Below, piece after piece: positions 1-64,000 of a DNA stretch of 64,000 nt. Source of the DNA: Cheilinus undulatus (taxonomy: Eukaryota; Chordata; Actinopteri; Labriformes; Labridae); contig NC_054877.1 in assembly GCF_018320785.1 (NCBI RefSeq), positions 33,378,151 through 33,442,150 on the forward strand, written 5' to 3'. The translations under genes and the position numbers were made by a program. Below the pieces are notes generated by a model. That model was not told the origin of the DNA. It made no database searches and was given only the letters and a program-made list of their open reading frames with translations. Each line of letters begins with the position of its first letter. Positions within the stretch are counted from its first letter, which is position 1.

Positions 1-1820
1 CACACCCAGAATCTGAGAGAACACACAACTACTGTTATTGCTATATCATTGCTGTTATTACTATTATCTTCTGCTCGTGAAGCCTTGACCTGCTTGCTCA
101 CGAGCAGGTTTTCTTTTTGGCAGTAAGTGGGCGGACCCAGTCATCATTGTATCCCTAAATGTAATTGGTTACGGTCCTCGTCTCTTATGATTGGCTGTTG
201 TCTGTGTGTCGGCCAGTGGCACAGATTAACTGGTGTTGAATTAACTGATGGTTGTTTGTGTTTACCTTCCAAATAGCGCTGAAAATGCATGTAGTATCAC
301 CTGTTTTTTTCTATTATAACAATTTATTGGTGCTTGTGGGGATATTAACGTCACGTGGCAAGTGTTTGAGCATTAAAAAGAATGTTTAAAGACTTAAATA
401 CCTGGAAAGAAAATATAGGTGACTGTGCAGGTGCCTGTTAAAAACAATGTAAACAGAGGTGACACACAGTGAAAACTTCTTGTTTTAAGCGGAATATTTT
501 TGTACAGGATGGTGGTTATGAATCGCATGCATTAAGGAATGTTTATACTTATACTTAGTATAAATGGGACTCAAACTTTATAAGGAATTAGTTCAAATGC
601 AGCAGGTAAGTAGAGTAGAAAGACGTGCTATGCTAACTGATAGCCTGTTGACTCGTGATAAATTCCATGCTTGGTTATGTTTGATTAAAGAAAATGTATA
701 AATGTTCAGTCTACGTGGCAGCAAGTGGGGCTTTTATGAGTTTGGAAAGTGTAAGAAGGCTACGGGAAAATTAAATATATCACTCGTTGTCTGTTCAGAT
801 TGACAGCACGTTAAACTATACGACTCCTCAACACGGAAAAGCCCATGTCGTTTTATGTTGGCATATTATGGGGCCATATGCGCTGTGAAAGCTCTCGCAG
901 AAGTAATTTGCATGCGCGAATGTTTGACTCGTGCGCAACTCCTCTGCAGTTGTGCGCTTGGATCTCACATTTGCTCCCGCGGATTTCATATTCGCTCTCG
1001 AATTTTGACAGTATTATGCTGTCATATTAAACCCTTGTTTTGTTGCCACGAATCAACAAATTGCTCCTTCATTTCTAACATCCATCTAACTTTTTCCCTC
1101 CTGTTTACTATCGTTTCTATGGCTGTGTTTTCATATTATTTCTTCGGCTTACTTCCTGATTGGCTATTACCTCGTTTGGTCATAAATATTGAACATGTTT
1201 AATATCTCTCAAGTTGAGCGCTTCTGATCAGGTCAGAGAGGAATAAAGTCACTTGCAACACACCATTCACTACAGGATAATCTGTATATATATATAGTCT
1301 TAAAAACCATCTGATAATTGGGCCTTTGCAAGCTAGCTAGCTAAATACTCTAATAATCCAGAGGAAAATTCAAGTGCTGACTTTGGTTTGAAGGGAGGAT
1401 TCAGCCTGGCCATCGGATTATCGTGCAGTGTATGGCCCACTCTATACAACCCAACTTTAAAAATACAGAATAATCCTTTAATAAATATTCTCTTTATGAG
1501 TTTAGCTTTGCAAAAAACTAGAAACAGGAAGTCATAGCTAGCATGGCTAGTTGTTTAGAAAAACTCTTCTTATCAACTTAAGTAAAGCTTTGTAACTCAA
1601 TTTCTTTCTTTGGAAATTAAACAGAAACCATAATTGTAAAAACAGAAAAATATTGTAAGCAAGCCAATCTGTTTACCCAGACATTTATTATTTTATACAT
1701 GCAGTAAAAGACCAAGACAATCTGGCTGCAGACCGCACATCTCAGACGGCCCTTCTTGAAGATATTTACTGTGGGACGACTTCTCTGTCAGGACAGAATC
1801 TCAGTAATTTACTGGTACAG
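1..1820. other. Intergenic, no supported gene
   Basis: No exon or protein similarity is visible. Two overlapping open frames at 845-1202 have no recognisable domain and look like chance. A 10-bp perfect inverted repeat (71-80 with 98-107, CTGCTCGTGA and its complement) could form a small hairpin. The region around 870-1020 is unusually rich in CpG for this intergenic DNA and may be an old repeat, but I cannot assign it. Confidence 0.5.
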
Positions 1821-1829
1821 GTATTCCAA

Positions 1830-2740
1830 ATATTAAATTTCAGCTTTATTCATCAACAAAGCCAGGCAGTTATATTCATGAAACAATCACATTGCAAGCA
1901 TTACAGAGTACACAACATTTTTAAAAGTAAAACAGAATAGGGGCGGTAGTCCAGTGGTTATGGCGCGCACCATGTATTAGGGCAGCCCTTTGCCACATGT
2001 CTCTACCCAACTCTCAACCCTGTTTCTGAGTCTATCCACTGTCCTCCTCTATCTATAAAGGCACGAAAAGGCCCAAAAACACATCTTTAAAAAAAAAAAC
2101 AAAAAAGCAAAAAACAGAATAGAAGTCCTAACTTGGGGTGAATCGTGTTTAGAACCATTTTAGAAGTAGATTAATGCACTGTGGCTTATTTTAGCTTTGT
2201 TAGCTTCAGCTTAAGCTAACATAGCTACAGTTAATGTTAATATGTAAACCAATGAAAGTAATCTAGCTGTAGCCTAGCTAGTCTACAACTTCCATGGCTA
2301 AATAAGCTATGATATGTAGCTTACATAGCTAATGTTAGCGCTGTTAGTATATCCGAGAGCTTTGTGTGCTTTAACTCTGGCTTTGTTATATACAAAGCAT
2401 CCACTGGAGCTATGTGAACAACATTTGCTACATTAGAAGGTTTTCATGGAGGACAGGCCTTTTTCCTCTAAGCAGCAGTTTCCTCGGATTTAAACCAACG
2501 TTTTGTAATCAGGTTTTGAAGGTTAGGTTTTTAACTTTTATCTTTTGGCTTCTTACCCTTACGTTCACCTTTACCCTATCCTTTACCAAAAGTTTAATCC
2601 AGTTTTATTTTATAAGTTTTGGCATTTATTTTCATCCGACAGATGCTGCAGTCTGCTAGAGAGGGGCACTCTGAAATCTACTGCAGCCAAACCCCTCTCA
2701 AAAAACATGAAGGCAAACTTGTCTGTTTCCTAAAAAGAAC
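1830..2740 (+). repeat. TAGCT-rich dispersed repeat, copy 1 (interrupted by a SINE)
   Basis: The left end (about 1845-1915, with GGCAGTTATATTCATGAAA) matches the left end of the copy at 18.72 kb. The middle (about 2170-2350) is built from repeated TAGCT / GCTAACATAGCT words. The right end (about 2510-2715) matches the 19.42-19.62 kb segment, including a closing block with AGACCCCTCTCA or AAACCCCTCTCA. In this copy the right end has GAGAGGGGC facing AACCCCTCTC, giving a small foldback. A SINE has been inserted at 1941-2110. The superfamily is unknown to me. Confidence 0.6.
1941..2110 (+). mobile_element. tRNA-derived SINE with 12-bp target duplication
   Basis: The head has an RNA polymerase III A-box-like segment (TAGTCCAGTGGTTATGGCGC), followed by the body common to fish SINEs (TGTCTCTACCC, then CTATCCACTGTCCTC) and an A-rich tail. 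The B box is degenerate. The element is flanked by direct repeats AAAACAGAATAG at 1929-1940 and 2111-2122, the expected mark of LINE-assisted retroposition. It sits inside the TAGCT-rich repeat, so it is the younger of the two. Confidence 0.8.
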
Positions 2741-2744
2741 CTTT

Positions 2745-3600
2745 GTTCTTGGAAAGAGAAGTATGACACTTAAATTAACATGTGAGAAATGCATCCTTTT
2801 ACGTTCTTTCAAAGTTTGGAGGAGAGGATTAAGATTATTGTCATGTTTACAAGAAGCCCATTAGCTTAGCTTATCTTAACATAAAGACTGGACACATGGA
2901 AGGGAGCTAGCCAAACTCTGTGCAAGCTAAATTATTTCTACCAGCTTTTATGAAGCTCACCAACTTCCGTTCCTTTGTTGTTGTTGTAGTTTTTCTTGTT
3001 TTCGTTGTTTTAAATATTTGACCTGAATGTGAAAGGCAACTTGTACAGTTTTTTTTTTTTTTTTTTGCTAGGCTGCCTGTTTCCCCAAATGTAGCCTATG
3101 TTATTTTGGAATAGCAAGAAAGCAAAATTTACCATATCTGTAAGTATCACTTGTTTGTGCTCAAGGGAAGAAACAGTAGAATAAAAATGTAAAAATAGCA
3201 ATAAAAATCCTCAGCAAATTGTGAGTTTTCTCTGCAGTTTCTCAAAACAAGTTAAAACAAAAGAAAGAATGAAGACATTTGGTGTCTTTAGAAGAATCCA
3301 AGTAGTTAAAGATGAAAAGCCTCAGTGCAATATGGATGATAAGAGAACAACATCTGCTCTGTGTGACACTCACCAGCATTCCTGAAACGAACAGCACATA
3401 TATTTTAGCTGTCAGACAGAAAAACGAGCCATGTGAATCTGCCAAGCAGCCCTGCTGAGAGGGCCAGATATTTACAGGCCCTCTCAGCAGCAGTTAAAAG
3501 TCAAAAAGTTTGAAAGCACTTATTTGTCTCACAGTAACACAGGTTAAACAGTAACTCTCTATGAAAACTCTTAAACACAGGACCTGATTTGTTCCCTTGC
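2745..3600. other. Intergenic, nothing recognised
   Basis: AT-rich unique-looking sequence with homopolymer T and A runs (for example 3049-3067). The open frames on either strand are short and lack domains. Confidence 0.5.
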
Positions 3601-3800
3601 TTTTTTTTTTTTGATTATTCCTGCTTTCATCTTAGTGGACAGGACAATGGGGAGTGGGGAGTGGCATGTGGGGAAGGGGGTGTGGGGTAGAGTTGAACCC
3701 TGGTTGCCCAGCTTGAGGACTAAAGCCTTTGTGCATAGGGTGCACGACCTTAGGTCACAACTGCCCCCTCACGTGTATTTTTGGAGGGCAGATGTTCCTC
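3601..3800 (-). mobile_element. SINE fragment, minus strand
   Basis: A T run at the left edge (the A tail read backwards) is followed by sequence whose complement contains a B-box-like GGGTTCAACTC. The right end has the CTAAGGTCGTGC-like head seen in tRNA-derived SINEs. It is more divergent than the copies at 1.9 and 25.8 kb and may belong to another SINE subfamily. Confidence 0.5.
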
Positions 3801-4740
3801 CTGTAGAACATAAATCATAAGTTATTGGAGCAGCTATAAAAGGCTGAAAACCAAATGAAACATATTTTCAAGCGTGCTTTACTGAGAGAATAATGTGCTG
3901 TCTTGTTTGACTCAAAACCGTTGGACATCCTTGCTTATGATAAAGCTGTTATGCAGAGAAGTATTAATCACTAATGAAAAGGAATTTAAAATGTTAATAA
4001 CATTTCAGAGATACCAAAAATGTGTTGCCACTTAACTGCATCTCCTATTAAAGCTGAGGCTACACAGAAATAATGCTCAACATGGGGAACTTAGAAACAG
4101 CCCTTTGTATTTACCGTAAGGGTGCAGCACGTCCTGTACGTCCAGTGACAGTCACTGGATAGCGCACATATTTACAGCATGGTGTTGTATGCTTCATGCT
4201 TCAAATGTAAACCTCTTTTTAAGGTCAAGGGTGGATCTGTGACAAGAACGTAGTGTAAAGAATGTTTTCTCCTGGGGACATGAACATTGAAGATGTTTCC
4301 AGTAAGGTAAACGGCAGAGAGTGTAAATGTCTAATATAATACTGCAGGAAACCCTGAGCCAACTATTTAACAGTCATGACATCATCTTCTCTTTGTAAAA
4401 AATCCACTGGAAACACTGATCATTGCTGAGTGATCATGGAGATGATTATTTTATGTTTTATTTCACTTCCCTTCCAGAGACCATAATCAAAAGGAACTTT
4501 CATGTATGCAGTACTTACAGTACTCTTTTATTTGAATAATTACAGCCTCCAACTGCTGGGGAAATGCTGTATGTAAGTCAAGCGCATTTCAAGGCTGCTG
4601 CGGTCTTTGCCCTGCTTCTTCACCTGTATTGCATGACATAATTGTATTTTTTTTTTTATCATTTGAAGTATTTTCAGTTGATTGTTACAATTCATTCAGT
4701 ATTGCTTCAAGACATTTTACTGCCTTTGAAGCCAAGCACT
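3800..4740. other. Intergenic, nothing recognised
   Basis: AT-rich sequence with no supported exon, repeat boundary or RNA gene. Confidence 0.45.
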
Positions 4741-4753
4741 ACATGCAAAACTA

Positions 4754-5182
4754 TGTAAATGGGCTCTATGAATGGCAGGGGGTGGCGTATTTCTGGTGGA
4801 AAATAAGGCCGCTTCACAACTTCCACCCAACGATACATGCTAAGCCAAAACGGAATCTGAACCCTCCTATACTGCCTTAATTTATGTCCGTTTCATTGTT
4901 GTTTGTGTTTACTCTATCAACATCGCTTGGCAACCCAACACGCTAAAATGATGTTTCAAAAACAGGCTAAAAGCACCTCTGGACATCGTTGCTGTGTGCT
5001 GCAATGTACATCTTCAGCTAAATTTAACTCGTCAATGACAGTCAGCTCAGGTAACTCATGCAAACAGCGAGTAAACCGCAACTAATTTGCCATCATACAC
5101 CTTTCTCTTCTCCCAACTGGAAGTGTGGGAGCGGTCTAATGCCAAATGCAGAAGCAGTTCATGCATAGAGCCCATTCCTGTA
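4754..5182 (+). mobile_element. Small inverted-repeat element with a THAP-like fragment
   Basis: AATGGGCTCTATGAATG near the left edge (about 4759) is matched in reverse complement near the right edge (CATGCATAGAGCCCATT, about 5162-5178), so the segment looks like a non-autonomous inverted-repeat transposon. An open frame at 4903-5085 contains the run GHRCCVLQCTSSAKFNSSMT, which resembles the start of a THAP zinc-binding domain (C-x2-C followed by a short loop). It stops at a possible splice donor (CTCAG/GTAACT, about 5049). The fragment cannot make a complete THAP domain. The superfamily is uncertain; P-element-like and other THAP-bearing DNA transposons are candidates. Confidence 0.45.
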
Positions 5183-5189
5183 AAGATAA

Positions 5190-6215
5190 TACTTCTGCTG
5201 CAAAACTTGACACAATATAAGATACTATAACTAAACTTCATTTTAGTGAACCCTAAATATTTTACAGTGATAAGAGGTAATTATCTTTTCATTTCTCAAA
5301 AAAAGGTAATTAGCTAGCAAAAAGTTGGCATTTTACCAAGAAATAACAGGTAAATATGGTAATATTAAGGAAGTATTTATTATGAGGTCATTTCTTGTAA
5401 TATTGTAGCTTTTCTCTGGTAATGAGGTGGTGTTTTACCCTAACCCCTAACACTTCCATCACCTCAGGCCCCTAATTCACTATCCTGACTCTTCTCCTCT
5501 GTTGTCCCTCAGTGGTGGAATTAATTACCCAACTCCATTTGATCTGCAGAGTCCCTTTCTACTTTCAAAGGGAAGCTAAAGACCAAACTCTTTTGAGAAC
5601 ACTTTTCTCCAGTGGTATAATGAGTCTAAGCAAGACTCTTCTCCGCTGTTCTCCCCAGCCGTAGCAGAAGTCTCCCAACTACTGTTGGCCCTCACTGTCC
5701 TGCTCTGCTGTGAGGTTTTATGCCTGGCTCTTTCTGGATGACCTTGCACTTGGTGCTTTGGTCTTTTTTTTTTTTTGGTATAGACAATTTAATAGATGAT
5801 GATGATAGTTTTTGTCTGACGTTATTATTGGTTGTTTCATTGCTGATGTTTACTGTTTGATAAATAAAAGAAACAAAGCTATAAATCATGGGCATTGCCT
5901 CTAACACTGCATGGCAGCACCTGCGTCTGATTGGACTTGAGGCACTCTAGCACTTACTGAAGTCACTTCCTCCTGTCTGGATCTTTGTTTGTGTTGTGCT
6001 TACTCTCAGATGCATGTCACTTTGGACAAAAGCATCTTCTAAATGCTAGTGTAATACTGTAAGACCATTGCAATTATAACTTTAAAACTGTAATGTCATT
6101 AGGGACCACCAAAATAAAATGCTACCAACATTCCTGCTCTTCCAATGATACATGATCAGTACTGACATGTTTACTATGACTCAAGTCACTGTGGTGGACA
6201 GTGGAAATACCAATG
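5190..6215. other. Intergenic, nothing recognised
   Basis: No gene is visible. The stretch from 5400 to 5720 (ACTCTTCTCC, TTCTCCAGTGG) looks like degenerate repeat DNA, but I could not identify the family. Confidence 0.4.
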
Positions 6216-6219
6216 TTAA

Positions 6220-7650
6220 AGGGATATTTTGGAATTTTTGGAGTTGTGTCATATGAGGTACTTGGCTGTAGTAGAGACATTAGCCTCCAGTGATTTCTGT
6301 GAAAGTTGCTCTTGTGATTATTATGAGCTCAGAGAGATCTGCAGCATAATGGCTGTAGATGGGAATTTTTTATCCACTTAGTTTGACAAATTTTATGTAA
6401 AAATGGCCCACCTGTACGCTGTCGAAAACATACAAAGCACTTCATTTCTCCCAAAAACCCCTCTGTGTCGGGCACTTATTTACAATGCAGCTTTCGGCAT
6501 TTTGTCTCCTTCTGCAGCGCACTGATATCCTCTGATCAGCTGTGTGGGTCTGCGGGCTTCTACAGGGATAATAACGCCACACCAAGCTAAAACAAAAACA
6601 AAATTAGATTTAGACTTGAGTGATGATGATGTGCCATTTACAGTGGATATGAGAGGATATCTGTATGAACCGCAGTACACTGCAGAAGAACAGATGGAGA
6701 GTCAGCAGGCTGAAAGAGAGAGCAGAGAAACTTAATTTGGAAGTTTTTAGCAGGAGAGATCCCAAGTTACCTGGTGGTGTAGTTGTGGAAAATGTGAACC
6801 CATGCTCGGGATCTTGGGAACTACGTGGATAAAACATTCCCATCTATAGCCATTAAGCCGTGGATCTCTCTGAGCTCGTAATAACCACAAGAACAATTTT
6901 CATAGAAATCACTGGAGGCCAATGCTACTACTATAGCCAAGTACCTCATACGACCCATCCATCCATCCATCCATCCATCCATCCTCTTCCGCTTATCCGA
7001 GGTCGGGTCGCAGGGGCAGCAGCCTAAGAAGGGAAGCCCAGACTTCCCTCTCCCCGGCCACCTCGTCCAGCTCTTCCCGGAGGATCCCAAGGTGTTCCCA
7101 GGCCAGCCGAGTGACATAGTCTCTTCAGTGTGTCCTGGGTCTTCCCCGCGGCCTTCTCCTGGTGGGACCTCACCACAGCTCACCAGGGAGGCGTCCAGGA
7201 GGCATCCGGATCAGATGCCCAAGCCACCCCATCTGTCTCCTCTCAATGTGGAGGAGCAGCGGCTCCACTCCAATTCCCTCCCGGATGGCTGAGCTTCTCA
7301 CCCTGTCTCTAAGGGAGAGCCCAGACACCCTGCGGAGGAAACTAATTTCAGCCGGCTGTATCCGCAATCTCGTTCTTTTGTCACTACCCACAGCTCGTGA
7401 CCATAGGTGAGGGTAGGAATATAGATCAGCTGGTAAATCGAGAGCTTCGCCTTTCAACTCAGCTCTTTCTTCACCATGACAGACTGATGCAGAGACCACA
7501 TCACTGCTGACACGGCACCGTTCCGCCTGTCAATCTCCCACTCCATTCTTCCCTCACTCGTGAACAAGACCCCAAGATACTTGAACTCCTCCACTTGGGG
7601 CAGGATCTCATTCCCGTACGACCCAACTTCAAAAATCCCCAAATGACCCT
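6220..7650. mobile_element. TTAA-flanked element with ~155-bp inverted ends, split by a LINE
   Basis: TTAA at 6216-6219 is followed by AGGGATATTTTGG. The left arm (6220-6375) is matched by the reverse complement of 6815-6957 and, after a LINE insertion, of about 7620-7650, giving long terminal inverted repeats. The right flank is ATAA, a decayed TTAA. Between the arms an open frame (6544-6735) encodes an acidic stretch with LDLSDDDVPFTVDMRGYLY. The TTAA target and GGGATA end suggest a Kolobok- or piggyBac-like non-autonomous element, but the superfamily is inferred only from the ends. Confidence 0.6.
6958..7620 (-). mobile_element. LINE 3' end (reverse-transcriptase C-terminal region)
   Basis: On the minus strand the two open frames at 7454-7642 and 7170-7499 read as a LINE ORF2 tail: PQVEEFKYLGVLFTSEGR followed by RLRIQPAEISFLRRVSGLSL and LLLHIERRQMGWLGHLIRMP. 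They are joined by a frameshift, so the copy is dead. It ends in a (CCAT)n tract on the plus strand at 6957-6983, the 3' microsatellite tail. The copy is 5' truncated. The sequence TACGACCCA occurs on both sides (about 6949-6957 and 7617-7625) and is the likely target duplication, placing this insertion inside the right arm of the older inverted-repeat element. Confidence 0.8.
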
Positions 7651-7654
7651 ATAA

Positions 7655-9260
7655 TGTGAGTCCACAATGCAGTTGTTGCTAATTATATTCAGGGTATTTG
7701 GGGGCCATTATGAAATAGAAAGTAATTGAAACAATCTACTTACCTGATAAATTTCAGATGAGCCAAGCTCACAATAAAAGACGTATTAAATCTTAACTAA
7801 TGCTGAAAAAGTGATCGACCCCACACGTCACGACACAATGAAACATTTAACCTTTTTCTTCCTGAAGTGTGTGGTGTGTAACCCTGCTTTGATTATTTCT
7901 AATGAGCTGAGTCTCCTCAAACAGAAAAATGTACAATGATAGAAAGCAATGGCTACTGGAAAAGAGCAACTTCCAGCTGGTAATACTATAAAGTTAAGAA
8001 AGGTAGAAGCTATTGTGCTGTTAAATTGATTTTAAAACTACTATTTAAAGAGGAAGAGTGATTCATTTGTATTTATTTATAACAATTTTTAACACTATAA
8101 ATAAGAGATACTTTTGGTGGAAGTTGCCATGTTTCTTTTATCATTTTTATAAAGCCTTGAAGTTAAAAAAAGATGCCGAACCAGCCGTTAAAATGTCAGT
8201 TGTATAACCTTAGCAAACTAGCAACATTGTTCTGTGTCCTCAGAGCTCTGTGTTCTCCTCTCTGTGGTATGCAGACCTCTGGCATCTTCGGGCCAATCCT
8301 CGTACTGCCAGCTCCTCTTAGATTGCCTGCTATGTAACTCTGTACGTTACACAGCAGGACAAGCTGAACCTATGGCTCCTTTAAAGGTTACGTAGTTATG
8401 TAATTCACACATTACATCTGAATTAGAGGCTGATAGGCATTTTGGTCTCATGACAAGTCCTTTAATGATTGAATCTGGCAGCCAGACTTTGACTAATTGT
8501 ATTACTGAAGCTCTCTGCACTCTATGAGCCTTATCTTCAGAGCTTAAAGGAGCAAATCAGCAACTTGTCTGCAAGTTCAACTGCACCCACTTTTATTATG
8601 TAACGTAAGGGAAGCTGAGGATAAGAAAGAGGTCAGCATGCTGCTCCAACAAAATGCATTTAATCTAATGCACTGTAAATGTTTTGACCGAATATGGGTA
8701 TGAATATTTTTTTGAACAATTTATGGATCTCTGCACTGTAAATTGTAACCCTGATAGAACTCTTTATATTAAATCTGCTGCAGTTTAAGATTGATCTCAA
8801 AGTGTGTTTATGCATTGTGTAATGGTGTTGTGGAGAGTCACAGAGTGTAGACAGAGAGAGTTCACACACAGACACACAAACATGCACTCTCACACAATGA
8901 GAGTCAGTTAGGGCTGCTAAGTTAAATCAGTACAACGACTCCATTCTTTGCACAAATTTATTTTTCTAATTCCTTTGAATTTCCAGGATCAGGTTAAAAT
9001 AAGATATTAAGTGTTAACAGGAGCTCATTGTGAACTTTACACAGACAACAGACATTACATCGAAAGTTTACCCAAGGCCTATGAGTGAGACCAGAGTTGG
9101 GTAGATCTGTCCCTCTCTGCAGACCCACCGATCCTCTTTGCGTGCAAAGTGGACCAAACTGACAATGACCCTTTTTTTAAGCAGATTTTTCTCTCTTACT
9201 GTCAAAAGCAGATAAGAAAATACGCCATAAGCTCAGGTCAGATATGGGAGCATCTGCTGG
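7655..9260. other. Intergenic, nothing recognised
   Basis: No supported exon. The region from 8640 to 8900 is AT-rich with a short CA/TG-rich stretch. Open frames are short and without domains. Confidence 0.45.
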
Positions 9261-9269
9261 TTCTGCAGT

Positions 9270-10470
9270 TTGCCTCATCAACCTGATGGCCATCATCTTG
9301 GCCTATGCCCTATCTCTCCAGGTTTCCTCCTAGCTTCCCCCTCCATGACACACACGGTAACCCTGAGCGTCTGGACTGCCCCACCATGTATTGATCACCC
9401 AGTATGCAGTGAGTTGGATCAGGCCTGCGAAAGTGCAGCTCATCAGACAGCTAACCCTTCCGATCCCCGCTCCCCTGAGCATGTCTGCTTTAGACACACG
9501 ATGTGGCGAACAATACCCAAAGATGTGGCGAAGAGCAGTTGTCACTGTGATGGATGCCACCATTTCAGGAGCCAGATTGTGAAATGTCATTCCTGCTAGA
9601 TATTCCACTGTCACCTGTTAGTGATATTATTTAGAGAGTGGAGGGTTTAGGAGAAACAGCAACTCAGCCATGAAGCAGAAGACCATGCACTACCACAAAG
9701 TGGAGTCAACAGCTATAAGCCGCATGATGCGTTAAAGACGCCCACGCTCTGCTGATTTCATAGAGTTCCTAACCTCTATTGGCATTGATGTAAGCACAAA
9801 AATACTGCATCAGGAGCCTGAGGAAATGGGTTTCAATGGCTGAGCAGCTGCACGCAAGCCTCACATCATCAAGTCCAATGCCATATTGGATGGATGGAGT
9901 GGTATAAAGTGCACTGACACTGGACTGTGGAGCAGTGGAAACGTGCTGTGGAGTGACAAATCATGCTTCTCTATCTGCCTGGCTGCATTGTGCCAACTGT
10001 GAAGTTTGGTGGAGACTGGATAATGGCATGGGGCTGTTTTTAAGGGTTTGGGCTAGACCCCTTATCTCTAGTGAACGCAATCTTAATACTTAGGCCCACT
10101 AAGACATTTTGGACAATGCCTCCAACTTTGTGGCAACAGTTTGGGGAAGGCTCTTTTCTATTTCAACATGACCGTGCCTCAGCACACAAAACAAGGACCA
10201 TGAAGGCATGGTTTGACAAGTTTGGTGTGGAAGAACTTCACTGGCCTGCACAGAGCTCTTACCTCAATCTCATCAAGCACCTTTGGGATGAACTGGAACA
10301 GAGATTGCGAGCCAGGCCTCATCCAACATCAGTGCTTGACCTCATAAATTCTCTACAGAATGAATGGGCAGAAACACTCACAAATCTTGTGGAAAGCCTT
10401 CCAAGAAGAGTGGAGGCAGTTATAGCTGCAGGGGGGGGGTCAACTGCATATCAAAGTACATATATTTGAA
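9270..10470 (+). pseudogene. Tc1-like transposase remnant
   Basis: The segment 9640-10470 follows the usual layout of a Tc1/mariner transposase gene, with many stops and deletions. The longest intact piece (10071-10469) encodes the C-terminal catalytic part: FLFQHDRASAHK includes the second acidic residue of the DDE triad (D of the QHD block), and SYLNLIKHLWDELEQRL matches the family's SPDLNPIEHLWDELER motif with the critical region altered to YLNLIK. About 150 bp carrying the first catalytic Asp region is degraded around 9970-9990. No functional transposase can be made. Terminal inverted repeats were not found, so the boundaries are approximate. Confidence 0.75.
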
Positions 10471-10474
10471 TAGT

Positions 10475-11935
10475 GTTATTACAGTCCCTATTGGTGTAGC
10501 AACATCGCATTGTAAAATCCGCTCTTGGCAGTCACAGTAAAAACATCTTTCACAGTGACAAAAACATTTCTTGCTCTAGTTTTGACTTTTGTTGAAGGCA
10601 CTCCCATATAAAAGTAATAAAAATATGACCTTGTTTTTGCCAAGCCTTGTGGAAAAGCTTTCGGCTCTTCTTTTTCATGCAAACTCTTTTTCCTTCTAAA
10701 TTACATGGTCTTACATCACAATATGTGCTCTGTGTAAAGCAAAATTTATTGACTTTGTGAATGTGATATTCAAGCAAAGATCCACCATATGTAATGACAG
10801 TATCCAATCAATGTTGATGCTGAGTTAAGAGGTTCAAAGCAATAAATTCCATGTAGTGTGCTTCCCTGTCAGATATGCTTGGTTTTCCTTCAATGAAGTG
10901 TGAGCAGTGTCTACATGTAAAACAGAGCATCACAGCCTTACTGTACAAAAGACGAATGAAATGTTTAATGTTAAAAACATCCTGAATGCTCTGTTAGTGT
11001 GATCTCAGCTCCAGCCACCAAACGCTCCCACCCTTCTTTTTTCTTTGATAATGCAATATATAATGATAATTTAAAAATACGACTTTAAAATGGGTGCTGA
11101 AATTCAATTTAATATTGAGCCTGGAGGGACAGCAAACCCCCACATTTGAACTAGGGCTGGAAAACCCAGGCAGTGTCTTTTTAACGACATAACTGGAGTA
11201 AATGAAAAGGCTCCTTTCTTCTTGGAAAAGTAGTACAAGTTGCATAATGTCAAACATAGTTACCCAAAACAACAGAAACACTCCAGTTCATAGGCTGGTC
11301 TATTGATGCTTCTGTTTCCCTCTGGGATACTTTGAAGAACGGCAGCGAGTCAGAGGGATTTTAACCCAGTGGTTACTAAAGATAATCAAGGCATGCATGA
11401 TTCTTTATGTAATTATGCTATAAAAAGTCAAACTGATGTTGGTTAAACCACATTTTACTTTGTAGCAGCTTTAGTCAAACTTTAACGTCTTCAAACAAAC
11501 AGAGCCTTGTTTGTGTTGGGTTTCATTAGATCAAATGGAAGAAGGCCAAAAATGTATAACTTCATTTCAATGTGCAAAAACAACAACAACAAAACAAGTG
11601 AAGAGGTAAACGAGTACAGTTGGGTCCCTACATTTTTGTATTCAGAAATTAAAATCACATGTCAGATCTGATGTCAACTCGATGAATCACTCGAGTTGAC
11701 ATCTTCACTGATGTACATCATATGTTTTGTTGTGAACCAAATGACTCAACAGCAATCAGTGGAAACAAAAATCACTTACCTATTTAGGCCTTGATTGAAA
11801 AATCAAAGTAGAAACTGAAATCACAGGCTGATACTAAAGTGCAGCAATGGACGCTTGACTTGTGTTGGTGTTACTTTAGCAAATTGCAATTTTGACATGC
11901 TTAACATGCACATATATGCACATATACACACATTT
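10475..11935. other. Intergenic, nothing recognised
   Basis: AT-rich sequence with a short CAA microsatellite (11580-11592) and no gene or clear repeat boundary. An imperfect inverted pair with the core CAACTCGA / TCGAGTTGAC lies at about 11672-11702. Confidence 0.45.
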
Positions 11936-11938
11936 AAG

Positions 11939-12380
11939 TCAGGAACACTGTTGTCATGGATTTGACCATTTTATTGCAAAATTATTTTACTTGGCAGAGA
12001 ATGGTCTTCTCAAAAGATGCACCCTGGGTTCATCAAGCTGATACTTCAACTTTCAAGGTAGTGCATAGCTAGAAACCCCCATATGGATAGGTGCATTTAT
12101 GACAATGCGTACTGAATGCAATAAAATTAGTTCAAAAGCAATTACTCCATAGTGGCATGAATCTAAATATGAGGGTGCAACAAGCTTTATGCTATAAAGG
12201 AGGAGGCTGGGGTGGAGGAGGTTAAGCTTTGCCAGCAGCAGCAGCAGCAATGTGGTGCATCAGCATTAATGCAAGCAGGGATTAGTAAAAAGTAGATATT
12301 TAAATACACCACTGTGTTGAGAGAAAGAGCAGTGATTGGCTGTGGGGACTGCATGAACTAACCTGAGCTTCATTTGCTCC
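11939..12380 (+). repeat. Unnamed dispersed repeat, copy 1
   Basis: This stretch is repeated in the same orientation at 51726-52215 inside cmpk1. Shared blocks include CAAAAGATGC, CATTTATGACA, GTGCAACAAGCTTTAT, GGCTGGGGTGGAGGAGGTTA and GCATTAATGCAAGCAGGGAT, and both end in GTGATTGGCTGTGGG. A minus-strand open frame over each copy is conserved in sequence ([11 protein letters not shown]), but no known domain is present. Neither copy shows clear terminal repeats. Confidence 0.65.
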
Positions 12381-12714
12381 CTACTATGTTGATGAATAGA
12401 GACGCCTAAATGGACACCAGAGGTTTCTGCTGCTTCTTACAACACTCCAAAGACACAAACTTCGCTGCAAACATTAGCAGTTCAGGACAAGACCCAGATT
12501 GGTGGGTGAACTTTAAAATTAAATAGTCATTGCAGAAGAACAGCAAGGAAGTGAGCTAGATTTGTTTATAGAAACAAATAAATCCTCATCAAATCCAACT
12601 GCTGTTGACATGACGTGCTGCTTACAGCATGAAAAAGTGCTGTGTAAAAGGCCATGATCTTATTTCAACTGACCTATTGATAAGTCAAACAATCAGCACC
12701 CTGCCCATGACCCA

Positions 12715-13420
12715 TCCTGATCATAGTAGTCTCACAACTAGGGAAATGGGGATCACCTGAGTGCAGTGAGTGTGTCTCAATTGATTCTAGTATAAAGACA
12801 CCTGTATCTGGAAGGTCCAGTCCCTTTTTAATCAGTATTCCTGGCTACCATTTCACCATGAAGAAAAAGAACACTCCAAGCAACTCAGAGAAAAGGTTAT
12901 TGAAGAGTATAAGCTGGGGGATGAATACAAAAAAAATCTAAGGCTCTAAACATCCCCTGGAGTTCAGTTCAATCCATCATCAAGAAATGGGTCAGGCTGT
13001 CCTCACAAACTGAGTGACCATGCAAGATGGAGACTAGTGGGAGCGACGCCTATGACTACTCTGAAAGAGTTACAAGTTTCAGAAGCTTAGACAGGAGGGA
13101 CTCTGCATACAACAACTGTTGCCCAGTTTCTTCACCAGTAAAGCCACTGTTGAAGACAACTCATGTAAAAATCTCATCTAGAGTTCACCAAAAAGCATGT
13201 GGGAGACTCCATGATCAAGTGGGAGAAACTTCTATGGTCTGATGAGACCAAAATGGTGCTTTTTGGCCAAGACGCTATGTTTGACAGACACCAAACACTG
13301 CACATCACCACTAACACACCACCCCCACTGTGAAGAACTGAGGTAGCAGCATCACGCTGTGGGGATGCTTCTCAACAGCTGGCCCTGGAAGGCTTATCTC
13401 ATATTAGTGTTGCATTTACC
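12715..13420 (+). pseudogene. Tc1-like element, 5' part, degenerate
   Basis: The leader (ATCACCTGAGTGCAGTGAGT, then AAGACACCTGTATCTGGAAG) is the same family as the complement of 61450-61560 in the fam78a intron element. An ATG at 12859 begins the usual transposase start with a Lys-rich N-terminus and NTPSNSEKRL. The frame breaks repeatedly after that. The copy loses similarity at about 13400 after GGGGATGCTTCTCAACAGCT, within the transposase core, so it is 3' truncated. Confidence 0.75.
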
Positions 13421-13424
13421 CCAT

Positions 13425-15370
13425 GCACACCATTTGACCAGTTGTATAAATGTCAATAAAACACCAACATTTCTGGTGTTTTTCTATGGGATCAATGAGC
13501 TGGATGTAGGAGTGCATTGTGAAGAAATGTGATTGGCTTGTGGTGTTAGAGGGCAGGACTTTGCTGCTTATTTGCTAAGTTTTATCCTCTTATATCTTCT
13601 GTTTTAATTTTAACTTTGTTGATGCATGTCGCAAAAAGAATATGTTTGTATGAAGAAAGTTATATATCGTGGTCTGCATGTTTATGTCCATGTTATTTTC
13701 AGTCACCATCCACAAGTCTCTGAGAGCTTCTTCTTCTGTTTTGTATCAGTGCTTCATTAAAGACACCCTACAGGTAACAACTGAACTAAAAAAAAAAACA
13801 TTCTTTATTGTCCTTGTCTAAATTTTCCCTAACAGTGTTTTTCTGAAGGTACATTTCCAACAAAGACACCCAGGATTACATAAATAACTTACCTCATTCT
13901 CCCACACACTAAAACTTCAAGTGTGCACACTCACAGACAGACAGACACACCACACCTCTTGTTCCTGTACAGCTCTGCCCCCCTCCCCTCACTTGTCCTC
14001 CTCTCCCTCTCAGAGGCTTTGCTGTAAAACAACAGGGGAATCCGCAATGGTGACACGGTGTACCCTGGTACTTTTCCACAGATAACATGCACTGAGAGCG
14101 TTGCAACATGTGTTTAAATTGACTCTACACATTTATTCCCTCCTATTTTACATAGTCAAGGGAGACTTGGCTCTGTTCCTCTTTCCCTGAGACATTTTGT
14201 ACTTTTCCTGTATCATGTTGAAGGCCTGAATTTATAGTTTACATTCTTTCAAAAAACAAGAGTGAGGTAGCTGAAATTAAAGCAATGAAAGCCATACACA
14301 AACCTAAAGAACAAAGTGGGCCAGATTTCCCAGCTGCCCTCTAAATCTATGCTAAATAATCTTTGTCTGTACATTACTACATGCTCAATGAACTCCCTTT
14401 AAGTATTGTGTGTTTTCCACAAAGGCTGCACGCAGTGACACATCACTTTCCATATGTATGGCTGCACTGAGTGCTCCTCACAGCTGACCTTTCCTCTGCA
14501 TGTACAATCAATTTGGCCACTTATAACTGAGGATGCATTCTTTGCTTTAGAGCAACAAAGCTACCATTCATGTGTTCGCCTCTAAGCATTTACAGGGCTG
14601 GACCACAAGGACACGAGTCCTTAAATGACCTGAAGCCAATGATATGATCCAAATTAGGAGAATTATAACTTGATCAGCATAAGGCAACTTAGAAAGTTTG
14701 GCCTGCTGGGAGCTTTGCGCACAGTGTGAATAAAGAACACCAAACTGTTTTAACTTTTGACAATCTGCAGTAAATTTTAGGACAGTGTGGAAATCTCCTT
14801 GAGTTGCTTGTGGTGTTTTCACACTATCACAAAAGTTTTAAGGGTGATCACAAAAGGCTGCATTTGTCACCCCAACTTTACTTGAAATTTTTCTTCCAGC
14901 CAACTCAAAAACTCTAAAGGTCGAGGTTAGCATAAGCGACCCAGTGTGGGCATAGAGGGGTGATGTTCATATCCTGCAGCTGTTGTGTGAACATGAACCA
15001 TATCCATTAGACTGGTGCAGTTAGAGGTTAGATTCTCTGCCTGAGCCTGAGACCAGCCCAATGTGGCAAGGGTTAAAGATTTCATGTCAGATATAGCAGC
15101 ATGACTATATTCCACTCTAGATTTTTGAGTTTTTGTCCATTTTTCTTATAATAACTTCAGAACAACTCATCTTAGTGAACACCACAGCAATAATTACTAC
15201 ATATGCTGCCCTGGTGTGCTGGCCACGTTTCTTAAATGAAGAAGAGTGCATGGGCTCTGGTACGGTTTGGTTAAAATTTTTGGCCCTGAGTGAAACTCAC
15301 TGCTTCATTATGTTCCTGTTTGCAGATAGGCTCTGTCTCTGCAGTTTTGCTTATAATATGAATGTGTCAT
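13425..15370. other. Intergenic, nothing recognised
   Basis: No exon or repeat boundary that I can defend. Short open frames at 14568-14822 (minus) and 15133-15405 (plus) have no domain. Confidence 0.45.
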
Positions 15371-15373
15371 ACC

Positions 15374-17680
15374 AGGCCTGCCCACAGAATTGGCAGGGCC
15401 CCTGACAAACCCAGAGAGGGGGCACACCCCAGCTGTGATTTATCGATGCTATCAATGCATGTGTGCATTGGCACTACATTCTGGCTGACAGCTACATCAT
15501 TTTGGAGGTGTGCCAAGCCATTATTGGGTTCTGATGTTAAACTTTTCACAATTTTCCATCCATTTTTCCTGTTTCTTGCCTATCTTAACCAATTATTGCT
15601 GTTTTTTTTCCATTTATGCCTCTTCACACCAATTTTTACCTCTTTAAACCAATTCTCTAATCTCTGACTGCTAGTTTTCGGTCCATTTCTGCTCATCTTT
15701 TCTTTCTAAACCTATTGTTGTTTCTTTTTTTCCCCAATTTTGCCACATTCATGCTGCTTTAAACCAGTTTTTGCTTCTTTAAGCACTTTAAGCACTTCCA
15801 ATTTTGCCTAATTTAACCAATTTTGCCACTCTCTGAGCACTTTTCACCACCTTTTCTGCGAATGTACCCCACTTTTATCCCCAACACACATTTTTGTCAC
15901 TTTTAACTGCTTTTCACAATTTTCCCCATTTATTTCTGGCCCTTTCTTGCCTTTCTTACCTCATTGTTGCTGCTTTTATCCCATCATTGTCTCTTTCATC
16001 TAATTTTTGCCTTTTCTAATGAATTTTTGCCCATTTTTGACTACTTTTCACAATTTTTTTTCATATTTTTGCACCTTTTTTGCTTTTCTTAACCCATTGT
16101 TTCCTCTTTCATCCCATGTTTGCCTCATTCAACCCATTTTGCCAAGCACTTTTCACCACTTTTTATCTGCCAGTTAATACCACTTTTAACCCATTTTCCT
16201 CTTTTAACTGATTTTTGCCACTCTGACGCATTTTTGCCACCTTTTTAACTGCTTTTCACCATTTATCCCTCTTTTGTCCTGTTCTTTACCCACCACCCAC
16301 CTAACCTGCAGGGACAGTCTCCCTTTGGTCCTCTTCTTGCCTTTAGCATTGTTGTTGCTGTTATTCCATTTGTACCTCTTAACCACTTTTAAACCCATTT
16401 TTTCGTTACTTTTAAACCCTTTTCACCTCTTTTTCCCACATATTGAAAAACCATTAAAACCATTTTCACCAGTGTTTGACTTTTGCCTCCTTAAGCGGGG
16501 TACACACATAAAGATAATCAGGCTGTTTTTTTTCCAGATTTTCCCCCTTCCCGACCAAGGACAGTAAACATCCAATTATCTTATGTCTTATAAGATTATC
16601 CTATAAGATTATCCTGTGGTCTGAGGTGTGTTAAGAGTGAATTTGTACCGATAATTGGCTCCAAAAACGGTTGGGGCTGACAACCGTAAAAGTTAAACTT
16701 GTTCAATATTTACGACCAAAAATCTTCATGTGTGGGGCAAGCTGATGACTCCTGAGTCATGACTCCGTGAATTGTGACGTAACGTAACGGAATCTAGCCA
16801 ATCAAGAAGCGAGCTGAGTGACAACAACCATATATGTATATATATACGTATATAATGTCTATGACAACAACTCACCTCTAGCTCGCCCAGTAGATTATAA
16901 AGTTCGTGTTCGTGCTGTCCCCGGGATTTTCTCAACAGTCTTCTCTTTTTTTATTGTTCGTGATTTTTCCGTTAAAAATAGTCGCAAGAACACAATAATT
17001 CCCTCTTCTTGTATGTCCTCTTCCATGTTGTGTGCTGTGTTTTCCGGTTGTTGCTATGTTTCTTCTTCATCGTTTTTGTTTGCTCAATTGTGATCTCGCG
17101 AGATTTCTGGCTTCAAGGACGAGATTCTAGCTCGGTGGTGGGACAGAATCACGATGTGTGTGGTGTTCTGTGTTGAGACGATCGGAGCACACCACACACA
17201 GTACGATCAAAACTGTTTAGTGCCTGATTTTTTATCTTCATGTGTGAGGTCTCTAACAGATAAAAAAAAAACCTCTTAAGATTTAGAAAATCCTTATGTG
17301 TGTACCCTGCTTTAATAATTATTAAATGAGTTTTCTCTTCAAGTTATTTCAGTTCCTTCTCCTTTCTTTCTGACATCCTAACATTTGAGCACATTATATT
17401 TCAGCTATGAAGTGTGACATTACTTTTCAAATGGTTTAGCCAATGTCCCATCTGTATTGTTAACATAAAAAAGGTTATTCTGCTTTGAGAAAAGGCTATG
17501 AAAAAGGCTATATTGTACTACAGCACAAAAACACAAAATACATTTTTATTTGAGCGATTATTATTCAGGTTAAATATAGCATAAAGTTATCACATTAACT
17601 GTATGGATCATGATTTTCCTGATCTCCTTGGGCTCTCCACTTCGCTGGGTCTCAGAAGCCCCCCCCCCCCCCGTGGCTGT
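15374..17680 (+). repeat. Pyrimidine-rich tandem-core repeat, copy A
   Basis: A left flank (15374-15545, with TTTTGGAG and GGTTCTGATGTT) leads into a degenerate tandem array (about 15545-16490) made of variants of CCATTTTTGCCACTTTTTAA. A Harbinger-like insertion follows (16494-17311), then a right flank (17320-17675, with GTTATTTCAGTTCCTTC, TTGTTAACATAAAAAAGG and TATTGTACTACAGCAC) ending in a C run. The same left-array-right order recurs at 21.4 and 24.5 kb, all in the same orientation. The apparent open frames in the array (for example 15362-15667) are low-complexity artefacts. Confidence 0.7.
16494..17311. mobile_element. Harbinger-like non-autonomous element with TTA duplication
   Basis: The left end AGCGGGGTACACACATAA is matched by the reverse complement of the right end (AGCAGGGTACACACATAA). 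The element is flanked by the trinucleotide TTA at 16491-16493 and 17312-17314. A 3-bp TTA/TWA duplication with short inverted ends is typical of the PIF/Harbinger superfamily. The 818-bp interior has no transposase. It was inserted into copy A of the pyrimidine-rich repeat and is therefore younger. Confidence 0.75.
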
Positions 17681-17884
17681 GTGTCATACAAAGCACTGAT
17701 ATAAAGGAAATATGTGTCATCATAGCACCCATGGGTGTTGTGGGTGTTGCGACACCTGCACTTTAGCAGAAACAGAAATTCATCCCCCTCACTTTTGACA
17801 GAGGGGTTATTTTGTTACCTTGACCTTTTAACTGTGTCAGCTTGCATGAGTAGCACCTTCAGAATCTCCTCCCAGCAAGTGTCT

Positions 17885-18240
17885 TAAGTCATAGGCTATA
17901 ATAATTATAATAATCTTAATTTATAGAGCAAAGTGCTCCTTAAGCAGCAAAGACAATAAAGCAGTTAAAACACAAGTAAATCAGGCAGGGGAGTGAGTAC
18001 AGGTAAAAAAGATAAAGAACTCAAGTAAAATCAGGTAAAAAATAAAAGCAGTTAAAGCTCCAGTAAAATGGGGAATGACTCTCTGATAAGAGCATGTCTT
18101 AAGAAGAGATTTAAAAGAGGCTGACTCAGCTAATCTAATTTCACTGGGGCCTAGACTGAAAAAAGGCTGTTGTTGTATGACTTTGTCTTTCATGAATATT
18201 TTTTTTTTCTAATGTTCAGTGGGAGGATATACAGAGATAA
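17885..18240 (+). repeat. Dispersed repeat fragment with LINE-end-like start
   Basis: The AATAATAATCTTAATTTATA start resembles the start of the segment at 53578-53640, and the stretch reads like the terminal region common to fish L2-type LINEs. No reverse-transcriptase coding is present. The family assignment is tentative. Confidence 0.35.
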
Positions 18241-18720
18241 AAGGCAGAGAAGGAACCTTTTAGCCCCAGTAGTCATGTTAGTTACCTAACGGCTTTAATT
18301 AGAGTCATAGTTTTATTAGGAATTATTGTGAAATGGGCTTGCTTTGATTTAATAATCAAGTTTATTAGCAGGACATCAGATTTGTTCTTTTGGTCTTGGA
18401 TGATTTCTTTGTATAGTACGTGTTCATTTAGTAAAACCATCTCAATTCTTTCACAGCTGTGTTCTGCTTATTTAGGACAGAGAATCCCATCAGAGCTCTG
18501 CCTTCATGAGATGAGAGGAAGGTGCTCTGGTGAAGGTCAAATAAATCAGTTTATTATCAAATCAGAGTTAGAAATGCTTTTACTGATTCTTGTGGGAAAC
18601 TTGTGCTGTTCTGATATGAGAAACTGTAACAAAAAAACAGAAAATTGTATATTTTTACTTAAAAAAAAATATAGATATATACTTTGTTTTACCAACTCAG
18701 TTTGTTCCAAAACTTCACTA

Positions 18721-19630
18721 AGACTTTATTCATGAACAAAGTCTGGCAGTTGCATTCATGAAATAACCACATTGTAAACATTATAGACTAAGTAATTATG
18801 TGAACAGTAGCTTGCTTTAGCTACATTAGCTATGCTACCATTGTAGTTAACTACATACGCCAATGTAGCTAAGTAAAATTTAGCAGGGTGAGCTTTAGCA
18901 AAAATAGCTAAAGCTAAAGCAGCTACATAGAGAATATACCTATGTAACTTACTTAGCTAATTCGTAAGCTTAGCTTTAGCTATGTTTGCTACACAGTTAC
19001 AGCTACTTTATCTATAGCTAAGTTAACTTTAGCAATGTGAGCTTTAGCAAATTTGGTTAAAGCTAACTTAGCTACTTAGATAATGTAGACTTATAGCTTA
19101 TGTAGCTGCTTTATGTGCTTAGCTTTAGCTATGTTTGCTACACAGTTACAGCTACTTTATCTATAGCTAAGTTAACTTTAGCAATGTGAGCTTTAGCAAA
19201 TTTGGTTAAAGCTAACTTAGCTACTTAGATAATGTAGACTTATAGCTTATGTAGCTGCTTTATGTGCTTAGCTTTAGCTATGTTCGCTACACAGTTACAT
19301 AGCTAAATTATCAATAGTTAACTTCAACAATGTGAGCTTTAGCAAATTTGGCTAAAGCTAACTTAGAGGACAAACCTTTTTTTCTTGTAAGTAGACTTTA
19401 TCAAATGTGTTGTAACTAGGTTTTTGCAGGTCAGGTTTTAAACTTTTGCCATCCTAACCCTTATCTTAACCCTTAGCTTTTCCTAATCTAAGTGAAATCT
19501 TAATGTGACTTAAGTTTTCGCTTATATTTTTATTCTGACAGATCTGGTGTCTTACGGTGGTGGTCTGTGTCTGTGGTTTCTAAGTACTACAGTCTGAGGC
19601 CAGACCCCTCTCAGATAAATAGCTCTGTTG
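18721..19630 (+). repeat. TAGCT-rich dispersed repeat, copy 2, with a 149-bp tandem core
   Basis: The left end at 18721-18800 and the right end at 19420-19625 match copy 1. The core contains a clean tandem repeat: the unit starting TAGCTTTAGCTATGTTTGCT at 18971 recurs at 19120 and, with one change, at 19269. That is a period of 149 bp, with the first two units almost identical and the third partial. The core is dominated by the word TAGCT and its variants. The near identity of units 1 and 2 implies recent unequal exchange or replication slippage. Confidence 0.75.
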
Positions 19631-19848
19631 AAACTAACTGACCTTTTTCTGACACTAGTTTTAAGCTGATTAATTCAAAATTGATCTAAGACATTTAAAT
19701 GTAAAAGCTGCTGTATTCTTGACAATGTCATCCAATGATAAAGGGTTTTAGTTATGGGCATGTTGACATAGACACTGAAAAGTATTCATTCATTCCATAA
19801 TAAAACCACATAAAGGTGGTGAATATTGGATAATGGCATAAAGTGTAG

Positions 19849-20424
19849 ATCTTTAAAGATCGAGTATGTAACATTCAATGAGAACCGTGTAGAATCAACT
19901 CTACTCCCCCCTCCATTCTTCTGGTGTTTGAGCTCCGTAGCTCCGCCCCTCTTCTCACATTGCTCCTCATGGATGTGCATTTCTGCTGAATCGAATACTG
20001 ATGGTGGAAAAGCTCTCGTGGAGTGATTTTGCTCCGCTTTTCCACAGAAGTTAATAGCTGTGTTACAGGCAAGAAAACACTTCATCTCAGCATGAACAAA
20101 TTCTACATAGGACCGAACACCGCTGGTAACTCCGCCATTGTATAAACTTCTCACTTAGCTGTGAGGCGGGAAAGCGCACCTACTACAGCGGCCATTGGGA
20201 ACGCTCTCTCTGACCTGAGCCTTAATTGGCTGCGAGTACTAGCCTCCTCATTGGCTGGAGCATCGTCCCTTGCTGGTTTTCCTCAAGTGAGAGTGCAGCG
20301 CAAGGAAGCGTTGCAGAAGTGTGTTATTCTGTTAAATGGCTTTAATAACAAGACCCTGATGGGTTGTGTTGTTTTTGTGGGCATACGACACTAAAAATAA
20401 ATCGCTTACTACAGCTTTAAGTTA
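19849..20424. repeat. Possible non-autonomous DNA element
   Basis: The left edge (CTTTAAAGATCGAGTATGTA) resembles the reverse complement of the right edge (CTTAAAGCTGTAGTAAGCGA). The interior is more GC-rich than its surroundings and contains open frames on both strands without domains. No clear target duplication was seen, so this is tentative. Confidence 0.35.
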
Positions 20425-20429
20425 AGTCA

Positions 20430-21385
20430 GCATATTATTGTCATAAAATATAAGAAGTATGGCAGTTGACTTGAGTTGGAATGGCCTGAATGCTGAAGGT
20501 GGGGTTTGGTGTTTATCATCCCCTACCACCAGAACCCCCACACTTTCATATGCATCATAGCTTGATACGGCAGACTCTGTCACTTCATAAACCACTTCCT
20601 TTTACCCACCGCCCACCCATCCTGCAGGGACAGTCTCCTGCTGTGAGGTGTATGTGTGAACAAAGACTTCAGGGGCAGTCTGCTTCATATTTTTTATACA
20701 TTTTCAGGAGTGCATATAAGATATATTCACACATGTCTGTCACATCAGATTTATTTTTGTCAAAGCTTTGTGAGACTGGAAGTATTCACAGTATTAACTC
20801 ACACAGACCCTGTGACCATAAGTGCTAATGAATCAGCTTCATTAAGTGCATGAACATTACACATGTTGGCTCATCACGGGATGTAAACATCATCAACCTG
20901 GCCTGCTAGCTTCTGGTGAATTTCCAGAATATTTACTGCCATGCTCACACATCAGCAACTTCGCATGGAAATTTGAGTGGGGGGCAGGCAGGAAAAAGTC
21001 TGGGATTAAACATTTGGCCTTTCAAACATGCAGCTCACCCTAAAAAGCTCAGGAAATTTGAAAAGTTTGATGCATGTGTGAAAACAGCTTCAATGGTTGT
21101 CTTTGTAGCTAGGTTGCACTTCTGAAACTTTGAAAAATAGTCAGCTACAGAAATGAAATGTCCTCACAGTGTAAGATTTTTCTTGTAGATAGGAGGGCAG
21201 GGTCAGGAGGAACAACATGACTTTAATAACCAGAGTGCGTAAGAAGAACACCCCCATGGAAAGTGTGGTATGAAGAGACTTGTACTTTTGCTTAGGACTG
21301 GTTTAAATATGAGCAGAACTCCAAACATGCTACTGCACAGAATCTCAGGGCAGAATAGAGGAACCATGAATAGAAAGCAGTATGG
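20430..21385. other. Intergenic, nothing recognised
   Basis: A short block at 20600-20640 (CACCGCCCACCCATCCTGCA, then GGGACAGTCTCC) recurs at 16290-16325 inside the pyrimidine-rich array, so some of this region is repeat-derived. No gene is supported. Confidence 0.4.
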
Positions 21386-21387
21386 GC

Positions 21388-22320
21388 AGGCCTGCCAACA
21401 GTCGGCTGGGCCTCAAACAAAACCAGCCAATAGGCCCTCCAAAGTTGTGTGTGGGATTAGTGGCATTGGTTAATGCCCTTTCAGATGGTTACCTCATTTT
21501 GGAGCTGAAAAGTGCATTAAACTATTATTGAGTTCTGATGTTCAAATGACTTAATCATGCCATTTTAAGATTGCTTTTCATCATTGTTTCCTCCCATCTC
21601 TACAATTTTTTCAAACTTCTAATGCATTTTTGTGATTTTTAACCAGTTTTTGCCACTCTTAATTTATTTTGCCACTTTTTTAACCCTTTTTTTAACTATT
21701 TCAGATGCAAATTTTTTGACATTTTGCCAATTTAAACTCATGTATACCATTTTTGCATACTATTTCCTCTGTAACCTATTGTTGCCACTTTTTAACTATT
21801 TTCACCATTATTTTTCAGCCCACTTTGCCCCTTTTTGCCTTTCTTAGCTCATTCCTTCACTGTTGCCCTATTTTTGCCACTTGTTACCCATTTTTGACAC
21901 TCAGTTACCACTTTTCACCTCTTTTTCTGCCCATTTTTTCTCAATTTTTGCCAATTTTTGAAAAAAATGTGGCCTGTTTGGAATGATTAAATTATTTTTT
22001 CCTTAAGGTTATTTCAGTTCCTTATTCTTTATTCTCTGGCATCCTGATGTTTGTGTATTCACCATTACTTTCCTAATGGGTCTGTTCACTGTGTCCATCC
22101 TCATTGTTAACATAAAAAAGGCACTTTTGTTGTGAGAAAAGGAGTTTACATTTTGAAATAAAGGCTACTATACTACAAAGTTTTTTTTGTCTGTCTTTGA
22201 TAAGAGTGGTTATACTTTTCAATGGACCATGATCTCCCTGACCTCCATGGGCCTCCCATTTGGCTGGTCCCCAGAAAACACTTTCCTTTGTACCCCCTTA
22301 CAGGGGGGCTTTAGTACTCA
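21388..22320 (+). repeat. Pyrimidine-rich tandem-core repeat, copy B
   Basis: It has the same order as copy A: a left flank (CATTTTGGAGCTGAAAAGTG, GAGTTCTGATGTTC), a shorter degenerate TTTTTGCCACTTTT array (about 21550-21965), and a right flank with GTTATTTCAGTTCCTTATTC, TTGTTAACATAAAAAAGG and GATCTCCCTGACCTCC. The array is less than half the length of those in copies A and C. Confidence 0.7.
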
Positions 22321-22324
22321 TTAA

Positions 22325-24460
22325 AAACTCTTATATTCATGCATGTTCCAAGTTGTATTTGATTAAAAAACCTCACAATCAGTAAATATGTCTAGTTTGA
22401 AAAAGACACATTGCCAAATAGGGGTCAAGCCCTTTTAAAAATATCTGTGGCGAGCATCTGACAAGTTGTGCCAAGGCTCATCTTGTCTTGTAAGAAGATT
22501 AGCAAACCTTGTGGGATTTTATCAGATCCAAAAAGGTTGGCGTGCCAAGTTGTGAGATTATGTGTCTCTTTTTCGTGCAATAAACTCAATATCAAAAATC
22601 TTCTTCTTTTTTTCGGTAGGTTTTTATTTTTTTACTATGACCAACAGAATTTCCATCCACCATTTTTTGCAGACAACTCCCCCAGTGAATGAACAAACAA
22701 TTTCATTTTTTAACTAATTGTCGATCTTTTAAATAATAAATTCTTTTCTCTGTATATTTCAGCTTTTCTTGTAAAAATGATAAAATCTGGTTCTTTGATT
22801 CTGAATGTTAACATGCCTTACTGAGGCATTTTGTACTGACAAGGCTTTGACAGCTTTGAGCAATTATAGTCCCTGGAAAGTGATAAAAAAAAAAAAAATC
22901 GTTATTATATTTTTTTTGTATGACAGATTACTGTGTTATGAACCACCAGGCCCAATTTCAGTTATGAAAAACATCTCTACGTTTATAATTCATTATAAAT
23001 ATGACTGTGTGAATGAGTTTGTGTGTATGTGCCTGTGTGGGTGATCTACATCTCTACAGCTTTGAGCAAATGTTTATTTCAATTTCTTTGTGATGTTTTA
23101 TAACTGATGCTTTAATTGTGACCTGCCAGTTAGCGTTAAGCTAACTCTGGTACAATGCATCAAATGGAAACATTTATGATTTTTATTGTTTATGATGTAT
23201 TGGTCCCTTTACAAATGAACAAGTAAATAATAACTATAACATAAAATTAAACCTTAAAATCATGAAAAATGATGCAGTAAAATCTGCTCTAGGATGGTGT
23301 GGGTGTGTCAGTTGAATGAGCCGAAGTCACACCCACTCAGGAGAATTACGATCTTCTCAAGTTTTAAAAGAAGCTTCTGATCAGAGCACAGGTGGCTCTG
23401 TTTCAGAGCAGAGAGGCAGAAGTTTTAGATTAAACTGACTGTTTATGCTGATAGAATTGGGATCTATTTCACCATGAACAAAAAAACAGATGTTAACTTT
23501 AAATGAGGGCAGGGACACCAGGACCGGTGATGTCATGGGCTCAGACACAATATTTGCCCTGCTCAAATTCAACTGAACCAGGAAAGAGGTGAACTACTTG
23601 CTAATGGTCTAAATCCATAAAAGAGTCACGCAAAGATCTCAGTGTTTTCATACAGCAAGATTATTCCAACATATCTAGTGTGTTTAGACACAAAGTTGGT
23701 ATTTCACTTTACAGAGACTTTAACATGGAGGAGGCTGAGAGCAAATGTGTGAACAACCACACATGATCAAATTAGTTTGCTAAAATTGACATTTTATATT
23801 AAAAAAAATACTCTTGGAATAGTATTACAATAAATATACAAAATCCACATTAATACATCTCCATCTAAACGTTGTGTACTCAAGTGGGCTGATCTGAGCT
23901 GTGAAACTCCAGGGTTGAAAATGAATCTCATTCTGACCCTGCACTGTGTCCCAGCTATTCACTGCATGGCTTGCGGGCTGTCAGAATATTACAAAAAAAG
24001 ATCAGTCTAATCAAGCTGATTTTGTCACATTGGGTGGCTGGCTCACATTGGGTTTAGTTGGGACACGTGAAAGTTTAATTTTCCTCTTTTCTTTTTGATC
24101 CACCCGGTCCATCTTCTGCTCCGGTGCCTATGAAGCTCTTTTTCTTTGTCATTATCCAGGGAAGTTAACATATTCAAGTGTTTTCTTAAGGGTTGTGTTA
24201 TCCAAGTGAAGGCTGGGCAAAAATAATAATGCAACATGTTTTCAAATGTAAAAATAGTGTCTGAAGCAACAGAGACTTATAAAATTATTACAATTGTTTA
24301 TTTGCCTTTTCATATGTAAACAGTACCTATAAAAGGGTGGAGAGGAACATACAGGCAAACAGTAAATCTTACATGTATTATGTGCACAGAGATCACACTG
24401 ATTGTCTGCTTCACAGTCTCATGTCACACGCTGGTTGAAGGATTTGAGCACCATCACCCC
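22325..24460. other. Intergenic, nothing recognised
   Basis: AT-rich with several long T or A runs. Open frames are short, and I could not support an exon, RNA gene or named repeat here. Confidence 0.45.
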
Positions 24461-24466
24461 CATCCA

Positions 24467-25810
24467 GACCTGTCCACAGAATTATCTGGACCCCTGACAG
24501 TGAATGGGACCTCCCCCAGTTTTGATTGACACCAATACATGTGTCTTGGATCAGTAGCATTGGTGCTAGCATCCTGGCTAACAGTTATTTCATTTTGGAG
24601 CTGATAAGTGGTTCAAGCTGTAAGGATCTAATGTTGAAATTATTTATTTGTGCCACTTTTATCCCATTGTAGACACTTTTTAACCATGTTTCACCATTTT
24701 CCCATCCATTTCTCTCCCTTTTGTCTCTCTTCACCCATTTTTGCCTCTTTAAACAAACTTTTGCCACATTTCAACTGAACTTTCCCATCTTTTTTGGTGC
24801 TTTTAGCCTTTCTTGACCCATTTTTTGTGTCTTCTGACCAATTTAAGCCACTCCTCACCATTTACCCATCCAGTTTTACTGCTGTTTGTCTTTCTTGATC
24901 ATTTCCCCCACTTTTATTCCATTAAACCATTTTTAGACAATTTTCTTCCATTCTCTCAACCATTCTTGCCCTCTTTTATGCCTTTCTTGATCCATTTTTG
25001 TGTCTTTCAATCAATTTTTGTCATTCTACCATTTTCCATCCATATTTTGCCCCCTTTTGCCTTTCTTGACCCTTTTTTGCCACTTTCTTCCATTTTCCCA
25101 CCCATTATTGCTTATTTTCACCTTTCTTTACCTAGTTTCGAGTCTTCTGACCAATTTTTGCCACTTTCCACCATTTTTCCAGACATTTTTGCCTTTCTTG
25201 ACCATTTTATCCCTGCCTTTATCCCGCCTTTAGCCATTTTCAAACACCTTTCCCATTTTCCCCTCACATTTTTTTTTTTGCCCTTTTTGCCTTACTTGGC
25301 CCATTTTTGCCTCGTTCAATTCAATTTCTGCCACTTTTAACCACTTTCAAACACCCCACCCCCATTCTTGGCCCCCTGTTGCCTTTTTTTGACCCATTTC
25401 TTTTCCACTTTGATCCCATTTGAGATGCTTTACAACCACTTCACCATTTTCCCCAACATTTTTGCCCCTTTTTTGCCTTTCTTGGCCCACTGTTGTCTCT
25501 TTTAACCAATTTCTGCCACTTTTTACCATCTTCTCATCCATTTTTAAAAAACTTTTCTTGACTCGTTTTTTTCCCTTTCCCCAGTTATTTCATTATTTTC
25601 CCCTTTAAATTATTACAGCCCCTCTTTTCTTTATTTTTTGGTAGTCGTGACATTTGTGCACATCATGGCTGAGCTATGAAGTCTGACTACTTTCAAATCA
25701 TTTTAGTCAATTTGCCCATGCACAGAAATGGGTTTAGATTTTAATTTGACTATATTGTACCACAGCAAAAATAAAGTTCATCGTTGTTGCTTTGATAAGA
25801 GTGGTTATTG
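24467..25810 (+). repeat. Pyrimidine-rich tandem-core repeat, copy C
   Basis: The left flank (24467-24640, with CCACAGAATTATCTGGACCC and TTCATTTTGGAGCTGATAAG) leads into a long array of CCATTTTTGCC / CTTTCTTGACCC / CACTTTTAACC variants (about 24650-25600), then the right flank (ATTACAGCCCCTC, ATATTGTACCACAGCA). The 175-codon open frame at 24813-25340 is entirely array and encodes only Phe/Leu/Pro/His-rich low-complexity sequence. Confidence 0.7.
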
Positions 25811-25830
25811 TTCGGGTTTAGAATTGAATA

Positions 25831-26012
25831 TGGGTGCACCGGTAGTCAAGTGGTTAAGGCGCACACCATATACACCGGCGACCCGGGTTTGAATCTGGCC
25901 TGTGGCACTGTTTCCTGCATGTCTCTCCCCGCTCTCTCCCCTGTTTCTGACTCTATCCACTGTCCTATCAAATAAAGGCAAAACGGCCAAAAATAAATCT
26001 TAAAAAAATAAA
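25831..26012 (+). mobile_element. tRNA-derived SINE
   Basis: The head shows both internal polymerase III promoter elements: an A-box-like TAGTCAAGTGGTTAAGGCGC and a B box GGGTTTGAATC. These are followed by the SINE body (GCATGTCTCTCCCCGCTCTC, then CTATCCACTGTCC) and an A-rich tail (25990-26016). It is better preserved than the copy at 1941. It is not a tRNA gene: the acceptor stem does not close and the body continues into SINE sequence. Confidence 0.8.
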
Positions 26013-26209
26013 AAAATATTACCTGCTGTTCTCTCACATCAGCTCATCCAACTTCATGCAGAAATTTCACTGGGTAGCTGGCAGTGAAAAGTCACATTTG
26101 CTGAAATTGTCTGGAGCTGAGTGCTTGTGCAAACACGTCTTTGAATATTTCATATTGATTTACGTTTTTGTAATGTAATTACTCAGTTGTTCTGTTTCTG
26201 TTATTGCAG

Positions 26210-26291
26210 TTGTGATCATGTTCATGCTCTCTTCTACTCAACAGCTTAAGAAAGTCAAGCTGAGAAGGGAAAAAATGAGGAGGAAACTCTG
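26210..26291 (+). other. Possible orphan exon (82 bp)
   Basis: A good acceptor (TTCTGTTTCTGTTATTGCAG, ending 26209) and a consensus donor (CTG/GTGAGT, 26292) bound 82 bases. One frame is open through the segment and encodes VIMFMLSSTQQLKKVKLRRE followed by more basic residues (KMRRKL): a short hydrophobic run, then a Lys/Arg-rich stretch. Neither side offers a partner exon that I recognise. It may be an exon of an unrecognised or decayed gene, or chance splice signals inside a repeat. Confidence 0.25.
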
Positions 26292-26610
26292 GTGAGTCTC
26301 ATCCTCTCTCTGTTACTGAGCTCTGCTGTGAAACCACAGATATGAAAGTCATGAAGAGAACAGTTCCTGTTTGAAGTTGAAGCGAAGCAGCGAACTTGTT
26401 TCAGACTCTAATCGGAAACGCATCTTCAGGTTTTACTTCACCACATCAGAGGACATGAAGATAAGGTGTGTTCTGAAATACTGAGGCAGCACACAGTTTA
26501 GATGTCTGATGATCTGATGCCATCTTTAATGTTACTAAATACATGCAGGAGAGTGTTTTCTGTCCTTATGTAAACAAGAGCCTTTAAAACCAAAATTTCA
26601 TCAGGTTTAA

Positions 26611-26857
26611 TGGGATAGTCTGAAGAGCGTTAATGTCATTTGTGTTGCTTTAAGTATTTGAGGACTGGGTTGCTCATTTTCTCCAGAACACTTTCCTCCA
26701 AAAGTGTGAGGCCAATCTCTTTTTTTGCAAAGCAGCTTGCATCTCAGCCCCACCGATCTAAAATAGCTTGCACCGACAACTATAGGTAACGAACCTATTA
26801 CTAAGACTATAGGGATTATGGCAATGGGTGAATTTGCCAAAATGTTGAAGTATCCCT
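26611..26857. mobile_element. Short TTAA-flanked MITE
   Basis: TTAA occurs at 26607-26610 and 26858-26861. The left end TGGGATAGTCTGAAG is related to the complement of the right end (AGGGATACTTCAACATT). The GGGATA terminus and TTAA flank are shared with the larger element at 6220, so the two may belong to the same group. Confidence 0.5.
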
Positions 26858-26869
26858 TTAAGTTCTGAA

Positions 26870-27435
26870 AATGTAAACTTGCAAAGCAGATGGATACACC
26901 CGTTTCCTTGTTTTTCACTGGCAAATCTATCTTGTAAAGCTCCCATCTGAACCGTTTGGGCCTGGTTAGAAAGTGACAGGACCAAAATCAGCGACGAGGG
27001 GCAGTACTTTCAGGCGCAGCAGAGTCGTGACATAAACAAGCCGCAGCAAGAGCTGGTGCAGTTATGGAGGAAGGGCTTAGCGTGGATGCTGCTAAAGCGC
27101 CAGTTTTATCAGATCTTGACAACATTTCTTCGTTAAAAGAAGAACAAAGAACAGCAGTGAGTTGTTTTCTTTTCAAAAATGACGAAAGTCATGTACTTGC
27201 ATGTCTGTTGTCGCCATGTTTCGCGTTATTCATCAGTAGCTGCGCACACGCAGCTTGATAGAGGCTACGTCACGTGTTTTGTTGCTCTGATTGGCCCATA
27301 GAGATGTGACAGACAGAACCTTCACCCAATCACCCTCCAAGTTTTTTTCAAAGCCTCTGCCTTTTCTTAAATGTTTCCTATTGAAGCTTTCCTGGATGGA
27401 TGTGTGAAACAAATCCATCTGGCATGTCAGGTTAC
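26870..27435 (+). repeat. Repeat-like block with helicase-like ORF fragment
   Basis: AGATGGAT near the left edge (about 26887) and ATCCATCT near the right (about 27413) are inverted. Between them an open frame (27064-27258) encodes SDLDNISSLKEEQRTAVSCF, which resembles the Q-motif region that opens RecQ-like helicase ORFs found dispersed in fish genomes. The Walker A segment expected next is absent, so only the N-terminal fragment is here. The identification is by motif resemblance alone. Confidence 0.35.
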
Positions 27436-27439
27436 TGAA

Positions 27440-29100
27440 AATGCCCATCCTGTTTTATTTGCTGAACAAAACATTATTTGCAGTTTGCCATTCTTATATA
27501 AAGATGGCAAAACAGCTGCAGTTTGAATCTATACTTCTCAGAAAGTCCGGCACTGACTGCACAGAAGCAGCTCAAAGATTGCCTTGTTTAACGCGTGCAT
27601 GCTTCATAGAGCTTTATGGAGTGTGTGCACCAACAGCTGCTGAAAGTGAAACCTAACTCAAAGTTATCTATAAATGTTGAAGCTCCTCTTTCCTGGAGAA
27701 CTAAAAAGAGTACATTTATCACCTTTTGTGGTAGTTATTCTGGCAGGTAAACAAAGAAACATAAAATCAGGGTTTGCTTTATCTTGCTGCTGTTCAAAGT
27801 CAAGAGCTCGTTCCTTGCTTAACAGAAACATACACCCCCCTCCCCCCAGGCTACATGTGTGTGCAAAGGCTGAGCCCGTTTTCGTCATATTTTACTGACG
27901 TGACCTCTGGCCCCCTGTCAGGCAACCATGTGCCTGGGTCATGTTTTTGGACCAGCACGTTGATATCCGTCTGTGTCTAAGTCCCAGGGGTTAGAGGAGT
28001 TCATGAGGGGGAAGGGGAGAACAAGAGGAACAGCAACAAATTTGTTCCAGGGTTGGCTGGCAAAATCCCAAGCAGTGCTGAAGACGTGCATTCTTCAGGC
28101 TCTGCATATCGAGAAAAAAAGTTTGAATTATAGGAAACAGACATACACATTCAGAACAATTAATCATTTCTTCATCTGCTGCTCTTGTGTTTTTTTTTTT
28201 TTTAATCTTTCTGTGGTTTCAGTTATAGATTTTACTTCCCAACCAGTGCAAACAGTTCGATAATGTGGCTTTGTAGGAGCTTTGTAATGTTAGAAAACAG
28301 CCCTGGTGATGTCACAGTGATGTCATCAACAGGGTTATTTTGAGCAGCTTGTAGATGGCGAATTCACAAGAAACTTGAAGTGTGAAAGAAGCAGGCGTTT
28401 GCCAAGAGGTTTCTGGGACAAGAATTATCAGGTTGCATTATGGGAAATGTAGGATTTCTAACTTGACACATAGTAATGCCAAAAGATCCCAGCCTCTTCT
28501 GCTTTCATTCTGACTACTACTTTCAGGTCAGTCTTTTGAAAGCTCTGCAACACTGCATAAATTATTATTGACCCCCAACAGAGAGACAAAATAGATGAAT
28601 TAAGCAGCATCAGCATTAAAGCATTAATCAGGATTAATTAAGGTCCAGTGTAAGTTTAATTTTATTTTGAAACATGATTAATCACATGCTTTATTTTCTA
28701 AGTAGCCTACTTTAGTTAAACCACTGCAAGACATTGATGTGGCCACATCAACGAGAAATAAGTCCAATTAATCAATTTATTTTACTTTGAAAAACTCACA
28801 GACAATTCAGTGGACATTCATTACCATGAGTCATATAAAAAAAGCTCGTTTTACTGTCTTTCTCTATCCATAACAAGTTCCCTTTGTAATAGTAAAGTTA
28901 ATGTAATAATCTTTGAAATACCACAAATTCTCTGTTTTCTTTCAAAATAAAAGAATCTCTGGAAATCAGTTATCCTTACTTTAAAATCTCCAACAGACTG
29001 TGCGTAAAAGTAGTTTTATAAGTTTACACCTCACTATGCCCTCTGACTTTTCTTGTCGTCTTCTTGAGAAATTACTATGAAATAGCCACTAATGACTATA
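27440..29100. other. Intergenic, nothing certain
   Basis: No gene is supported. The segment 28290-28460 (GGTGATGTCACAGTGATGTC and following) reads like an old dispersed repeat, but I cannot name the family or fix its ends. Confidence 0.4.
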
Positions 29101-29124
29101 AAATATACTAGAAAAACACTCAGA

Positions 29125-29362
29125 GAGCGCAGACCTCCGCCATTAGCCCTATCTCCCAGTAGTACAGAATCCTTTAAAAAATCCCTGGATCCAGATGGTG
29201 ATCTGGATCAGTCCCAAAATCTAATCAGTTTTTCCTTATGCCATTTCTGACATTTCCTGAAAATTTCCTGAAAATCCATCCATCACTTTTTGAGTTGTGT
29301 TGCAACCAAACAAACGAACGAACAAGCCCACCCGATCACATAACCTCCTTGGCGGAGGTATT
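29125..29362 (+). repeat. Dispersed fish repeat with CCTCCGCC / GGCGGAGG ends
   Basis: The segment opens with GCAGACCTCCGCCATTAGCC and closes with CCTCCTTGGCGGAGGTA, giving a short inverted pair. The middle (CCATTTCTGACATTTCCTGA, TGAAAATCCATCCATCACTT) is of a kind found many times in teleost genomes. No coding is present. Confidence 0.5.
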
Positions 29363-29369
29363 TATTAGG

Positions 29370-30770
29370 GCCCACTGAAATAAAGCATTGCCTGTGCAAA
29401 AAAATCAGCCTTTTTAAAAAAATAAAGGAACGATAACTGATAAGGCGTTCAATTTTTGCTAAACATATCAGAAGCAGCATGTTTATGAGATCATTTTCAT
29501 AACACAGCAGTATGTGAAGTTTCACATCTGCTTTAGCTTATCTGCACTTGCACTCCAGCAAAACCCCATAACATTAAAGATGCTGCACAGATAAATGCAA
29601 GGAACTGTTCTTTGATCAAATCTATACATCCCATAGCACATGAATAAACAAGAAAACAGGAAACCAGACATTCATTCTCTGCAGTGGCTCTGCTCATGAC
29701 TGAAGGAGCTCTTGAACAAGCTGTCTCTTCTCATTCAGAGCAGAAAAAAAATGACTTCTTTCAGAGGATGTGAAGGCGAAAAAAACCCACAGAAAGTTTG
29801 GCCCCTAAAGATAACCACAGGGGAAAAACACGAAGACTAAAACACCTTAACTAGAAATAGATCTCTTTGTTGCCATAGCACCTGAGCAGCTGTAATTTAG
29901 ACCTGTTGAGCTGCACTTTTAGTTTCTTGAGGTGAGATGTGGTTGAAAGTCTCTGCAACACACACAGCGAGAAAAAGAATAGCAATGTATCGTTTATTGC
30001 TGTGTTTCAGAGTGGTAGTCTAATATTGGCTTCTGGAAACCTAAAATGGGTTTTGACCAGAATGACTGTCTCTGCTAGATTCTGATTTTTCTTAGATATT
30101 TGACATCCGTTTACAAGCAGTGAAAGACAAAGATGTTTGCAATGTGAACATAACTGCGGCTTAAAAAAAAACAATATAAAGTTTACAGATAAAACTTACT
30201 CTATAGATTTGCAAATGATGTTCATTTTGTGTGTGTTTAAATCTGCTGGAAGGTTTTTTTTAAACAGCACTTCAACCTACCTTTAGTAAAGGCAGACAAT
30301 GCTATCAAATAGTTTTCTCGCTTTTCAAAGCTCCTGCTTTGGAACTTTGGATTAATGTTGAATTTGGCACCCTGTGCATAAAATGGTTCATCTAATTTCT
30401 GATACAAGTAAAGCCTGGTTTATACTTTCATTGCTGGAGCCTTGCAATATTGACTGATGCCACCATGAGTCCTGTGTTTGGGTCACTCTGCAGTGTTAAA
30501 CGATTTCTGTGCTTGTTCTACTGCCAGTTTCCGGTCCCATCACGCTCTCTGCTTGTTTGTATACAGGAAGCCATGGTAACTGAAACCAAGCGTACCATGT
30601 TTGAGCTGACTTTAGCTCCAACATCAGTCTGTGTGCTGATGAGCTCACTGCATTTCAAAGTCATAGACAGCTATAAATATTGCTCTTACTCTGATGTTTT
30701 GTGCATGTTTGCAAAATAGAGTTTATGCAAGGCAAACTAGAACCTGCAGTTGAGCCTATATGTTATACCA
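29370..30770. other. Intergenic, nothing recognised
   Basis: No supported exon. The open frame at 30450-30719 has no recognisable domain, and the surrounding text (GGTTTATACTTTCATTGCTG) may be part of an old DNA transposon. Confidence 0.4.
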
Positions 30771-30774
30771 GTAA

Positions 30775-30893
30775 GTTTCATTTGGCCTCACCTCATATGC
30801 ACTTTTGCAGTAATTAATGTAAAATATCCTAATTATGCTATCTACCTTTCGTGCACCCTTTGCATATCTTGCAACCATACCATCATGTACTCA
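30775..30893 (+). repeat. Copy 1 of a ~120-bp local repeat
   Basis: The words CCTCATATGCA, TTTTGCA, then GCATATCTTGCAACCATACC recur downstream as CCTCATATGCATATTTGCAC (31560-31580) and GCACATCTTGCAACCACACC (32709-32728). The second copy is therefore split by the hAT element. This copy is abutted by the Tc1-like element at 30896. Confidence 0.45.
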
Positions 30894-30895
30894 TA

Positions 30896-31537
30896 CAGTG
30901 CATTCAGAAAGTATTCAGACTCCCAAAGTTACAGAAGGACAACCATCACCATGTGAAATCCAAGCAGGCTTTCATGTGCCACAAAGCCCAGATCAGAGAA
31001 GGACTGCAGTGCAGGTTGTCCTTCTGCTGTCCTATCTCCACACAGGATCTCTGTAGCTCAGTCAGAGTGGCCATCGGGTTCTCTCTTACTAGGGTACTTC
31101 TGTGCTCCTTCATGCTCTTTGGAAGTTTAAGTGTTGCTGAACATTTTCATAGCCTTACCCAGATCTGTGTTTGTCAACAATCCTGTCTCTGAGCTCTGCA
31201 GGCAGTTCCTTTGACCACATGGTCTCACATCAGCTGTGAGGCCTTCCATAGAGAGGTGTGTGGCTTTCTATATTACATTCAATCAATTCCACTTAACACA
31301 GGTGGACTCCAAACAAGGTATAAAAACATATCAGCAATATAAACGTGATATTTCAGTTTTTTATCTTTAACAAATCTGCAAAAATGTTAAAAATTATGTT
31401 TTCACTTTGTCATTATGGTGTACTGAGTGTAGATTAATGGGGGGAAAACTGTTATTTTCACCTATAGCATCAGGCTGCTACATAACAAAATTTTTTAAAA
31501 AAAGTGAAGATCTTCTGAATACTTCCCGAGGACACTG
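30896..31537 (+). mobile_element. Internally deleted Tc1-like element
   Basis: It starts with TA then CAGTGCATTCAGAAAGTATTC, a standard fish Tc1 inverted-repeat end. The right end (CTTCTGAATACTTCCCGAGG, then ACACTG) is its degenerate complement. At about 640 bp it is less than half the length of a full element and contains no transposase motif, so it is non-autonomous. Confidence 0.7.
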
Positions 31538-31592
31538 TCTGTTCTATTTTTTGCCTTACCTCATATGCATATTTGCACTAGTTCATGTAAGC

Positions 31593-32609
31593 CAGGGGTG
31601 TCAAACTCAATCACCGCAGGGGCCGAATCCTGGATTTAGGTCTAACCTGAGAGCTGAACAGGGTCAACATTTAACCATGACTGTAAACCTCATTTTCGCC
31701 AGTGATGAAATATGAATAAAACCCAGCATTGACAATAAATCATTTGGAAATTCAAAAAAAGTAAAAATGATAAGTTTGAAGGCTCAAATCTGAGATAAAA
31801 TTCCAATCCATTAGTTCAAAAGATCAGAACATGATATTAAAAATAGAAAAATAATGTTTTTAAAGAGCAAATATATGAGAGGAAAGTTGAAATCATAAGT
31901 TTGAAAGGTCAAAATATGAGATCAAATTTAAAAATCATGAGTTTAAAAGTCAATTATGTCTCAAAATTTTAAATTGTGAATTTGATAGGTCAAAATGTGG
32001 GATTAATAAGCCAAAATTAAGAGTTGAAAATGTCAAAATATGAGCTAGAATTCAAAATGATGACTTTAAAAGTTAAAAATATGATTTCAATTCAAAATTG
32101 GGAGTGTAAAAGGTCAAAATATAATATAAAAATTAAAAATTATGAATTTCAAATGTCAAAATATGAGAAAAAATTAAAATTATTTGTTTAAAAGTCAAAA
32201 TATGCGATTAAAAAGCCAAAGTAATGAGTCCAAAAGGTCAAAATATGACTTAAAATTTGAAATTGGCAATCTAACAGATAAAAATGTGACATAAAGTCCA
32301 AAGGGCAAAGCATGAAATGATTAGTCAAAATTATAAGTCTGAGTTGTAATCTTGAGTTGCAAAATTGAAAATATGAAATAAAACACGAAATATTTTTTTC
32401 CCCCACATTCTTGACTTTACTCTTTAATTTTCCAGATTTTTATGGCTTAACAAGTATATTTTAAATCATCAAGTTGAAGTTTACATTATTATACTGGAGG
32501 AAATCTGCAGACCTCATAGTGGTGGGCCAGTTATAATACAAATATGATGCCAGATATAATCGCTACATGGGCCGGATTTGGCCCCCAGGCCTTGAGTTTG
32601 ACACCTTTG
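31593..32609. mobile_element. Non-autonomous hAT element with internal tandem repeats
   Basis: The ends CAGGGGTGTCAAACTCAA and, in complement, CAAAGGTGTCAAACTCAA form terminal inverted repeats. The 8-bp direct repeat ATGTAAGC lies immediately outside on both sides (31585-31592 and 32610-32617), the exact signature of hAT transposition. The interior from about 31740 to 32390 is a degenerate array of AAAAGTCAAAATATGAGATT-like units. No transposase is present. Confidence 0.85.
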
Positions 32610-32619
32610 ATGTAAGCTA

Positions 32620-34300
32620 TCTTAGTTATCCTGTATACCTCATGTAAATCTGCTCACATCCTGGCATATTTTACACTTTTGATCATGTCTAGGTTGCATT
32701 TTTGCACAGTATGCACATCTTGCAACCACACCATCAATGCACACAAACTTGTACACTAGAAAAAAAAATACCTGAAAAGAGCCTCTTCAAACTTAAATCT
32801 TAATTTTTTCAATACTTTTTCAGTCTGATTTATTTTTTCATATGTAATGTATAATTTTGTACGTTGAATGCAAAGCTAACCAGTCATATTACTTGATGTG
32901 TAAGCATCCTTGGCCATTAAAGCTAATTCTGATTTACGACAAACAGCAGCTACTTAACTTCATATTATGTGATGAAAGTGCAGTAAGAACCTGATTATTT
33001 ATTGTCTGGTTTATTGGTGAGATCCAACAAGTTTGCATTAATGTACAGCTGTGATTGCAGGACAGGAGTAACTAAGACACATTTGAAGTTTGTGTGCATG
33101 TGTGTGGCATGTTACTAAAATTCACACAGCAAACCACTGGTAGCATAGGCTACAACAGCATTTTTGCAAATCTGTGTGCATACTGATTGTTATCAAAATG
33201 TTGTCTGAATGTGCAACTTTTTTGAAATTGAAACTGAAAAACAATTCCATTTTCAGTCGATAATTTCTGTGTAACAAAAGCCCAAGAAAGTTAGGGATTA
33301 TACCAAGTGTTGTGTCAAAAAGGATTTTGCCATCATCAGCTGATGTCTTTATTTGCACACAATTTGGGTGAATATTTTCATATCTCAAAGTTTTAAGGCA
33401 TAAGTTTTATGCATATATTTTTATTATGGGAGGAAGAGCTGAGTGAACTCACAAAGAAGTGCCTAGTGGCTGTTGGCCGGGAGGCTTGAGGACCAACTCA
33501 TCTCCATCTCTATGTGTGTTACTAGGCTGACAGAAAGGCAGTTTGAGACCACATCTCCTGCCATCATACAGGAAAGCTTTAAAAGGCTGATTCAGAAAAT
33601 AATGGGTGGCATCACTTAGACTAACTCCATGTTTGTATGCTTAATAAACATCCCTGTAAGTGTTTGTTTGGTATTAGAAAACTTAGAGGCAGTTCCAGCA
33701 TTTAAAAAAGAAATCCTACTCACTTGCTGAGATGTAACAAGATGTATAATGAAAGTATAATTTCCCAAAAATTCCACTCAATTTTCACAGCAAAATTACC
33801 TTAAACACACTTAAAACTATAGACCACTATTTAAAAAAATCCATAATATACAAAATAAAACGTTTGAAAAGTAAATCATTTGAAGAAAAAAGAAAGCTGA
33901 AATTTTTCTGATGGCTCCCAGCCAAAATGCTTTAACCAACACAGCAATTTAATTACACGGTAAAGCACATTTTTAAGAGAAAGCACTTTCTGAAAACCAA
34001 GGCATGACCGAACCTCGTGGTAGGCAAATTTTCGTGGAAAAATCTTTCTAAATAGAGCAATTTTCCTTTAACAAATACGAGATAAACTGACTGACTTCTT
34101 CAATTCTTAGCGGCACCTCCGGCAGGTTTACTTCCAGCACAAGCTCTCATATTCCCCACAGTATTTATAACTTGGTCAGCTGACCTTGCACTTGGGCTCA
34201 TCCACTACACAGGGAGATAAATTCACTTTGAAGTAAACTTTCTAACTGTTAAAGTCTTTAAAATAAAGCACATTCATCTCATAAATACGTTTAATTTGGA
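32620..34300. other. Intergenic upstream of bcl6
   Basis: Contains the tail of the local repeat (to about 32745). No exon or named repeat was found in the remainder. Confidence 0.4.
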
Positions 34301-34404
34301 GTAATGGTTTAGTGTTATGAGTAAAACTGCTCAGTATTGACGGTAGTGAGTTGAAATAAAGCAGATGAGGGTGAGTAGCTCCCCCGCCCTACACATAATG
34401 GTAC

Positions 34405-34502
34405 AGCCCTGTGTTGAAATTCCGAGAATTGAGCTGCTCTGTTTCTTAGAACTGGATTCTCAGAACTGGTGATGCTCGGAGTTTCGAGGAAACTTTTACA
34501 AG
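34405..34502 (+). promoter_or_regulatory. bcl6: bcl6 non-coding exon 1 with four BCL6-type palindromes
   Basis: Four TTC-N3-GAA palindromes lie within 72 bp: TTCCGAGAA (34420-34428), TTCTTAGAA (34443-34451), TTCTCAGAA (34457-34465) and TTCGAGGAA (34483-34491). This is the core recognised by BCL6 and STAT factors. A splice donor follows (ACAAG/GTGACT, exon end 34502). The surrounding words (AAATTCCGAGAATTGAGCT, TTCTTAGAACTGG, GTGATGC) match what I recall of the non-coding first exon of human BCL6, where BCL6 protein binds and represses its own gene. The 5' edge of the exon is not defined. The first intron would run from 34503 to 37686. Confidence 0.75.
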
Positions 34503-36464
34503 GTGACTTTTTTTCCTTCCTATTTTCTCAGCATTAGGTCAGAAGTGAGGCTGAAGCAGTAAGGGCTTCCTCTGCTGCTCCTGGGATGGATTTTTATCGC
34601 TTTATTTGACAAAATTTAGTGTTTTCTTAAGCAAGAAGAGAACTTAGCGTTTGAACGGTGAAAGTTTATAGAGAGATGTGCTGTGTCTGGTTGTGTTTTT
34701 GACGGAAGTGTGACTTCAGTATGTGTGCGGATTCAATCTCAACACTTGTACTTGAAGTCGACTGAAAACAAACAGCACTGGCGGCTTAAACGTTTATCTA
34801 ATGCAGTACTCCTTGTTAGAACTCATTTAGGAAATGCTGTTTCTATTGATGTCTTTATTATTAATGTTTAAAACACTATTTTGAAAGTTTGGGAAACCAG
34901 TGAGAAGGGCAGTAGTTGCGCAACTATAGATTGGTCGGTCTGCTTCAGTCACATTTTCTTGTTTTCTTCCTTGCGCATTTCTCTTGTCGATAGTCTTTTT
35001 AGTTCACCGAGAGTCTCAAATGCAGAGCTATCTACGTTTTTGCTATCCCCTTTTCCTGCTAAAAAACATAAACGGCATATTTAGTGTACACAGTTATCCC
35101 AACACATGACATTTTAACATCATTTCTGAACTTAGACGGAGTTAAGCTGGCCTACTGGGCGAGCTACAAATAAATAACCACTCCTTAAAAATCACATCCG
35201 ACGAAATTGTATCATCTCGATTTAGTGTAATTGGTTTAGAAGTAAGTGGAGCGATTAGTTTAGCAGGATGGGAGTAAATACTAATGGGTTAAATGAGTTG
35301 AGTTCTACTTATATCGGGGAACAGGAAACCTCTCTGTGTACTGGCAACCTAATCTGAGCAGTCAGGACGGAATGTGCTCAACGTCAAACACGTTTACAAG
35401 CTGCAGGCTGCCAGCAGCGAGCTGTCTGTTACATTATGTACATCTACTATAGACAGCGCCAGCACTCACACAAACACTCTCGATTTAACTTTTTAACATC
35501 ACTGGCTGCGTTTGCATTGATATTTAGTGTTTTTTTGTAAGTTTTACAAACTTTTCAAAATTCTGAAAAAACTTAATCACAACTTATCCATGTGCTAACC
35601 CACTCCCGCAGTTTTGAATTATGACTGAAACTATTTAAATGATGTATTTTATTCTATTAAATAACACTGTGGCAAGTAAAGGCTTTGAGTTGTGAGCTCA
35701 GGAGGTCGAGAAAACATACCTTTTACTTTTCTCTTTGCAATGACGCCTCCTCCTGATGAAACTCTGGCAGGACACTTGTTCCGTTTCAAGCTTGTTTTGA
35801 TCCTGAACCCTGAGGGCAGCTGGCATGTTGCTGCTCATAGTGAGGGTGAAAGTCAGAGGTGGAGAAATGCTGTTTGTTAACCTGTTTAAAGCTCATGTGA
35901 GGGGCTTGTAGCATGGACTGAGATGAAAACTGAAGCCTCTTTAAGACCACCAGCATAGAGACTGATTCCTTAGACTATTATTCTAAAACCTGGAACCAAT
36001 GAAACAGCAAAGCACTTTGCAGAGCTAGCCTTTCCACTGCAAATATTCTTGATAAGTGACCTTTAAAATAAGCATAGGGATTTTTTCCTTAGAGGGGCTT
36101 TATTTGAGTCATTTATGGTTTGTTAAAACTTAAGTGCTTGATTTTGGCTAGATTTTGGTATTTTAAGCTGATTTCTTAAGTGTACCAGAATGCAGAAAAT
36201 CCCACCTAGTCTGCAAATCAAACTAATCTCTACTGCTACAAACCTTTTAACTAGTGAACTTCATTTTTTTCAAATGTGGTCTGCTTATGCTCATCCATGC
36301 ATATTTCATATGTTATTATCTTTCTGTCCTGTATCTTTTTGCCACTGTAGTCATATATAAATTAAATGTTGAATTTATTTAACATTTATTTAACATTTAA
36401 TCAAAATGTTTGATTAATTTTGATTTATTATGATGACAATGTAGAATCTGATTTTCATGATAAA

Positions 36465-36994
36465 TAAGGCTGTCAAAAAGCTGACATTTTTAATCACGAC
36501 TAATCCCAGAATTTCTGTACTTAATCATGATTAATTGCACTATTTTTATTGGAATTTTATCATTCTACTATTTTGCGTTTTATATTGTTTACATGTCATT
36601 TTGGAGTTTTTTTAAACTGTCTTAAACTAAGGGTGATAGACTTCCTCTTTGGATACAGACCCACTTTAAGAGGAAGATTAAAACACAGACGTAACCACAG
36701 AAAAAGGAACTTGCTATGGATTTAAAATGGCATATGTATCATTTAAAAGGCACAGATGACTTCTGGCTTGCCCACTGAGCTGTCTGAGATTTTAAAAGTG
36801 AAATGAGACATTAAGGAGCAGTGGTGGACTTATTTTACATTACTTTGGCTGCAGGGAGATGCTGTCATTGCCTTAAACAAAGTGTGTTGGAAGGTATGAT
36901 AAAACATGAGATTAATTGTGATTAAAGTTACATTGATGCAGTAATTGTGGGCTTTAAATAATCACAATAAAGCAGATTAATCTTGACAGTCCTG
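36465..36994. mobile_element. hAT-like MITE, related to the one at 55.8 kb
   Basis: The left end TAAGGCTGTCAAAAAGCTG and the right end ATCTTGACAGTCCTG are decayed versions of the inverted repeat TAGGGCTGTCAA. The subterminal TTAATCACGACTAATCCCAG and AGATTAATC words are also shared with the element at 55845-56343. There is no coding. Target duplications are no longer clear. Confidence 0.6.
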
Positions 36995-37363
36995 GTAATA
37001 AATGTTATTTTTTTGATGGTATTATAAGGTTAAGGTTAGGGTTACATAAAGCTCTTATGAATTTGTAAGTGTAATTGTTATTCAAAGACCAATACATATT
37101 TTGAAATGTAAACTTAATATTATTCCCAGTAATATATTTACACTTTGTGCTGGCTTCAAATAAAAACGGGTAGTCTTCTAGTGCGCATGTGCTGCATTCA
37201 CCGCCCAGTGAAAGTGCAGATTTGGATCGGTAACATAGATTAGACGTCAGTCCAATATAAAAATAATGTTAATATTGAACCTGATACCAATATTGGATTG
37301 GATCTGGCCCATCTCTATTGATTAATCCTGAGGGGAAAAATGCAATTAAAAAAATGTATGAGG

Positions 37364-37450
37364 GGGCACAGATGACCTAGTGGTTAGGGCGCCCCCCCAT
37401 GTGCCCAGGTTCAAATCAGGCTTTTGGTTCCTCCTCCACATTAGCACCAT
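37364..37450 (+). mobile_element. SINE head fragment
   Basis: An A-box-like GACCTAGTGGTTAGGGCGC and a B box GGTTCAAATC are spaced as in the SINE at 25831. The body is truncated shortly after the head. It lies in bcl6 intron 1, about 250 bp upstream of the first coding exon. Confidence 0.65.
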
Positions 37451-37697
37451 CCTAGATTGACCAGTGAGTGGAAAATCTGCCCTTGGCTTCAAAAGCTAGT
37501 AGCAAATTTAGGTGCCATTCAGAAGCATGTCGTTTCTGATTGTTTTGCAGTCTTTCTCAAACCATCAACATTTGCGATTAATTGCAATTAATTCTTTCCA
37601 AAGCCTATGACTAATGTGATACATTTTTATTTTACTGACAGCGCCATTATAAAACAACTTTTGTTACTATTTCCGCCCTTGCCCAGATTTCGACAGC

Positions 37698-41383
<3,686 letters not shown>

Positions 41384-42410
41384 AGTCCTTCTGTGCATTT
41401 TCCTTTTGCGTCAGCCACCATTTTGTCAAAAGATTTTTATTTTTTACAAACAGAAAACATAAATATTATATGTATGTAGTACATGCCTTTTATGCATTTG
41501 TATATGATGCGCAGACGTTACTTTATGTAAGCTCTTTGGTATTTCAAAGATTGTAGAAGTTAATGCTTTGGCTGTGAATGTCTAACAACAGAGTGCACAT
41601 TGTGAATGCGAACATGAGCAGGTATTTCTCTGTTTGGCCAATCACGCATCAGTATGGCAGCATTGAAGGACAGTCCTCTCTTGCTCGGATTGAGAATCAC
41701 TGTTACACTTTTGCTTCAGCTACTGGTGAGAATTAGCCCAGTAATGTGCTCATTGTTCATGTTTCATTAGTTTATTTTTGTAAATAAGATAATATATATT
41801 TTTCAGATTGCCATCTGCTGGCAGAGTACAGATATATTTACGCAGAGTTTGTTTTTCTTACATGCAGTTGATAACACAAGGGCTTGTTATTTTGCCATGT
41901 CATAGTTTGTGGTACATTTTCATCTGTTTAAAATGCTTTGTAAATATTTTCTTTTTTCAACCGTTTCACTTGTTATATTCTTATTTATGTTCTTTCCTTT
42001 GCTGTATTCTAACACATTTGGTGCTGTAATGATCCATTCACAGGATCATTAAAATTTGATTGTATTTTAAATAACCATATGTATTATAGCACGCTTGTAC
42101 GAACCAGTATATTCACAGTGCCTTACACATTTAAACTTCTCTATTTGCTATCTTCCCCATCATGTTAAATGTCACAGTCATCGTGATGTATTTCTCATTT
42201 GGTACATTGCCCTTTTGTCATGTGCAGTCACATCAGGTACTGTTATCTTGTAGCTGATTGTTTTGTGTAGCTCTTAAAATGCAGATGCACCAGGCCCCAA
42301 GCTAAAAAATGCTCAGGAAAATATGTCAGCAAATGTCTTTGTAACTGCAGAGAATGATATATGAAATATATAAATTACATGAAAATAAAATATACATTAT
42401 GGAGCAGTTG
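41384..42410 (+). other. bcl6: bcl6 3' untranslated region
   Basis: AT-rich sequence directly after the stop codon. The first clear polyadenylation signal AATAAA is at 42384-42389, so the transcript probably ends near 42.41 kb. ATTTA-type words are present, but I make no claim about mRNA stability. Confidence 0.6.
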
Positions 42411-42414
42411 TTTT

Positions 42415-45100
42415 ATGTTTTTTTTTGTGTGAAATCATTTATACAAAGACTTAATTATATTGGAGAGACTTTCATATCCTCTAGAGATCTTGCATGTCTG
42501 AATTAGGACTTTATCTTTTGGCTTTCTTACACCACTGTAATCAGCCCTACTGATCTACTTCTAGTAATTTTAGTAAACGTTTTCTATTCATTCTACCAAA
42601 CTTAAACTTGCTGACCTTATTGTTGATACTTTTTCTTCATTCTGTGCTCATAAAAGCAAATTTCACTGATCAATGTACATTCAAGATCACAGCACACTTT
42701 ACTTAAAAAGAAAGTCCAGAGCGGGGACAAAACCTCAGATTGTATGAATGAAAGTTTTTTTTTATACTAATTAATTTTTTTTGCTCCATATAGCATCTAA
42801 AAGAGACTTCTGATGTCAATAGAAACTTCTTTAAAACAGTCAAACATGAAGTTTTTTGTGAGAACTTCTGATTTCTTGGTGAAGCTTTTGGGGAACTTGA
42901 TTGGGAACTTTTGGGGAGTTTTCAGAGAAATTTGGGGGAGTTTTAATTAAAATGACTGGGATTTTACTGAAAGGTTCATTGAAAAGTTTAGGAATATTTG
43001 GGGGAAAACATTATCACTATTACATTGGAAATTTTTGCTCATGCTTTGCCCTAAAAATTCTTTGTGTTGCAGACAGTAGATGGTAAAGAAATTTATTGTT
43101 AAAAAAGTTTGTTTTGAAGAGCAATCTACAGTTATTACAAGAAACTCACATTTGTGAAAACTCCTTACAAATATACAGAAAGGAAGTTTTACTGTGTCAT
43201 AAACCCCGTCCTGGATATCAATAAGCCACAGATGATTTAAAGTAAATTGTAACACTCAGGGTGACCAAAAATGGCAGCATACAAAAAAAAAAGATAAAAA
43301 TGATATACATTTATTTTTTTTCAACTTTTGTTTATTCAATTTTCAATATCATAATCCAAATAAATAAATAAATTTTAAGAAACATTACCCTTTAAATTAC
43401 AGTTTAAGTGCAAACACTGATGTTTGCAATGAAAAAAAGAAATATTTCTTATATACTACATGCAGATTGAATTTCCTTGATGGGGATTATTGAAGTCTTG
43501 ATTATGTTAATAGTGAGCAACAACTCTATTTTTCATGCATTTTTTTTTTAATCTTAAGATTCTGACTGATGTTACACTAAGGATGAAAGTGGTCAAATAG
43601 GATGCCAAACATAAATAGCAATATAAATAGAACACATAAAAAAAATCCCCCTTTTAAGGCCTTGATTTTTTTAAATCAAGATCAGACCTAATCATAAGTA
43701 TTAAACATTTATCAATTATTAGGAATTTAACCCCTTTGGTGCAAATTTAAGTGCATAAAAAATCTAATTTTTTACCATGTAAAAAAAAGACAAAAAGGAA
43801 ATAGTTCTTTATACTACGTGCAAATTGGATATCCTTGATGGGAATTATCAAAGCCTTCATTATAATAAGATTTTTAAGATTTTAATGAATCAGTACAGTA
43901 GTAACCCCTAGGAAACCAGGAAAAAAACATTGCAATTCCCTTTGTGCAAAAAAGGAAATTGGCTGACATTTGATGAAAAACAGGGAAAACTGAAAATTAA
44001 AAGCAATAACTTTAGAATGAAAGCTTTATATCATAAAATTCGCGGTTTTTCTGTGATAGCTAAAGAGTAAAAATCGTGGTTTTAATGGGTTTCAGTTGAG
44101 TATATTTGGTCGCAAACACACTGAGTGTACACAAAAAACTGTGCAGAGCTTATAATAGATTTGTTACAGGTTCTGATATCAAAATTTAAAATTCTATGGC
44201 AAAATAATTTAAAAAAGAAAACAAAAAAGATGACAAAAAAGCAGCAAAATGGCTTCAACACCCTTATCAGGCACTACTTATTCCAAACATGTGGAAGAAA
44301 ATAAAGTTGTACCGCAACCAAAAGTCAGGTCTCAGCACACACTAAAAGTTTGCTGCTACAATAAGCATAAACTGACTGGAACTTTTCTCTGGCTCCCCCT
44401 GGTGTATACTCTGGTGAATAACTACACATGAAAAAGAATTGACTGAAGCAGGAAGTAAAGGTGAGCATTCATTTGGTGACAAACGGTTTTTGTGAGCTAA
44501 TTTACGTCCACCTTTAGTTTTAAAGGGATAAATATGTTTATTATTTTATAATTAACATTGTAACCATTAATAAGAAAATACATGCAACTGTAAAAAAAGG
44601 GGGAAAAGATGATAAATTATCACAAAGGAATAAAACAAAACTTACAATAACTCACATTTAAGTCATTTAATTGAAATCTTAGTAACGTTTATCAAACACG
44701 TTGCTTCGTGTGATTTCTCTCAGAGGCGTCGACTAATCAAGAAGCTAGCTAGCTAACTGTTGTATATTAACATTAAACTGGACGTTGCCTGTGAAGTAAA
44801 TGCACAATGAACCTAAAACACTGAAAAAACATGGTTTTATGGGGCATTAAGATAACGTAATAAGTAGTAATACATTACAATAATAGGCGTCTCAATGCTG
44901 ACCAATAATTGTTTATTCAGCATTGGAACATAATGTTCCTATGCTGACAGGCTGACTTATTGATAAATAAATTGTTTTCTACCCAGGAGCCAAATAATGC
45001 ACAATGAAACTAGGAACTGTGATATACCGCCATACACCTTGCTCCCTCTCTTGGAGGATTTTATTGAAAAATAATAAAAAGATAATTAAAACCTTAGGGG
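42415..45100. other. Intergenic, with a diverged direct duplication
   Basis: The segment around 43440-43560 (ATACTACATGCAGATTGAAT, TCCTTGATGGGGATTATTGA) recurs in diverged form around 43810-43880 (ATACTACGTGCAAATTGGAT, TCCTTGATGGGAATTATCAA). That is a direct repeat with an offset near 365 bp. No gene is supported. Confidence 0.45.
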
Positions 45101-45102
45101 GG

Positions 45103-45104
<2 letters not shown>

Positions 45105-45166
<62 letters not shown>
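45105..45166. repeat. (AT)n microsatellite
   Basis: About 31 uninterrupted AT dinucleotides abut the left end of the Tc1-like element at 45167. The long YIYI open frames on both strands are artefacts of this tract. Confidence 0.95.
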
Positions 45167-45169
<3 letters not shown>

Positions 45170-45980
45170 GCTCTGGAAAAAAATAAGAGACCACTGGAGT
45201 TTGGTCTGGCCATGACAGGGTCTTGATCTGGCTGTCCTTCATTCACGCCTTGATTGACTTTGCTGTGTGGTGTGGAACATTGTCCTGCTGGAACAACCAG
45301 TCCTCAGAGTTGGGGAACATTGTCAGAGCAGAAGGAAGCACGTTTTCTTCCAGGATAACCTTGTACATGACTTGATTTATGCGCCCTTCACAAAGACAAA
45401 TCTGCCCAATTCCAGCCTTGCTGAAGCATCCCCAGATCATCACCGACCCTCCACCAAATTTCTCCAGGTCTCCATGTAACCATAAGACAACCAGGTGTTG
45501 GGCAAAGCTAAAAATTGGACTCATCAGAGAAGATGACCTTACTCTAGAACTCTGTGGTCCAGTCCTTATGCTCTTCTGCAAACATCAGTCTGGCTCTTCT
45601 TTGCTTTACATTGATGAAGGGCTTTTTTCTAGCTGTACACAGCCTGAGCCCTGTCCCTAGGAGTCTGTTCCAAACCGTTCTCGCGGTGCACTTCACCCCA
45701 GTCCCCATTCTTTATGTAGGTCACTTGATGTCATCCTACAGTTGCTGAGTGACATTCGAATGAGCTGACAGTCATCCTGGTTACTAGAGAGTAGTTTTCG
45801 CCCTCTGCCAGTCTATAGCTTTGTTGTCTCCAGGGTCTGCTGCCTGACCTTGTTCTCATGAACCATCTTAACTGCAGAAATTTTAAGGATGGAAGCAACC
45901 TGACCCTCACTGTATCCCTCTGCAAGTAAAGCCAGAATTGAACCATCTTTCCCTCACTCTCCACGCTTTAATTACTTTGT
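45167..45980 (-). pseudogene. Tc1-like element, minus strand, truncated
   Basis: It begins with TTTAGCTCTGGAAAAAAATA and GAGACCACT, the inverted-repeat end of a common fish Tc1 family. On the minus strand the frame 45243-45581 encodes the catalytic part of the transposase: KFGGGSVMIWGCFSKAG, NSEDWLFQQDNVPHHTAKS. Further upstream fragments carry stops, and the opposite inverted repeat is not visible, so the copy is 5' truncated and non-functional. Confidence 0.8.
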
Positions 45981-45984
45981 TGTA

Positions 45985-48000
45985 AATCATCATCAGAAGT
46001 TTGGTCATTGTAGACCTTGTGGACAAGAGGTCCAGTAAATTATGCAGGAAAGAATCATACAGAGCATAAAAGCATTTGCAGCATGAAATGGTAAATAAGC
46101 CTTAAAGTGCGCAAGTTTAATTGAGCAGTCCTTCTTACCATTTTCACAAGCTTGCCAATGTGAAATCTGAAAATCTTCTAGAGTCCGCCAAAAAACCCTT
46201 GTACAACCATAACACAAGACTTAAATATTGACCTTTCATTCATCATACTTTTGTTTCAAAAACAGAGAATTTCAATACAAACACAAGCTTTAATTTTAAG
46301 AAGGGGGGCTCCAAGGAGAACAGTTGGGAACCACTGTGACAGATGACTAAGACACTTTATCTCACAAACCTGTTCAATAGACTACCCAGTAGTTTCAATT
46401 TGGGAACCTATTGTATTTTAAGCATAACTTGTGTTTGTATGGTAAGCTGTTTTGTGTTGTATTGTTTTTCTATTGTAATAAGTTGCTCAGAGCTGTGTTG
46501 TTTTCTGTACTTTTGCACAAGGAAGGGTTCCCCTTCCTTGTGCAAAAGTATAGATATAGTATATCTAATGGAATCCCCATGGTTTATGCTACAAAAATTG
46601 AAAAAGTTTCATGCACTGATCACTAAGTCCACTTATTGAACTGCTCAGTGCAAATCAGCCAATCACATGGCAGCAACTAATAGTGTTGTAGTACTTGAAA
46701 ACAGTCTTGGTCTTGTCTCGGGCTTGCCGGACTCAGTATTTCCATCAAGACCGGTCGAGACCAGCACTGATTGCTATTCTTCAACTTCAATTAATAATTC
46801 AATTAATGTGATAATAAAGAGAAGCATTTGCTAAAACAACAAATAGCTCCACCTGCAAAGACTCAGGCAAAGACTCGTCCATCTTATTTATAGTCAAAAA
46901 TACCTCTGAACACTTACTTTAGGCCTCGTTTACCTGACAAATCTAGATAGACATCTCATTTTCAGATATTTAAAATATTTCTGGACTTGTCTGTGGCTCT
47001 TAAATACATACAAGAAGTTAGTTGAACAAATTTGTTAAGATTAGAGATTTTTGCATGTTGTGCTTTGAAAGAGTTGCAGACACCTTGTTTTTATCTGTCA
47101 AAATTTCTTAAAAAGAAAACTAAAATTAAAGAGAGAATGCTCTTTAGCTGTTCAACCTTGTCATGGTTTTTTAAAATTGATTTTTATGGTCTTGGTCTTT
47201 GGCAAGTCTTGATCTCGGATAGTGTGGTCTTGAAGACAACACTAGCAACTATATATTTAGGCATGTAGACGTGAACAGGGAGATGTCCTGAAGTTGAAAC
47301 AGGGCATCTGGGTGAGGTACAAAAATGGTTTAAGTGGCTTCAAACATGCCATGGTTGTTGGCAGTCTGGTAGGATTTCATGTTGTTAACACTAAATTCTT
47401 ACCCTGAGTGTCGAAGCAGACTTGAACCAAGAACCAAGCAACGATTTTAAGGCTTTTGTTCTCTATTTTTCCTGCTAAGTTTCCTGTTCTATCCTGACAG
47501 GAGTGACACCTGGTGTAGTCTTCCGATGTTTTCTTTTCCCACCATTCTCTGTAAACCCTGGAAATGGCTGTGTGTCAAAAACCAGATTACTTCTTAAATC
47601 ACCTTTCTTCCCCATTCCAATGCTCGGTTTATCAGACTGTCTTGACCATGTCTACTTGCCTTTGTAGCTGCCATGTAATTTGATATTTTTGTTAATGAGC
47701 AGTTGAACAGATGTACCTAATAGTGACTGGCAAGCATACATATAATGAAGACTCTTCAAGAATTAATAAAGCACAAGAGAAAAGTCAGTCTTTAATTTTT
47801 CTGTTTTATCCTTCCTCCTTCAGGCAGATACAGTACAACAGATTCAACAAATCTCTTATCTTCATGTTTGTTCTAAAGTAGTTCAACAATTTGAAGCTGT
47901 GAAGCACATACAGGTGTTCAAGAGTCAATTACGCAGGCATAGACCTGATGACTACATGTCACAAAAGTACCTCGTCCCGCTTCAGCAGATCCTTCCATAA
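45985..48000. other. Intergenic between bcl6 and cmpk1
   Basis: Apart from the hairpin, no gene or clear repeat is supported. The text at 46685-47260, where TCTTGGTCTTGTCTCG, GGTCTTGGTC and TCTTGATCTCGG recur, looks like a decayed transposable element. Confidence 0.4.
46508..46550. repeat. Perfect 20-bp inverted repeat with a 3-nt loop
   Basis: TACTTTTGCACAAGGAAGGG (46508-46527) is followed after TTC by its exact reverse complement (46531-46550). The perfect stem and minimal loop would form a strong hairpin in RNA or a cruciform in DNA. It lies in the bcl6-cmpk1 intergenic region. Confidence 0.9.
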
Positions 48001-48494
48001 AAGAACAGACAAATGTTTTCTTTATTTCATTTTAAAGGTAATTTCTGATCCATAAAGTCTTAAACTGATCCAAGTCTGTCATTATCAGGTCGAATAGCCT
48101 AATTATTTGGTCTGAAGCATTCTGCTTCTGTTGACATGATCCTCGAAGACATGAGTGAAATATTCTTTTAAGAAGTGCCTTTGATTGGAAAAAAAGAGTT
48201 GCTCTAAGCTGATGATCCACTTTGTTCCTATGTGAAGGCCTCAGACTATGGTGAAAGATGGTGATCTTATGATCACGTGTAGCTGCTAGGTATCTCTACC
48301 TCTCATTCATACTGACACATTTCGAACACTCACTAACACACAGTAGCATTTACAACATAGATGAAAAAATAAACAAAAAAGTAATCAAAGTAAAAAGTCA
48401 TATGAATGGACATATAAACTTATTTTAGAGTACTTGCAGTTGATAAAATTAAAAACTAAAAAGGTCAATGAATGTTTATGGCAGTTGGAGAACC
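48000..48494 (-). other. cmpk1: Probable cmpk1 3' untranslated region
   Basis: Runs downstream of the cmpk1 stop. The nearest minus-strand AATAAA is the complement of TTTATT at 48021-48026, so a 3' end near 48.0 kb is plausible. No experimental end can be inferred. Confidence 0.4.
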
Positions 48495-51400
48495 TCAACC
48501 CTCTTTGTCCAGGATGGATTTCACATCAGTAAACACCTAAAAGGTAGAATATAGAAGAGTTTTATTAGGATTTCATCGGTTTACAACAGTCGAAAACTTG
48601 GCAATACAAATACAAAATATAGCATCAAACTTAAGATGCCTCTTAATATATAAAAAGGCAATTGAATCATTAGGGACAAGTATTTGCCCCCTTTCTGATT
48701 CCTGATTTTTTTTGCATATTTATCACACTTAAATGTTTTAGATCATCAAACCAATTTTAATACATCACAAAGACAACCCAAGTAAATACAAAATGCAGTT
48801 TCTAAATGATGATTTTATTTATTAAAGGGGGCTCAAAGGTAACACCCACACACTGTCCAACTTGCAAAAAAGGTTGTACTTATTTACAACGCTTCAGTAC
48901 TAGACCTTCATCAGGCATCAGGTTTGCCTAATGAAGGTCTAGTACCGAAGCATTGTAAATAAATACATCCTTTTTTGCAAGTTGGATAGTGTGCAGGTTT
49001 TACCTCTGAACTGTTTGCTGGATACCCTGCTCTCCGACGCACCTGTCCCGAGAAATAGATGTGCGAAGTAACCTTTTGATTTATTAAAGGGGGAAAAATG
49101 CAATAACTGAAATCAAGTGTTTGCGATAAGTGGGGATGAGTCTTTCACATCTCTATGGAGGAATTTTGGCCCACTCTGCTTCACAGAATTGTTTAAACTC
49201 AGTCATATTGGAGGCTTTTTCAGAATGAACAGCCCGTTTGAGGTCACACCACAGCATCTCAGTTGGATTTAAGTACAGGCTTTGACTTAGCCAATCCAAA
49301 CCTTAATTTTTTTTTTTTGTAGACATTCAGAGGTGGACTTGTTGGTATGTTTTGGGTTGTTGTCCTGCTGCAAAACCCAAGAGCGCTTGAGCATAAGGGC
49401 ATGAACTGATGCCGGGACGTTCGCCTTCAGTATTTTCTGGTAGACAGCAGAATTCATTGATCCATCAATCACAGCAAGTGGTCCAGGTCCTGAAGCAGCA
49501 AAGCAGCCCCAGACCATCACACTACCATCACCATATTTGACTGTTGGCATAATGTTGTTTTTATCAAATGCTGTGTTATTTTTATGTCAGATGTAACAGG
49601 CCGCACACCTTCCAGAAAGTTCAACTTTTGCCTCATCAGTCCACAGAATATTTCTCCAAAAGTCTTGGGGATCATCAAGATATTTTTTGGCAAATGTGAG
49701 ATGAGCCTTTGTGTTCTTTTTTTTTTCTTTTTTTGTCAGCAGTGGTTTTGGCCTTGGAACTCTCCCATGGATGCCATTTTTGCCCAGTGTCTTTCTTATG
49801 GTTCAGCCATGAACTCTGACCTTAGCTGAGGCCAGTAAGGCCTACAGTTCTTTGGATGTTGTTCTGGGTTCTTTTGTGACCTCCTGGATGAGTCGTCAGT
49901 GCACTCTTTAAGTAATTTTAGTTGGCTGACCGCTCCTGGGACGCTTCACCTCTGTTCACAGTTTTTGGCATTTGTGGATAATGGCTCTGACAGTGGTTTG
50001 CTGGAGTCCCAAAGCCTTGGAAATGGCTTTGTAACCTTTTCCAGACTGTTATAGGTCTGGTCGAGCGGTCCAGTTCAGTTTGGTACGGCACGGTACGCTT
50101 TTTTCACTTTTCCACAGAGCAAAAGTTGGAAAGGGTCCCAAAAAAAAAAAAAAGACAGGTAGGGTCCCACTTTTTGGCACCCTTTTATAGGGGTACCAAT
50201 CTTACCCATCCCTCCCAAAAAGGTGGAGCCACACACACAACAAAAGGGGTTTGCACTGGTCACGTCAGCGCATGACAAGACCGCTCAGCACTGGGCTGCA
50301 AAATACACAAGTGTCTGTGAGGAGCAGCGAAAACAGGAGAAAAACAGACTAATATCTGCTTAAATCGGGGATATTTGGACTCAAAAGAGATCCACACTGT
50401 CTCCTAGTTAGTGGATACTGATATTTGGCCAGAAATCAAATTTCCTGATGTTTATCTGGACCTGATTTTAAGTACACAAAGCAGAGCCTGAAGGCACAAA
50501 TAACCTTGGTCTATCGCTTGATGTGAAACTAAATTAATGCTGAAGTTTTGTGAATACGAAGCTTTAGCTCAGTTGATACTCTGTACTGTAACTAGTTATT
50601 CATCTACTTCTTACTTTAGTTAAGTTGTGAAAACATACCTCTGTGGCTGCTAAACATTTTTTTGTAAAACTCTGGGCTGCAAACTATTTTAAAATGAGAT
50701 CAGCACACCCAGGATTTCTGAGTTAATCTAGTTTGATTTTAACACCAGTTAAACTTTTACTTTATTTTTTTAATGTGTTGAATTCTCATGGTACAGCTCT
50801 AAGATTTTATATTATGTTGTATAAGCTGTTATAGACTCTTTATATTTGCATATTAACGTACCGACACGATTCAGAACATTTCTGTCCACGTATTTCATCA
50901 GCTGAGGATCTTTATTAACTGTGGTTAACAAAATTAAGATGTTGTTTTTTTAAGAAGCACTTTGAGTTGAAATAAAGCTGTTTACCGCTTATTCCCTACT
51001 GATTTCTTTCACTCATCCCTTCTACAACTCTGCAGCTGGACCAGCAGACTCGCGCTGCATGTGACTTCACATTCATGCCTTTACATACCAACCACCAAAT
51101 GTCTGTGGAAATGCAGACTATTTTGGTGTTTAGTGTACCAAACCATACCTTTTACAGTGGAAACACGGCTATATGTCTCTGTGAGATATTAAAATTGGAT
51201 TGATGACCTGAAACATTTAAGTTTGATAAATATGCAAAAAAAAATCAGGAATCAGAAAGGGGGCAAATACTTTTTCATGGCACTGTACTTGTCACTTCAT
51301 TATTGACATTCACTCACCTCTTCCATGGAGCGAGACGCGTCTACAGTGCGCACCTTGCCAATTCTGTCGTACAGTTCAATGATTGGTCGCGTGGACTGCA

Positions 51401-54400
51401 GGTAGGTTTGGATTCTGCATTGAAGAAAAATATGCCTTGTTAACAGGGTCAGATGACGCAGGGGACTTGAAGGAGACATAAATTAGGTCAAAAGCACACA
51501 TGCAGGTATAAAACAGTCAGATAAATGGGTCACACAGATCTATACTGATCAGATATGCTTGATAAGGCAGAGTGGATCGATTCAGTACACCAAATGAGCA
51601 AAATGTACATCTTACCAGGTTTATTTACTGAATTTCAAGTTAAATATATGTCATGACACTTAACATAAGCCACAATCAACCAGCAAGTTCAGATAAACAT
51701 CTTATTTTTCATCATATTTTTTCATTCAGGAACACTCTTGCCCTACATTTAACTGCTTTACTGCAAAATGTTTTACTTGGTGAAGAAGGCTCTGCTCAAA
51801 AGATGCTCCCTGGGTTAGCCAAGCAGCATGCTTTGACGTTCCAGGGAGCACAAACCCCCAGATGGATAGATACATTTATGACACTGTGTACTGTATACAA
51901 TTAAATAAGTAAACCTATGGTAGCAAGAATCTGAATATGTGAGTGCAACAAGCTTTATACTATAAAGGAGGGGGCTGGGGTGGAGGAGGTTAAGCTTTGC
52001 CAGCAGCAGCAGCATGGCGCAGCAGCATTAATGCAAGCAGGGATTAGTGAGAAGTACGTCAAATTTAAACGAGCCCCTGTGTTGAGAAAAAGCTGTGATT
52101 GGCTGTGGGAGCTGCGAGGCGATAATTAGGATCAGCTGGCCACCAGCTAATCAAGACTAGGTGTACAACTTCCATGTCCTGCATGAACTAATGCTAAGCT
52201 TCATCTGTTACGCTTTTTGAATGAGACTGAAACTCTTTATTCAATAAACTTTTCAGATGAATTTTCTTTCTGCACAGGTAGTTTTATTTCACTTATTACA
52301 AACAATTAAGGTTTTGTTTTTGCTAGTAGTTTCTTGGAATAAAGTGCTTTCAACGACTTGTAGGATAAACATGCCTTACATTAAGTTTAATAAGATATTT
52401 TAAGTTCAAGTATTATCAATTTATCTAGGCACAAGTTTTTTTCAGTAATAGTCAAAGACTACAGATAATACCTGAAGGGCCAACACTCAGTACATTAAAA
52501 ATCTGTGTTAAATTACTGCTTAAGTTGAATGTTTTATTTTGTGTGTTCACCTTTTCTCCAAACTTTCTCTGTTGTCATCTGTGCGCCCACTGCTCTTCCC
52601 TCTTTCTAGACATCGGTCAATGCATACCTAAGGAAAAAAGAAAAATAATTACAAGCTCAGTTTAAAATCTCTCAGAGGATTTTCAGTTCTCTGTATTCAT
52701 GTTTTTACAGCAAGAGGGATTAGAGCTCTTAGGTTTCCATGACGTACCGCATTACTGCAGTCAAAGAAAAGCACAAACTTGACGTCTGCTTTGCCATCCA
52801 TGACGGTGTTCCAGCCCTCCAGGTTGTCCTCGTTACGGGGGAAACCGTCTATGAGGAAACGGAACTTTTTCTCATCTTTCTGCATGGTTTCTTCCATTGC
52901 CTTGGAAACAGGAAATACAGATCAAATACTCGTGCTTAAATGTATTCTTTAAAGAGCTGTTTATATGAGTGAGAGATCAGAACTCGAGACCAGACAGGAA
53001 GATCGTAAAATACAGTAACACACTAATTCTGAAAATACATATTAAAAACAACCCGTCACCTCTGTGCTTACATATTTCCAGCACCAACACTACAACAGTG
53101 TCAGTCATCAGCAATAATACACAGCAGGTGAGGCCTTGATTTCTACTGATAATGCCAGAATTTCAGAAACACTTTTTGACAACAATCTGATATACATTTA
53201 AGTTTCTATCCTGGAATAATCCCTGTTCATACTATAATCCCTGAAAATACACAAAACATGGCTATACCTGCAGCACAACTGGTATATGGCTGCCATTGTA
53301 AACAGGTAGCCAAACATCTATTCTGCTGATGTTGGCTTAGTTGAAAAAACTTCAATAAAAAATCAAGAAAGCAAAACAAGAGATAAACTGCTTTTTCTTT
53401 TACTGATGATTCTATTACTGTTATCCATGCTAAGTTATCTGCTGGTGGTCAAGACATATTACTTTTTTCTTGCAAGGGTAAAATACAATCAGGAAGTTAA
53501 TGTTGGTGCCTATGTTACTGACAAAAAAATATTTTTTTTTCCACAAAACACACACAGAGGATTATCTCTTGTAATACTAATAATAATAATAATATCTTAA
53601 ATTAATATAGCGCCTTTCAAGAAACCCAAGGACGCTTTACAGGAACACAAGACAAGAAGACACAAACATTCTCAAAAGTTTCTGCTTTTAGGGAGTTTAT
53701 AGACAGCAGAGTGGTGTGGACACAAGAGGCTTTTTCATGTATGTACTGCACTTTTGACAATGTCCCAACATTATTCAGTGGGCAGCATGCCTGCACCCAA
53801 ACCCACACATTTTCAGAGGAACTTAATCTTAACTTTTTCTGCAAGCCTACTACTAAAACTTTTGCAAGAAGCAGGAGTGAGCCCATGTGTGAATATGTGA
53901 ACATGGAAGGTGGCATGAACAACGTACTACCACTAATAAATGGGCAGATGATGACGTCAGCCATTGAAGAGTTTTCCCTTCTTTTTGCTCTTTACTTCTT
54001 GCCTCCCCTTCCTAATGGGCTACAAAGCCACCACCCCTTCATCCAACCCTAATTTGAGTATTTTGGATCATAAGAGTGAATTCAACACTGATTACCCCCC
54101 TCTATAAAATGCATGTTAGAAAGCTAAGTTCCTGAAAAGATCATGGCCTCAATGTCCTGAACTTATGCAGAAAATGCAAGTGTGGAAAGGGCTTAGGGGA
54201 CGTGTAGGAAATGTTTCTTTTAAGTTTTAACACAAAAATACATTAGTGCAGCTATTAATAGATCTCAGTTACAAGCATCTACCTCCTGGCATACTGATCA
54301 GGATCTGCCTCCTGCTATGAAAACACAAATCTGATTTTCAGCCTCTCATTTATGTTGTGCATACCTTCCTGAGTAAGTTGATAGTGATTTCCACAGGGAC

Positions 54401-57068
54401 AATTTTGCCTTCTTTGATGTAGTTTGCAATGAGCTGTCCGAACTCAGACCCTTCCCTGGCTCGCTCCGCCCTCAGCAAGTCCCCAGCTGACAGATGGGTG
54501 TAGTTGTAGTTCTGAGAGACAGAAACATTTAGATTTTATGTGAAAAGGTGATCTTTTGGGATAGAAATTTTCTGTGACAGTCAGACACTTTTACCAGTTT
54601 GCAGATTCCTTCTCAAGCTGTAAATCTACATTTTAAAACAGCCCTTAAAGGTTGAGGACATTTCATTCATAGTCCAGGGAAAGGTCAGTCTTTATGCTCT
54701 GAATGAAAGGAGCCTCTATGCATAGCTGTCATTCAAGCTAAACCAGCATGTGAGGCAACGCAGCCAACACCCCGTAACATCCGTGAGCAGATGAAGTTTT
54801 AAAGTCTTTCTTAAAGAAGCTCTTTCTCAGACAAACTTACACTTCAAAGAATCCACAGGGGCGCCCAGCGGAGCTGCAGCTTCATGAGCTTTCATGAATC
54901 TGACTTTCAGAAAAACTTCAAAGCAGAATCCTCAAGAAGACTTCTTGCTTTTCAAACTTTTTGGGTGGCTTATTAGAGATAAGGTCTTTCCAAATCCATA
55001 CCGATTCTCCAACCGGTATATGACTTAAGTGTGAGAAAAGGATTGTTACAATTAGGGATGTCCCAATCAGCACTTTTGACTTCTGATACGATTTTTTAAT
55101 ATTGAATATCTACCCAGTCCGACACTCGTATTTACCAAGATTAAAGTTTCAATGTTTTTGTTGACAAAAATAACTTCAGTAAACAGATTAACTACTAGAT
55201 GTGCTTATTCCACGTAACTTAGTGCAGGTGGCATTGCTGCAAAACACTTATAATCAAATTTCTACTCAGAATAGTGCAACAGCTTTGTTTTACTTTAATA
55301 TTTAATCCAAAAATAAAGCTACTAAGCGCAGAATATGAATTTAAAACTGAACTCAACAATACACACATTTTTAAAGCTAACTTCTTTGCACCAGCCTCAC
55401 TTTGATGTCCATCATTTTGTAGACATATTTTCATTTTTCAAGGTAGAAAAGATTTAAGATGTGTTACTAAAGAGAATAACTGAATATTCAATGATGTAAA
55501 TTTGCAATACTTTTTCTACATCATGTTTTAAAACATTACAAATTCTGTTTTACTTTAATGATGGACTGTTTCAAGAAGTACTGGCATTTTTAAAAACTAC
55601 ATCTTATACAGCAGGTACTTCAGAGAGGAATGAATCCATTGGGTATTGCAGGCAAACACTGTCAGAATTGCACAAAACTTTTTCCATAACGAAACATTGA
55701 CAAACTATATAATAAGATTGCCTGCAGTTTTTTGACGTGGATACAAGAAATTCTCTAATAGAGCGTGCTGAAGACTCCTAGTCAGCATTGACCAATTTGT
55801 GCTAGTATCATAGCTAGGTTTAATGCTAATGGTATTGTTAAAACTAGGGCTGTCAAGATTCTTTGTGTTGTGAAGATTAATTAATGTCCACAATACGGGC
55901 ACTATATTATTTTAATCACGATTAATCCCTTGCTTTATTGGGCCATTTAGCACACTTTGTTCAGCCATGACATTGCCTCCCTGAAACAACAGAGATGCAA
56001 AATAAGACAATCACTGCCCCTTATTGTCCCATTTTACTTTAAAAAAAAACTTGCACACCTCAGTGGACAAGTCAACAGTCATCTGGACTTCATATTTCCT
56101 TTACAATCCATACTTTTTCTGTAGTTGAGCTCATGTTAAAATCTTAGATCAACCTGTAAAAGTAGGTCTGTATCCAAACATTAAGTCAATTACTCTACAT
56201 CCAAAGTGACACAAAAGCAGTTTTGGTTCCAAAAAGTATCATTGTTTTTAAGAAGGGGGCATAATGGATGCAATTAATCACGATTAACTACAGAAATCCT
56301 GAGATTAATAGCGATTTAAAGTTTTAATCTTTTGACAGCCCTAGTTATAACCCTTACACAGTCACTGTTTGCCGACTGTTGAATGGACAAGTGCACTCCA
56401 GAATTACAATTGCATAACCTCACCTTTAGATAAGCCAATGATAAGGTTACAAAGTAGAGTAAATGGCAATAGTGTATCTCCTGTTAGCTTTGTTTGCTCC
56501 ATGTAAAGATAATTAGCAGGCGTTCATTTATTGTATGCATGCAGGCGTTTGACTGAATAACATTCATCACAGGGCTAAAATATATAGAATAAAGGACATA
56601 AATGTCAGAAACAGCTACTGACGAGATTCTAAACAATGTAGAATATGTGAAGCATGCCTCTCAACTCCTTAATGCCACAGTGTCTATTCATGTTAGCATA
56701 TAAACTGAATATCCTGTGCGGCTAATTAGCTAGCTAGCTGACCGGCTAACCCACACAGGTTCATTTTAGAGGACAACCAGAAGTCATTATCATCAAAGCA
56801 TTAGCTTAAAGCGAAGTCCTGCTGATAAAAGAGGGGTTATGAACAAAAACTTAACACAATTTCCATCACTACAGGCTACATCCTCATACAATGACAGTAC
56901 TTCTTATTGTCCTTCCTCTCGTACCTCCACAATCTTGGAGCACTGGGTCCCTTTGCCGGCGCCGGGCCCGCCCAGCACGAACACAACCTGCGGCTTCATG
57001 ATCGCGGATACCCGGTACAACAAGCTCGGCACCCTTTGTGACACGTAACCGAACAAACCGCCGATCAT
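48495..57068 (-). CDS. cmpk1: UMP-CMP kinase (cytidine/uridine monophosphate kinase 1)
   Basis: Transfers phosphate from ATP to CMP, UMP and dCMP in pyrimidine nucleotide synthesis; mainly cytosolic and nuclear. Six exons on the minus strand, all GT-AG and in frame: 57068-56925, 54511-54365, 52900-52748, 52627-52551, 51414-51318 and 48536-48495 (660 nt, 219 aa). Exon 1 carries the P-loop [10 protein letters not shown]. Exon 2 has [10 protein letters not shown] and the NMP-binding segment. Exon 3 has [17 protein letters not shown], and exon 4 has the lid [18 protein letters not shown]. The C-terminus is SILDKEG. An internal Met (56999) opens [11 protein letters not shown] and gives 196 residues, the length of the main human isoform; it has A at -3. 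The upstream Met adds [20 protein letters not shown] plus three residues, resembling a weak mitochondrial-type leader, and the frame stays open further upstream. Adenylate kinases share the fold, but the motifs fit CMPK1. Confidence 0.95.
48832..49078. mobile_element. Foldback insertion with 68-bp arms and 15-bp target duplication
   Basis: ATTTATTAAAGGGGG flanks the segment on both sides (48817-48831 and 49079-49093). Within it, 48849-48916 is nearly the exact reverse complement of 48926-48993, leaving a 9-nt loop. The arm contains AACTTGCAAAAAAGGTTGTA and TAGACCTTCATCAGGC. The 15-bp duplication points to LINE-type retroposition rather than DNA transposition, and the arm sequence resembles the tails of some fish retroposons. 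Confidence 0.75.
50050..51171. mobile_element. Putative non-autonomous DNA element nested in the Tc1 copy
   Basis: Tc1 sequence breaks off after CCTTTTCCAGACT (about 50047) and resumes near 51172. The intervening block starts with GGTCCAGTTCAGTTTGGTAC followed by GGCACGGTACGC, and ends with GTACCAAACCATACCTTTTA then CAGTGGAAACACGG. The inner GTTTGGTAC / GTACCAAAC words face each other, as do the TTTCCAC / GTGGAAA words. No transposase is present and target duplications are unclear. Confidence 0.5.
51726..52215 (+). repeat. Unnamed dispersed repeat, copy 2 (cmpk1 intron)
   Basis: Same orientation and block order as 11939-12380, with about 70 bp extra near the right end (between GATTGGCTGTGGG and CTGCATGAACTAA). 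The two copies are about 40 kb apart. It lies between the fourth and fifth cmpk1 coding exons. Confidence 0.65.
52901..54364 (-). other. cmpk1: cmpk1 intron 2, with LINE-end-like repeat fragment
   Basis: The segment at 53578-53660 (AATAATAATAATAATATCTT, then ATATAGCGCCTTTCAAGAAA and CCCAAGGACGCTTTACAGG) is typical of the terminal region of fish L2-type LINEs. The overlapping open frames at 53617-54052 on both strands have no known domain. The rest is unremarkable. Confidence 0.5.
54512..56924 (-). other. cmpk1: cmpk1 intron 1
   Basis: Non-coding. It contains a hAT-like MITE (55845-56343) and, at about 55045-55090, TTAGGGATGTCCCAATCAGC, the start of another common fish repeat whose other end I did not find. 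Nothing else was recognised. Confidence 0.5.
55845..56343. mobile_element. hAT-like MITE with 8-bp duplication
   Basis: The ends TAGGGCTGTCAAGATT and CTTTTGACAGCCCTA are inverted repeats. The flanking octamers GTTAAAAC (55837-55844) and GTTATAAC (56344-56351) differ at one base, a good hAT target duplication. Subterminal ATTAATC / GATTAAT words are repeated. The element is 499 bp with no coding and has a decayed relative at 36465. Confidence 0.8.
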
Positions 57069-57069
57069 A

Positions 57070-57420
57070 AACCAGCAGCTATAGGAGTGGACCTGCGGGG
57101 TGTGGACAAATATAATAAGTCGGGCTGAATGCGTGTCAGTACCAGAGTAGGAAGTCGATGAGTCAAACGACACCACTTCCGCTGTTGACTTCACTGACCA
57201 ATGGCGTTCCACGTAGGAGCGACGCAGTCCGTGTAGCCACACCTCGTTGCACTTGTTATTTTTTTCAATGCAGAGGTCGGGTGACGCCCCTCCCCTGCCT
57301 CTCCAGCATCAGCACCTCCAAACCGAACGAGAAGATCCCGCGGCGTGGAGAGGATGCTCCCCGGTCCGTGATGCTCAACAGCGCGAGGACGCTGTACGGT
57401 GAGAACTGAGAGGCGCTCGA
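57070..57420. promoter_or_regulatory. Head-to-head cmpk1 / fam78a promoter region
   Basis: GC-rich, CpG-rich sequence between two divergently transcribed genes. It contains a CCAAT box (57198-57202, in GACCAATGGCG) and ETS-like CTTCC words on both strands (for example CCACTTCCGC at 57173). No TATA box is evident. The CpG-rich stretch continues to about 57950. Transcription start sites cannot be fixed from sequence, so shared promoter function is an inference from arrangement. Confidence 0.5.
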
Positions 57421-58184
57421 GTGGCTCGGTTTAGTCTCTGTTTTCGGCACGTTTATGCTGCCTCGCTGCCTCCATTCATGATGCACCATTCATGCATCCC
57501 TAAGAATGGAAGCACACAGCGAGGAAAACATTATAATAGCCTGCATTAGCCCTGCTGGCTGGCCTTTATTTGACACATTGGCGCTCATTTGATGTAGCTT
57601 CTTTTCATGTAGGTCAAGGTGATGAAGAGCCCGATTTATTCTTTTTAGGGCACCGCGCGAATGTAGGGCTAATACAGGAAAAAGCCAAGCAAACAAAGGC
57701 ATCCAGCACCCCCTCCTCTGACGCACCTGGCTGCCCTGTCGCTGCTTGACATGACAGCGCAGAGCCAGGCGCAGAGCATCAGCAGGATCAAGGGGCACCG
57801 ACGTGCAGCCGGACGTGTGGACTCGACGAGGAGCAGAGGAGCCTCCGGACGCACGGCGGAGGAGCAGCAGCAGCAGCCCAGGGGAGGCCGGATTGCAGTT
57901 TCTGGGGACGAGCGCCAAGGGCAGTGCGGCAGTCAGCAGGCAGACCGGGGGGAGGAGGCACCAGAGATCTGTGATACTTCCCCCCCAGGCCCCACTTTCT
58001 CTCTCTCACCTCCATACCATCCTGAAAATATGCTTGTGGATGTTCTTATGTTTCATCAATGGTGACTGGGACACTCCCCATCTTTTTTATCCTCCTCTGT
58101 TTTCCACCCAAACCAATCATTGATGATGGGCAATTAAAGGAATAGATCTGCTCTTCCAGCAAGGGTGGAATCAGGAGGGGACTG
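57421..58184 (+). other. fam78a: fam78a 5' region / probable 5' UTR
   Basis: CpG-rich up to about 57950, then mixed sequence to the fam78a start. A possible acceptor lies at CTGCTCTTCCAG (ending 58159), so the exon carrying the start may begin at 58160 with a non-coding exon upstream. Open frames such as 57751-58065 and 57490-57918 are composition artefacts of GC-rich DNA. Confidence 0.4.
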
Positions 58185-61100
58185 ATGTGCATACTGGCCA
58201 GGAAACATTTGCTCCCTCCTCTGGTTTTGCTTATTTTGCTCGCCGCCTGCACTATGGGCTGTATTCAGAGCATCGCATGCAAGCCCCGCATCAGACGGGA
58301 GAACATAGTGGTGTATGAGGTGTCAGCCTCCATTGACCAGTGTCCCACCATCATCGAGGAGAACTCACCGATTGTGCTCCGCTACAAGACGCCTTACTTC
58401 AGGGCCTCAGCGGGGGTTGTGATGCCACCCGTGCCCCGCAACGAGACCTGGGTGGTGGGCTGGATCCAGGCTTGCACTCAGATGGAGTTCTACAACACAT
58501 ATGGGGATATTGGAATGTAAGTAAACAGTAGTACCATGATATATGAACTTCCAGTCTCCAAATGAGCTCAGCTTGTGTTGTGTGTTCTACTTCTGCAAAG
58601 TACTAACAAACATCTAGACGCTGCAAATAAGAACAGCCTGTCCCCCTCTGACTCTGTCCTCTTCACCCTTCATCTGCAGGTCCAGCTGGGAGCTACCAGA
58701 GCTTCGAGAGGGTAGGGTCAAGGCTATCAGCGACTCAGACGGCGTCAGCTATCCCTGGTATGGCAACACCACAGAGACAGTCACCCTGACTGGGCCCACA
58801 TCCAAACCGTCCCGTCTGACAGTCAGCATGAACGACAACTTCTACCCCAGTGTGACCTGGGCAGTGCCCATCAGCAACAGCAACACACCCATGCTCACCC
58901 ACATCACCCGGGACCAGAGCTTCATCACCTGGCTGGTGGCGATGAACTCCGTCACAAAGGTGAGGACAAAAACACAAATAGAAGGGGGTCTTACACTGAA
59001 AAGTAAACAGTTTTTGAATCCATATCTTAAAAATAGTCTGTGTTTTGTATTCACTGTTTATCTAGTTAAACTGCTGGCTTTACATCTAGAAACACACACA
59101 CTGCACACAGACTGACTGTGATGTAATCATCTCCCCCCTGCTCTTTTCCTTCCTGGTGTAAAGTTACAAAGTACCTCATCATTGCCTTCTGCAGGGAAAA
59201 AAATCTGCAATGTCCATGAGGAGATAGACCAGCTCAAAATCAGCATCAGCATGTCTGTGTTCTTTACACTTTCTTGGCAAATGGCTGTTTTTCTCAAAGT
59301 TTCTGCCTTTTAAAAGGCTAATGTCAACTATTTCTTACTCATCGGTGAATAAAATGTAAGCAACAATAAGGCTGTTCAAAATTCTAATACTCTAAAACGT
59401 TTGGATTCCACATCTTAACCTGTTAGCGTCTCCATTATTGCTGTGAATGTTTACTCAGCAATCACTATATGTTCTACTTTTCTTCTGCCCACCTCAAACC
59501 CTTAAAACTCATTCATACATTCACTTAAAAAGTCAATTCAACCTTTGAAATAGTCCCAACACATTAAGCTATTTAAGTATGATGCAGCTTTTTGTACCAT
59601 TCTTTTTTTGAACTTTCAAAGTCAACTCGCTTTCTCAGCCCTTCAAGGTATCTGACACTTATTTCAATGGCATGGATTTCTGCTACCAAAAGCACATACT
59701 GCACTTGACATACATAATAGAGAAAATAAAAAAGGCATCAAGATGTAGGTAATCTTGTGCTGCTTGTGTTAAAACAGCTGTCAAAGCAAAATCATCTAAA
59801 CATGTTTCTGGTTGACGGTCAACTGTCACAGAAAAATCACCAAGTCGCTCATTTACTCCAATGTTAAATGTTAGCAGACACCAGAAGAGAGGACTTTTTA
59901 TATTGCTGCCCTGGCCATAATTCTGGCTCAATTTAAAATAAATTTTTATGACTGCTTCATCAAAGTCTTGTGATACTCATGGGGTGATCTCTTTTATGAT
60001 AATTGTTAAAGGCATGGCATATAAACATAAGTTTGAGAGGAAGTCTTCACTTGAAATCTCAATGAAATCAGCTGAGCTGCCTAACTGTTACAGCAGCTAC
60101 CATCAGTACCTGATGGACGTGAGACATTAGGTACTCAATTTTAAATGTGCATGAAAAGTTTTGTTACAAATTCATCACAGACTGACATTCATCAATATTC
60201 AACAACAGCATTAGCAGAATTCTATAACATATTCAATGTCTTTCATATATACAGTGCCTATAAAAAAGTATTCACCCCCTTGGATGTTTTACCTTTTCAT
60301 TGATTTTAGAAATCAGTCATGGTCAATATAAAATGAAAACACATTTCTACAAAGTAATGACAATTAAACAAAAATATGTAAAGTAAAATAAGTGACTTCT
60401 TGAATATTCAACCCTTTCAAGTCAGTATAGTATTATGCACCTGCTGCAATCACAGCGCTGAGTCTGTGTGGATAGGTCTCAATCAGGCTTGCATATCAGA
60501 CACTGCAATTTTACTCCATTGTATTTCAAAACTACTCAAGCTCTGTCATGATGCGCAGGATTGGGCATGAGGATTAATTTTTTCAAGTCCAGCCACAAAT
60601 TCTCTATTGGATTGAGGTCTGGGCTTTGACGCGGCCACTCCAGAACATTCACGTTGTTGTGTCTTAACAATTTCTTTGTAGCTTTTTCTGTATGCTTCAG
60701 GTCATTTTCCTGTTGAAAAATAAATATTCTCCCAAGCCACAGTTCTCTTGCAGACTGAAAAAGGTTTTGCTTCAGGATTATTCTATATTTTGCAACATTA
60801 GTTTTACCCTCTATCTTTACAAGCCTTCCAGGGCCAGCTACTGAGAAGCATTCCCACAGCATGATGCTGCCACCACTGTGCTTCACAGTGGGGATGGTGT
60901 GTTTGTGGTGATGTGCAGCGTTTGGTGTCTATCAAACAGCGTCTGGTCTGATGGCCAACAAGCACCATTTTGGCATCATTTGACCAAAGGACTTTCTTCC
61001 ATTGACCATGTCACGCAAATGCCTTTTGGTGAACTGTAGTCCAGATTAAATCTGAGTTTTCTTTAACAGTGTCTTTCTCTTTGCCACTCTCCCATAAAGT

Positions 61101-63213
61101 TTTGACTGGTGAAGAACCCGGGGAACAATTTTTGTATACAGAGTCTCTCTCATCGTAGCTTCTGAAGTTTTTAACTCCTTCAGAGTAGTCATAGGTGTCT
61201 TAGGTGCCTCCCTCACTAGTCTCCTTCTTACACAGTCACTAGGTTTGTGAGGACGGCCTTATCCTGAGGATGGGCATATTCCTTCATTTCTCAGTGACAG
61301 ATTTAACTGAACTCCGGGGGAGTGCCTCAGACATGTTCAGTGCCTCAGACATTTTTTGTATCATCCCCTAACTTGTACTTTCCAATAATTGTTTTTCTAA
61401 GTTTTTTAGGGTGTTCTTTTGTCCTCATGGTGTAATGGTAGCCAGGGCTACTGAATTAGCAGTGACTGGACCTTCCAGACACAGGTTTCTTTATACTGTT
61501 GTTTCTACTTGAGACAAATTCACTGCGCTCAGGTGATCCTCATTACAATTATTGTGAGACTAGTAGCACCAAGTGGCGGGACCTCTGTTGAATTAGGTCT
61601 GTCACTTTAAAGGAGGTCAATATTTATGCAATCATTTTTTTTTACTTATTTTTATTTAATTGACATTACTTTGTAGAAATCTGTTTAAACTTGGACATTA
61701 AAAATATTTTTTGAACATTTTTTGGCAAAAAAGCAAAATTATATTGACCATGATTGATTTATAAAAGCAACAAAAGTGTAAAACATTCAGGGGGGAATAC
61801 TTTTTTTAATAGGTATGGTATTTAAAAATGTATTTTACCTTTTTACCCTGCAGGATTAAGAGCAAAGCACAAGCTTTTCCACAATATATCTGATATATAA
61901 TCTCAGTAATGGGACTGTATATTTAGAATAGTCCCATTACTGAGACTATTCAACATTTTTTATATGCAACATTAGCAGTGGAACGAAAAGAAATAAAAAA
62001 AAACAGTGGTACCAAAATAATGCCAGTGTATTTGTGCAATTTAGACAGTGTGCAGTAGAGATTACTCAATATTAGGTGCCTATAGGACGTCTTTTTTAAT
62101 GCTGTGGTATCAGAACAGGTGTAGATGTTAGATTTTTTATAGAGTTGTATGGAAGTTTAAAGAACGGATATTGTGACAGCCTTTCTTTGTTAATAATATA
62201 AGAAAATAAAATAGTACAACATAATATTAAGCATGATCTAAGGTAGGCTGAATCTGTAGGAAATTAGAATATTTTGCAACGTGTGATTCCATTTGGGTTG
62301 TGATAAAAGTATGATGTGCAATTAATAAACAAAACTAATGCAGTTTTTACGTCTATCTCTTGTTCTTCATGATTTAAGAAAGATTTATATTTTAACATGT
62401 TAAACCTGTAGATAAAATATACACAAAATAAGTTCTTTTCACAACTGAAAAGGTCTCAGCTTATAGCAACGGTATTGCATTGAACAAATAAATGTATCCC
62501 TGCCTAGTAAGAGCGTCGAACTTGTTCATATATAATAATTTTTCACAATTCATTCCATAAATTCAAACATTTGTGATGTGTTAATTGTGAATTCTTATTT
62601 CACAGCTGTGGTGAAAGTATGAATAATGAGACAGACCTTGTAGCTTTACTCTAAATGTAAAGTGACATGGGGGGACTTCTGTTTTGATTAAATCAAACTG
62701 ATTGATTGATTGTCTTTGTAAGTATGTTATTCTTTAAGGTTTTATCAGGCTGATTTTCTTTATGATTAGTTTGTAGTTCAGACACAGCAGACAGTGGGAA
62801 CAGTGGGGTCTAAGCTCTGCATCTTGTCTTTAATTTTGTCAGATAAGATAAACCAAGCCTTTGTAATATACTATCAGTTAGATTGCACATTAGCAAACAA
62901 ATACCCTAGTGTACTTAGAATCGACCACACCATGCATTTATATATATAAATGTTGACTGCTCTCCTCTAGGAGCGTATCGTCTTGCAGACGGTGCGGTGG
63001 CGGATGCGTGTGGACATCGCCGTGGACCCTGACATGCCTCTAGGATCCCGAGCTTCATTGATGGGTCGACCCTATCAGGAGCAGCCGCACATCCTCAACT
63101 ACCAGGAGCCCATCCCTCCCAATGCACTTGGGAGGCCCAACGCCAACGATGCCCAAGTGCTCATGTGGAGGCCGAGGAGGGGGGCACCACTTGTGGTCAT
63201 ACCGCCAAAATAA
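58185..63213 (+). CDS. fam78a: FAM78 family protein (FAM78A-like)
   Basis: Conserved vertebrate protein of unknown function. Three coding exons, 58185-58516, 58680-58959 and 62971-63213, are joined in frame by GT-AG introns (855 nt, 284 aa). The core reads CKPRIRRENIVVYEVSASID, TPYFRASAGVVMPPVPRNET, WVVGWIQACTQMEFYNTYGD, then SDSDGVSYPWYGNTTETVTL and SMNDNFYPSVTWAVP. It ends NANDAQVLMWRPRRGAPLVV plus IPPK. The length fits human FAM78A (283 aa) better than FAM78B (261 aa), which lacks the N-terminal extension. Residues 1-23 are a hydrophobic leader (LLPPLVLLILLAACT). A second Met at 58254 has a better context (A at -3, G at +4) and would give a protein starting MGCIQS. No enzyme motif or internal membrane segment is visible. 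The fam78a/fam78b choice rests on length and recalled sequence. Confidence 0.88.
58960..62970 (+). other. fam78a: fam78a intron 2
   Basis: About 4 kb of non-coding sequence. Apart from the Tc1-like element, it holds an inverted pair at 61910-61950 (AATGGGACTGTATATTTAGA with ATAGTCCCATTACTGAGACT) and no supported exon. Confidence 0.55.
60252..61818 (-). mobile_element. Full-length but dead Tc1-like element in the last fam78a intron
   Basis: The left end CAGTGCCTATAAAAAAGTAT, then TCACCCCCTTGGATGTTTTA, is matched by the complement of the right end (AAAACATTCAGGGGGGAATA). TA flanks the left end. On the minus strand, 60536-60886 encodes the transposase C-terminal half (KHSGGSIMLWECFSVAGPG, RQSPDLNPIENLWLDLKKL); Gly of the usual WGCF motif has become Glu, and the QQEN segment has lost the catalytic Asp of QQDN. 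The N-terminal half is broken by stops. It is the same family as the fragment at 12715. Confidence 0.85.
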
Positions 63214-64000
63214 GAGACTGAAATGCTGGCACAGACAAAAGTATAATCGTTCCCTCTTGCGTCATGAGGGTGATAAAGTCATGATGCCGCCAGGGAGGAG
63301 AGGACTGATGGTTTCCCTGAGACCAGGATGCCGGTGGCTCATTAGTCCTGGAAGATTTAAGAGAACCATTATAAAGAGCTGGAGTGGATATTAAATCTTG
63401 GATTTGGCACGACGTAGTGTCAGGGCCGGGGTTTCATTAAGGCTTGTTTGGCTTGTGATCAGTTCTTGACGACTTCAAAGAGTTCTGCCTGATTTTTAGT
63501 GAAGAAGGAACAATGTTTTTGGGACGAACCACAGAGGTATCAGACCCCAACAAGAACTGCATCCTGCATCCTTATGTAGAAGTTATTGCATGAGCCAGTG
63601 AGAGAGACACAACAAACTGCCCTTGAGAAGTTTAAGAATAGCATTTTTTGTATAACTTGATACCTGAAGAAATTTTGATTGAAAACCAGCCAACAAAAAC
63701 CACCAAAAGAAAAAAAAGCAGGCTGGTTAAACCTCATCAGTGCCAACAAAGGCCTTCCTCAGCACACTCAGTAATTATTTAAGGATTTATTCTGAACATT
63801 TTAAAGAGACAAAGTATTATATGAACCTTTTTAGTTTAAGATGAACTCATGCATCAGTCAGATTGTATTACGAGCACCCACCTTGCATAAAAGTCTGGAA
63901 AAGAAAAATTTGCTGGAGTTTTCCTTTAGTAAAACGCCATAATTTTGCACTGACATTTTCCACTCACTGGTGAAGTTGATATTGTATTCAGATGGGGTAC
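63214..64000 (+). other. fam78a: fam78a 3' untranslated region (start)
   Basis: Follows the stop codon to the edge of the window. No AATAAA in a convincing position was seen, so the transcript end probably lies beyond the window. The open frame at 63122-63394 is a shifted frame of the last exon running into the UTR. Confidence 0.5.

Follow-up and report, generated by a model that had tools for sequence, protein, structure and literature searches.

Four TTCN3GAA sites before a bcl6ab-type gene of Cheilinus undulatus and their probable kinship with mammalian BCL6 exon 1

Closely spaced TTCN3GAA sites occur in a general class of control sequence, the GAS clusters of STAT5 target genes, and the sites described here likewise lie several together. 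The closest described system is the exon-1 element of mammalian BCL6, through whose sites both BCL6 and STAT5 repress the gene and where mutations in lymphoma disrupt the sites (PMC11507070, in its available text, and other cited papers). According to the accessible part of PMC3759668, the BCL6 regulatory region, with its untranslated first exon, has four previously known STAT sites (alpha to delta); in human, a fifth one, epsilon, lies upstream of exon 1. A ChIP amplicon for BCL6 autoregulation lies in exon 1 and is called the autoregulation binding site in excerpts of PMC7288929; its forward primer falls on the site numbered 3 below. For fish, the available text of a 2024 review already reports that the zebrafish bcl6 promoter has tandem tetrameric STAT5 sites that are almost identical (PMC11507070), and zebrafish and torafugu carry a trio of genes, bcl6aa, bcl6ab and bcl6b (PMC9650189, as excerpted). 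In the literature searched we found no description of the element being retained at bcl6ab or of changed site centers there, including that of a BCL6-type site 4.

The window, by which we mean the whole 64-kb stretch of C. undulatus DNA analyzed here, contains such an element. It resembles the mammalian one in its place before the first coding exon, in its row of TTCN3GAA sites, in the sequence around sites 2 and 3 and in having a putative donor soon after the last site. It differs by two center bases, one in site 3 and one in site 4, and nothing past site 4 matches, as judged from printed mammalian pieces that hold neither site 1 nor the full spacing. A second gene of the same genome, on a contig designated C7 and of bcl6aa type, has the same element in its putative exon 1 (78% identity over 130 bp, all half-sites identical to the window). 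In the C7 copy, sites 3 and 4 read exactly as printed for mammals and one additional base lies between sites 2 and 3; of the two genes, that of the window is more diverged. We regard the element as a known control element that survived gene duplication and as no new kind of element.

The cluster and the gene it precedes

An earlier sequence-only reading of the window had reported four TTC-N3-GAA palindromes within 72 bp, and all four are present as written, together spanning exactly 72 bp (34420-34491). Their position is also as proposed, with a donor-like site between 34502 and 34503 just 3' of the cluster and the bcl6 ATG (37698) about 3.2 kb downstream. The features of the locus are as follows, with the printed mammalian site names equated presumptively.

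34399-34527, + strand: candidate conserved non-coding block, at best guess exon 1 and the first intron bases; 77.7% identity over 130 bp to C7:40423092-40423221
34420-34428, + strand: site 1, TTCCGAGAA; identical in C7; presumably alpha
34443-34451, + strand: site 2, TTCTTAGAA; same letters in C7 and a human BCL6 primer (PMC7762542, excerpted); presumably beta
34457-34465, + strand: site 3, TTCTCAGAA; TTCTTAGAA in C7, human and mouse; presumably gamma
34472-34502 and 37687-37697, + strand: frame of an exon-1 ATG that runs across the proposed splice into the bcl6 frame, 14 extra codons; in frame in the window and in C7
34483-34491, + strand: site 4, TTCGAGGAA; TTCTAGGAA in C7 and mouse; presumably delta
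34503-34508, + strand: proposed splice donor GTGACT; GTGATT at the same place in C7
37687-37858, + strand: first coding exon, first part of the BTB domain; acceptor TTGCCCAG followed by ATTTCGACAGCATGGCC, ATG at 37698; 77% identity to C7 by tblastn
38082-38303, + strand: second coding exon, rest of the BTB domain
38422-39232 (end approximate), + strand: third coding exon, middle region; open frame, partly aligning with C7
40447-41337, + strand: zinc-finger exons; outer limits of the blastn matches to C7, introns included

The proposed exon 1 would end at 34502 (ACAAG/GTGACT) and its C7 counterpart in CTACCAG/GTGATT. Both signals of a leader exon are present in the window, namely the putative donor at 34503 and a putative acceptor whose first exonic base is 37687. 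The reverse complement of a mouse Bcl6 promoter primer (PMC4667269, available in part) starts with CAGGTGATT, which may be compared with the donor; taken over all 22 bases, this tile does not exceed shuffle level at either locus. Between 34527 and 37711, no non-coding low-copy match was seen on the bcl6 diagonal of window versus C7, and the two genes therefore appear to share no intermediate exon. Printed zebrafish bcl6 letters, taken from an excerpt and reverse-complemented by eye, end in TGGGCTCT, similar to the start of the second coding exon of the window (TGGCTTC). On these letters, the zebrafish ATG exon would be preceded by one exon, matching the arrangement proposed for the window.

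The genome (1.17 Gb in 46 contigs) has three BCL6-type loci, on contigs C7, C13 (the window) and C22. A search with a pair of zinc fingers recovered them at 100, 96 and 94%, with the next best place at 68% (among the 150 of 4957 candidates that were scored), and a BTB search agrees on the same three. Over the 123 BTB residues, the window protein is identical to human BCL6 at 83 and to C7 at 92, and C7 matches human BCL6 at 97. In the compared stretch of zinc fingers, 108 of 113 residues are identical between the window and C7. Among solved structures, the best relatives of the BTB domain were those of human BCL6; the finger stretch had multi-finger proteins on top (ZNF568 best) and the BCL6 finger structure 2lce lower. 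The name bcl6 given in the sequence-only reading is thus confirmed at the level of the BCL6 family by the BTB identity to the human protein, but needs refinement in that the window holds the more diverged copy, of bcl6ab type, and C7 is nearer to human BCL6. The window gene has a BCL6-type BTB domain and zinc fingers, as expected of a teleost bcl6ab, and is distinct from the bcl6aa and bcl6b of the same genome. Because the three loci and their BTB identities fit the published trio, the window gene is probably of bcl6ab type, the C7 gene of bcl6aa type and the C22 gene bcl6b-like, names that are assigned by resemblance to the available text of PMC9650189 rather than from a tree.

Transposase-like pieces in the window at 10044-10469 (+ strand) and 60536-60928 (- strand) match Pfam DDE_3, the first slightly below the curated cut-off. 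A 561-bp stretch (26874-27434) has an 80% identical match in the vicinity of the C7 bcl6 gene, off the gene diagonal, and is probably an interspersed repeat. An open frame at 56904-57308 (- strand) has an adenylate-kinase-type P-loop start, with Pfam matches to ADK and AAA_17 below the curated cut-offs; another, at 58146-58520 (+ strand), matched no Pfam family. The former may be exon 1 of a UMP-CMP kinase gene, and we assume that the latter resembles FAM78 proteins. Searched against 210 kb around the C7 gene, these two neighbors gave nothing convincing (best E values of 0.57 and 0.58), and a broad tblastx of the window against the C7 region returned 1614 rows swamped by repeats. Neighbors common to both bcl6 loci, which would be evidence of an origin in the teleost genome duplication, were not shown by these weak tests, which comprised a strict LIM pattern only (no match), a tblastx display from which row-rich stretches were dropped, hiding even bcl6, and two neighbors. 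The accessible text of PMC9650189 describes bcl6ab as being without synteny to bcl6aa.

A second copy and the pattern of conservation

Four sites might have come together by chance or have arrived with a fragment of a repeat, and 14 further TTCN3GAA sites are indeed scattered across the window. The window as a whole is not motif-rich (18 sites observed versus 24.3 expected from 100 shuffles) and the clustering is therefore local. Against an accidental origin, 400 simulated 64-kb sequences with the first-order base transitions of the window (25.6 Mb) yielded no quadruple and three triples with starts within 72 bp. In 292 kb of real DNA from the same genome (64 kb of the window, 210 kb of C7 and 18 kb of C22, with 87 sites), the only clusters of at least three sites with starts within 80 bp are the window element and the copy before the C7 bcl6 gene. 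A genome search with 34370-34520, by a method that passes over simple repeats and highly frequent words, recovered the query itself and C7:40423106-40423221 (E 7.8e-18), with nothing else at E<=10; the single related copy thus lies in the same place before a second bcl6 gene. On the simulation, the count in real DNA and the genome search, we reject chance or a repeat as the origin of the cluster and would give such an origin almost no credence. Rfam, at gathering scores, had no match in 33000-38000.

The stretch in the window is homologous to the one before the C7 gene, which ends approximately 2.1 kb upstream of the C7 bcl6 ATG. When the window was compared to 210 kb of C7, 7 of the 29 low-copy rows among the 150 blastn matches listed fell on the bcl6 diagonal (six coding ones and the element) and 22 fell off it. 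Among the matches listed, no other non-coding low-copy stretch is collinear in the two genes, and the identity of the element (77.7% over 130 bp) falls between those of the BTB exons (81% and 76% at the DNA level). Measured from start to start, the sites are spaced 23/14/26 in the window versus 23/15/26 in C7, so the proposal that site number and order are preserved holds between these copies, as does almost all of the spacing. No copy of the element was found in 18 kb around the bcl6b-like gene of C22, 12.5 kb of which precede the first BTB match; there were four scattered single sites and one blastn match at E<0.001, which aligns bases of the C7 stretch that belong to none of its sites.

Within the element, the half-sites are more conserved than their surroundings. 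In a global alignment of the window with C7, 24 of 24 half-site bases are identical, as compared to 10 of 12 center bases and 27 of 36 linker bases; the flanks retain 25 of 40 bases on the 5' side and 29 of 52 on the intron side (54 of 92 together). The half-sites differ from the rest of the 72 bp (37/48) with p = 0.012 and the element from its flanks with p = 0.0003 (Fisher tests), in an alignment that flatters the flanks. The suggestion that the center bases are free to vary was too strong given their near identity in the two copies. The changes in the window, one base in site 3 and one in site 4, arose on the bcl6ab side because the mammalian primers, as printed in the excerpted papers, agree with C7 at both.

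A different reason for such conservation would be an encoded peptide, with a start codon in exon 1 giving BCL6 an N-terminal extension of 14 residues. If exon 1 joins the ATG exon directly, the frame from the ATG at 34472 is free of stops into the bcl6 frame in both copies, which have M, VSRK, L and D in common. But only 7 of the 14 residues are identical and 2 of the 9 changed codons are silent, so we see no sign of selection on a peptide. Moreover, conservation peaks on the palindromes, and this ATG comes after three of the four; the context of the usual start codon (37698) looks the stronger of the two. We therefore judge a peptide-coding reason unlikely, indeed very much so.

Relation to mammalian BCL6 exon 1

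The mammalian comparison used primer-length pieces printed in papers available in part, which were placed without gaps and measured against 100 shuffles per tile and locus (best shuffle 14-17). Ungapped placements were used; gapped alignment had put the human site-2 and mouse site-4 primers on site 3. The human site-3 primer TGGGGTTCTTAGAAGTGGTGA (PMC7288929) matches C7 at 21 of 21 bases and the window at 16 of 21, equal to its best shuffle of 16, and the mouse site-3 primer GGGTTCTTAGAAGTGGTGATGC (PMC4667269) matches C7 at 22/22 and the window at 19/22, both above shuffles. Also above shuffles in both copies is the human site-2 primer GAGCTCTGTTGATTCTTAGAACTGG (PMC7762542), with 21/25 in C7 and 20/25 in the window. 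For the mouse site-4 tile AGTTTCTAGGAAAGGCCGGA (PMC8770984), C7 reaches 15/20 (best shuffle 14) and the window 12/20 (best shuffle 15). Shuffles are thus beaten by four of four tiles in C7 and by two of four in the window. The perfect matches of C7 (21 and 22 overlapping bases) take in sequence outside the motif. Three more tiles (the mouse exon 1-2 junction, the mouse reverse promoter primer and a human reverse primer) did not rise above shuffle level at either locus. Site 1 found no counterpart in the printed mammalian sequence, and epsilon has no obvious counterpart in the fish, the nearest upstream TTCN3GAA being 389 bp (window) or 304 bp (C7) before site 1.

Because all four primer tiles match it above shuffles, the C7 stretch from site 2 into site 4 is clearly homologous to the mammalian one. 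For the window copy, homology with the mammalian stretch is direct at sites 2 and 3 and elsewhere runs through C7. Since two of the BCL6 primers, one human and one mouse, agree with the C7 copy at every base, homology of the element to mammalian BCL6 exon 1 is very probable. The proposal that this exon is kept in fish is therefore supported in part, by way of the C7 primer matches, with the qualification that the C7 element is closer to mammals than that of the window. Alignment with tetrapod exon 1 beyond the motifs, on which the proposal had been made to depend, is found through C7 and in part directly (20/25 and 19/22), with two direct comparisons (16/21 and 12/20) failing to show it.

STAT and BCL6 input to the duplicated genes

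We consider it likely, and strongly so, that this is the exon-1 regulatory element of BCL6, that it predates the divergence of fish from mammals and that it was kept in two duplicates, where it most likely works as in mammals. The four TTCN3GAA sites, in a transcribed leader near the promoter, would be bound by activated STATs (STAT5 and STAT6). BCL6 itself would also bind them, and their occupancy would lower the transcription of bcl6. By analogy with mammals, we infer that the element is transcribed, bound and repressive in fish.

The two inputs may not have fared equally in the window. The BCL6 core is printed as TTCCTAGAA in the available text of PMC11507070, and site 4 of C7, TTCTAGGAA, is its reverse complement, as it is in the mouse primer. 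The core is absent on either strand from the four sites of the window, where site 4 reads TTCGAGGAA. What both copies keep without exception is the STAT-type TTC...GAA. STAT input thus seems better supported than BCL6 input for the window gene, because each of its half-sites is intact, whereas one center base has changed in site 3 and one in site 4. This raises the alternative that the window element is a STAT (GAS) response cluster only, with BCL6 autorepression lost or weakened in bcl6ab. Consistent with this, none of the half-site bases and two of the 12 center bases differ, the changes lying on the bcl6ab side, and site 4 departs from the BCL6 core; furthermore, TTCTCAGAA is among the sequences given for STAT5A/B ChIP-seq at other genes of human T cells (PMC3907443, as excerpted). 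Yet two base changes are few, site 3 differs from the printed core in C7 and mammals too, and the zinc fingers that would bind the sites are nearly unchanged between the duplicates (108/113 versus C7). On balance, we hold a STAT-only cluster to be rather unlikely. A more specific version, in which the duplicates split the ancestral switch, is less likely again and offered tentatively: bcl6aa would keep STAT and BCL6 control, and bcl6ab would keep the STAT half-sites, have lost its best BCL6 site and escape autorepression. If this split did occur, bcl6ab would escape through a naturally arisen change in the very exon whose mutations occur in human lymphoma.

The preferred reading, an ancient exon-1 element kept in both duplicates, gives a leader exon that is readable between fish and mammals and that survives in duplicate beside BTB exons 76-81% identical, which suggests that the element is likely bound and needed. 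The window and C7 copies also form a natural experiment, one four-site switch with two differing centers, that could separate repression by STATs from autorepression by BCL6.
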